A stretch of DNA of 44,934 nt from Longimicrobium sp. (GTDB taxonomy: Bacteria; Gemmatimonadota; Gemmatimonadetes; Longimicrobiales; Longimicrobiaceae): NCBI GenBank assembly GCA_036389795.1, contig DASVWD010000069.1, forward strand, positions 1 to 44,934, in the 5' to 3' direction. The notes beneath the pieces were generated by a model. It was not told the origin of the DNA and ran no database searches. It saw only the letters and a list, made by a program, of their open reading frames with translations. The position numbers and the translations under genes were made by a program. Of this stretch, positions 1-44,934 are shown one piece after another (the first letter of the stretch is position 1; each line of letters begins with the position of its first letter).

Positions 1-233
1 CGCAGGATGCACGCGTTGGCCCCCTCCGTACCTCGCTCTCCGTCGCTGGAGAGAATCGACGTCGGAGGCACTCTTCGCGTGTGAGGCGACCTCACTGACG
101 TCTACGTGCAACAGGATAGGAGAAATCCTGCTGCGGTCAACAGATTTTCAGCGAATCCAACGTTTTAGGCTGAAAAAAGCTAGCACTGGCGCCAAGTTGG
201 TTTCCTGCGTGTAGCTCCGACTGTCGAACGTCT
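1..233. other. no gene recognised
   Basis: I see no convincing coding region or RNA gene in this edge segment. It has an AT-richer patch around 120-180 and one short imperfect hairpin (CAGGAT...ATCCTG, about 112-140). It lies 3' of the amidohydrolase on the minus strand. Confidence 0.4.
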
Positions 234-325
234 GCGCAGAGGAAGCAGAGGTAGCAGAGGAAAACCACGACAAGTGATGAGTTCTCTGCTTCCTCTGCTT
301 CCTCTGCTGACTCTGCGTGAGGCTT
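234..325. repeat. 9-nt-periodic inverted repeat, 3'-end hairpin
   Basis: The left arm (about 234-260) is built of GCAGAGGAA-like 9-nt units. The right arm (about 284-325) is its complement, ending in CTCTGCGTGAGGC. The element starts 16 nt beyond the stop of the minus-strand amidohydrolase and can fold into a long hairpin. Three relatives occur at 28589-28665, 31927-31965 and 32947-33026, each just 3' of a gene. A role in termination or mRNA 3'-end protection is inferred from position only. Confidence 0.7.
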
Positions 326-340
326 TGCTGTTTCCCGGGC

Positions 341-2065
341 CTACTTCCGGAACACCACCCGCCCGCCGACGACCGTCAGCACCGGCGCGGCCTTGAGGAT
401 CTCGACCTCGGGGATGGTCAGGAGGTCGCGGTCCCAGACGACGAGATCGGCGAGCATCCCGGGCTCCAGCGTGCCCTTCACCTTCTCCTGCCACTCGCCG
501 TACGCGGGCGTGGCGGTGTAGAGCCGGATCGCCTCGGCGCGGGTGAGGCGCTGCTCGGGGAGCCAGCCGCCGGGGGGAGTGCCGGGCTCCTCGCGGCTCT
601 GGCGGGTGACGGCGGAGTAGATCCCCTCCACCGGCGGCATCGGCTCCACGGGAAAGTCGGTGCCGAAGATGACGGTGGCGCCGGCGTCCAGGAGCGAGCG
701 CCAGACGTACGCCCCCTCCGCGGCGCGCTCGCGGCCGATGCGCGTCTCGGCCCAGCGCATGTCGCTGGTGGCGTGCGTGGGCTGCATCGACGCCAGCACC
801 CCCAGCCGCCGAAAGCGGGGGATGTCGGCGCGGTCGAGCACCTGCGCGTGCTCGATGCGGTGCCGGCGCTCGCGCGGGCCGTTGGCGCGGGCGGCGCGCT
901 CGAAGGCGTCGAGCACCTGGCGGTTGGCGGCGTCGCCGATGGCGTGGATGATCACCTGCAGCCCGGCGGCGTCGGCGGCGGTCACCAGCGAGTCGAGCTC
1001 GGCGTCGGTGTGCTGCGGCAGCCCGCGCGTGGAGGGGTCGTCGGAGAACGGCTCCAGCATGGCGGCGGTGCGCGAGCCGAGCGTGCCGTCGGCGTACGCC
1101 TTCAGCATCCCGATTCTCAGCCACTCGTCGCCGAAGCCGGCGGTGATCCCCAGCGCGCGCATCGCCTGGATCACGCGCATCTCCAGCGGGTGCCAGGCGT
1201 AGACGCGCACGGTGAGCGAGTCGCGCTGGCGCAGCTCCCGGTAGACGGCCACGTCGGTCCCCGAGGCGCTGGTCTGCACGCTGGTGACGCCGCTCCTGGC
1301 CGCCAGCTCCAGCGCGGCGCGGATGGCGCGGCGCACCTGCGCTCGCGTGGGGTCGGGGACGTGCCGGGCCACCAGCTCCTCGGCGGACTCCTTCAGGATC
1401 CCCGTCGGCTCGCCCGTGCGCGGGTCCTTCACCACCTCGCCGCCGGACGGGTTCGGCGTGGCGCCCGTCACCCCGGCGATGCGGAGCGCCTCGGAGTTCG
1501 CCCACGCGGTGTGGCCGTCCACGCGGGAGAGGAGCACCGGGTTGCGCGGCGCCGCGCGGTCCAGCACCTCCTTGGTCGGCCAGCCGCCGGGGCCGAGCTC
1601 GGAGGCGGGGAGGCGCGTCTGGTCCCACCCGCGCCCCAGGATCCACTCGCCGGGCTGAGCCTGCGCCGCGGCCGCCGCCACGCGCCGCTCGATCTCGGCC
1701 ACCGAGGTGGTGCCCAGCAGGTCCACCGCCAGCAGCGCCGCCCCGCCGGAGGCGAAGTGGATGTGCGCGTCGTTGAACCCCGGCGTCACCAGCTTCCCCG
1801 CGAGCCGCACGACCTGGGTGCGCGGCCCCACCAGCCGCCCGATCTGCGCGTCCGTGCCGACGGCCACCACGCGGCCCTCCCGCACCGCCAGCGCCCGCGT
1901 CACCGTCCCGGCGCGGTCGGCCACGAACACCTTGCCGCCCAACAGCACCATGTCCGCGAACGGGCCCTGCGCCGGCCCGGCGGCGTTCGAGCGAGGCGTC
2001 TGCTGGGCGGTGGCCGCGGAGGCGGCGAGCAGGAGCGCGCCCGCGGCGAGGAGGATTCGTCTCAT
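341..2065 (-). CDS. exported metal-dependent amidohydrolase (YtcJ-like)
   Basis: This 574-aa protein belongs to the amidohydrolase superfamily, YtcJ-like branch, whose members hydrolyse C-N bonds using one or two metal ions in a TIM barrel. The start at 2065 (MRRILLAAG) gives a clean signal peptide ending near ATAQQ at residues 20-22, so the enzyme is probably periplasmic. Visible signatures are an N-terminal beta-sandwich segment, the metal-binding DAHIHF (His101, His103), a DGHTAWANS segment, HAIGDAANR, RIEHAQ near residue 402 and GTDFPVEP near residue 468. The C-terminal end returns to the sandwich (VLTVVGGRVVF). The length is normal for the family. A longer start at 2104 would hide the signal peptide. 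The substrate cannot be told from sequence. It is transcribed alone, away from the next cassette. Confidence 0.9.
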   Translation of the reverse strand: MRRILLAAGALLLAASAATAQQTPRSNAAGPAQGPFADMVLLGGKVFVADRAGTVTRALAVREGRVVAVGTDAQIGRLVGPRTQVVRLAGKLVTPGFNDAHIHFASGGAALLAVDLLGTTSVAEIERRVAAAAAQAQPGEWILGRGWDQTRLPASELGPGGWPTKEVLDRAAPRNPVLLSRVDGHTAWANSEALRIAGVTGATPNPSGGEVVKDPRTGEPTGILKESAEELVARHVPDPTRAQVRRAIRAALELAARSGVTSVQTSASGTDVAVYRELRQRDSLTVRVYAWHPLEMRVIQAMRALGITAGFGDEWLRIGMLKAYADGTLGSRTAAMLEPFSDDPSTRGLPQHTDAELDSLVTAADAAGLQVIIHAIGDAANRQVLDAFERAARANGPRERRHRIEHAQVLDRADIPRFRRLGVLASMQPTHATSDMRWAETRIGRERAAEGAYVWRSLLDAGATVIFGTDFPVEPMPPVEGIYSAVTRQSREEPGTPPGGWLPEQRLTRAEAIRLYTATPAYGEWQEKVKGTLEPGMLADLVVWDRDLLTIPEVEILKAAPVLTVVGGRVVFRK

Positions 2066-2696
2066 CGGGATAGATCGGCTGAGGGATCGGTGTCGGCACA
2101 TCATACGTTCCAGCCGCCCCGCTCACCAGATTGCGCGGCGGGCCGTCCCGATCCGCGGGTTGCAGTCGGTGGGTGCGAACCACCGCCTACTCTACTTCCG
2201 CCGGTTGGATGGAACTCTCTTCGCTGACCCTGCGCGTCCTGCCCCTGTCCCACGGCGTCCTCTGCGCCATGCTGGTGGACGGGATTGGCGCCGGCGGCAT
2301 GCGTACTCCGGCGAGACAGGCGGCCGGTGAGTGGCGCCGCCCGCGGGCGCACCGGGGGTGGCCGGTGCCCTGTGCCATCCCTGTCCCGAAAGCGTGGTGC
2401 GCGCACGCCCCATTTTCCTCCCGCACTCCAGCGCGGCAATCCAGAAACGACGGTTCTCGTGTCCACCAATTGCATGAAACCCGTGTCGTTTAGACCGTAA
2501 ACAGATCTGGCGTGACATTTTAGGCCCGGTGCTTGCCTTCCGCCCCCGTGCCCACCTGGCGCCCGGCCGCACGGCTCCCCGCTCGCGCCCGCGGCTCCCC
2601 CCGCCCGCACGGCGCTGCCCCTTCCCTCCAACCGGAGAACCTCACTTCCCCGCGCGTCCCGGAGCTTTCATTCTCTCCCTTTCAGGAGCACCCACA
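2066..2696. other. 631-bp divergent intergenic region
   Basis: The region separates the divergent amidohydrolase and the cysteine-rich cassette. Small open frames exist on both strands, but none has a recognisable domain, and all look like GC-driven chance frames. An AT-richer stretch at about 2455-2525 is the likeliest promoter area for the plus-strand cassette; I could not fix -35 and -10 boxes. AGGAG at 2684-2688 is the ribosome binding site of the downstream gene. Confidence 0.4.
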
Positions 2697-5171
2697 ATGA
2701 GCAATGAAGAAGAAGACCCGCGCGCGCGCCGCACCGAGGCGCACGCCGCCGCGTCACAGCCGGAGCCGGGCTTCAAAGAGTTCATGGAGGCGTACGCGCC
2801 CGCCCTCCGCGCCGGCACCGAGGAGGCGGCCGGAGACGTGGCGCTCGCGGCGGGGCTGGAGGACGAGGTCGAGATGGCGGCGCAGGTGGCCGCGCGCTTC
2901 TTCAACGAGGAGACGGCCCTGCGCCTCTTCCCGGCCGAGGCCCGCGAGGTTCTGGGCGACGCGCAGCGGTGGCGCTGGTGTCTGCTGTACGTGCGCTGCT
3001 GCTGGATGTTCGGATGGCTCGTGTGCCGCGGCTGCCGCGACTTCCGGGCGCTCGCCTACTACCTGTACCGCTACCTGCTCTGCGTCCGCGAGGCGGTGGG
3101 AACGCCGCTGGGCGAGCGTCAGCTCACCGAGGCCGAGCGCCGCGACGCCGAGCAGCTCATCCACGCCTTCGGCGAGATCTACCAGGAGTGGCTGGCCGAA
3201 GAGCAGCTCAACGTGCGCCTGCTCACCAGGGCCGGCGACCCGGAATCCCCCAGGGCGGACTGGTGGACGGTGGGCGGGAAGTTCGACTGCTGCCGCGACG
3301 ACCGCTTCGCCGCGCAGGTGTTCGAGCGCCTGCTGAGCGCCGCCAACGCCCCGCTGATCCTGGGGAGGGAAGGCTTCACCGCCCACCAGCGCGACCCGTT
3401 CTTCTGGCTCTGCCGCTGCTGGTGCCTGGCCGCGGTGCGCTTCGGCTGCTGCCTGGCGTGCGCGCGCACGCGGAGCCAGATCCTGGCCTGCTACCGCGAG
3501 TACCAGGCGGCGCTGCGCGACTGTTTCCGCCCGCTCCACTGCGAGCTCACGGGACCGCACGGGTGCGTGGCCGACGAGCTGGAGCCGAACGTGGGTGGCT
3601 TCGCGGTGCCCGTCGTCGGCACCGCGGCCGGCGCCTTCTTCGCGGGCTACACCATCGAGTGGCGCTTCGTGGAAGGCGATGCCTGCGACCAGGGCGGCGG
3701 CTGGCACAGCGACCACGTCGTGTACCCCGGGGGCGGCGGCAGCGGCACCGTCCCGGTGGTGGGCGGCGTGCTCGGCTGGATCGACACCACCACCTTCACG
3801 GCGCGCTCGTACGAGGTGCGCGTCTGCCTGCGCTCCGCGCTCGGCGCCGCGCCGCCCTGCTGCTGCACGACCTTCAACCTGTTCCGGCACCTGGTGTGGA
3901 TCGACCACGTGGGCGGGGCGCCGGTGCGGACGCCGCCCGGGCCGTTCGTCTCCAGCGCGCCGATCGTGAGCGGCAACCCGGGTGGGCACGTGGTCCCCGT
4001 CGGCTGCGATTTCACGGTGCACGGCAGCGCCTGGGTGGGCGAGTGCAACGACCGGAAGATCGAGTGCTTCGACCTGCGCTACGGCGTCGGCTGCCTGCCG
4101 GGGCCGCTGGACCCGGGGTTCACCCCGGCGGCGTTCACCGGCTCGCTCCTCCCCACGCCGGTGTGCTACACCCCACCCGACGAGGCCGGGAAGCGCGCGC
4201 CGTGGAACCAGGTGATCTCGGGGGTGCTGACCACGCAGCTGGTGCAGACGCAGATCCAGCTCCTGCCGCTTCCCGCGCCGCCGATCACGGTGTGGAAGCT
4301 CCACGACTTCTGCTTCCACAGCGCCTCGCAGCTGCCGTCGTGCCCCGACCGCCACCACCCGTGCCGCAGCGGCCTCTACACCCTGCTGCTGGACGTGCGG
4401 GACACGCAGGGACACCACTACTACGACACGCAGTGCGTCTGGATCGACAACCAGCCGATCCACGCGCAGCTGGCGGGCTTCGCGGGCGTGCCGAACTGCA
4501 GCAGGCTGCTGCTGAAGAAGCTGTCGGGCGGGGCCGGCTGCGGCACGCCGTGGCTGGGCCAGCTGATGGGCGTGGCGTTCGACGAGCTGATCGACCCGTT
4601 CGATCCCACGTACCCGAGCGACAACTTCCACTACTACTCGATCTGGATCACCCGCGGCTGCCCGGGGGGCCCCACCTGGCAGATCCCCATCACCCCCGAC
4701 CTGGTGAACTTCCACGCGGACGCGCTCACCGGCGCCGTGGACCAGCACCGGGGGACCTCGCGGGTCGGCGATCCCGGCAAGCGCTGCTGGCAGACGGCGG
4801 GGTGCCCGCCGGGGCCGCCGAACTGGCCGGTGGTGCCGATGCACTTCTACGGGCCGCTGACCGCCTTCGACCTGCGGGCGTTCGACGCGGTCTGCGCCGC
4901 GAGCCTGGCGCCGCCCTTCGCGCCGCCCCCGGGGTTCGCCCTGAAGCGCGGCGAGTGCTGCCCGTACACCATCCAGCTCTACGTGCGGGACCGGACGCGC
5001 AGCGACTGCACCCCGGGGTGCCACGAGAAATGGTCGGCGCCGTGCGCGGTGTACGTCTGCAACGACCTGGGTCCGAAGGGGCTGGGGGTGGAAGCGCCCC
5101 TGGACGCGGAGGCGGCGCAGCCGGGGCCGGGCTCGGCGCTCGGTGGAAAGCTGGACACGCTCGAGGGCTGA
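2697..5171 (+). CDS. unrecognised cysteine-rich 824-aa protein
   Basis: I do not recognise this protein. The start is set by AGGAG 8 nt upstream of ATG 2697. It has 44 cysteines (about 5%) and no signal peptide. The N-terminal third (residues 1 to about 280) looks helical. It carries paired cysteines among aromatics, such as RCCWMFGWLVCRGC near residue 100 and WLCRCWCLAAVRFGCCLAC near residue 240. From about residue 300 the sequence turns Gly/Pro-rich and beta-like, with motifs such as CCCTTFN, YDTQCVWIDNQP and GECCPYTIQLYVRD, suggesting repeated beta-sandwich modules. The C-terminus is an acidic Ala/Gly/Pro tail. It heads a three-gene cassette with the DUF1360 gene (GTG 1 nt after this stop) and the MPCCGQ small protein. 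A structural, coat-like or phage-derived particle role is possible but not shown. Confidence 0.85.
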   Translation: MSNEEEDPRARRTEAHAAASQPEPGFKEFMEAYAPALRAGTEEAAGDVALAAGLEDEVEMAAQVAARFFNEETALRLFPAEAREVLGDAQRWRWCLLYVRCCWMFGWLVCRGCRDFRALAYYLYRYLLCVREAVGTPLGERQLTEAERRDAEQLIHAFGEIYQEWLAEEQLNVRLLTRAGDPESPRADWWTVGGKFDCCRDDRFAAQVFERLLSAANAPLILGREGFTAHQRDPFFWLCRCWCLAAVRFGCCLACARTRSQILACYREYQAALRDCFRPLHCELTGPHGCVADELEPNVGGFAVPVVGTAAGAFFAGYTIEWRFVEGDACDQGGGWHSDHVVYPGGGGSGTVPVVGGVLGWIDTTTFTARSYEVRVCLRSALGAAPPCCCTTFNLFRHLVWIDHVGGAPVRTPPGPFVSSAPIVSGNPGGHVVPVGCDFTVHGSAWVGECNDRKIECFDLRYGVGCLPGPLDPGFTPAAFTGSLLPTPVCYTPPDEAGKRAPWNQVISGVLTTQLVQTQIQLLPLPAPPITVWKLHDFCFHSASQLPSCPDRHHPCRSGLYTLLLDVRDTQGHHYYDTQCVWIDNQPIHAQLAGFAGVPNCSRLLLKKLSGGAGCGTPWLGQLMGVAFDELIDPFDPTYPSDNFHYYSIWITRGCPGGPTWQIPITPDLVNFHADALTGAVDQHRGTSRVGDPGKRCWQTAGCPPGPPNWPVVPMHFYGPLTAFDLRAFDAVCAASLAPPFAPPPGFALKRGECCPYTIQLYVRDRTRSDCTPGCHEKWSAPCAVYVCNDLGPKGLGVEAPLDAEAAQPGPGSALGGKLDTLEG

Positions 5172-5172
5172 C

Positions 5173-5475
5173 GTGGAGGCGTGGCTGAGGTTCGTGCTGG
5201 CCGTCCTCGCCGTCTGGCGGGTCACGCACCTGCTGGCGGCGGAGGACGGCCCGGGCGAGGTGGTCGCCCGGCTCCGGGCGCGCCTCGGGGCTGGCCTCCT
5301 CGGCCGCCTGATGGACTGCTTCTACTGCCTGAGCGTCTGGGTGGCGGCGCCGTTCGCCGGGTTCGTGGCGCAGCGGCCGGTGGACCTGGTGGTCGTCTGG
5401 CTTGCGCTCTCCGGCGGCGCCTCGCTGCTGGAGCGAGCCACCGCGCCGCGGGTCGGCATCACGCCGCTCGACTGA
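5173..5475 (+). CDS. DUF1360 small membrane protein
   Basis: This 100-aa protein matches DUF1360, a family of unknown function that includes Bacillus YjcA. Hallmarks are WRVTHLLAAEDGPGE in the first helix region, RLMDCFYCLSVWVA with a CxxC pair at about residues 52-55, and a hydrophobic C-terminal helix (VDLVVVWLALSGGASLLE). It is probably an inner-membrane protein with two or three helices. The GTG at 5173 follows the upstream stop by 1 nt and has GAGGG at 5163-5167. An ATG at 5143 would overlap the upstream gene by 29 nt and is a less likely alternative. Tight spacing implies co-translation with the cysteine-rich protein. Confidence 0.85.
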   Translation: MEAWLRFVLAVLAVWRVTHLLAAEDGPGEVVARLRARLGAGLLGRLMDCFYCLSVWVAAPFAGFVAQRPVDLVVVWLALSGGASLLERATAPRVGITPLD

Positions 5476-5498
5476 AACGAATCACCGGGAGGTTCCGA

Positions 5499-5804
5499 AT
5501 GCCGTGCTGTGGACAGAGTCGTGCCGCGTTGGCGGCAGAGGCCGCGCGTCCCGCCGCCTCGCTGTGGGTTCCCCCCGCCGCCGTCCCGACCGCTCCCCCG
5601 CCCGTGGAGGCGGCCGGGGAGGCGCCCGCTCCGCCGCCGCCCGCATCGGTCAGGGTCCGGTTCAACCACGACCGCCGGGTGCGGGTGAACGGTCCCGTCA
5701 GCGGGCGCGAGTATCTGTTCTCCGGCGCCGATCCCGTGCAGTCGGTCGACGCGCGCGATGCGGACGGACTCGTGGACACCGGCCTGTTCAGGCGGGTTTA
5801 CTGA
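5499..5804 (+). CDS. small protein with N-terminal MPCCGQ
   Basis: This 101-aa protein follows DUF1360 by 23 nt and has a strong ribosome binding site, GGGAGG, at 5487-5492. It begins MPCCGQSR, continues through an Ala/Pro-rich linker (residues about 12-50), and ends in a compact beta-like domain of about 50 residues with VNGPVSGREYLFSG and VDARDADGLVDTGLFRRVY. I cannot assign a family. The C-terminal pattern reminds me of small proteins found in some phage structural gene sets, but that is recollection, not a match. The vicinal cysteines at positions 3-4 echo the cysteine theme of the two genes upstream. Confidence 0.75.
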   Translation: MPCCGQSRAALAAEAARPAASLWVPPAAVPTAPPPVEAAGEAPAPPPPASVRVRFNHDRRVRVNGPVSGREYLFSGADPVQSVDARDADGLVDTGLFRRVY

Positions 5805-5885
5805 CCGGGCCGGGCGCCGCCCGGCAGGCGCTCGTCGGCCGCCCGTCCGTCCTCCGCGCGGCCCGATGAAACAGGCGACTTTCCG

Positions 5886-6158
5886 TCAGGTGGACGGCCG
5901 GCGGTACTGCGGGTCGTTGTACATCTTGAACTGGCGGTAGACCTTCGGCACCACGCGGCCGGCGGCGATGTCGGAGAGGAGCGCGGTGAGCTCCTCGGCC
6001 AGGTCGTCGCGCTGGAGGCGCAGCACCTCCAGGCGCCGCTCGCACGCGGCGCGGAACTCGGGGGCGGCGTCGCTTCGCTCGGCCTGCTCGCGCATGTGCC
6101 AGATCTTCAGCTCCATGATGGAGATCTTGTCGGCGAGCGAGCCCACGGTCTCAGCCAC
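5886..6158 (-). CDS. DUF4254, C-terminal half (split gene)
   Basis: This 90-aa product corresponds to the second half of DUF4254 proteins, normally about 200 aa and often encoded beside GT9 heptosyltransferases. Signatures are [19 protein letters not shown] at residues 7-25, the [15 protein letters not shown] helix, and the terminal [12 protein letters not shown]. The GTG start at 6158 lies inside the end of the upstream half (stop 6151-6153), giving an 8-nt overlap and suggesting translational coupling. Normally both halves form one chain, so this is a genuine fission, a recoding site or a single-base error. The function of DUF4254 is unknown; LPS-core work is inferred from its neighbours. 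Confidence 0.8.
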
Positions 6159-6366
6159 CGGCGCCTCCGCGCTCGGCGCGCACGGCCTCCAGCACGGCCT
6201 CGTCGATGCGCTCGATCAGGTCGTTGCGGCGCTGGTTCAGGCGGTCGACGGCGCGCTTGGCGGCCGCCACCTGGTGGTCGTCGTCGGAGCGCGCCCTGTC
6301 TTCTTCGTGCCACAGCTCGACGTTGGTGGCCGCCAGCCGCGAGATCAGGGCGCCGATCGTTTCCAT
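6151..6366 (-). CDS. DUF4254, N-terminal half (split gene)
   Basis: This product (71 aa from ATG 6366) carries the N-terminal hallmark of DUF4254: [12 protein letters not shown] followed by [19 protein letters not shown]. It ends with RAERGGAGG just where intact relatives continue into the second half. The two halves also look like diverged duplicates of one helical hairpin (METIGALI versus MAETVGSL; ELWHEED versus KIWHMRE). The start is uncertain: GTG 6375 has AAAGGA about 11 nt upstream, and frames open to 6438. The gene is divergent from the GT9 pair, with about 180 bp between. Confidence 0.75.
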
Positions 6367-6545
6367 CGTCTCCACGAAGGCCGAAGTCCTTTCCGCTATG
6401 GGGGATGTGAGGCCCGCCATTCTAGCCGCGCGGCGCACCCGGCGCCATCCCGGCGGGGTTGCCGCGCCCGCACCGCGGCCTATCTTCCGCCCCCGTCCTG
6501 CCCGCCGCCCGGGCCCTCCCCCGTACGTCCAGCGCCGAGACGCAC

Positions 6546-7604
6546 TTGCCCGACGCGCCGCCGCGGCTCGGCCGCGTGTGCATCGTGATGATGAGCGCCC
6601 TGGGAGACGCCGTGCACGTCCTCCCCGTGGTCAACGCGCTCAGGCGCCACGACCCGGCGGCGCGCCTCACCTGGGTGCTGCAGCCCGGGCCGGCTTCGCT
6701 GGTGCGCGGGCACCCGGCGGTGGACGAGATCGTCGTCTTCGAGCGCGCGAAGGGGTGGCGCGGCTTCGCGGAAGTCGGGCGGGCGCTCCGGGCGCGGCGC
6801 TTCGACCTGCTGGTCGACCTGCAGGTCTACTTCAAGGCCAGCGTCGTCACCGCGCTGGCCCGCGCGCCGGTGAAGCTGGGGTTCGACCGGGCGCGGGCGC
6901 GCGACTGGAACTGGCTGGTCACCAACCGGAAGATCCCGCCGCACGCGCCGCAGCACGTGCAGGAGCAGTACTTCGAGTTCCTCCATGCGCTCGGCGTCGA
7001 CCCCGAGCCGGTGGAGTGGAACCTGGGCCCGTGGCCGCACGAGCGCGCCCGCCAGCGCGAGCTGTTCGCCACGATCCCGCGCCCGGCGGCGCTGCTGGTG
7101 ATCGGGAGCAGCCACCCGGAGAAGGAGTGGCTCCCCGAGCGGTGGGCGGCGCTGGCGGACGCGCTCGCGGAGAGATACGGCCTCACCTCCGTGCTGGCCG
7201 GCGGGCGCTCGCCGCGCGAGCTGGAGACGGAGCGCGAGATCGTCCGCCTGGCGCGGCATCCGGTCGTCTCGACCCTCGGCGCGCCGCTCAGGGACCTGGT
7301 GGCGCTGATCGACGGGTCGGCGCTGGTCGTCTCGCTCGACACGGGGCCGATGCACATGGCGGTGGCGATGGACGTGCCCACCGTGGCGCTGATGGGCTTC
7401 AACAACCCGAAGCGCGTGGGGCCCTGGCGCCGCTTCCACGACCTGCTGGTGGACGCGTACGGCGACCCGGGCGAGGACTACCCGGTCTCGATGCAGAAGC
7501 GCCCCGGCCGCATGCGCCGCATCACCGTGGACGACGTGCTGGAGCGCGTGGAGCGCTGGCGCGAGCGCTACGCGGACCGCCGCCCGGGTCCGGGGGCGTC
7601 GTGA
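6546..7604 (+). CDS. GT9 family glycosyltransferase (heptosyltransferase-like)
   Basis: This is a GT9 (GT-B fold) enzyme of the ADP-heptose:LPS heptosyltransferase type, expected to add heptose to the LPS inner core at the cytoplasmic face. The first Rossmann strand is [20 protein letters not shown], the central motif is [11 protein letters not shown], and the donor site is [12 protein letters not shown] followed by [17 protein letters not shown]. The end, [17 protein letters not shown], resembles the next gene, so the pair is a tandem duplication. No ATG precedes the first strand. TTG 6546 is chosen (352 aa), with TTG 6459 as an alternative. Its stop overlaps the next GTG by 4 nt (GTGA). Confidence 0.85.
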
Positions 7605-8692
7605 GCGGGGCGCCATCCGATCCGCCGCGGGAGGTGGCGGTGGTGATGCTCACGGCGGTGGGCGACGTGGTGCACACGCTTCCCGTCGTCCGCTCGCTGC
7701 GCGCGGCGTGGCCGGGGGCGCGGATCACCTGGGCGGTGCAGCCGGGGCCGCTGGGGCTCCTGGAGCCGATCGGCGCGGCGGACGAGCTCCTGGTGTTCGA
7801 CCGCAAGGCGGGGGCGCGCGGCTTCCGCGAGCTGCGGCGGCGCGCGGCCGGGCGGCGCTTCGACCTGGTGCTGACGCTGCAGAGTTACCTGAAGGCGGGG
7901 ATCGTGGCCACGCTCCTGTCGTCACCGCGGCGGGTGGGCTTCGACCGGCGGCGGGCGCGCGACCTGACCTGGCTGCTGACGAACGAGCGCATCCCGCCGC
8001 GGCCGCGGGCGCACATCCAGGACGAGCTGCTGGAGTTCCTCGACTACCTGGGCGTCGGGCGGCGGCTGGAGTGGGGAGTGGGGCCGACGGAGGAGGAGCG
8101 CGCGCGCTACGCCGGGCTGCTGCCGGAGTTGGACCGGCCGACCGTCGCGTTCGTGGTGGGGACGAGCAAGCCGGAGAAGGAGTGGCCGGCCGAGCGGTAC
8201 GCGCGCCTGGCGGACGCGCTGGCGGGGGACCTGGGCGCGCGCACGGTGCTGGTGGGGGCGAAGTCGGCACGCGAGGAGGCGGTGGCGGAGACGATCCGGC
8301 GCGCGGCGCATCCCCCGCTGGACCTGCGCGAGTGGGACCTGCGGCGCGTGGCGTACCTGCTCGACCGCGCGGACGTGCTGGTGAGCCCCGACACGGGTCC
8401 GCTGCACGTGGGCGTTGCGCTGGGCACGCCGTCGGTGGCGCTGATGGGCTACACCAACCCGAAGCGCTTCGGCCCCTACCGCCGCTTCCACGACCTGCTG
8501 ATCGACGCGTTCGGCGACCCCGGCGAGGACTACCCGCTCACCGCGAAGAACCGGCCCGGGCGGATGGAGCGCATCACCGTCGAGCAGGTGGTGGAGAAGG
8601 TGGAGACGGCGCTGCGGCGGTATCCGCGGTCCGCCGCATCCCCGCGATCTCCCGATTCCCAATCCCCCGACCCTCCGCAATCCCCCGGTTGA
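7601..8692 (+). CDS. GT9 family glycosyltransferase (heptosyltransferase-like)
   Basis: This 363-aa second tandem GT9 enzyme starts at the GTG of a GTGA overlap with its paralogue. Motifs include VAVVMLTAVGDVVHTLPVV at the N-terminus, TSKPEKEWPAERYARL, the donor-site SPDTGPLHVGVALGTPSVAL, then GYTNPKRFGPYRRFHDL. The ending RPGRMERITVEQVVEKVE parallels the first copy. The C-terminal 25 residues are low-complexity Ser/Pro-rich and run into repeat-like DNA, so the final codons may have been acquired by readthrough into an intergenic repeat. It is probably the second heptosyltransferase of the core pathway. Confidence 0.88.
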   Translation: MSGAPSDPPREVAVVMLTAVGDVVHTLPVVRSLRAAWPGARITWAVQPGPLGLLEPIGAADELLVFDRKAGARGFRELRRRAAGRRFDLVLTLQSYLKAGIVATLLSSPRRVGFDRRRARDLTWLLTNERIPPRPRAHIQDELLEFLDYLGVGRRLEWGVGPTEEERARYAGLLPELDRPTVAFVVGTSKPEKEWPAERYARLADALAGDLGARTVLVGAKSAREEAVAETIRRAAHPPLDLREWDLRRVAYLLDRADVLVSPDTGPLHVGVALGTPSVALMGYTNPKRFGPYRRFHDLLIDAFGDPGEDYPLTAKNRPGRMERITVEQVVEKVETALRRYPRSAASPRSPDSQSPDPPQSPG

Positions 8693-8805
8693 AAGCCGGG
8701 GGCTACAACGGCACAAAGTCCGCCTTCGCGGACTGCGGGGCAGGGTGTGGGGTGCTTTGGGGCTGGCTTTGGCGCGGGCGGGGGCGGTCGAGGCAGGCCT
8801 CGCCC
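8684..8805. repeat. composite intergenic repeat between convergent genes
   Basis: A GC hairpin (CCCCGGTTGAAAGCCGGGG) at about 8684-8703 is followed by AAGTCCGCCTTCGCGGACT at 8717-8735, a module shared with the elements at 21651-21730 and 23262-23343. Near 8787-8808 is GAGGCAGGCCTCGCCCCTAC, related to 14701-14724. The patchwork lies between convergent genes and could act as a two-way terminator. Confidence 0.6.
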
Positions 8806-9588
8806 CTACGGTGTTTTTCGTGCTTTCGTCAGGTCCACGCCGGGGGGCCAGTCGGGGCCGTAGCCGTCGCGGAAGGCAGACCAGGCGTCGGGGGGGATGG
8901 GCGCGCGGAGCTTGCGGGCGGAGCGGGACAGGCGGCGCAGGTCGCGCTCGCGGCAGGCGGGGGAGACGGGGCCGGCGGAGACCTGGGCCCGGTCGAAGTC
9001 GAGGAGGTAGACCACCCGCGCGCCGCCCTCCTCCGCCACCAGCAGGTTGCGCAGGTTGAGGTCCGGGTGCGCCACCCCCGCCGCGTGCATCAGCCCCACC
9101 TGCCGCCCCGCCTCGCGCAGCACCTCCCGCCGCTCGTCTTCCGCAGCGTCCGCCAGGAAGGCCGCCGCGTTGCGCGCGTTGGGGATCAGCACGGTGGCGA
9201 GGAGCGCGCGGTAGCCGGCCAGGCGCGCCGGGCGCTCCACGGCGGCGATCACCAGCGGCGCGCGCACGCCGCCGGCGCGGGCCCGCTCGGTGGCGCGCAG
9301 CTCGTCGAAGGCGCGGTTGCCGCCGAAGTACAGCTCGCGGTTGAAGTGCCGCACCAGCCCGCCCCGCCGGTAGCGCCGGAGCACCGCCCGCTCCCCGTTC
9401 GGCAGCTCGACCACGGCGTGCGCCTCCCGCCCCCCGGCGACGATTCCCGCCCGCACCGCGCCCTCGGAGTTGGCGACGACCGCGGCGGCGTCTTCCCAGC
9501 CGCCGCGCACCAGCAGGCGCGTGCGCCCGTCCTCCATCGGGACGAAGCCGGTGATCGGCGGCTCGGCGGGGCGCGGGGTGCGTGGCAT
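8806..9588 (-). CDS. Kdo kinase / LPS kinase family (KdkA/WaaP-like)
   Basis: This 260-aa protein has the small protein-kinase-like fold of LPS kinases that phosphorylate Kdo or heptose in the inner core. The catalytic segment HPDLNLRNLL lies near residue 174 and the metal-binding DFDRAQV about 20 residues later. An N-terminal lobe contains LPNGERAVLRRYRRGG with the likely ATP-binding lysine replaced or shifted, as in many KdkA proteins. The start at 9588 (MPRTPRP) is chosen because the longer frame runs through a tandem repeat at 9617-9648. It is divergent from the PorX-like gene and convergent with the GT9 pair. Confidence 0.82.
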   Translation of the reverse strand: MPRTPRPAEPPITGFVPMEDGRTRLLVRGGWEDAAAVVANSEGAVRAGIVAGGREAHAVVELPNGERAVLRRYRRGGLVRHFNRELYFGGNRAFDELRATERARAGGVRAPLVIAAVERPARLAGYRALLATVLIPNARNAAAFLADAAEDERREVLREAGRQVGLMHAAGVAHPDLNLRNLLVAEEGGARVVYLLDFDRAQVSAGPVSPACRERDLRRLSRSARKLRAPIPPDAWSAFRDGYGPDWPPGVDLTKARKTP

Positions 9589-9616
9589 GGGCGACCAACC
9601 TGCGGGGTCGAACGGC

Positions 9617-9709
9617 AGTGCGAAAGTGCGAAAGTGCGAGAGTGCGAAAGTTGAAAGGAACGACACCCGGCCGCCCGCTGTACCCTGTCCCCTGTTCCCT
9701 GTCCCCTGC
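9617..9709. repeat. tandem repeats in divergent intergenic region
   Basis: Four copies of an 8-nt unit (AGTGCGAA, one copy with a final G) occupy 9617-9648. They are followed at about 9677-9709 by a pyrimidine-rich series of CCTGTCC/CCTGTTC units. Both lie between the Kdo-kinase-like start (9588) and the PorX-like start (9762), so they fall in the promoter region of both genes and may vary in copy number between strains. Confidence 0.7.
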
Positions 9710-9761
9710 GGTTCAGACGTCGCGTTGACCGCTTCCGTTGCAGCGGCTAGGTTTTCCACAT

Positions 9762-11318
9762 ATGCCGGCTCCCGCGAAGCGCCTCCTCTGGGTCGACGAC
9801 GAGATCGACCTCCTCCGCCCCCACCTGCTCTTCATGCAGGGGCGCGGCTACCACGTCGACGCCGTCTCCAACGGCGACGACGCGCTGGAGCTGCTGCGCA
9901 TGTCGCCCTACGACCTGGTGCTGCTGGACGAGCAGATGCCCGGCCGCTCGGGGATGGAGGTGTTCGACGAGCTGCGCCGGCTGGACGCGCGCGTCCCCGT
10001 CGTCATGGTGACCAAGAGCGAGGAAGACCGCACCATGACCGAGGCGATCGGCCGCCGCGTGGCCGACTACCTGGTCAAGCCCACCTCGCCCCGCCAGGTG
10101 CTCTCGGTCGTCACCCGGCTGCTCGAAGGCCGCCAGATCCAGCAGCAGGTGATCGCGCGCGACTTCGCCTCGCGCTTCCGCGAGCTGAACGCCGAGCACG
10201 GCGCCGCGCGCGGGTGGCGGGAGTGGTGCGCGGCGTACTCGGAGCTGGTGGACTGGGAGCTCAAGCTGCGCGCCGCCGGCGAGACGGGGCTCCTGGCCTC
10301 GCTGGAGACGCTCCTCGACGACTTCCGCCGCGAGTTCTGCCAGTTCGTCTGCGACGAGTACGCCGGGTGGGTGAACGGCGCCGAAGACCGCCCGCCGCTC
10401 TCGGTGGACGTGGTGCCGCAGTACCTGGAGCCGGTGATGGGCACCGGGCGCACCACGTTCTTCGTGATCATCGACTGCCTGCGGCTGGACCAGTGGCGCA
10501 CCATCGTGCCGCTGCTGGAGCCGTTCGCGCAGGTGGAGGAGGCCACCTACTACTCGATCCTCCCCACGGCCACGCCGTTCTCGCGCAACGCCATCTTCAG
10601 CGGGATGTACCCCGACCAGATCGCCGAGCGCGTCCCCGGCTGGTGGGGGTGGGACGGCGAGGGGAGCCTGAACTCGTTCGAGGGCGAGCTGTTCCGCGAG
10701 CAGGTGCGGCGCCTGGAGGGGAACCTCCCCGTGCACTACGAGAAGGTGTTCGAGGCGGGCGACGGCGAGTCGCTGCTCCGCCGCCTCCCCGGGCACCTCT
10801 CGCAGCCGGGGGTGACGGCGGTGGTCTTCAACTTCGTGGACCAGCTCACCCACGGCCGGTCGGAATCCGCCGTGCTGATGGAAGTGGCGCGCGACAAGGA
10901 GGCGCTCAGGGCGCTCACCCGGCAGTGGTTCGAGCGCTCCGAGGCGCTGGTGGCCATCCGCACGGCGCTGCAGAAGGGCATCCCCGTGCTGGTGACCACC
11001 GACCACGGCTCGATCCACTGCCACCGCCCGGCCACCGTGTTCGCCAAGCGCGACACCACGCAGAACCTGCGCTACAAGTTCGGCGACGACCTGCGCGCCG
11101 AGGACCGGAGCACCGCCTTCTCCACCAACGACCCGCGCCGGCTGCGCTTCCCGCCGGGGCGCCAGGCGACCAATTACCTGATCGCGCTGGAAGACGTCTT
11201 CTTCGTGTATCCCACCAAGCTGCGCCAGTACCAGGCGCGCTACCGCGGCAGCTTCCTGCACGGCGGGATCAGCCCCGAGGAGATGATCCTCCCGGTGGCG
11301 CTGCTCACCCCGCGATGA
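9762..11318 (+). CDS. PorX-like response regulator with PglZ (alkaline-phosphatase-fold) domain
   Basis: This 518-aa protein has the architecture and, as I recall, the length of Bacteroidota PorX. A CheY-like receiver spans residues 1 to about 120, with acidic pocket D12/D13, phospho-acceptor D56 in VLLDEQMPG, T84 and K106. A helical linker follows, then a PglZ-type phosphatase/phosphodiesterase domain from about 220. Likely zinc-site and nucleophile residues are D238 in VIIDCLRLDQW, T271 in LPTATPFSRNAIFSG and D414-H415 in TTDHGSIHCHRP. In Bacteroidota PorX controls the type IX secretion system with the kinase PorY; no kinase is encoded nearby. The ATG at 9762 is chosen over a TTG at 9738. 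Its stop overlaps the start of the MsbA-like gene (ATGA), so the two are co-translated. Confidence 0.9.
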   Translation: MPAPAKRLLWVDDEIDLLRPHLLFMQGRGYHVDAVSNGDDALELLRMSPYDLVLLDEQMPGRSGMEVFDELRRLDARVPVVMVTKSEEDRTMTEAIGRRVADYLVKPTSPRQVLSVVTRLLEGRQIQQQVIARDFASRFRELNAEHGAARGWREWCAAYSELVDWELKLRAAGETGLLASLETLLDDFRREFCQFVCDEYAGWVNGAEDRPPLSVDVVPQYLEPVMGTGRTTFFVIIDCLRLDQWRTIVPLLEPFAQVEEATYYSILPTATPFSRNAIFSGMYPDQIAERVPGWWGWDGEGSLNSFEGELFREQVRRLEGNLPVHYEKVFEAGDGESLLRRLPGHLSQPGVTAVVFNFVDQLTHGRSESAVLMEVARDKEALRALTRQWFERSEALVAIRTALQKGIPVLVTTDHGSIHCHRPATVFAKRDTTQNLRYKFGDDLRAEDRSTAFSTNDPRRLRFPPGRQATNYLIALEDVFFVYPTKLRQYQARYRGSFLHGGISPEEMILPVALLTPR

Positions 11319-13201
11319 AGCTGTACCTGCGCATCCTGCGCTACCTGCGCCCCCACGCGGGGCTCTTCGCGCTGTGCGTGGGGGCCATGACGGTGCACGC
11401 GGCGCTCGACGCCTTCAGCCTCACGCTCCTCATCCCCTTCCTGAACGTGCTCTTCAACGAGGGCGCGGCGGGGCGGACGGCGGAGCTCTTCGGCGGGGGG
11501 AGCGGCGTGGTGCCGCGGCTGCTGAACTGGGCGGTGGGCGGCGTGGTGGCGCGCGGCTCGCCGATGGCGGCGCTGCGCGACGTGGTGCTGGTGATCTTCT
11601 GCGTGTTCCTGGTGAAGAACCTGGCCCTCTGGCTGCAGGGCTACACCTCCACGCTGGTGGAGGGGCGGGTCACCCGCGACGTGCGCAACCGGATCTACGC
11701 GCACCTGCTGCGGCTGGGGTTCCCCTTCTTCCAGCGCACCCGCGCGGGGCAGATCATCTCGCGCGTCACCAACGACGTCGACCAGTTCCGCGGCCTGGTG
11801 ACCGGCAACCTCACCAAGCTCCTCTCCTCGGCGATCCAGACGCTCTTCCTGCTGGCGACGCTCATCGCCATCTCGTGGAAGCTCACGCTGGTGGCGGTGG
11901 TCTTCCTCCCGCCGATGCTGGGGCTGTGGGCGCGCTTCCGCAAGCGCCTGCGCCGGGGCGTGCTGCGCGTGCTGGACGCGGTGGGCGAGGTGGCGGCGCA
12001 CGTGCAGGAGACCGTGGCCGGGATCCGCCTGGTGAAGGCCTCGGGCGCGGAGGAGTGGGAGGAGTCCCGCTTCCGGCGCCTCACGCAGCGCCACTACAAG
12101 GCGCTCTCGCGCAACGACCGCTGGCGCAAGTTCTTCCCGCCCGCGACGGAGATGATCACCGCCACGGCGATCCTGGCGCTGATCTGGTACGGGAGCTGGC
12201 TGGTGCTGATCGAGCGCTCGCTCCTGCCCAGCCTGTTCCTCACCGCGCTCCTGGTGGCGGGGCGGATGATGTCGCCGGTGAAGTTCCTGGCCCAGTACCC
12301 CGCCCTGGTGCAGCCCGGCCTCGCCGCGGCGGAGCGCGCCTTCGAGCTGCTGGACGCGCCCGTGGAGATCGTCGACCCCGCCGACGCGGCGCCCTTTCCC
12401 GGCTTCCGCGACGCGGTGCGCTTCGAGGGCGTGGGCTTCGCCTACCAGCCGGGGGCGCCGGTGCTGGAGGGGATCGACCTCGCCATCCACCCGGGCGAGG
12501 TGGTGGCGCTGGTGGGCCCCAGCGGGGCGGGGAAGAGCACGCTGGCCGACCTGCTGCCGCGCTTCCACGACCCCACCGAAGGGCGGATCACGCTGGACGG
12601 GGTGGACCTGCGCCGCCTCAAGCTGGCGGAGCTCCGGGGGATCCTGGGGATCGTGACGCAGGAGACCATCCTCTTCCACGACACGGTGCGCGCCAACGTC
12701 GCCTACGGGATGCCCGACGCATCGCCGGAGGCGGTGGAGGCGGCGGCGCGGGCGGCCAACGCGCACGACTTCATCGCCGCGCTCCCGCAGGGCTACGACA
12801 CGGTGCTGGGGGAGAAGGGGACGCGCCTCTCGGGCGGGCAGCGCCAGCGGATCGCCATCGCGCGGGCGCTGCTGCGCAACCCGCCGCTGCTGATCCTGGA
12901 CGAGGCCACCAGCGCACTCGACACCGAGAGCGAGCGGCTGGTGCAGCAGGCGATCGAGGAGGTGATGGAGCACCGCGCGGTGCTGGTGATCGCGCACCGC
13001 CTCTCCACCGTGCGGCGGGCGGACCAGATCGTGGTGCTGGACGCCGGCCGCATCGTGCAGCGCGGCACGCACGACGAGCTGCTGGGCGAGGAAGGCCTCT
13101 ACCGCCGCCTCTACCGCCTCCAGTTCGCCGCCGACGAGGGCGCGCGCGCGGAAGACCGCGAGGCGCTGGAGGTCGCCGCGGGCGACGAGGCGGCGGACTG
13201 A
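11315..13201 (+). CDS. MsbA-like lipid exporter ABC transporter (TM + ATPase)
   Basis: This 628-aa half-transporter has a six-helix ABC exporter domain (residues about 1-340) fused to an ATPase domain. Walker A GPSGAGKST lies near 401-409, the signature LSGGQRQRIAIARALL near 505, and Walker B plus D-loop LLILDEATSALD near 527-538, with H-loop histidine in VIAHRLSTV. In an LPS locus the likely job is flipping lipid A-core across the inner membrane as a homodimer; export of another lipid-linked glycan is the alternative. The C-terminal tail is acidic (DEGARAEDREALEVAAGDEAAD). The gene overlaps the PorX-like gene by 4 nt, a notable pairing. Confidence 0.92.
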   Translation: MKLYLRILRYLRPHAGLFALCVGAMTVHAALDAFSLTLLIPFLNVLFNEGAAGRTAELFGGGSGVVPRLLNWAVGGVVARGSPMAALRDVVLVIFCVFLVKNLALWLQGYTSTLVEGRVTRDVRNRIYAHLLRLGFPFFQRTRAGQIISRVTNDVDQFRGLVTGNLTKLLSSAIQTLFLLATLIAISWKLTLVAVVFLPPMLGLWARFRKRLRRGVLRVLDAVGEVAAHVQETVAGIRLVKASGAEEWEESRFRRLTQRHYKALSRNDRWRKFFPPATEMITATAILALIWYGSWLVLIERSLLPSLFLTALLVAGRMMSPVKFLAQYPALVQPGLAAAERAFELLDAPVEIVDPADAAPFPGFRDAVRFEGVGFAYQPGAPVLEGIDLAIHPGEVVALVGPSGAGKSTLADLLPRFHDPTEGRITLDGVDLRRLKLAELRGILGIVTQETILFHDTVRANVAYGMPDASPEAVEAAARAANAHDFIAALPQGYDTVLGEKGTRLSGGQRQRIAIARALLRNPPLLILDEATSALDTESERLVQQAIEEVMEHRAVLVIAHRLSTVRRADQIVVLDAGRIVQRGTHDELLGEEGLYRRLYRLQFAADEGARAEDREALEVAAGDEAAD

Positions 13202-13558
13202 ACGCGCGACGGATTCGGTGCGGCGGCGGGGTGCCCCTCTCCCCCCGGCCCCCTCTCCCACGAGGGGAGAGGGGGAGAACTGCTTGCGGGGGGCTGCGTT
13301 TCGCGCGATTGCCTCGGATGTCATTCCGAGCGGCGCCGCGGCACCGGGGCCATCGACACACTGAAGCCCGGCGGCGCCCGAGGAATCTACTCACCCCGCC
13401 GGGTGGACGGCTCCGCGCACGGGTCCGGCCTCGTGGCAGCCGCGGGTAGATTCCTCGGGAGCCCGGATGGCGACGGTGCAGACGCGGGTTCGGCGCACCG
13501 GGCTCCGCTCGGAATGACATACCGACGGATGAACATACAACCGCATTCGGGCAGATAG
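13202..13558. other. 357-bp intergenic region filled with repeats
   Basis: No gene is seen. The region holds a C-rich/G-rich hairpin just after the MsbA-like stop (CCCCTCTCCC pairing with GGGAGAGGGG, about 13249-13275) and a 200-bp palindromic element at 13319-13518. The first is a plausible terminator, although without a T tract. Confidence 0.6.
13319..13518. repeat. GTCATTCCGAGC palindromic element, copy 1
   Basis: About 200 bp begins TGTCATTCCGAGCGG and ends in the inverted form, CCGCTCGGAATGACA. Internally it has a second inverted pair (GAGGAATCTACTCACC and GGGTAGATTCCTCGGGAG). Copy 2 at 31987-32192 matches it at both ends and in the centre, with diverged spacer DNA. A shorter relative lies near 27434-27510. 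It looks like a non-autonomous palindromic repeat; no coding capacity is seen. Confidence 0.75.
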
Positions 13559-14686
13559 ATGAACGTTCCGCTGCTGGACCTGAAGGAGCAGTACCGCGCG
13601 GTCGCGGACGAGGTGATGGCGGCCGTGCAGGGGGTGATCGACGACCAGCGCTTCATCCTGGGGCCGGTGGTCGAGCGCTTCGAGGAGGAGGTGGCGGCCA
13701 GGCTCCGGGTGAAGCACGCCGTCGGCTGCGCGAGCGGGACCGACGCGCTGCTGCTGGCGCTGCGCGCGTTCGACTGCGGCCCGGACACGGAGGTGATCGC
13801 GCCGCCCTTCACCTTCTTCGCCACGGCGGGCACCATCCACAACGTGGGCGCCCGCACCGTCTTCGCCGACATCGACCCCGACACCTTCAACCTGAGCCCC
13901 GCAGCCGCCGAGGCCGCCGTCACCGAACGGACGCGCGTCGTGGTCCCCGTGCACCTCTTCGGGCAGATGGCCGACATGGCCGCCTTCCGCGCGCTCGGCG
14001 ACCGGCGCGGGATCGCGGTGCTGGAGGACGCGGCGCAGGCGATCGGCGCGCGGCAGCGGCTGGGGAACGGGCGGTGGATCACCACGGGGACGCTGGGCGA
14101 CGCCACCGCCTTCTCCTTCTTCCCCACCAAGAACCTGGGCGCGTTCGGCGACGCGGGGATGACCGTGACGAACGACGACGTCCTGGCCGAGCGGCTGCGC
14201 AAGCTGCGGGTGCACGGCGGCCGGCAGATGTACCACCACGAGATGGTGGGCTACAACTCGCGCCTCGACGCGCTCCAGGCCGCCGTCCTCTCCGCCAAGC
14301 TCCCCCACCTGGACGGCTGGAGCGCCAGGCGGCGCGAGCACGCCGCGTTCTACGACCAGGCCTTCGCGGGCGTGGACGGGCTGGTGACGCCGGTGGTGCG
14401 CGAGGGCAACGAGTCCATCGTCAACCAGTACACGGTGCGCGTCCCCGGCGGCCGCCGCGACGCGCTGCGCGACTTCCTCACGGGGCGCGGCGTCGGCAGC
14501 TCGGTCTACTACCCGGTGCCGCTCCACCTGCAGGAGTGCTTCGCCTACCTGGGCTACCGCGAGGGCCAGTTCCCCGAGTCGGAGCGCGCCTGCAGGGAGG
14601 TGCTCTCGCTCCCCGTCTATCCCGAACTGGCCGACGCGCAGCGGGAGTACGTGGCGGACACGGTGCGCGCGTTCTTCGGCGCGTGA
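13559..14686 (+). CDS. DegT/DnrJ/EryC1/StrS family PLP aminotransferase
   Basis: This 375-aa PLP-dependent sugar aminotransferase typically converts a nucleotide-linked keto-sugar to an amino-sugar for LPS or O-antigen. The family pattern is complete: PLLDLKEQY at the N-terminus, GCASGTDALLLAL at 56-68, PPFTFFATAGTI, the ED pair at 156-157 in LEDAAQAIGA, and the PLP lysine K191 in FSFFPTKNLGAFGDAGM. A later segment is VGYNSRLDALQAAVL. Length is typical for WbpE-like enzymes. No sugar epimerase or ketoreductase partner is in the window, so its substrate is unknown. Confidence 0.93.
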   Translation: MNVPLLDLKEQYRAVADEVMAAVQGVIDDQRFILGPVVERFEEEVAARLRVKHAVGCASGTDALLLALRAFDCGPDTEVIAPPFTFFATAGTIHNVGARTVFADIDPDTFNLSPAAAEAAVTERTRVVVPVHLFGQMADMAAFRALGDRRGIAVLEDAAQAIGARQRLGNGRWITTGTLGDATAFSFFPTKNLGAFGDAGMTVTNDDVLAERLRKLRVHGGRQMYHHEMVGYNSRLDALQAAVLSAKLPHLDGWSARRREHAAFYDQAFAGVDGLVTPVVREGNESIVNQYTVRVPGGRRDALRDFLTGRGVGSSVYYPVPLHLQECFAYLGYREGQFPESERACREVLSLPVYPELADAQREYVADTVRAFFGA

Positions 14687-14699
14687 GCCGCCGTGAACC

Positions 14700-14804
14700 C
14701 GTAGGGGCGAGGCCTGCCTCGCCCGGCGGATGGCGGCCCCGGTGCGGTAGCCAGGTCTCGCGCTCGAGCCGGCTGTGTACGTACTCGCAGGCTCGCCCCT
14801 ACGG
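14700..14804. repeat. inverted GTAGGGGCGAG repeat
   Basis: GTAGGGGCGAGGCCTGC at 14701-14717 is mirrored by GCAGGCTCGCCCCTAC at 14788-14802, giving a large-loop inverted repeat directly after the DegT stop. The same word in reverse occurs at about 8787-8808. It belongs to the 3'-end repeat families seen through the window. Confidence 0.55.
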
Positions 14805-14852
14805 AACACCCGCGCGGGCGATGCCGTCCGCGCGAACCGGCGGCGAGAGAAG

Positions 14853-15959
14853 GTGCGCGTGTACATAGCGGCGCACCTGGGGACGCGCATCTGGGGCGGG
14901 GCGGAGCGCGCGACGACGCTCCTCCTGGCCGGGTTGCGGAAGCGCGGGCACCGGGTGCAGCTCTTCTGCAACGAGCCGCTGGTCGCCGAGAAGGCCGCGG
15001 CGATGGGGGTGCCCGCGCGCGTCCTGGCGATCGGCGGGGACGCGGCGCTGCCGCACGCGCTGCGCTTCGCGCTCGTGCTGCGAAAGGACCGGCCGGACGC
15101 GCTGGTCGTCGCGGGGTGGAAGAAGGTGCCGCTGGCGTCGCTGGGCGCCCGGCTGGCCGGGGTGCCGCGCGTGGTCGCCCGGGTGGGGCTGGAGGGGCAC
15201 GCGCCGCGCGGGCCCAAGTACCGCCTGGCGCTGCGCTGGTGGGTGGACGCGGTGGTGGTGAACGCCTCGCGGCTGCGCCCGGCCTTCACCGCGCTCCCCG
15301 GGTGGACCCCGGCGCGCGTCCCCGTCATCCACAACGCCGTGCACCCCCACCCCGCCCGCCATTCGCCCGCCGAGGTGCGGGAGCGGCTCGGCATCCCGCC
15401 GGGCGCCCCGGTGGTCGGCGCCGTGGCGCGGCTGGCGCGGCAGAAGCGCTTCGACCGGCTGCTGGAGGCGGTGGCGGCGCTCCCCGCGGACGTGCACTGC
15501 GTGCTGGCGGGCGAGGGGAGGCGGCGCGAGGAGCTCGAGGCGCTGGCGGATCGGCTGGGGCTCGGGACCCGAGTGCACTTCCCCGGCTGGCGCGCCGACC
15601 CGGCCGACGTGCTGGGCGCCTTCGACGTCTTCGCCGTCACCTCCGACAAGGAGGGGATGAGCAACGCCATGCTGGAGGCGCTGGCGGCCGGCGTCCCCGT
15701 GGTCAGCACCCCCGTGAGCGGCGCCGACGACGCGCTGGCGCCGCTCGCGGACGGCGCGGCGCCGGGGATCGTGACGCGCGGGTTCGAGGTGGAGGAGATC
15801 GCGGACGCGCTGCGATCCGTGCTGGAGGATCCCGGGCGCCGCGCGGCGATGGCGGACGCGGCGCGGCGGGCGGCGGCGGAGCGCTTCGACTTCGAACGCA
15901 TGCTGGACCGGTGGGAGGCGGTGCTCGGCGGCGGACGACCGGCGGACCCCCCGAAGTGA
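14853..15959 (+). CDS. GT4 family glycosyltransferase
   Basis: This 368-aa GT-B retaining glycosyltransferase has an N-terminal acceptor domain beginning VRVYIAAHLGTRIWGGAER. The C-terminal nucleotide-sugar domain has VGAVARLARQKRFDRLLEA, VLAGEGRRREELEAL and the donor-binding SDKEGMSNAMLEALAAGVPVV (E-x7-E arrangement). The GTG at 14853 is chosen because the fold begins there and GAGAGA lies just upstream; an upstream frame to 14775 runs through repeat DNA. It is the first of three related GT4 genes. Its stop is 2 nt before the ATG of the HTTM-like gene. Confidence 0.88.
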   Translation: MRVYIAAHLGTRIWGGAERATTLLLAGLRKRGHRVQLFCNEPLVAEKAAAMGVPARVLAIGGDAALPHALRFALVLRKDRPDALVVAGWKKVPLASLGARLAGVPRVVARVGLEGHAPRGPKYRLALRWWVDAVVVNASRLRPAFTALPGWTPARVPVIHNAVHPHPARHSPAEVRERLGIPPGAPVVGAVARLARQKRFDRLLEAVAALPADVHCVLAGEGRRREELEALADRLGLGTRVHFPGWRADPADVLGAFDVFAVTSDKEGMSNAMLEALAAGVPVVSTPVSGADDALAPLADGAAPGIVTRGFEVEEIADALRSVLEDPGRRAAMADAARRAAAERFDFERMLDRWEAVLGGGRPADPPK

Positions 15960-15961
15960 CG

Positions 15962-17614
15962 ATGGCGACGAACCTCGAAAAGATGGAGGCGGCCGGGCGG
16001 CTTTCGCCCGAGGCGCGCCGCTGGCTGCTGGCCGCCGGCGCGGCCGCGCTGTGCCTGCTGGCGGGCGCGGTGCTGGCGCTGCTGTTCCCGGGGCTGACCG
16101 CCCGGCCGGGGCGCTCGGTGCTGCGCGACACGGTGCTGGTCCTGGTGGCGCTCTGCGCCCTGGTGCCGGCCCTGGCCGCGCTGGCCCCGCACCGCGCGGC
16201 GCGCTGGCTCGAGCCCGCGACGGCCGAAGGGCTCGGCGCCATGCGCGGCTGGATCGCCGCCATCCTGCTGGCCAACGTGCTCTGGGAAGACCTGCCGAGT
16301 TCCGCCTACCTCCCCCGCGGGATGCTCGACCTGGACCGGCACTGGCTGGTGGGGCTGCTCCACGGCCTCCCGATCGGCTTCGACGCCTTCCTGGCGAGCC
16401 CGGCGGCGCTGCGGGTCTACGAGTCGGCGACCGCGCTGCTGCTGGCGCTGGCGCTGGTGGGGCTCTTCACCCGCTGGACCGTGCCGGCGGCGGCGCTCGC
16501 CTACCTGCTGTTCGCGAGCATCTTCCGGGCGTACTCGTGGTCGTACCACATGGGGCTGGTGCCGCTGTACGCGCTCCTGCTCCTCGCCCTCACCCCCTGC
16601 GGCGACGCGTTCTCGCTGGACCGCCGGCTGCGCGCGCGGCGCGGCCTGCCGGTCCCCCCCGCGCGGGAGCCGACCCTGCGCTACGGGGCGGCGCGCCTGC
16701 TGGTGTGGACGGGGATCGCGCTGCCCTACGGGATGGCGGGCTTGAGCAAGCTCCGCAATACCGGGCTCTCGTGGTGGCACGGCGAGCACATGAAGCAGAT
16801 GCTGGTCTCCACCGTGGTGGAGCCGATGCACTTCGACTTCCAGGTGACGATCGGGCTGCTGCAGGCGCCGGGCTGGGTGTTCGGCGTGCTCGGGCTCGCG
16901 GCGCTGCTGGGGGAGGTGACCTTCCCGCTGGTGCTGGTCAGCAGGCTGGCCCGCAAGGTCCTGCCGCTGCTCACGGCGGGGATGCACGTGGGCATCCTGC
17001 TGATGCAGAACATCCTGTTCCCCGACCTGATCGCCATCCAGGCGGTGTTCTACGACTGGCGGCCGCTGCGGCGGCGGCTGGCCGGCTGGCTCCCGGGCGC
17101 GCGCGGGGCGGAGGCGGCCGCGCCGGGCCCCGTCCCCGCGACGGCCCCGGCCCGGCACAGCGTGCGGTCCTTCGTCCCGCAGACGCGCGCGATGCAGGCG
17201 TTCCTGGCGGTGGCCTTCCTGGCCTGGGCCACCCGGACCGAGAAGTTCCCCCTGTCGGCGATGCAGATGTTCAGCCGCCCCTCGCCGCCGGAGCCGGTGC
17301 AGTTCGTCCGGCCCCTCGTCCGCTACGAGGACGGCAGGGTGGAGCCGGCGCGCTTCGAGCGGTGGATCGGCGCGATGGCGGACACCCGCTACCGCTGGCT
17401 CCTGCGCGACTGGGGCAGGCACCCGGAGCGGATCGCGCTGCTCAGGGAGTTCCTCGACGCCTGCGCGCGCCGCGCCAACGCGTCGCCGGGGCCCCGCGTG
17501 CAGGGCTTCGTGCTGGAGGTGCGCCGCTGGGACTTCCGCCGCCGGCCCGGCGACCCCGGCCGGGGGGAGCTGGTGGCGGTCCTGCGCCACGACGTGGCGC
17601 CCCCGGCGCCATGA
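15962..17614 (+). CDS. HTTM-like polytopic membrane protein
   Basis: This 550-aa integral membrane protein has about eight or more hydrophobic segments between residues 18 and 360 and a soluble C-terminal part of about 150 residues. The membrane region has features of HTTM domains (horizontally transferred transmembrane, related to vitamin K-dependent gamma-carboxylase): RWTVPAAALAYLLFASIFRAYSW, YHMGLVPLYALLLLAL and PYGMAGLSKLRNTGLSWWHGEHM. Assignment is tentative. ATG 15962 is used; GTG 15956 in a GTGA overlap is an alternative. Its stop overlaps the next GT4 start (ATGA), so it is embedded in the glycosyltransferase operon and may modify the glycan or a lipid carrier. Confidence 0.78.
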   Translation: MATNLEKMEAAGRLSPEARRWLLAAGAAALCLLAGAVLALLFPGLTARPGRSVLRDTVLVLVALCALVPALAALAPHRAARWLEPATAEGLGAMRGWIAAILLANVLWEDLPSSAYLPRGMLDLDRHWLVGLLHGLPIGFDAFLASPAALRVYESATALLLALALVGLFTRWTVPAAALAYLLFASIFRAYSWSYHMGLVPLYALLLLALTPCGDAFSLDRRLRARRGLPVPPAREPTLRYGAARLLVWTGIALPYGMAGLSKLRNTGLSWWHGEHMKQMLVSTVVEPMHFDFQVTIGLLQAPGWVFGVLGLAALLGEVTFPLVLVSRLARKVLPLLTAGMHVGILLMQNILFPDLIAIQAVFYDWRPLRRRLAGWLPGARGAEAAAPGPVPATAPARHSVRSFVPQTRAMQAFLAVAFLAWATRTEKFPLSAMQMFSRPSPPEPVQFVRPLVRYEDGRVEPARFERWIGAMADTRYRWLLRDWGRHPERIALLREFLDACARRANASPGPRVQGFVLEVRRWDFRRRPGDPGRGELVAVLRHDVAPPAP

Positions 17615-18765
17615 CGGGGGCTCCCCTCAGGGTGGCCTTTCACGTGGAGGGCGCCACGATCCGCGGCAACGAGCGCCAGCTCCTGGAGGTCGCGCGGGAG
17701 CTGGGGGAGCGCGGCCACCGGCTGGTGGTGTCGTGCCGGGCGGGAGGGCCGGTCCAGGCCGCCTTCGAGGGGGCCGGCATCCGCACGACGGGGGTCCGCC
17801 CCCGGGGGGACCTCGACCTCGCGAGCGCCGCGCGCTTCGCCCGGTGGCTGCGGCGGGAGCGGCCGGACGCGGTGCTGCTCACCTCGTGGAAGCGCGCGCT
17901 GGCGGCCGGCTGGGCCGCGCGCCGCGCCGGGGTGCCGCGGGTGGCGCTGAGGGTCGGCGGGGTGCACGCGATCCCCCCGGGCGCCCGGGGGTGGAAGTAC
18001 CGGCGCGCGCTCGTCCGGTACGTGGACGCGGTGATCGCCAACTCGAGCCTGGTCCGGGAGCACCTGCTGGCGCACGTGCCCGGGCTGGCCCCGGGCGCCG
18101 TCTACCTCGTGCCCAACGGCGTGCGCCCGCGCCCGGCGCCGCCCGCGCCGCTGCGCGAGGAGCTGGGGATCCCCGCCGGCGCCGTGCTCGCGGCGGCCGT
18201 GGGGGGGCTGGAGCCGCGCAAGGGCTTCGACGTCCTCCTGCGCGCGCTCGCCTGCGCCGGAAGGCCGGACCTGCACCTGGTGGTGGCGGGCGAGGGCCCG
18301 CGGCTCGAGGCGCTCCGCGGCCGGGCCGGGGAGCTCGGGGTGGCCGGCCGGGTGCACTGGCTGGGCCAGCGGGCGGACGTGCCGGCCGTGCTGTCGGCGG
18401 CGGACCTCTTCGTGCTGAGCAGCCGGAGCGAGGGGATGTCGGTGGCGATGCTGGAGGCGATGGCGGCGCGGAGGCCGGTGGTCTCCACCGACGTCGGGGG
18501 GGCGCGGGACGCGCTCGCCCCCCGCTCCGCGCGCCCGGCCGCGGGGTGGATCGTGCCGCCGGGCGACCCGGCCGCCCTCGCCGGGGCGATGGGGGAGGTG
18601 GCGGACGGCCTCGGCCGCGACCCCGCCGCCGTGCGGGCGCGGGTGGAGGAGGCCGCCTGGCGCCTGCGGCACTGGTTCACCGTCGAGGCCATGGTGGACG
18701 GGGTGGAGGCGGCGCTGCGCGGCTCGCGGGAGGCGGCGCCGCCCGGGACGGATCCCGCGCCTTGA
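17611..18765 (+). CDS. GT4 family glycosyltransferase
   Basis: This 384-aa retaining glycosyltransferase starts within the ATGA overlap with the HTTM-like gene. The N-domain begins LRVAFHVEGATIRGNERQLLEVARELGERGHR. The C-domain has VGGLEPRKGFDVLLRAL, LVVAGEGPRLEALRGRAGELG and SSRSEGMSVAMLEAMAARRPVV. It resembles the following gene closely in the segments RWLRRERPDA, LLTSWK and RRAGVPRV, showing local duplication and divergence. It probably adds a distal core or O-chain sugar; donor and linkage cannot be read from sequence. It has a Pro/Ala-rich C-terminus. Confidence 0.88.
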   Translation: MTGAPLRVAFHVEGATIRGNERQLLEVARELGERGHRLVVSCRAGGPVQAAFEGAGIRTTGVRPRGDLDLASAARFARWLRRERPDAVLLTSWKRALAAGWAARRAGVPRVALRVGGVHAIPPGARGWKYRRALVRYVDAVIANSSLVREHLLAHVPGLAPGAVYLVPNGVRPRPAPPAPLREELGIPAGAVLAAAVGGLEPRKGFDVLLRALACAGRPDLHLVVAGEGPRLEALRGRAGELGVAGRVHWLGQRADVPAVLSAADLFVLSSRSEGMSVAMLEAMAARRPVVSTDVGGARDALAPRSARPAAGWIVPPGDPAALAGAMGEVADGLGRDPAAVRARVEEAAWRLRHWFTVEAMVDGVEAALRGSREAAPPGTDPAP

Positions 18766-18781
18766 CGGGGGGCGGGCGGCC

Positions 18782-19891
18782 ATGAAGGTGGTGATCCAGA
18801 ACAACAGCCGCGTCTGGGGCGGCAACGAGAAGTGGCTGGCCACCCTGGCCGCCGGGCTGCTGGCGCGCGGCCATCGGGTGGTCGTCTCGTGTCGCCGCGA
18901 CGGGGCGGTGCGCCCCGAGCTGGAGCGCCGCGGCATCCCCACGGCCGCCGTGCGCCCCGGCGTCGGCGCGGACGTGGTGCGCGGGGTCCGCTTCGCGCGC
19001 TGGCTGCGCCGCGAGCGCCCCGACGCGCTGCTGCTCACCTCGTGGAAGACGACCGCGTGGGGCGCCTGGGCCGCGCGCCGCGCCGGCGTGCCGCGCGTCG
19101 TGGTGCGGCTCGGCATCGTGCGCGGACTCCGGCGCCGCCGCCACGCCCGGGCGTTCCGCCGCGCCGTCCATGCGCTGATCGTCAACTCCGCCGAGATCCG
19201 CGACGAGTGGCTGCGCTCGGCGCCGTGGTTCCCCGCCGGGGCGGTGCACGTCGTCCTCAACGGCATCGTCGTTCCGCCGCCGCTGCCGCCGGAGGAGCGG
19301 GCGGCGGTGCGCAGGGAGCTGGGCGCGTCGCCCGACGCCTGCCTGGTGGCGGGGGCGGGGCACGTCCACCGCCGCAAGGGCTTCGACCTCCTGCTCGAGG
19401 CCTTCGCCCGCGCGGCCGTCCCCGACGCCGAGGCGGCGATCCTCGGCACCGGGCCGGAGGAGGTGAGGCTGCGCGCGTGGGCGGAGTCGCTGGGGATCGC
19501 GGAGCGCGTGCGCTGGCCGGGGCACCGGGGCGACGTGGTGCGCGTGCTCGCCGCCTGCGACCTGTTCGTGCTCTCCAGCCGCAACGAGGGGATGGCGAAC
19601 GTGATGCTGGAGGCGATGGCCGCCGGCACGCCCGTGGTGGCCACCGACGTCAGCGGCGTGCGCGCGGCGCTCGGCGAGCAGGGCGGGCGCCCGCCGGCCG
19701 GGTGGATCGTCCCGCCCGACGACCCCGCCGCGATGGCGGAGGCGATGCGGGCGGTCCTGCAGGGCGACCTGGGCGAGGTGCGGCGGCGCGTGGAGGAGGC
19801 CTCGTGGCGGGTGGCCCGCTGGTTCGGCGTGGAGCGGATGGTGGACGAGGCGGAGGCCGTCCTGCGCGGCGACGCCTCCGCGCGCGGATGA
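18782..19891 (+). CDS. GT4 family glycosyltransferase
   Basis: This 369-aa enzyme lies 16 nt downstream of the previous GT4 gene and is paralogous to it. It opens MKVVIQNNSRVWGGNEKWLATL and carries the donor domain motifs AGHVHRRKGFDLLLEAF, AILGTGPEEVRLRAW and SSRNEGMANVMLEAMAAGTPVV. The shared N-terminal word (R/W)GGNE and LLTSWKT segment place it with the other two in one subfamily. Its stop overlaps the asparagine-synthase-like gene by 4 nt (ATGA). Confidence 0.88.
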   Translation: MKVVIQNNSRVWGGNEKWLATLAAGLLARGHRVVVSCRRDGAVRPELERRGIPTAAVRPGVGADVVRGVRFARWLRRERPDALLLTSWKTTAWGAWAARRAGVPRVVVRLGIVRGLRRRRHARAFRRAVHALIVNSAEIRDEWLRSAPWFPAGAVHVVLNGIVVPPPLPPEERAAVRRELGASPDACLVAGAGHVHRRKGFDLLLEAFARAAVPDAEAAILGTGPEEVRLRAWAESLGIAERVRWPGHRGDVVRVLAACDLFVLSSRNEGMANVMLEAMAAGTPVVATDVSGVRAALGEQGGRPPAGWIVPPDDPAAMAEAMRAVLQGDLGEVRRRVEEASWRVARWFGVERMVDEAEAVLRGDASARG

Positions 19892-21633
19892 GCGACTTCG
19901 TCTTCTCCGCCCGCCGCCGCGCGCCCGGCGAGCTGCGCGCCTGCCTGGAGCGCTACCTGGCCCCCGTCGCCGCCGACGTCGAGGAGCACCACGGCGACTG
20001 GGGCTCGCTCGCCGTCGCCCTCTTCCCGCACGATCCCGGATCCGTCGTCGTGGACGACGGGCGCTTCCTGAGCGTGCTGGCCGGCGAGCCGGTGGTCCGC
20101 ATCGCCCCCGAGCCGGCGGGGCTCGCCTGGCGCGGCGGGCGGCGGCGCGCGCTGCACGACCTGCTGAAGACGGAGCGCGGCCTCGCCTGGGACGACCACC
20201 TCGACGGCCACTTCGCCGTCCTCGGCGTCGACAAGGATACCGGAGACGGGATCGTCCTCACCGACCTCTTCGCCTTCATCCCCCTCTTCACCGCGACCGA
20301 CGCGGAGGGCGCGCTGGTCGTCGGCACGCACGTGGACGCGGCGGCGCGCGCGGCGGGGAGGAACCGCGACGTGGACCCCGTCTCGGCGGCGGACCTGGCG
20401 GCGACGCTCACCTGCACCTTCCCCCACACCCTCTACCGCGGCGCCCGGCAGGCGATGCCCGCCACCGCGCGCCGCTTCGGCCGCGGGGGCTGGGTCGACG
20501 CGGGCCGCACCTTCTGGCGGCCGGAGGAGCGCAACCCGTTCGCCTCCGTGCGCGAGGCGGCCGCCGCGCTGCGGGAGGCGGTGGCGGACGACCTGCGCGT
20601 GACGTGCGACGGGCTGGACGAGGCCGGCATCCTGCTGAGCGGCGGCGAGGACTCGCGGGCGCTCCTGGGCGCCGTGCCGCCGGGGGTGCGGGTGCGGCCG
20701 ATCACCTACGCGGACTGGGAGAGCCGCGAGGTGCGTATCGCGCGGGCGGTGGCGCGGGCGCACGGGGCGGAGCTGGTGGTCGGCCGGCGGAGCCCCACGC
20801 ACTACATGGACGGCTTCGAGGCGGTGGCGTCGCTGGTCGGCGGCCATCACCTCTTCATGGACGTCCACGGCTACGGCTTCCAGGACCGCCTGGGAATGCG
20901 CGATCTCCCGGTCGTCTTCGGCGGCCTGTCGTCGGATTCGCTGCTCAAGTCGCAGTACGGCGTGGAACGGCGCCCGGGGCCGCGCCCGCCCGTGGCCGTC
21001 CCCCGCGAGCCGATGCTGCGCGAGGAGGTGCTGCGCGAGGTGGAGGCGCGCAAGACGGCGTTCCGCGACTGGCTGGCGGAGATGCGGCCGGAGACGGCGG
21101 ACGAGTGGCGGGTGCTGTGGCCGCTGGGCATGCGCAAGCACGGCGGGAACCTGGACGGCAACCGCCGCCTCTTCCGCAGCCACGAGGTCTACCACGCCGC
21201 CGCGGTGGTGAAGCTGGCGGCGGCCGTCCCCCCGGCGTGGAAGCGGCACCGGCGCCTCTTCCACCTGGCGATGCGGCCGTTCTTCGCGAAGACGCGCTGG
21301 GTGCCGCACGGGAGCGTGCGCTACCCGGCGTTCGGGCGCTGGGCGAACCTGCTGCTGGTGCCCGGGCTGGCGGCGGCGCGGGGGGCGCGCGCCGTGCTCT
21401 CCGGCGAGCTGCGCGCGCGGCACCGGCCATGGCCGAAGTGGAGCAGCGTCGCGCTGTCGCCCGAGGCGGACCGCGCCCGGCGCGAGCACCCGCTGCTGCA
21501 GTCGCCGCTCGCGGAGATCTTCATCCCCGCGCCGCCGGAGGAGGTCGACGCCGCCGTGCGCCGCTGGTATCCGCTGCGGCAGCTCATCCTCCTCCAACTC
21601 GCCTACCTCACGCGGAAAGCGAGGGAGGATTGA
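19888..21633 (+). CDS. asparagine-synthase-like ATP-dependent amidotransferase, no N-terminal Cys
   Basis: This 581-aa protein has the asparagine synthetase B layout: an N-terminal Ntn-hydrolase-like domain (about 1-210) and a C-terminal ATP-pyrophosphatase domain with the PP-loop ILLSGGEDSRALL near 247-259. The first residues are MSDFVFS, so the nucleophilic Cys2 required to release ammonia from glutamine is absent. Substrates may therefore be free ammonia, or an intramolecular amide bond as in beta-lactam synthetase relatives. In surface-glycan loci such proteins are often proposed to amidate sugar acids. It overlaps the GT4 gene upstream and ends the GT4 operon before a repeat-filled gap. 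Confidence 0.85.
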   Translation: MSDFVFSARRRAPGELRACLERYLAPVAADVEEHHGDWGSLAVALFPHDPGSVVVDDGRFLSVLAGEPVVRIAPEPAGLAWRGGRRRALHDLLKTERGLAWDDHLDGHFAVLGVDKDTGDGIVLTDLFAFIPLFTATDAEGALVVGTHVDAAARAAGRNRDVDPVSAADLAATLTCTFPHTLYRGARQAMPATARRFGRGGWVDAGRTFWRPEERNPFASVREAAAALREAVADDLRVTCDGLDEAGILLSGGEDSRALLGAVPPGVRVRPITYADWESREVRIARAVARAHGAELVVGRRSPTHYMDGFEAVASLVGGHHLFMDVHGYGFQDRLGMRDLPVVFGGLSSDSLLKSQYGVERRPGPRPPVAVPREPMLREEVLREVEARKTAFRDWLAEMRPETADEWRVLWPLGMRKHGGNLDGNRRLFRSHEVYHAAAVVKLAAAVPPAWKRHRRLFHLAMRPFFAKTRWVPHGSVRYPAFGRWANLLLVPGLAAARGARAVLSGELRARHRPWPKWSSVALSPEADRARREHPLLQSPLAEIFIPAPPEEVDAAVRRWYPLRQLILLQLAYLTRKARED

Positions 21634-21980
21634 ATGGGGGCGACCAGGGCCGGGCGAATCAATTCGCTGCAACAACCACACGAAGTCCGCCTGCGCGGAC
21701 TAGCGGGCTGCGCCCGCGCGCTTCGCGCCCGGACCCGGCCTGCCGGTGCCGAAGGCGGCCACCGCGCCGAACCAGCCTGCGAAGGCAGGCTTCTCGCCGT
21801 TGTTGCCGCGGCTTCAGCCGCCCTCGCCAGGGCTGCGTCGCACGAAGGCCGGCCTCTTCGCAGGGCGACCCATAGATCCTTCGGGCGCCGCCCGGCTTTC
21901 CCGCATTCCGAAGGGACGGTGCAGCGGCGCCCTCAGGATGACATCGATAGGGGGCTGAGGAAGAGCGGCGGAGGCCCCGC
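21634..21980. repeat. 347-bp intergenic region with repeat copy A
   Basis: No gene is recognised. At 21651-21730 sits an 80-bp element (starting CGGGCGAATCAATTCGCTGC) that recurs in inverted orientation at 23262-23343 with about four mismatches. The rest (21731-21955) is a mosaic of shorter palindromes, such as GCGAAGGCAGGCTTCTCGC and GATCCTTCGGGCGCC...GAAGGGAC, ending in a CAGGATGACATCGA word. GCGGAGG at 21967-21973 is the ribosome binding site of the GT9 gene. Confidence 0.65.
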
Positions 21981-23045
21981 GTGAGCGAGCTGCGCTACCC
22001 CTCGCGCCGGGTCTGCGTGGTGCTGCTTACGGGGCTGGGCGACGTGGTGCAAGGGCTGCCGGTGGTCAACGCGCTCAAGGACGACGACCCGGAGCGGCAC
22101 ATCACCTGGGTGGTGGAGCCGATGCCCGCGCCCGTCCTCCAGCCCCACCCGTCGGTGGACGAGGTGGTCGTCTACCGCAAGAAGCTCGGGTGGCGCGGGC
22201 TGCTGGAGCTCAGGCGGAACCTGGCGCGGAAGCGCTTCGACCTCACGCTCAACCTCAACGTCTACTTCAAGAGCGTCTGGCCCACGCTCTTCTCCCGCGC
22301 GCCGCACCGGCTGGGCTTCGACCGCGCGCGCTCGTTCGACTACACCTGGCTGGCGGCGAACCACCACCTGGACCCCCGGCCGCGCGGCCACACGCAGGAC
22401 GGGTTCCTGGAGTTCGTGGAGCACCTGGGGATCCGCAATCCCGGGGTCGAGTACCGCATCGCCATCACCCCCGAGGAGCGGCGCGCGCAGGCGGAGTACT
22501 TCGCCGCGCTGGAGGGCAGGCCCGTCGCCGCGCTCGTCCCGGCGTCGGCGATCCGGCGCAAGGACTGGATGGCGGACCGCTACGCCCGCCTGGTGGACGC
22601 GCTGGAGCACGACTTCGGCTTCCGGACGATGCTGGTCGGCGGGCGCGGCGAGCGCGAGGTGGCGATCGCGCGGGAGATCGTGGAGCGGGCTTCGACCAGG
22701 CCGGTGTGGGCGATGGGCGACCCGATCCGGCAGATGATCTGGCAGCTCGACGGGAGCAGCGTGGTGATCGCGCCCGACACGGGGCCGCTGCACCTGGCGC
22801 GCGCGCTGGAGGTGCCGGGGATCGGGCTCTTCGGCCACACCAATCCCTGGCGCTGCGGGCCGTACGGGCGCGACTACGCGGAGCTCTGGATCGACCGCTA
22901 CACCGATCCCGGCGCCGCGCCCGACCCCGGCCGGCGCGACCCCAGGCACGGCCGCATGGAGCAGATCACCGTCGAAGACGTGCTGGAGCGCGTCCAGCAG
23001 GCGCTCCCGCGCATCCGCGCGCGCGACGGAGCGCGACGTCGGTAA
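21981..23045 (+). CDS. GT9 family glycosyltransferase (heptosyltransferase-like)
   Basis: This 354-aa third GT9 enzyme of the locus starts at GTG 21981 with GCGGAGG upstream. It shows RVCVVLLTGLGDVVQGLPVVNALK at the N-terminus, SAIRRKDWMADRYARL centrally, APDTGPLHLARALEVPGIGLFG at the donor site and HGRMEQITVEDVLERV at the end. It is more distant from the tandem pair at 6546-8692 than they are from each other. It stands alone, bracketed by inverted copies of an 80-bp repeat, so it could have been inserted or moved as a unit. Confidence 0.88.
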   Translation: MSELRYPSRRVCVVLLTGLGDVVQGLPVVNALKDDDPERHITWVVEPMPAPVLQPHPSVDEVVVYRKKLGWRGLLELRRNLARKRFDLTLNLNVYFKSVWPTLFSRAPHRLGFDRARSFDYTWLAANHHLDPRPRGHTQDGFLEFVEHLGIRNPGVEYRIAITPEERRAQAEYFAALEGRPVAALVPASAIRRKDWMADRYARLVDALEHDFGFRTMLVGGRGEREVAIAREIVERASTRPVWAMGDPIRQMIWQLDGSSVVIAPDTGPLHLARALEVPGIGLFGHTNPWRCGPYGRDYAELWIDRYTDPGAAPDPGRRDPRHGRMEQITVEDVLERVQQALPRIRARDGARRR

Positions 23046-23419
23046 GTCACCGCACTTTCCTCCGGCATCGGCGCGGCGGCGGGCGGCCCCCGCCCTGGCG
23101 CCTGGCGCGCCTGTCCCTCTCCCGAACCTCAGGGGAGGGACTTCGGCGCTTCGCGCGACGGGTGGGACGCGGGCTTCTGCGCGCCCGGTAGACTCCCACC
23201 CCGGCGCGGGTTAGTTTCGCCGCGGGCCCAGGAGCTTCCCTGGAGGCGGGAGGCTGGCCGCGGGGCGCGAAGCGCGCGGGCGCAGCCCGCCAGTCCGCGA
23301 AGGCGGACTTCGTGTAGTTGTTGCAGCGAATTCATTCGCCCGGGACGGGTGCCGCCTGCGGAGAGCGGCGGCTCCCTCGGGATGACATTCTCACTTTCGG
23401 CTGAAGCGTTTTCAGATAG
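23046..23419. repeat. 374-bp intergenic region with repeat copy B
   Basis: No gene is recognised. At about 23089-23175 is a GC element (CCCTGGCGCC...GGGGAGGGACTTCGGCGCT) repeated at 27307-27390. At 23262-23343 is the inverted copy B of the 80-bp repeat found at 21651-21730. At 23370-23390 is CTCCCTCGGGATGACATTC, another dispersed word. An AT-richer stretch just before ATG 23420 may hold the acyltransferase promoter. Confidence 0.65.
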
Positions 23420-24436
23420 ATGGCGGAAACGACGACGGCGGCGAAGCGCGCCGCGAAGCCCGCGGAGAAGCGGCGCCACTCGCCGGCGCACCGGGTGGAG
23501 TACGCGCTCGCCCGGACGCTGGAGAAGGCCGTCTCCACGCTTCCGGAGAGCGCGGCGGACGCGTTCGGGCGGCGGATCGGGGGGATGGTCTACCGGATGG
23601 GGATCCGCAGGAAGGTGGTCGAGGCCAACCTCCGCCTCGCCTTCCCCGAGCAGCCGGACGAGTGGATCCACCGCACCGCGCGCGCGGCGTACCAGCACCT
23701 GGGGCGCGAGGCCGCCGCCATGCTGCGCCTGGCGAAGCTCGACCCGCGGGCCGTGGTGGAGCGCACCGTCCCCGTCGGCTGGGAGGAGATGGAGGGGGCG
23801 CTCTCGGAGGGGAAGGGGTGCCTGCTGGTGACCGGGCACTACGGCAACTGGGAGATCGCCGCCGCCACGGTCGCCTCGCGCGGGGTGCCGATCGCGGCCA
23901 TCGTGCGCCGCCAGGGGAACCGGCTGGTGGACGAGCGGCTGGACCAGCTCCGCCGCCGCCTGGGCGTGGAGACCATCTACCAGGGCGAGGCGCCTTCGCG
24001 CGTCCCCCGCGTGCTGCGCGGGAACGGCGTGGTGGGGATCGTGGGCGACCAGGACGCGCGGCGCGCCGGGATCTTCGTCCCCTTCTTCGGCCGGCCGGCG
24101 TCGACCCACCGCGGGCCCGCGCTCTTCGCGCTGCGCCTCGGCGCGCCCATCTTCGCCTGCGTGGCGCGGCGGCTGCCGGAGGCGGGGGTGCGCTACGAGG
24201 TCTCCGGCGAGCGCGTCCCCGTCCCCCGCACGGGCGACCTGGAGGCCGACGTGCGCGCGCTCACCGCCCTGCTGGCGGCCCGGCTGGAGGCCCAGGTGCG
24301 GCGCGCTCCCGAGCAGTACTTCTGGTTCCACCGGCGCTGGAAAACCGAGCCGCGGGCGGAACCCGCGGCGAACGATCGGGGTACCGGCGGCGCCCCCGGG
24401 GCGGCCGGGGACGACACCGGCGAGGACGACGCGTGA
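23420..24436 (+). CDS. lysophospholipid/lipid A acyltransferase (LpxL/HtrB family)
   Basis: This 338-aa inner-membrane acyltransferase of the LpxL/HtrB family adds secondary acyl chains to the Kdo-lipid A precursor. The catalytic HX4E motif is H140-YGNW-E145 in LLVTGHYGNWE. Other conserved segments are NLRLAFPE at 70-77, IVGDQDARRAGIFVPFFGRPASTHRGPALFA, and QYFWFHRRWKTEP near the end. The N-terminal helix is less hydrophobic than usual and preceded by a Lys/Arg/Ala-rich leader of about 20 residues. It overlaps the GT2 start by 4 nt (GTGA). With the kinase and heptosyltransferase genes it marks the locus as lipid A-core synthesis. Confidence 0.93.
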   Translation: MAETTTAAKRAAKPAEKRRHSPAHRVEYALARTLEKAVSTLPESAADAFGRRIGGMVYRMGIRRKVVEANLRLAFPEQPDEWIHRTARAAYQHLGREAAAMLRLAKLDPRAVVERTVPVGWEEMEGALSEGKGCLLVTGHYGNWEIAAATVASRGVPIAAIVRRQGNRLVDERLDQLRRRLGVETIYQGEAPSRVPRVLRGNGVVGIVGDQDARRAGIFVPFFGRPASTHRGPALFALRLGAPIFACVARRLPEAGVRYEVSGERVPVPRTGDLEADVRALTALLAARLEAQVRRAPEQYFWFHRRWKTEPRAEPAANDRGTGGAPGAAGDDTGEDDA

Positions 24437-25425
24437 TCTACATCTGCATCCCGGCGCTCAACGAGGCCCGCACCGTCGGCGTCCTCCTCTGGCGCATCCG
24501 CCGGGTGATGGACGAGTTCCCGCGCGACTACCACGTCCTGGTGCTCGACGACGGCTCCACCGACGACACCCCCGAAGTCCTGGCGCCCTACGCCCGCGTG
24601 CTCCCGCTCACGGTGCTGCGCAACGAGCGGCCCACGGGGTACGCGGCCGCGCTGGAGAAGCTGATCCGCGAGGCGGTGCACCGCTCCACGCACCCCAAGC
24701 GCGACGTGGTGATCACCCTCCAGGCCGACTTCACCGAGAGCCCCGACGACATCCCCCACTTCATCAAGAAGCTGGAAGGCGGGGCCGACGTGGTGGGCTC
24801 GGTGGTGGCGGGCACCGAGGGCGAGCTGCCCCGCTCGCTGCGCTGGTCGCGCAAGGGGCTTCCCTGGCTCGTGGGACGCGCGCGGCTGCCGAAGGAGCTG
24901 GGCGATCCGCTCTCGGGGTTCCGCGCGTATCGTGTGGCGGTGCTCAGGCGCGCGCTGCAGGACCGCGACGGCCGGCCGCTGCTCACCCGCGGCGGCTGGG
25001 CGGCCAACGCCGAGCTCCTCCTCTCGGTATCGCCCCACGTGCGGCGGGCCGAGGGGGTGGAGGTGTCGCTCCGCTACACGCGGCGCCAGCGCGAGACGCG
25101 CTTCCGCCCGTGGGGCACCGCGCTGGAGCTGTGGGACCTGGTGCGCCGGGCCCCGCGCCGGCCGGCCGCCGCTGCCGCGGTGGAGGCCGCGCCGCCGGCG
25201 CCCGCCCCGGGTCCGAAGCCGGCGCACGGCCACAAGCCGCCGACCGGCCCCCGGCCCCCGCAGGCGCCGAAGCCGGCTCCCGCCATCCGGGCCGCTGCCC
25301 CGCAGCCGCAGGCCGAGGAGGGCGTGGAGGGCGAAGCGGCCCCGGCCGCCGGGCCCAAGCGCAGGCGCTCGCGCTCGCGGCGCGGGCCGCGCAAGCAGCC
25401 GCCCCCCGCGGGCGAAGCCGGTTGA
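24433..25425 (+). CDS. GT2 family glycosyltransferase with low-complexity tail
   Basis: This 330-aa protein has a GT2 (GT-A fold) catalytic domain at residues 1 to about 235, similar to dolichol-phosphate-mannose-synthase-like enzymes: IPALNEARTVGVLLWRI, VLVLDDGSTDDTPEVL (the DDGS metal/nucleotide motif), and ITLQADFTESPDDIPHFIKKL. DPLSGFRAYRVAVLRRAL and YTRRQRETRF follow. Unlike typical family members it has no membrane helices. It continues into about 90 residues of Pro/Ala-rich sequence (APAPGPKPAHGHKPPTGPRP) ending in a basic patch (KRRRSRSRRGPRKQ). The tail may tether the enzyme to membranes or nucleic acid; that is speculation. GTG 24433 overlaps the acyltransferase stop. Confidence 0.88.
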   Translation: MIYICIPALNEARTVGVLLWRIRRVMDEFPRDYHVLVLDDGSTDDTPEVLAPYARVLPLTVLRNERPTGYAAALEKLIREAVHRSTHPKRDVVITLQADFTESPDDIPHFIKKLEGGADVVGSVVAGTEGELPRSLRWSRKGLPWLVGRARLPKELGDPLSGFRAYRVAVLRRALQDRDGRPLLTRGGWAANAELLLSVSPHVRRAEGVEVSLRYTRRQRETRFRPWGTALELWDLVRRAPRRPAAAAAVEAAPPAPAPGPKPAHGHKPPTGPRPPQAPKPAPAIRAAAPQPQAEEGVEGEAAPAAGPKRRRSRSRRGPRKQPPPAGEAG

Positions 25426-25462
25426 GACACTCCGTTCATGAGCGGTCGTGGAGGATAGCGTG

Positions 25463-26230
25463 ATGAAGACGATTCGCAGGAAGCGATGGGCGGTGCTCCC
25501 CGCGCTGGCGGCCGTGGCCGTGCTGGCGGGGGCGGCGGCGCCCCAGGACGGCTCCCGCGCCACGGCGCGCCACCCCTTCGGCGCCGGCGAGCGCGCCGAG
25601 TACCAGGTGCGGCTGGGCGCCGTGTCGGTGGGCAGCGGCACCATCGAGGTGGTGGGGACCGAGACGGTGGGCGGCCAGGCCACCTACCACGCCCGCATGC
25701 GCGTCTCCGGCGGCTTCGGCCCCGCGCGGGTGAACGACCGCTACGAGAGCTGGATCGACACCGACGAGCTCTTCTCGCGCCGCTTCCGCCAGCAGGTGCA
25801 GGAGGTGCGCTACCGCCGCGACCGCACCTACGACTTCTTCCCCGAGCGCATGACCTACCGCCGCGAGAACGGCGACACGGGGACGCTGGCCAGCAACCGG
25901 CCGCTCGACGACCTGTCGTTCATGTACTACGTCCGCACCCTCCCGCTGGAGGTGGGCGACGAGTACACGCTCAACCGCTACTTCAAGGAGAGCGGAAACC
26001 CGGTGGTGGTGAAGGTGGTGCGCAAGGAGACGGTGCGCGTGCCGGCCGGGACCTACCGGACCATCGTGGTGCAGCCGGTGATCCAGACCGACGGCCTCTT
26101 CGGCGAGGGCGGCCGCGCGGAGATCTACTTCTCCGACGACCGGCACCGCATCCCGGTGCTGATCAAGAGCCGCGTCCCCGTGGTGGGCTCGCTCACCATG
26201 TCGCTGCGCAGCTTCCGCCCGTCGTCCTGA
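25463..26230 (+). CDS. exported DUF3108 protein
   Basis: This 255-aa protein has a signal peptide (RRKRWAVLPALAAVAVLAGAAAPQ) followed by a DUF3108 domain, a family of periplasmic beta-rich proteins of unknown function. Family segments are FGAGERAEYQVRLGAVSVGSG, the central PLDDLSFMYYVRTLPLEVGDEYTLNRYF, and SDDRHRIPVLIKSRVPVVGSLTMSL at the end. GGAGG at 25450-25454 sets ATG 25463 rather than GTG 25448. It sits 37 nt after the GT2 gene and is probably in the same transcript. A lipid- or glycan-binding job in envelope assembly is inferred from position only. Confidence 0.88.
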   Translation: MKTIRRKRWAVLPALAAVAVLAGAAAPQDGSRATARHPFGAGERAEYQVRLGAVSVGSGTIEVVGTETVGGQATYHARMRVSGGFGPARVNDRYESWIDTDELFSRRFRQQVQEVRYRRDRTYDFFPERMTYRRENGDTGTLASNRPLDDLSFMYYVRTLPLEVGDEYTLNRYFKESGNPVVVKVVRKETVRVPAGTYRTIVVQPVIQTDGLFGEGGRAEIYFSDDRHRIPVLIKSRVPVVGSLTMSLRSFRPSS

Positions 26231-26255
26231 TCCCCCACGCATCCGGCCGACCGAC

Positions 26256-27263
26256 GTGACGAGCCGCGACGGCAGTCCTGAAGGGTCCGCCCCGGGGAGC
26301 CCCCCCGAGGCGGACCTTTCGCGTCTCACCACCGTCCCCGTGGCCGGGCGCCCCAACCGGGTGCTGGCCGAACAGTTCGCCGCGCCCCCGCCCGCCGACG
26401 CGGGGGGGCGCACCTTCGGGGCGTTCCTCGCCTCGCTCCCGCGCATCCTGCAGGCGGAGGCGTTCCTGCAGGTGGCCGACGCGGTCGCCTCGGCGGCGGA
26501 GCGGCGGAGGACGGTGCTGTGGATGCTGGGCGGGCACGTGGTGAAGACGGGGCTCGCGCCGCTCCTGGTGGACCTGATGCGGCGCGGGGCGGCCACCCAC
26601 CTGGCGTCGAACGGCTCGGCGGCGATCCACGACTACGAGATGGCGCGCTGGGGCGGAACCAGCGAGGACGTGGAGGCGGGGCTGGCCGACGGCAGCTTCG
26701 GGATGGCCGAGGAGACCGGGCGCGACATGAACCGCGCCTTCGAGCGGGGGATGCGCGAGGGGTGGGGGATGGGCGAGTCGCTGGCCCGCGACCTGGCGGA
26801 GCGGGAGGATCTCGCGTACCCGGAGCTGTCGATCCTCCTCCAGTCGCACCTGCTGGGCGTGCCGTACACGCTGCACCCGGCGATCGGCGCGGAGATCATC
26901 CACCAGCACCCGGCGGCGAACGGGGCGGCGATCGGCGAGACGGGGCACCGCGACTTCCGGCGGCTGGCGGCGGCGCTGGAGGGGCTGGACGAGGGCGGGG
27001 TGGTGATCAACCTGGGCTCGGCGGTGGTGATGCCCGAGGTGTTCCTGAAGGCGCTCACCATCTCCCGCAACCTGAACGGGGGCCGGCCGCGCGGCTTCAC
27101 GGCGGTGGACTTCGACATGCTGCGCCACTACCGCCCGCGGGTGAACGTGGTGGAGCGCCCCACGCGCACCGGCGGCGGCCGCGGCTTCCACCTCACCGGC
27201 CACCACGAGCTCATGCTCCCCCTGCTCGCCTGGGCCCTCGCCGAGCGGCTGGACGGGCGGTAG
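26256..27263 (+). CDS. conserved protein, possible deoxyhypusine-synthase-like fold
   Basis: This 335-aa protein starts at GTG 26256 without a clear ribosome binding site, 25 nt after DUF3108. I do not recognise it with confidence. Segments include VLWMLGGHVVKTGLAPLLVDLMRRGAATHLASNGSAAIHDYE (109-150), GVVINLGSAVVMPEVFLKAL (about 249-268) and GGGRGFHLTGHHELMLPLLAWALAE at the end. The pattern of glycine-rich turns, a paired hydrophobic strand layout and a C-terminal PLL helix recalls NAD-binding deoxyhypusine-synthase-like bacterial proteins. The catalytic lysine context of true synthases is not evident. No signal peptide or membrane helix is seen, so it is probably cytosolic. Confidence 0.8.
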   Translation: MTSRDGSPEGSAPGSPPEADLSRLTTVPVAGRPNRVLAEQFAAPPPADAGGRTFGAFLASLPRILQAEAFLQVADAVASAAERRRTVLWMLGGHVVKTGLAPLLVDLMRRGAATHLASNGSAAIHDYEMARWGGTSEDVEAGLADGSFGMAEETGRDMNRAFERGMREGWGMGESLARDLAEREDLAYPELSILLQSHLLGVPYTLHPAIGAEIIHQHPAANGAAIGETGHRDFRRLAAALEGLDEGGVVINLGSAVVMPEVFLKALTISRNLNGGRPRGFTAVDFDMLRHYRPRVNVVERPTRTGGGRGFHLTGHHELMLPLLAWALAERLDGR

Positions 27264-27589
27264 GGCGCGGCGCTGCTTCGGCTGGCTCCGGCGCGGCCGT
27301 GGGAGCCCCCACCCTGGCGCTGCGCGCCGGTCCCTCCCCCGAACTGCAGGGGAGGGACTTCGGCGCTGCGCGCGACGGGCGCGACGCAGGTCCCCGCCTC
27401 GTACCGACGATCGACCGACCAGACCGTTCTCTGTCATTCCGAGGCCCGATCACACGGAACCAGCATCCGCACGGATGACGGCAGGGCCGAGGAATCTTCT
27501 CACCTTGCCACGTGGGCTGGGCGCGGCAGCGGCACGGATGCTCGCTCGCCTCGTCACCATCAGTCCGAATCGGCTGCGGGAGATCGCAG
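27264..27589. repeat. 326-bp intergenic region with two repeat elements
   Basis: No gene is recognised. About 27307-27390 repeats the GC element at 23089-23175 (shared GGGGAGGGACTTCGGCGCT and CGCGCGACGGG). At 27434-27510 is a short relative of the GTCATTCCGAG family (GTCATTCCGAGGCC...GAGGAATCTTCTCACC). GGGAG at 27578-27582 is the ribosome binding site of the next gene. Confidence 0.6.
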
Positions 27590-28585
27590 GTGAGTGACTC
27601 GATCGACGGCCAGGAAGAGCCGTTCGCGCAGATCCGGGCGCGCTACCTCGACTTCGCGGAGCACGAGGCGAAGGGGGTGTCGCCGCTGTACGAGGAGCTG
27701 GCCCGGAGCGTGGCCGAATCGGAGGCGCTGCTCCGCTTCGTCGCTTCCCTCCCCGCGGCCAAGCAGCAGCCCAACCTCGTCTTCGCGGCGGTGCGGCACC
27801 TGTACGGGACGCCGAGGGATCCACGGCACTTCTCCCGGCTCGTCGCGGATCACCCCGAGCCCATCCGCCGCCTCGTCCTCGCGCGCGGCACGCAGACCAA
27901 CGAGCCGGGCCGCTGCGCCACGCTGCTGCCGGCGTTGGCTCGGCTTCCGCAGCCCCTCGCCCTGCTGGAGGTGGGCGCGTCCGCGGGGCTGTGCCTCCTG
28001 CCTGACCGCTACGCGTACGACTACGGTCGAGTCCGCCTGGAGCCGAGGGCTCCGGGCGCTCCGCCACCGCCCGTGTTCCCGTGCCGCGCCAGCGCCGCCA
28101 CGCCGATCCCCGCCGAGCTGCCGACGGTCGTCTGGCGCGCCGGGCTCGACCTGAACCCGCTCGACCCGTCCGACCCGGAAGAGGCGGCCTGGCTGGAGAC
28201 GCTCGTCTGGCCCGGCCAGGAGGCGCGCGCCGAGCGGCTGCGGGCCGCGATGCGCCTGGCCCGGGACCACCCGCCCACGGTCGTCAAGGGCGATCTCGTC
28301 CAAGACCTGCCTGCACTCGCGGCCACGGCCCCGCGCGAGGCGACGCTCGTGGTCTTCCACTCCGCGGTGCTGGCCTACGTGGCGCCGGGGGACCGGGACC
28401 GGTTCGTGCGCCTGCTGGCGGAGCTCGGCGCCGTCTGGATCAGCAACGAGTCGCCGCGGGTGCTCCCCGAGATCGCGGCGAAGCTTCCCACGAAGCCGCC
28501 CGAGGACCGCTTCCTCCTCTCGGTCGACGGGGGGCCCGTCGCCGTGACGGGTCCGCACGGCCAATCGATCGACTGGCTGCACTGA
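27590..28585 (+). CDS. DUF2332 family protein
   Basis: This 331-aa protein matches DUF2332, a family of unknown function with a Rossmann-like, methyltransferase-reminiscent core. Diagnostic segments are AKQQPNLVFAAVRHLYG at about residues 59-75, ARGTQTNEPGRCATLLPAL, LALLEVGASAGLCLLPDRYAYDYG, and VVFHSAVLAYVAPGDRDRF. WISNESP follows near the end. The GTG at 27590 has GGGAG 7 nt upstream; frames open further upstream lie in repeat DNA. It is a single gene followed immediately by a strong hairpin element. Confidence 0.88.
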   Translation: MSDSIDGQEEPFAQIRARYLDFAEHEAKGVSPLYEELARSVAESEALLRFVASLPAAKQQPNLVFAAVRHLYGTPRDPRHFSRLVADHPEPIRRLVLARGTQTNEPGRCATLLPALARLPQPLALLEVGASAGLCLLPDRYAYDYGRVRLEPRAPGAPPPPVFPCRASAATPIPAELPTVVWRAGLDLNPLDPSDPEEAAWLETLVWPGQEARAERLRAAMRLARDHPPTVVKGDLVQDLPALAATAPREATLVVFHSAVLAYVAPGDRDRFVRLLAELGAVWISNESPRVLPEIAAKLPTKPPEDRFLLSVDGGPVAVTGPHGQSIDWLH

Positions 28586-28588
28586 CAA

Positions 28589-28665
28589 GCCTCACACGGA
28601 GTTAACGGAGTCAACGGAGAACGACATGAAGTTCCTCCGTTAACTCCGTTGACTCTGTGTGAGGC
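28589..28665. repeat. 9-nt-periodic inverted repeat, 3'-end hairpin
   Basis: The arms GCCTCACACGGAGTTAACGG (28589-28608, continuing to 28619) and its near-complement at 28635-28665 flank a 15-nt loop. Units GGAGTTAAC/GGAGTCAAC recur every 9 nt. It begins 3 nt beyond the DUF2332 stop, consistent with a terminator or 3'-end stabiliser. Confidence 0.75.
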
Positions 28666-28806
28666 ATGCCGTTGTGGATCTTGATCCGACACGACCCCTT
28701 GCCGCCGCGGCAGCGCTTCGTACCTTGATGTCGTGGCTCCTCCGTCGCGCCGCCGCCTCATTCCGCCGCGTCTCTCCGCTCTCCCGATTCCCCCGCTCCA
28801 GCAACG

Positions 28807-29673
28807 ATGACGACGCATCGCGCGCCCCGCTGGCGCACCCGGCTCCTCCTCGCCGCCGCCATCGCCGCCGCGCCGACGGACGGGGCGGCGCAGGTGCGGG
28901 CGGGGGTGGACCTGGTGGTCTCGGGCGACTACGTCTGGCGCGGCATCACCCGCGCGGCGCCGCACACGCTCCAGCCGGCCGGGTGGGTGACGGCGGACGC
29001 GGGGCCGGGCGTGCTGGCGCTCGGGGCGTGGGCCGCCTGGGAGGTGGAGCGCGCCGGCCCGGACGACCTCACCCTGGCGGGGCGCGACCTCCGCTTCGGC
29101 GAGGTGGACGTGTGGGGGCAGTACACCCACCGCGTGCTGGAGACGGACGTGACCCTGGGCGTCGTCCACTACCGCTTCACCGGCGACGAGGCGAGCGGCG
29201 GCCTGGGCGAAGAGGCGAGCACCAGCGAGGCGTACCTCCAGCTCTGGCCCCGCGCCGGCCTCCTCCCCTTCAGCCCCCGCACGGCGCTCTACTGGGACCT
29301 GGAGGAGAGCCGCCGCTACCTGGAGGCGGACGTGACGCACTGGCTGCCGCTGGCGCCGTTCCCCAACGCCCCGGCCACGCTGGTGCTGCGCGCGCTGGCC
29401 GGGTACAGCTTCGACCCGCCCGACGCCCCCGAGACGGCGCCGCTGCGCACCTTCGCCGGCGCGGGGCTGACGCACGCCGACCTCTCCGCCGCGGTCGTGC
29501 TCCCGCTCGAGGACCTGGTCGAGGTGCCGCTCACCCTGCACGGGGCCGCCCACCACCAGTGGAGCGAGGACCCGGCCACGCGGCAGCGCACCCTCACCGC
29601 CGCGAGCGCCCGCCGCTGGTGGTTCGAGATGGGACTCTCGTACGCGCCCGGGCCGCCGAGGAGGATCCGATGA
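28807..29673 (+). CDS. TorF-like putative outer-membrane protein (TIGR02001-type)
   Basis: This 288-aa protein has a signal peptide (RTRLLLAAAIAAAPTDGAAQ). A beta-rich body follows that begins VDLVVSGDYVWRGITRAAP, the hallmark opening of the TorF/gcw_chp family of putative porins. Repeated amphipathic strands end in an aromatic pattern (RRWWFEMGLSYAP), as expected of a beta-barrel anchored in the outer membrane. ATG 28807 has only a weak ribosome binding site. The stop overlaps the start of the ceramidase-like lipoprotein (ATGA), so the two are made together and may act in one surface process. Confidence 0.82.
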   Translation: MTTHRAPRWRTRLLLAAAIAAAPTDGAAQVRAGVDLVVSGDYVWRGITRAAPHTLQPAGWVTADAGPGVLALGAWAAWEVERAGPDDLTLAGRDLRFGEVDVWGQYTHRVLETDVTLGVVHYRFTGDEASGGLGEEASTSEAYLQLWPRAGLLPFSPRTALYWDLEESRRYLEADVTHWLPLAPFPNAPATLVLRALAGYSFDPPDAPETAPLRTFAGAGLTHADLSAAVVLPLEDLVEVPLTLHGAAHHQWSEDPATRQRTLTAASARRWWFEMGLSYAPGPPRRIR

Positions 29674-31886
29674 GCCTGCAGTTCGCCCGCGGCCGCGCCC
29701 GCATCTCCGTCGTCTCCGGGTGCCTGGCCGTCCTCGCCCTGGCCGGGTGCGTGCCGAGGCGGGGGCAGCTCCCCGCCGCCCCGTCGCCCGGGGCCCAGCC
29801 CCAGCCGATGGGGCTGCGCGCGGGGTTCGCGGCGGTCGACATCACCCCGCCGACGGGGCCGGCCATGATCGGCTACGGGCCCGAGGGGAAGCGCGGCCGG
29901 GGGTACCGGGGGCGGCTCTACGCGCGGGCCATGGTGCTGGAGGACGGGTGGGGCGAGCGGCTGGCGCTGGTGCAGGTGGACCTGGACATGCCGTCGCTCC
30001 TGGTGCACCGGTGGGCGGCCGCGCGCACCGTGGACACCGCGCGCGTCGGCGCCGACCGGCTGCTGATCGCGGCCACGCACACCCACAGCGCCCCGGGGCA
30101 CTTCCACGGGATGGCCGGCTTCGACACCTTCGGCGCCTCCGAGCCGGGGTACGACAGCCTGCTCACCGTGTTCCTGGTGGAGCGCATCGCCCACTCCGTG
30201 AACGAGGCCGCGCGCGACCTGCGGCCGGCGCGCGCGGCGTGGGGGACCGAGCCCGTCTGGGGGCACACCCGCCTCCGCAGCGTCAGGGCCCACGACCTGA
30301 ACGCCCCGCCCTGGAAGTCGCCCTACGCCCCGCCTCTCGGGCTGACCCGCGAGCAGGAGGGGGTGGACCCCGCCTGGACCATGCTGCGCGTGGAGACCTG
30401 GGACGAGGCCGGCCGGGGCTGGGCGCCGCGGGGGGCGTTCAGCGTCTTCGCCATCCACGGCACCGCCGTTCCCGCCCCCAACGACCTCTTCGACCCCGAC
30501 GTGCAGGGGATCGTGTCGCGGCGGCTGGAGGCGCACGTCGACTCGCTGAACGGCGGCCGCCCGGCGGGCTTCCGGCGGCGCGCGGTGCACGTCTTCGCCA
30601 ACGGCGCCGAGGGCGACGTCTCGCCCGACGTCCCGCGCGAGACGCGCTGCCCCGCCCCCACGCTGGCGTCCACGCGGCGCCCCACCGGCCCGCGCACGCC
30701 CCCGCAGCCGCAGGGGTGGAGGGATCCGCCGGACCCCGTGCTGCGGGCGTGCCTGACCCTGGCGCGGCGCTGGGCCGACTCGCTGGGGCGCGCGCTGGCG
30801 GGCGGCGCGGCGCGGCAGTTCGACGCGCTGGGCGCCGCCATCGCCGCCGACACCGCGCGGGCGCGCGGGCTCCGGATCTCGCGCGCCTTCGAGACGGTGG
30901 GGCTGCGGGGGCGCGAGGGAGAGACGCCGCTTTGCGCCACGGCGCTGGTGGGCAACGCCCTGGTGGCGGGCGCGGAGGACGGCTATACGCGGCTGCGGGG
31001 CTGGAAGCCGCTGGGGGTGATCGGGTCCGGGCTGGGGATCGTGCCGGGGACGCCGCTGCCGCGCGGGGACGACTGCCAGGACCCCAAGCGCCCGTTCCTG
31101 GGCCCGCTCCAGCCGATCGTGATCGGCAAGGACGGGCTCCCGCACGTGGCGCAGCTCTCCGTGGTGCGCATCGGCGACCGGGTGCTCGGCACCGTCCCCG
31201 CCGAGCCCACCACCACCGTGGGCGGGCGGATCCGCGGCGCCATCGCCAGCGGCGCCGGGGTGGACCCGCGCGGCGTGGTGCTGGTGGGGCTGGTGAACGG
31301 CTACATCCAGTACGTGACCACGGCCGAGGAGTACGCGGTGCAGTACTACGAGGGCGCGGCCACCGAGTACGGCCCCGGCACGGCGGAATTCCTCCGGGGC
31401 GAGCTGGGGCGCCTGGCCGCCACCGTCCCCGCGGGCCGGCCGTCTCCCCCCGCCGAGGTGCCCCCGCTCCCGGCGCACCCCCCGCGCCCGAGGCGGCTGA
31501 CGGAGCGCGCTTCCGGCCCCGCGGCGGTGGAGCGGCGCTTCACGGAGCTGCGCTGGGAGGGCGACTCGCTGCTGGTGGCGCGCTGGAACGACGTGCGCCC
31601 GGGCCGCTTCGTCCCCGCGGACGGCCCCGTGCTGGCCATCTACCGGCAGGTGGGCTCCGACTCGGTGCTGGTGACCTGGGACGACGACAACGAGCTGGAG
31701 GTGCGCACCCTGCACCGGCTGGGGCGCCGCGGCCAGCTCTGGGAAGCGCGCTGGATGCCGTGCCGGCTGAAAGCGGGCACCTACCTCGTGCGCCTGCTCG
31801 CGCGCTCAGGGATGGACAGGGTGGAGCGGACGGTCCCCGGGACCGTGCAGGAGCGCCATTGCACCGTCTCCCCGCGCCGGGACTGA
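29670..31886 (+). CDS. neutral ceramidase-like lipoprotein
   Basis: This 738-aa protein resembles neutral/alkaline non-lysosomal ceramidases, zinc amidases that cleave ceramide to sphingosine and fatty acid. A lipoprotein signal ends in LALAGC (Cys27), so it should be lipid-anchored. Family segments are VDITPPTGPAMIGYG near 55-69, LALVQVDLDMP, and the zinc-binding THTHSAPGHFHG near 136-147. AIHGTAVP (near 262) and the nucleophile region NGAEGDVSPDV (Ser near 317) follow. About 130 C-terminal residues form the usual beta-sandwich. A related amide-cleaving role on other lipids is possible. It is co-translated with the TorF-like barrel and followed by a hairpin element. Confidence 0.88.
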   Translation: MSLQFARGRARISVVSGCLAVLALAGCVPRRGQLPAAPSPGAQPQPMGLRAGFAAVDITPPTGPAMIGYGPEGKRGRGYRGRLYARAMVLEDGWGERLALVQVDLDMPSLLVHRWAAARTVDTARVGADRLLIAATHTHSAPGHFHGMAGFDTFGASEPGYDSLLTVFLVERIAHSVNEAARDLRPARAAWGTEPVWGHTRLRSVRAHDLNAPPWKSPYAPPLGLTREQEGVDPAWTMLRVETWDEAGRGWAPRGAFSVFAIHGTAVPAPNDLFDPDVQGIVSRRLEAHVDSLNGGRPAGFRRRAVHVFANGAEGDVSPDVPRETRCPAPTLASTRRPTGPRTPPQPQGWRDPPDPVLRACLTLARRWADSLGRALAGGAARQFDALGAAIAADTARARGLRISRAFETVGLRGREGETPLCATALVGNALVAGAEDGYTRLRGWKPLGVIGSGLGIVPGTPLPRGDDCQDPKRPFLGPLQPIVIGKDGLPHVAQLSVVRIGDRVLGTVPAEPTTTVGGRIRGAIASGAGVDPRGVVLVGLVNGYIQYVTTAEEYAVQYYEGAATEYGPGTAEFLRGELGRLAATVPAGRPSPPAEVPPLPAHPPRPRRLTERASGPAAVERRFTELRWEGDSLLVARWNDVRPGRFVPADGPVLAIYRQVGSDSVLVTWDDDNELEVRTLHRLGRRGQLWEARWMPCRLKAGTYLVRLLARSGMDRVERTVPGTVQERHCTVSPRRD

Positions 31887-31926
31887 ATGGCTTCTCCCTG
31901 ATCCGCAGGAGACAACCGCTTGTCAC

Positions 31927-31965
31927 ACGCAGAGTCAGCAGAGGAGTTCTCTGCTGGCTCTGCGT
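31927..31965. repeat. short 9-nt-periodic hairpin
   Basis: ACGCAGAGTCAGCAGAG (31927-31943) pairs with CTCTGCTGGCTCTGCGT (31949-31965) with a 5-nt loop. It lies about 40 nt beyond the ceramidase-like stop and is the compact member of the family at 234-325. Confidence 0.75.
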
Positions 31966-31986
31966 ATTTCGCGTCTCTCGCGAACC

Positions 31987-32192
31987 ATGTCATTCCGAGC
32001 GGCGCCGCGGCACCAAAGCCGGAGCTCACACCTGGGCCGGGCGGCGCCCGAGGAATCTACTCACCCCGCCCGGATGCCGGTTCCGTGCCTGGACCCGGCC
32101 TCTTTCCGGCCGCGGGTAGATTCCTCGGGAGCCCGGCCGGCTTCGGTGGCGAGCGAGAGCTCGGCGCATCGGGCTCCGCTCGGAATGACAGC
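31987..32192. repeat. GTCATTCCGAGC palindromic element, copy 2
   Basis: It shares the outer inverted ends (TGTCATTCCGAGCGGCGCCG and CTCCGCTCGGAATGACA) and the inner words GAGGAATCTACTCACCCCGC and GGGTAGATTCCTCGGGAGCC with the copy at 13319-13518. The loop segments between these words differ, so selection or recent amplification acts on the paired parts. Confidence 0.75.
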
Positions 32193-32247
32193 TTCCCGAT
32201 GCGCGGCGAATCCCAGAAGACGGTAGGAGCCCCGTCGTTTCAGGAAC

Positions 32248-32847
32248 CTACGGCCGGGCGGCTGCCGGCAGGTACTCGGGCGGGAGCTGGAGACTGGGAC
32301 TCTCCGCCTGCCAGAAGACGCTGATCACCCACCAGCGGGTGCCGTCGTGCATGAGCTGGATGCTGTTGATCCCGCGGATGGTGGTCCCGTCCGTCTCCAG
32401 CCGCCCCTCGTAGGTGCTGGTGACGTGCGCCAGGCTGCCGAAGCGCTCCAGGCGCCGCGCGATCTCGCGCTCGCGGAAGCCCACGCGCTCCAGCCTGGGC
32501 CCATGCAGCGCGATGTAGTCGTTCACCTCCATGATGCGCACGGCCACCCCGCCGCCGGGGCGCGGTCCCAGCGGCATCAGCCGCCCGCCGGGGACGAAGA
32601 GCGAGCGCATGCGGTCCCAGTCGCGCGCCTGCCCGACCGGGCCGGAGATCACGTCGTACAGCGCCGCGATGATCGCGTCGATCGAGCCCACGTCCTCCGG
32701 CCTCGCCGGCGGCGTGATGACGATGACGGGCGGCGTGGGAGGAGGCGCCGCGCTCTGCTGCGCCGCGTTCTGCTGCGCCAGGAGGCCTCCGGCGCTGAAG
32801 GTGAGGGACGACACGAGGACGAAGACAACGGGTGCGATCCGCCGCAT
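32248..32847 (-). CDS. secreted NTF2/SnoaL-like (DUF4440-type) protein
   Basis: This 199-aa protein starts at ATG 32847 (MRRIAPVVFVLVSSLTFSAGGLLAQQ), which gives a clear signal peptide. A linker rich in Gln, Ala and Pro precedes an alpha+beta domain of NTF2-like shape (about 65-199). IDAIIAALYDVISGPVGQARDWDRMRSLF forms the opening helices, followed by strands ending in RGINSIQLMHDGTRWWVISVFWQ. This superfamily includes many small-ligand-binding proteins without assignable chemistry. Longer frames upstream (to 32952) would mask the signal. It is convergent with the ceramidase-like gene. Confidence 0.82.
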   Translation of the reverse strand: MRRIAPVVFVLVSSLTFSAGGLLAQQNAAQQSAAPPPTPPVIVITPPARPEDVGSIDAIIAALYDVISGPVGQARDWDRMRSLFVPGGRLMPLGPRPGGGVAVRIMEVNDYIALHGPRLERVGFREREIARRLERFGSLAHVTSTYEGRLETDGTTIRGINSIQLMHDGTRWWVISVFWQAESPSLQLPPEYLPAAARP

Positions 32848-32946
32848 GGAGACGCTCACGGGAAGGTGTGGAGAGTTGGGTCGGACGGATGAGGAAAGTG
32901 CCGACGCGGAGCCGGCCGCGTCAACGTGAGGCCATGCTTTTCCTGA

Positions 32947-33026
32947 TCTCACACAGAGGACACGGAGGACACGGAGAAACTTCGAACGCGTTGTTTTTCT
33001 CCGTGTCCTCCGTGTCCTCTGTGAGA
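32947..33026. repeat. 9-nt-periodic inverted repeat, 3'-end hairpin
   Basis: The left arm (32947-32976, with GAGGACACG units) pairs with the right arm TCTCCGTGTCCTCCGTGTCC... (32998-33026) around a loop of about 20 nt. It lies 18 nt beyond the stop of the minus-strand DUF5996 gene and upstream of the NTF2-like gene, so it could end the first transcript before the second begins. Confidence 0.75.
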
Positions 33027-33043
33027 ATCGAGTTGTTTTCCAG

Positions 33044-33964
33044 CTACCACGCGCACTCCAGTGCCGCGCGGTCCCAGCGCAGGAGGTCGGCGGCGGCCTC
33101 GTAGGTGGTCTGGAGGAACTCGGTGAGCCTGGCGTCGGGGTCGTCCACCGTGCGCACCGCGTCGTAGGGGAGGAGGAACTCGCGGAAGTCGCCCGACCAG
33201 AACGCCTCCGCCGGCCCCACGCGCGCCGCCGCGAGCCCCTCCGGCTCGGGGTAGGCGTACGAGTAGAAGTACGCCGAGCGCGCGGCCCCGCCGCCCGGCC
33301 AGAACCCCGCGCTGCTCACCTCGTGCGAGTACGCCTCGCGCGTGATGGCGTCGGGCACGCCGGGCACCCCCGGGTGCGGCGGCGCCGCCCGCCCCGAGAA
33401 GCGCGTGACCGCCAGGTCGAAGCTCCCCCAGAAGAAGTGCACCGGGCTGCACTTGCCCAGGAACCGCCCGCGGAACTCCTGCATCACCCTCTCGCCCTGC
33501 GCCAGCGCCCGCCAGAAGCGGTTGGCGTACTCCGCGTCGTAGCTGGCGTGCACGGTGTCCTTCTCGAAGGGGATCGGGTCCGGCACCTCCACCGGCGTGG
33601 TGTAGATGTCCACCTCCACCCCGACCTCGCGCAGCCTCGCCATGACCTCCGCGTAGAAGTCGGCCGTGGTGCGCGGCGCGAGCGCCACCCGGCGCGCCGC
33701 CCCGTCGCTGCACAGCACGTGGAGCACGTGCTCGACGAAGTCGAACTCCAGCTCGAAGGTGCGGTCCCGGTAGGGGATCGGCGAGGTGGTGAGGCCGCGC
33801 GCCGTCACGTAGAGCGGCACGTGCCACCAGTGGTTGATCTTCGGCGCCAGCTCCAGCCGCACCTTGCCGGCCACCTGCGTCCACATGTGCAGTGTGTCGC
33901 GGGTGTCTTCCCACGCGTCCAGGTCCAGCTCGGGCCAGGCGGCGCCGCGGATGGTCGTTGCCAT
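33044..33964 (-). CDS. DUF5996 family protein
   Basis: This 306-aa protein matches DUF5996, a family of unknown function. Typical segments are WPELDLDAWEDTRDTLHMWTQVAGKVRLELAPKINHWWH at the N-terminus, LYVTARGLTTSPIPY and FELEFDFVEHVL. CSPVHFFWGSFDLAVTRFSGR, the YSHEVSSAGFWPGG segment and FREFLLPYDAVR near the C-terminus complete the pattern. The start at 33964 (MATTIRG) is supported by a GAGG upstream. No signal peptide is seen, so it is cytosolic. The many conserved His, Trp and Asp residues would suit an enzyme, but no reaction is known to me. It is a single gene. Confidence 0.88.
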   Translation of the reverse strand: MATTIRGAAWPELDLDAWEDTRDTLHMWTQVAGKVRLELAPKINHWWHVPLYVTARGLTTSPIPYRDRTFELEFDFVEHVLHVLCSDGAARRVALAPRTTADFYAEVMARLREVGVEVDIYTTPVEVPDPIPFEKDTVHASYDAEYANRFWRALAQGERVMQEFRGRFLGKCSPVHFFWGSFDLAVTRFSGRAAPPHPGVPGVPDAITREAYSHEVSSAGFWPGGGAARSAYFYSYAYPEPEGLAAARVGPAEAFWSGDFREFLLPYDAVRTVDDPDARLTEFLQTTYEAAADLLRWDRAALECAW

Positions 33965-34090
33965 GGTGCCTCGGGTCGGGGTGGAGGAGAGCGGAGGAGC
34001 CTCTACAAGAACCCGTCCCGACCGCTCCGGCAAGCCGACAGGAGCTTCCACGACAGAACGCCGCACTCCGCACCGCAGGCGTAAAGTCTA

Positions 34091-34114
34091 CCCTCTCCCA
34101 GACTTGGGAGAGGG
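34091..34114. terminator. perfect 10-bp hairpin
   Basis: CCCTCTCCCA (34091-34100) and TGGGAGAGGG (34105-34114) form a perfect 10-bp stem with a 4-nt loop between the divergent DUF5996 and ArsR-type genes. With no T tract and no gene pointing into it, its role is uncertain. A similar word pair occurs at 13249-13275. Confidence 0.4.
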
Positions 34115-34209
34115 TTGCCGCTCTAAGGCGGCGGGTGAGGGCCCCCGCGCGAGCTTGCTCGAAGGTGAGGGGGCCTCCCGCCGATGTTACTCCGCAAAAA
34201 AAGTTCTCC

Positions 34210-34229
34210 TTGACAAATTAATTTGTCAA
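34210..34229 (+). promoter_or_regulatory. operator palindrome over promoter of ArsR-type gene
   Basis: TTGACAAATTAATTTGTCAA is a perfect 20-bp palindrome in an AT-rich island and contains a consensus -35 box (TTGACA, 34210-34215). A weak -10 would fall near 34230-34238, only about 10 nt before ATG 34246. No Shine-Dalgarno is present, so the transcript may be leaderless. The site is a likely autoregulatory operator for the regulator it precedes. Confidence 0.65.
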
Positions 34230-34245
34230 TAGCATCCTGTCTCCC

Positions 34246-34866
34246 ATGAGCAGAGCCGCCGCTTCCGCCGCGCTCCAGGTGGTGCGCGAGTCCGGGCAGG
34301 CCGCCGCCATGCTGCACCCCGAGCGGGTGCGGCTCCTGGGCGAGCTGGCCGAGCCCGAGTCGGCCGCGGGGCTGGCGCGCCGGCTCGGCATCCCCCGCCA
34401 GCGGCTGGGCTACCACCTGCGCGAGCTGGAGAAGGAAGGACTCGTGGAGCTGGTGGAGGAGCGGCGCAAGGGCAACTGCACCGAGCGCCTGGTGCGCGCC
34501 ACCGCCCGCTCGTACCTCATCAGCCCCGAGGTGCTGGGCCCGCTGGCCGGCGAGCCCGCGCGCGTCGCCGACCGCTTCAGCGTGAGCTACCTGATCGCCG
34601 TGGTCGGCCGCGCGCTGCGGGACCTGGCCGTGCTGCGCGCCCGCAGCGAGCGCGCGGGGAAGAAGCTGGCCACGCTCACCCTGGAGACCGAGGTCCGCTT
34701 CGCCACGGCGGCCGACCGAGCCGCCTTCGCCGAAGAGCTGGCCGACGCCGTGGCCCGGCTGGCCGCGAAGTACCACGCCCCCGACGCCCCCGGCGGACGC
34801 GCCTTCCGCTTCTTCCTGGGCGCCCACCCCACGATCACCCGCACCGAGGAGGACCCCGATGCCTAG
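34246..34866 (+). CDS. ArsR-like winged-helix transcription regulator
   Basis: This 206-aa protein has a winged helix-turn-helix domain at about residues 20-90: LLGELAEPESAAGLARRLGIPRQRLGYHLRELEKEGLVELVEERRKGN, with recognition helix RQRLGYHLREL. A C-terminal part of about 110 residues follows with no metal-binding cysteine cluster, so a small-molecule effector is more likely than a metal. The start codon follows a perfect palindrome with no ribosome binding site. The last 8 nt overlap the DUF1579 gene, and an SRPBCC gene follows. The set is a self-regulated operon whose product proteins may bind or modify a hydrophobic ligand. Confidence 0.88.
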   Translation: MSRAAASAALQVVRESGQAAAMLHPERVRLLGELAEPESAAGLARRLGIPRQRLGYHLRELEKEGLVELVEERRKGNCTERLVRATARSYLISPEVLGPLAGEPARVADRFSVSYLIAVVGRALRDLAVLRARSERAGKKLATLTLETEVRFATAADRAAFAEELADAVARLAAKYHAPDAPGGRAFRFFLGAHPTITRTEEDPDA

Positions 34867-35458
34867 CCCCGCCCCGCGCGCCGTCCTGGTGGCGCTGGCG
34901 CTCTTCGCCGCTCCCGCCGCCGCCCGCGCGCAGGAGACGCCCACCGACCCGGCGCGGCAGGCCGAGATGGCCGCCATGCTGGAGGCCGCCCGCCCCGGTC
35001 CCGAGCACGCCCGCCTGGCCGCGCTGGAGGGCACCTGGGACGTGGCCCTGCGCATATTGGGCGGGCCCGGCTTCCCGCCGATGCAGGCCGCCGGCACCGC
35101 CAACAGCCGCATGGTGCTGGGCGGCCGCTTCCTCCTGGTCGAGTCGAAGACCAGCGAGGGCCCGGAGATGGAGAGCCTGACCATCCTGGGCTTCGACCGG
35201 CGCGCGAAGGAGTACACGCTGGTGGGCTACGACACCGGGGGCACCTTCTACGTGACCGGCGCCGGCCGGTGGGACGAGGCGGCGCGCACCATCACCTACT
35301 CGGGCGAGTCCCGCGACCCGTCCACGGGCCACGTCGAGGCGTACGACCTGGTGATGCGCCAGGAGGGGCCGGACCGCTACACGAAGGAGATGGTCATGAG
35401 GATGCCCGACGGGGGCCGCTTCAAGGTCTTCGAGGCCGTCTACACCCGCCGCCGCTGA
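34859..35458 (+). CDS. exported DUF1579 protein
   Basis: This 199-aa protein has a signal peptide (VLVALALFAAPAAARAQ). It is followed by a DUF1579 domain, a lipocalin-like beta-barrel family of unknown function: ARLAALEGTWDVALRI near 51-66, GTANSRMVLGGRFLLVE, ESLTILGFDRRAKEYTLVGYDTGG, and YDLVMRQEGPDRYTKEM. It starts at ATG 34859 inside the regulator gene with GAGGAGG at 34848-34854. It is 6 nt upstream of the SRPBCC gene. The family's barrel would suit binding of a small hydrophobic molecule. Confidence 0.9.
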   Translation: MPSPAPRAVLVALALFAAPAAARAQETPTDPARQAEMAAMLEAARPGPEHARLAALEGTWDVALRILGGPGFPPMQAAGTANSRMVLGGRFLLVESKTSEGPEMESLTILGFDRRAKEYTLVGYDTGGTFYVTGAGRWDEAARTITYSGESRDPSTGHVEAYDLVMRQEGPDRYTKEMVMRMPDGGRFKVFEAVYTRRR

Positions 35459-35464
35459 GCCGCC

Positions 35465-36271
35465 ATGTCCACCATCGACGAGGAGACGCGGGGGACGCGC
35501 CCGCCCGCCGAGGTCGAGATCCGCATCGCGGCCCCGGTCGAGGAGGTGTGGCGGGCGCTCACCGACGCCGAGGAGCTGACGCGCTGGTTCCCGCTGGAGG
35601 CGCGGGTGGAGCCGGGCGCCGGCGGGTCGGTGTGGCTGTCGTGGGGCGGGGCGTGGGGCGACGGGTCGCGCATCGAGATCTGGGAGCCCGGCCGCCGGCT
35701 GCGCTCGGTGAGCGAGCGCGCCGACGCCGAGGGGCGGCCGGTGCTCATGGCGGTCGACTATCACCTGGAGCCGGCCGAGGGGGGCACGGTGCTGCGGGTG
35801 GTGCACTCCGGCTTCGGCCGCGGCGCCGAGTGGGACGACGAGTACGACGCGGTGAGCCGCGGGTGGAAGTTCGAACTGCGCAGCCTGCGCCAGTACCTGG
35901 AGCGCCACCGCGGCACCCCGCGCCGCGTCGCCTGGGCGCGGGTCGAGACGGGGCTGCCCAGGGAGGAGGTCCACCGCCGGGTGATGGGCCCCGAGGGCCT
36001 GGTCGCCGAGGGCTCGCTCGCCGGGCTGGAGGAGGGCGACCCGTACCGCATCGCCGCCGCCACCGGCGACGTCTTCGCGGGCCGCGTGCTGATCAACCGC
36101 CCGCCCGGCGACTTCGCGGGCACGGTCGCGAGCCTCGACGACGCGCTCCTGCGCTACGTGCACGAGGTGGGCACCGTCAACATCTGGCTGGCCACCTGGG
36201 GCGTCGCCGAGGAGACGGTCCGCGACTTCGAGCGCCGCTGGCAGGCGAAGCTGGAGGGGTTGCTGGCGTGA
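35465..36271 (+). CDS. SRPBCC/AHSA1-like protein with C-terminal extension
   Basis: This 268-aa cytosolic protein has an SRPBCC (AHSA1/START-type) domain at residues about 12-145: VEIRIAAPVEEVWRALTDAEELTRWFPLEARVEPGAGG, then WEPGRRL, and TVLRVVHSGFG with a closing helix KFELRSLRQYLE. A second segment of about 110 residues resembles a further, diverged SRPBCC half. The domain usually encloses a hydrophobic ligand. It is the third gene of the ArsR-type operon, 6 nt after DUF1579, and is followed 9 nt later by a repeat hairpin that could end the operon. Confidence 0.87.
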   Translation: MSTIDEETRGTRPPAEVEIRIAAPVEEVWRALTDAEELTRWFPLEARVEPGAGGSVWLSWGGAWGDGSRIEIWEPGRRLRSVSERADAEGRPVLMAVDYHLEPAEGGTVLRVVHSGFGRGAEWDDEYDAVSRGWKFELRSLRQYLERHRGTPRRVAWARVETGLPREEVHRRVMGPEGLVAEGSLAGLEEGDPYRIAAATGDVFAGRVLINRPPGDFAGTVASLDDALLRYVHEVGTVNIWLATWGVAEETVRDFERRWQAKLEGLLA

Positions 36272-36280
36272 TCCGTCCGG

Positions 36281-36333
36281 GCGACTGAAGTCGCTGCAAC
36301 AACGGCAGGAAGCCTCGCAAACCGCGCGAGGCT
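36281..36333. repeat. GCGACTGAAGTCGC repeat, copy 1
   Basis: The element starts GCGACTGAAGTCGCTGCAAC and ends in AAACCGCGCGAGGCT. It holds two short palindromes (GCGACTGAAGTCGC and AGCCTCGC...GCGAGGCT) and begins 9 nt after the SRPBCC stop. Copies lie at 37272-37334 (inverted), 38339-38401 (inverted) and 43805-43856 (same orientation). Confidence 0.7.
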
Positions 36334-36425
36334 GTGGGGGCAGCCTGCCATGCGAGAGTTGTGGGACTGGCCGCCCGCCGGGTATTCTGGTGGGTGGTCT
36401 TCCTCGTCCACCGCTCCGCGACCGA

Positions 36426-37064
36426 ATGCCATCTCCCCGAAACCCGCACGCGGTGATCATCGCCGGGCCGAACGGTGCGGGCAAAAGCACGCTGGCACCC
36501 AGCCTGCTCGTCGGCGAGCTCGAGGTGGGCACGTTCGTCAACGCGGACGTGATCGCGCAGGGGCTGGCCGGCTTTGACCCCGCCTCCGCCGCGATCCAGG
36601 CGGGCCGCATCGTACTCGAGCGGCTGGACGGGCTTCGCCGCGCCGGCGCCGACTTCGCCTTCGAGACGACGCTCTCCGGGCTGTCGCTACAGCGCACGAT
36701 TCACGACCTCCATGACTCTGGTGACAGTACTGACCTCTTCTACCTCTGGCTACCCGATCCGGAGATGGCGGTCAACCGCGTGCGGCAGCGTGTTCGGTTG
36801 GGTGGGCACAGCGTTCCGGAAGAAGACATACGCAGGAGATACTTCCGCAGTATCCGCAATTTTGATATGGTGTATCGAAGGATTGTTTCTCGGTGGTGGC
36901 TTTATCAGGCATTCAGACCTCTGGAGTTGCCCGAGCCTCCTTTGATCGCAAAGGGGACAGGTGAATCCATCATGGAGATCAGAGATGCACAGGCGTGGGA
37001 GCAGATCCAGATCCAGAGTGCTGAGGGCGAGCGACGCGGGAGGGACAGTGGCGCGCAACCGTAG
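36426..37064 (+). CDS. zeta-toxin-like P-loop kinase
   Basis: This 212-aa protein begins MPSPRNPHAVIIAGPNGAGKST, with a Walker A loop (GPNGAGKST). It continues with the zeta-toxin layout: VNADVIAQGLAGFDP, a substrate-side FAFETTLSG, YLWLPDPEMAVNRVRQRV, then VPEEDIRRRYFRSIRNF. Zeta toxins phosphorylate UDP-N-acetylglucosamine; related proteins may act on other small molecules. Base composition falls below the local average between about 36700 and 36980, hinting at transfer. The 17-nt overlap with the next small gene and the partner order suggest a toxin-antitoxin-like module. Confidence 0.87.
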   Translation: MPSPRNPHAVIIAGPNGAGKSTLAPSLLVGELEVGTFVNADVIAQGLAGFDPASAAIQAGRIVLERLDGLRRAGADFAFETTLSGLSLQRTIHDLHDSGDSTDLFYLWLPDPEMAVNRVRQRVRLGGHSVPEEDIRRRYFRSIRNFDMVYRRIVSRWWLYQAFRPLELPEPPLIAKGTGESIMEIRDAQAWEQIQIQSAEGERRGRDSGAQP

Positions 37065-37251
37065 CCCGAAGGACATTGACGCGATCCTGAGCGACGAGCG
37101 AGCGATCAACCGTGCAATGAACGCCGCCTTCGCGGAAGCCGTGCGTCGGCACCGGCAGGCGAACGTCCCGCTGCTGGTCCAGAAGGGAGGCCGCCCGGTG
37201 CTGGTCTCCCCCTTCGATGTCCGTCTGCCCGGCGAGGATGCCGCGGAGTGA
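37048..37251 (+). CDS. small partner of zeta-like kinase (putative antitoxin)
   Basis: This 67-aa protein starts at GTG 37048 with GGGAGGGA just upstream, inside the end of the kinase gene. It reads MARNRSPKDIDAILSDERA, then a helix NRAMNAAFAEAVRRHRQANVPLLV, and ends GGRPVLVSPFDVRLPGED. Small proteins of this pattern often follow zeta-like kinases in bacterial genomes, as I recall. An antitoxin role is therefore plausible, but it is not the classic epsilon antitoxin, and gene order is toxin first. Confidence 0.7.
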   Translation: MARNRSPKDIDAILSDERAINRAMNAAFAEAVRRHRQANVPLLVQKGGRPVLVSPFDVRLPGEDAAE

Positions 37252-37271
37252 CGGCGGTGTAGTTGCCGTTT

Positions 37272-37334
37272 GCGGTTGAAGCCTCACGTGGTTTGTGAGG
37301 CTTTCTGCTTTTGTTGCTGCGACTTCAGTCGCCT
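37272..37334. repeat. GCGACTGAAGTCGC repeat, copy 2 (inverted)
   Basis: This 63-bp copy contains a hairpin AGCCTCAC...GTGAGGCT followed by CTGCTTTTGTTGCTGCGACT. It begins 20 nt after the small partner gene and is a direct repeat (about 57 of 63 positions) of copy 3 at 38339-38401, so the DUF5715 gene sits between direct repeats. Confidence 0.75.
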
Positions 37335-37457
37335 TTGGACGAGGACCTTCTCCAGAATACGGACGGCGACGGACTCGAAGATCGTGTAGATGGTGATGTG
37401 GCATGCATCTGGCCCTTGCTGCCCGCCGTTCACCGGAACGGCTGCACAGAGGATGCG

Positions 37458-38333
37458 ATGCACGCGATGCGACGCTGGATGAGGGCGGCGGGGCTGCTGG
37501 CGATTCTCGCCGCGGGTGGCTGCGTGGACGACGAACATGCCGGCTACGCCGACGAGCCGGACGAGCCGCGGGCACGCGTCGTCCGGCCGGCGCCCGCGCG
37601 CCCCGTGACCGTGGCGGATCCTGCGGCGGTGCGGGCCCGCGTCGCCGCCGAGAGCGTGGCGGTGGAGAGGGCCTTCCGGCGCGTGCGCAGGCTGCGGGCG
37701 CGGGAGGTGTCGGAGCTGCGGCAGGACAGGAACGCGAAGCAGGTGGCCACCGCCGAGAGGCTGGGCGCGCGCGTCTCCGGCGAAGCGGAGATCCAGCGGC
37801 GGGTGCGCGAGGGCCGGCTGGTGGCGCTGGGCGACAGCACCGAGCACTGGGTGCTGCGCAACATGGACCACTCCTCGCCCTACGTGACGCCGGACGCCCG
37901 CGCGATGCTGGTGGAGATCGGCCGCCGCTTCCACGCGCGGCTGGACCGCCTGGGGCTGCCGCGCTACCGCTTCAAGGTCACCTCCGCCCTGCGCACCGAC
38001 GAATCGCAGGCCGACCTGCGCAGGACCAACGACTACGCCGCGCGCACCACCAGCTCGCACGAGTTCGGCACCACCGTCGACGTCTCGCACGAGCGCTTCG
38101 CCGCCCCGGCCCCGCCCGCGCGCGACACACTCGCGCCGGAGGCGCGCGAGGTCGAGGAGGAGGCGCTGGAGGCGGTGGAGAAGGCCAACGCGAAGGCGCT
38201 CCAGGCCGAGCTCGGCCGCGTGATCCTGGAGATGCGGAGCCAGGGCGCGCTCCACGTGATGATGGAGAACAAGCAGCCGGTCTACCACATGACGGTGGCG
38301 CGGCGGCTCGCCGGCCCGGGCGGCTCCAGGTGA
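37458..38333 (+). CDS. DUF5715 family lipoprotein, M15-peptidase-like
   Basis: This 291-aa protein has a lipoprotein signal (MRAAGLLAILAAGGC, Cys22) and a charged helical region. The C-terminal DUF5715 domain contains FKVTSALRTDESQADLRR and SSHEFGTTVDVSHERF near residues 198-213. The SxHxxGxxxD pattern matches the zinc-binding signature of M15/VanY-type D-Ala-D-Ala peptidases; a later histidine (ALHVMMENKQPVYHMTVA) could be the third ligand. A cell-wall role is therefore likely but unproven. ATG 37458 has AGAGG 5 nt upstream; a longer frame (37311) would run through repeat DNA. It is convergent with the oxidase gene. Confidence 0.87.
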   Translation: MHAMRRWMRAAGLLAILAAGGCVDDEHAGYADEPDEPRARVVRPAPARPVTVADPAAVRARVAAESVAVERAFRRVRRLRAREVSELRQDRNAKQVATAERLGARVSGEAEIQRRVREGRLVALGDSTEHWVLRNMDHSSPYVTPDARAMLVEIGRRFHARLDRLGLPRYRFKVTSALRTDESQADLRRTNDYAARTTSSHEFGTTVDVSHERFAAPAPPARDTLAPEAREVEEEALEAVEKANAKALQAELGRVILEMRSQGALHVMMENKQPVYHMTVARRLAGPGGSR

Positions 38334-38338
38334 CGGCC

Positions 38339-38401
38339 GCGGCTGAAGCCTCACGGGGTTGGTGAGGCTTCCTGCTTTTGTTGCTGCGACTCGAGTCGCC
38401 T
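38339..38401. repeat. GCGACTGAAGTCGC repeat, copy 3
   Basis: A 63-bp element starts 5 nt after the DUF5715 stop, between convergent genes. It has the AGCCTCAC...GTGAGGCT hairpin and GCGACTCGAGTCGC palindrome. It could terminate transcription in both directions. Confidence 0.75.
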
Positions 38402-38479
38402 GCAACGACGGGTGGGGGCGCCTCGCGGCGCCCCCACCCGTTCGCGTCGCCCGTCGGCCGGGCGACGGTGGAGGGTGGA

Positions 38480-41400
38480 TCAGAAGACGGCCGGGAGCGT
38501 GCCGACCGGGACCACCCGCAGCAGCCCCCAGATCCCGCCGTCGAAGTGGAACGACGTCTGGTCGCGCCACAGGTAGTCGCCGCGGATGCGGAAGCGGCCG
38601 CCGGCGCCGTTGCGCAGCTGGATGTCGTAGTGGTTCGACGGGCCGTGCCCCGACAGCATCCCCTTGCGCTCCGACAGCGGGTTGAAGGACACGTCGGTCG
38701 AGTTGTCGATGTACGGCTCCTCGTCCCAGATGTGGCCGTGCAGGTTGAACACGCTGTTGCGGGCGTGCCCGCCCGACAGGAGCACCCGGAAGAGCGTCTG
38801 CTGCCCGTCCTCGGAGCGGAACACCGGCGTCTGCGGGTCGCCGCCCACCTGACTGTTGGAGAGCGACTGGGCGAAGTTGAAGCCGCGCGTGGTGGTCAGC
38901 GGCGTGTCGGGCGCGTAGCCCAGCCGGAACCAGAGCGGCTCGGTGCGGTAGTTCGCCCCCTTCTGCCCCGAGTCCTCCGGGTCCTCCGCCTCGGCCAGGT
39001 TCGGGATCGGCGCGTTGTTCCAGCGCAGGTTGAGGTCCGTCTGGTACAGCAGCACGTGCTCGCGGAACACGCGCCCCGTGTTGTCGTCCACCACCGACGC
39101 CGACGCGCGCGAGGCGGCGTCCTCGAAGAAGCGCACGTTCGGCCGCCAGACCACCAGCCCGCCGATGGCGCCCTTGCTGGCGTGCTCGATCGGGTCGGCC
39201 GGCATCAGGTTGGCCGCCCCGAACGCCACCGGCACCGCGATCAGCGAGTCGTTGCGCGGGAAGAGCCGGCCCGCGTACCACTGGTACGTCTGCGTGCCGC
39301 CCGGGGCCGCCGTCTGCACGGGGTTCCTGCCCACGTTCATCCCGTCGCTCCGCGACACGTCGTAGGAGAGGAGCTGCGCGTGCAGCCCCACGTTCCCCGA
39401 CGGGAAGACGTCGTTGGCGTTGAACTGGTCCACGATCATCGGCAGCGTGTTCCACCCGAGCGAGTCGGGCGGCGCCGCCGGCAGCCGGTTGCGCAGCGTC
39501 ACGTTGATGCACTCGCCGGCCCGCGCGCGCAGGACCAGCGGCTCGATCGGCACCGTGGACCCCAGCACCCCGTTCGCGTTCAGGTCCGAGGTGCGCACGT
39601 ACATGATGGCGTTGGGGTCGTAGATCGGCCCGCGGCCGTTGGGGTCCGAGCGCGAGTTGTAGACCAGCCGGTTCCCCGTGTGCGGCAGCGCGTTCCTGGC
39701 CAGCACCGCCGTCACGTCGAAGTTGCGCGCCGGCGCCGTCGTCGGGCAGACGCCGTTGAAGCTCGACGCGTTGCGGGGGATGATGTTCACGCCCGCCGCG
39801 TTGTTCGGCAGCCGCAGCAGCTGGAACGTCCCGCTGCCGCGCTGCGACACGCGCAGCAGCCCCCACATCCCGTTCCACAGGTCGTCCGTCGCCGAGCCGG
39901 CCCGGTACAGGTAGTCGAGCTCGGGGCCCACGTTGTTGCGCGGCAGCGGCGGGAGCACGAACTCGAAGTGCTCCGAAATCCCCATCATCTGGCTGTTGCG
40001 GAAGCCCGAGTTGGCGTACGAGGGCTCGAACAGCCACTGGGTGCCGTTCACGCTGAAGTTGTGCCCCTCCTCGTGCGCCCCCACCAGGATGCGGATCTGC
40101 ACCTTGTCGCCCTCGTACGCCCGCATCATCGGGGTGAAGGGGTCGCCCGCGACCACGCCGCGCCGCTGCGGGTAGGGCCCGAAGGCGTTCAGCAGCGGGT
40201 CGGCCCGCGTCACGTTCGACGAGAAGGCGAAGGCCAGGTCGCCCGCCTGCCCCGCCGCCTGCGTGTTGGTGGACGGGTTGCGCACCCGGAGCGCGATCGG
40301 CTCGTTGCGGTAGTTCACCGTCATCGTGCCGGGGTCGTCGGCGCTGATCAGCTCCGGGCACGGCGGCGGGAGCGTCGACGCCACGTTCGGGTTGGGGCTC
40401 GGGCAGTGCCCCTCGCGGATCGGGGGCTTCAGCAGGTCCTGGATGTTGTCCTCGAACTTCCCGGCCGGGTTGACCGCCTTGGCCGGGTCGGCGATCCCGG
40501 GCGTCGTGACGCCGGTGGAGGGGTCGGTGAAGTTCCTCCGCGTGTGGTTCGACCCCGCCTGGTACGACAGGGTGAAGTCGGCCACCTGCACGGCGAACTC
40601 GCGGTAGCTCGAGTCGGTGGGGACGGTGAGGATGTCGGCCCGCCAGCTGGTGGGCCCGCCGTCGAAGCGCCCGCCGAAGAACACCCCCGTCTCGGGGTCG
40701 CGCCAGGTGGAGCTGTCGGGCTCCACCAGGAGGCCCGCGTAGAGCCCCGCCTGCTGGTGCGTGGAGGGGCCGAAGTGGTCGTGGGTGAAGACGGTGCGCA
40801 GCGTCCGGTCCTGGTTCTGGAGGTTCAGGACGTTGTCGGCCAGCCAGCGCTGGATCGTCTCCTGCGCCCCCACCCACTCGCCGTTCGGCCCGTTGCCGAA
40901 GAAGGGGTGCGCCCTGGCCACCGGACAGACGAAGCGCCCGTCGCGCGGGTCGCCGCTGTCGAGGCCCGTGCACCCGTTCTGCAGGCGGATCGCCCGCACG
41001 CGCTCGCGGGTCTCGCCGGGGCTGAACGAGCCGTCCTCGTAGTTGAAGCCGTTGGCGGCGCCGTCGCTCGAGGTCACATCGAACTTCACCAGGTGGATGT
41101 GCTGCCCGATCACGTCGGTGGGAGTGCGCACCTGGAAGTCGTCCAGCTCGTACTCCTTGGGCACCAGGTTCACCAGGTGGTAGACCAGGCAGTCGTCGCT
41201 CTGGGCGCGGATGAACATCGGCTCCGGGGCCTTGAGCGCCTGGCGGATGGAGTCGACGTCGGCCCAGAGGGCGAACATGCGGTGCTGCGGGAAGTGCCAG
41301 CCGGCCTTGTTGTACTTCGCGTCGATCTGGAAGCTGGCCGCCTTGTAGCGCCGCAGCTGCCCGAAGGGCCGGCCGAAGTCGTCCTCGCAGGGGTCGGCGT

Positions 41401-44934: not shown

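Follow-up and report, generated by a model that had tools for sequence, protein, structure and literature searches.

The large cysteine-rich protein, the DUF1360 membrane protein and the small CCG protein encoded in the window (the whole 44,934-nt stretch of Longimicrobium sp. DNA analysed here; Table 1) are supported, by comparison of the chromosomal loci found in soil Gemmatimonadota, as one conserved and rare unit. The same comparison, extended to viral loci, shows that the pair formed by DUF1360 and the CCG protein is common to bacteria and the head clusters of tailed phages, with no direction of transfer implied, and bacteria seem to put this head-assembly module, shared with phages, to a use of their own. 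Our tentative reading, which we hold at somewhat short of an even chance, is that the unit is an accessory one, combining the pair shared with phage heads with an exchangeable cysteine-rich protein, and that the pair would tether the large protein at the membrane.

Table 1 Features of the trio and its surroundings in the window
Feature	Position	Strand	Description
Amidohydrolase gene	341-2104	-	flanks slot
Variable slot	2105..5885	.	holds trio in window; other cargo or nothing in relatives
Large Cys-rich protein gene	2697..5171	+	824 aa, 44 Cys
DUF1360 small membrane protein gene	5173..5475	+	100 aa; PF07098 E=3e-9
Small protein gene	5499..5804	+	101 aa; MPCCGQSR motif, Ala/Pro-rich linker, C-terminal domain
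DUF4254 gene pair with GT9	5886-7604		flanks slot

The trio as one unit in Gemmatimonadota

An earlier model-generated reading of the DNA, made from the sequence alone, had described the large gene and its cysteine count, the lack of a signal peptide, the DUF1360 gene starting 1 nt later and the protein beginning MPCCGQ with its own Shine-Dalgarno sequence, and all of this was found as described. Its proposal that the three genes form one system is also borne out by the neighbourhood survey, which covered Gemmatimonadota: the order large protein, DUF1360 and M-x-CCG-xx-R protein, all on one strand, is kept at all nine chromosomal loci found (L005, L007, L016, L017, L034, L035, L036, L095 and the window), and the neighbourhoods of these loci differ. 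Neither of the two findings that would have spoken against the proposal was made: the genes are regularly found side by side, and no clear known family could be given to the large protein. Many of the gene roles at the related loci were read from sequence.

The profile of this DUF1360 subtype matches 8 of the 394 genomes of the class, and the trio order is kept in all eight chromosomal copies. Strong matches to the small-protein profile (E below 1e-26) fall in exactly the same eight genomes, an agreement that is partly circular since the profile was built from those same sequences. Two checks are free of this circularity. L005 (JAFAYN010000502, a Gemmatimonadota MAG) and L007 (from another family of the same order) were retrieved with the large protein alone, and were then found to carry DUF1360 and an MGCCGQ protein directly downstream of the large gene, in different surroundings. 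The ninth trio, L095 (genome G468), was retrieved with the profile of another large family alone, and it carries DUF1360 together with an MSCCGSNR protein.

The partner in the large-protein position is not the same everywhere. The large proteins fall into the classes window/L005/L007, L034/L035/L036, L017/L095 and L016, and those outside the window class represent two or three further families that occupy this position in the trio. L017 and L095 are related to the L034 class (E ~1e-13 in the nine-sequence set and 7e-11 in the genome search), and the L034-L036 proteins have a weak CarboxypepD_reg match (PF13620) below the cut-off. No significant relation was found between the window class and the L034 class, which have in common only the C-terminal motifs CC-Y-L-(D/K)(K/R)T and V-x-I-x-GTA...Y-x-IEW. 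The large proteins of different loci are not all provably homologous. By inspection a signal peptide was seen in none of them, and their cysteine content is raised in all nine (1.8-5.3%), the other large families holding 13-21 cysteines each.

Two side observations concern individual loci. At L017 and L095, which belong to one genus, the trio lies within ~2 kb of genes read from sequence as SUF Fe-S assembly-like, and a gene for a 399-aa cysteine-containing protein lies 1.6 kb before the L035 trio (L035:2386-3585, minus strand); this protein gave no known family, only a weak chance match.

The genomic slot

In the window's genus the amidohydrolase and GT9 genes on either side of the trio remain neighbours, and what lies between them changes. 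In G017 the slot holds a toxin-antitoxin-like pair (loci L074 and L075 compared; the pair is at L075 reverse complement 644-1293), in G009 it holds another membrane-protein-like gene, and in G013, G014 and G016 it is empty, with the flanking genes 115-270 bp apart. This patchy distribution among the relatives compared shows that the trio behaves as accessory cargo, and the window seems to keep a trace of the G009 gene, to judge by a 75-nt match. Flanking direct repeats were considered as target-site duplications, but none was convincing, and no tRNA or RNA family was found at the trio site. On the far side of the slot, two small DUF4254 proteins are encoded in tandem in the window (5886-6438, minus strand); they match positions 73-144 and 3-61 of one DUF4254 model and are complementary, as if one ancestral protein had been split.

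The large cysteine-rich protein

Cysteine makes up 5.3% of the window large protein, whereas the other long genes of the window have 0.6% at the median and never more than 1.4%. The large protein has six CC steps, including one CCC, somewhat above the average of 2.3 given by shuffles that preserve composition, and the pairing is thus mostly a consequence of the high cysteine content. The conservation of these residues is more telling. The two homologues, L005 and L007, are 52% and 40% identical to the window protein, and a search of 50 genomes from the L007 family gave no further one. In L005, 91% of the window cysteines are retained, and across the three homologues 61% of the cysteines are invariant versus 27% of all residues and only 9% of the histidines. 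Cysteine is the most conserved residue type of the protein, and these alignments make selection on the cysteines clear.

No Pfam match above the cut-off was found for the large protein and none in PHROGs, NCBIfam or PADLOC, nor did it match any PDB sequence, plasmid, phage or viral contig searched. None of its 19-residue windows reaches transmembrane hydropathy, and its N-terminus (MSNEEEDPRAR...) is, on inspection, unlike a signal peptide. The AlphaFold model built from two sequences is poor (pLDDT 40, pTM 0.35) and unusable for a fold search; at this low confidence it predicts a helical N-terminal part (~1-290) with Cys/Trp-rich helices at residues ~94-133 and 236-285, followed by a beta-rich remainder.

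The DUF1360 and CCG proteins

The DUF1360 protein scores 37.2 bits against PF07098, above the curated cut-off of 21, and its GTG start codon lies 1 nt past the TGA of the large gene, with identical start spacing in L005. Among the aligned residues of 21 bacterial and phage DUF1360 proteins, only R16, R35, C49, C52 and W56 are invariant. The two cysteines form a CxxC motif (DCFYC in the window) where the second hydrophobic segment begins, and the invariant tryptophan follows four residues past it. To our knowledge, no function has been assigned to DUF1360, and in the open-access literature searched a single paper names the family; a search on YngL, which we take to be the DUF1360 protein of B. 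subtilis, gave nothing useful.

The small gene is preceded by GGGAGG 5′ of its ATG. No family above the cut-off was found for its product in Pfam, PHROG or NCBIfam. Across eight small proteins the motif CCGxxR does not vary at CC, G or R, and neither do one Gly, Tyr, Phe, Val and Asp each in the C-terminal domain of ~50 aa. Together with the invariant CxxC and the conserved cysteines of the large protein, this confirms the cysteine theme that the sequence-only reading had seen in the three genes.

The AlphaFold model of the C-terminal domain (residues 50-100) is fair, with pLDDT ~84-88. Its tightest match in the PDB is YqbF (2hjq; rmsd 1.6 Å over 45 residues, Z 5.4, where a Z below 8 may reflect a common arrangement only). 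The lambda gpFI C-domain (2lsm) follows at Z 4.7, also below 8, and GINS C-domains give Z 4.4-5.5, similar to YqbF; none of the structure matches has an E-value below 0.001. YqbF gives its name to the PriA/YqbF superfamily, which is present in bacterial viruses (PMC5671483), and gpFI affects lambda DNA packaging (PMC11868608). The domain also occurs alone, lacking the CCG start and DUF1360, at L096:7826-8182 and L097:609-989 (both on the minus strand), close to SUF Fe-S assembly-like genes; the two genomes share a genus, which is not that of L017 and L095.

The pair in tailed phages

A tblastn search matched DUF1360 in 154 actinobacteriophage records. In most of the annotated cases inspected (including among L048-L053, L023 and L024) the gene is immediately 5′ of the portal gene and is annotated as a hypothetical or membrane protein; in ReqiPine5 one small gene intervenes between DUF1360 and the portal, and in GMA2 DUF1360 precedes a structural gene. 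A prophage copy of the same DUF1360 subtype as in the trios (L018/L038/L039) lies just before genes read as head-tail, with a tape-measure-like gene present. In the viral contigs L040 and L041 a glycosyltransferase gene is followed by DUF1360 and then by genes read as head-tail, and in L042-L047 a CGCG/CGCS protein adjoins DUF1360, with a portal-like gene next where the contig continues.

The small protein gave nothing by direct tblastn against phages, and its matches came from a profile search of the phage loci. Over 1141 phage-locus ORFs the top-ranked ones were those adjoining DUF1360, with E-values of 5e-5 for L018, 5e-4 and 0.006 for L041, and 0.03 for L040. The glycosyltransferase genes directly before DUF1360 (L018:4504-7728, L040:66-2615 and L041:7012-8010) end in MACGSC, MACRGC or MGCCGG plus a YqbF-like domain, the L041 gene having MGCCGG and the small-protein C-terminal domain together. 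No Cys-cluster protein was seen adjoining DUF1360 in phages L023, L024, L048, L050, L051 and L052, and so a pairing of CxxC with CCG is not universal. None of the viral scans run with alignments of DUF1360, the CCG protein and the L034 class yielded a confirmed match; the prophage DUF1360 as query did match viral contigs.

The suspected phage origin of the small protein's C-terminal domain thus stands in part: the domain is shared with phages, but the direction of transfer does not follow. The suggestion of a particle or coat found no support: no match to capsid, tail or coat families came from any of the three proteins. Capsid, portal, terminase, sheath and tube families, which would mark a phage-derived particle such as a gene transfer agent, tailocin, encapsulin or contractile injection system, were absent from the trio and the scanned window neighbours, and none was seen by inspection at the other loci.

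A proposed membrane-tethered assembly

In the mechanism that we propose, DUF1360 would be an inner-membrane anchor, and a metal or a disulfide may link its CxxC to the CCG of the small protein. Docking of the large cysteine-rich protein would fall to the YqbF-like domain of the small one, so that the large protein would be retained, or put together, at the membrane's inner face. In phages, where its genes lie beside the portal or head-tail connector, the pair would likewise fasten a component of the head to the membrane. Positively charged loops of membrane proteins face the cytoplasm (the positive-inside rule). The loop preceding the CxxC is positively charged, which suggests a cytoplasmic orientation for this motif and speaks for a role in docking or with a metal rather than for disulfide formation in the periplasm. 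A broader version, which we regard as less likely than not, is that the phage head-module pair is a reusable membrane docking platform for several families of cysteine-rich scaffold, giving a new kind of membrane-bound intracellular structure, linked by thiols or metal, and also explaining the portal-adjacent protein of the actinobacteriophages.

The same motifs can be read as thiol chemistry, with DUF1360 as a minimal membrane thiol-disulfide exchanger, the CCG protein as its adaptor and the large protein as a cross-linked client. The CxxC is indeed the core invariant of DUF1360, the CCG never varies among the small proteins, and cysteine is both conserved in the large protein and raised in every locus. 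However, the likeness to DsbB/VKOR (a CxxC at a helix start) is a general resemblance only, the other large families hold fewer cysteines, and proteins lacking signal peptides would keep theirs in the reducing cytoplasm unless another export route exists, so that we consider this explanation unlikely. Metal handling, with the large protein as a metal-binding scaffold placed at the membrane by the other two, would account for the conserved cysteine clusters, the CxxC and CCG motifs and the SUF-like genes near L017 and L095. It is improbable in our view, since the histidines of the large protein are little conserved, no metal-transport or metal-regulator gene was recognised adjoining the window trio, and the SUF neighbourhood is absent from the other loci.

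The distribution of the trio raises a different kind of explanation, namely anti-phage defence or superinfection exclusion, in which a host-borne phage head module would sabotage the assembly of heads in related phages or the entry of their DNA. The patchy accessory distribution, the toxin-antitoxin-like pair carried by the slot in a relative and the occurrence of the pair in phage head clusters are all consistent with it. We nevertheless think it quite unlikely: no PADLOC match was found (PADLOC models describe known systems, which a new one could not match), no other defence genes were recognised beside the trio, and a large multi-domain partner is unlike simple decoys. That the trio is an unselected prophage relic, as the presence of the pair in phages might suggest, is disfavoured as very improbable, because the trio is intact in nine genomes of several families with strongly conserved residues, and no phage structural genes were recognised beside the window trio.

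Comparison with known systems

If the tethering reading is right and the pair anchors head assembly, it would explain how these phages position the assembly of their portal or prohead, and would be a further example of a head-assembly part common to bacteria and phages in the absence of any particle. The bacterial trio and the portal-adjacent phage position in any case give two independent handles on DUF1360. The novelty lies in the unit, whose parts come from families that are known but uncharacterised, and the function given to it is a proposal.

Bacterial Ig-like and carboxypeptidase-regulatory-like proteins (PF13620, below the cut-off in L034-L036) resemble the large proteins in having beta-rich domains and no catalytic family, although the window large protein matches none of them and has a predicted helical, Cys/Trp-rich N-terminal part. 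B. subtilis YqbF, from a phage-like element, and the lambda gpFI C-terminal domain have a predicted fold in common with the C-terminal 50 residues of the small protein, a weak match; the likeness is one of fold, with no sequence-level match, and unlike both, the small protein adds the N-terminal CCGxxR and the linker. Bacillus-type DUF1360 proteins belong to the same Pfam family, B. subtilis being the one control genome that matches, but membership of a trio was rejected for the three copies examined (L020-L022, which have the highest Gemmatimonadota PF07098 scores). The DUF1360 of actinobacteriophages (PF07098/PHROG 781) falls in the same profile family as that of the window, with the invariant CxxC, a similar size and, in part of them, a neighbouring small Cys-cluster protein; it lies between terminase and portal, with no large cysteine-rich partner, whereas the window carries a free-standing chromosomal trio.
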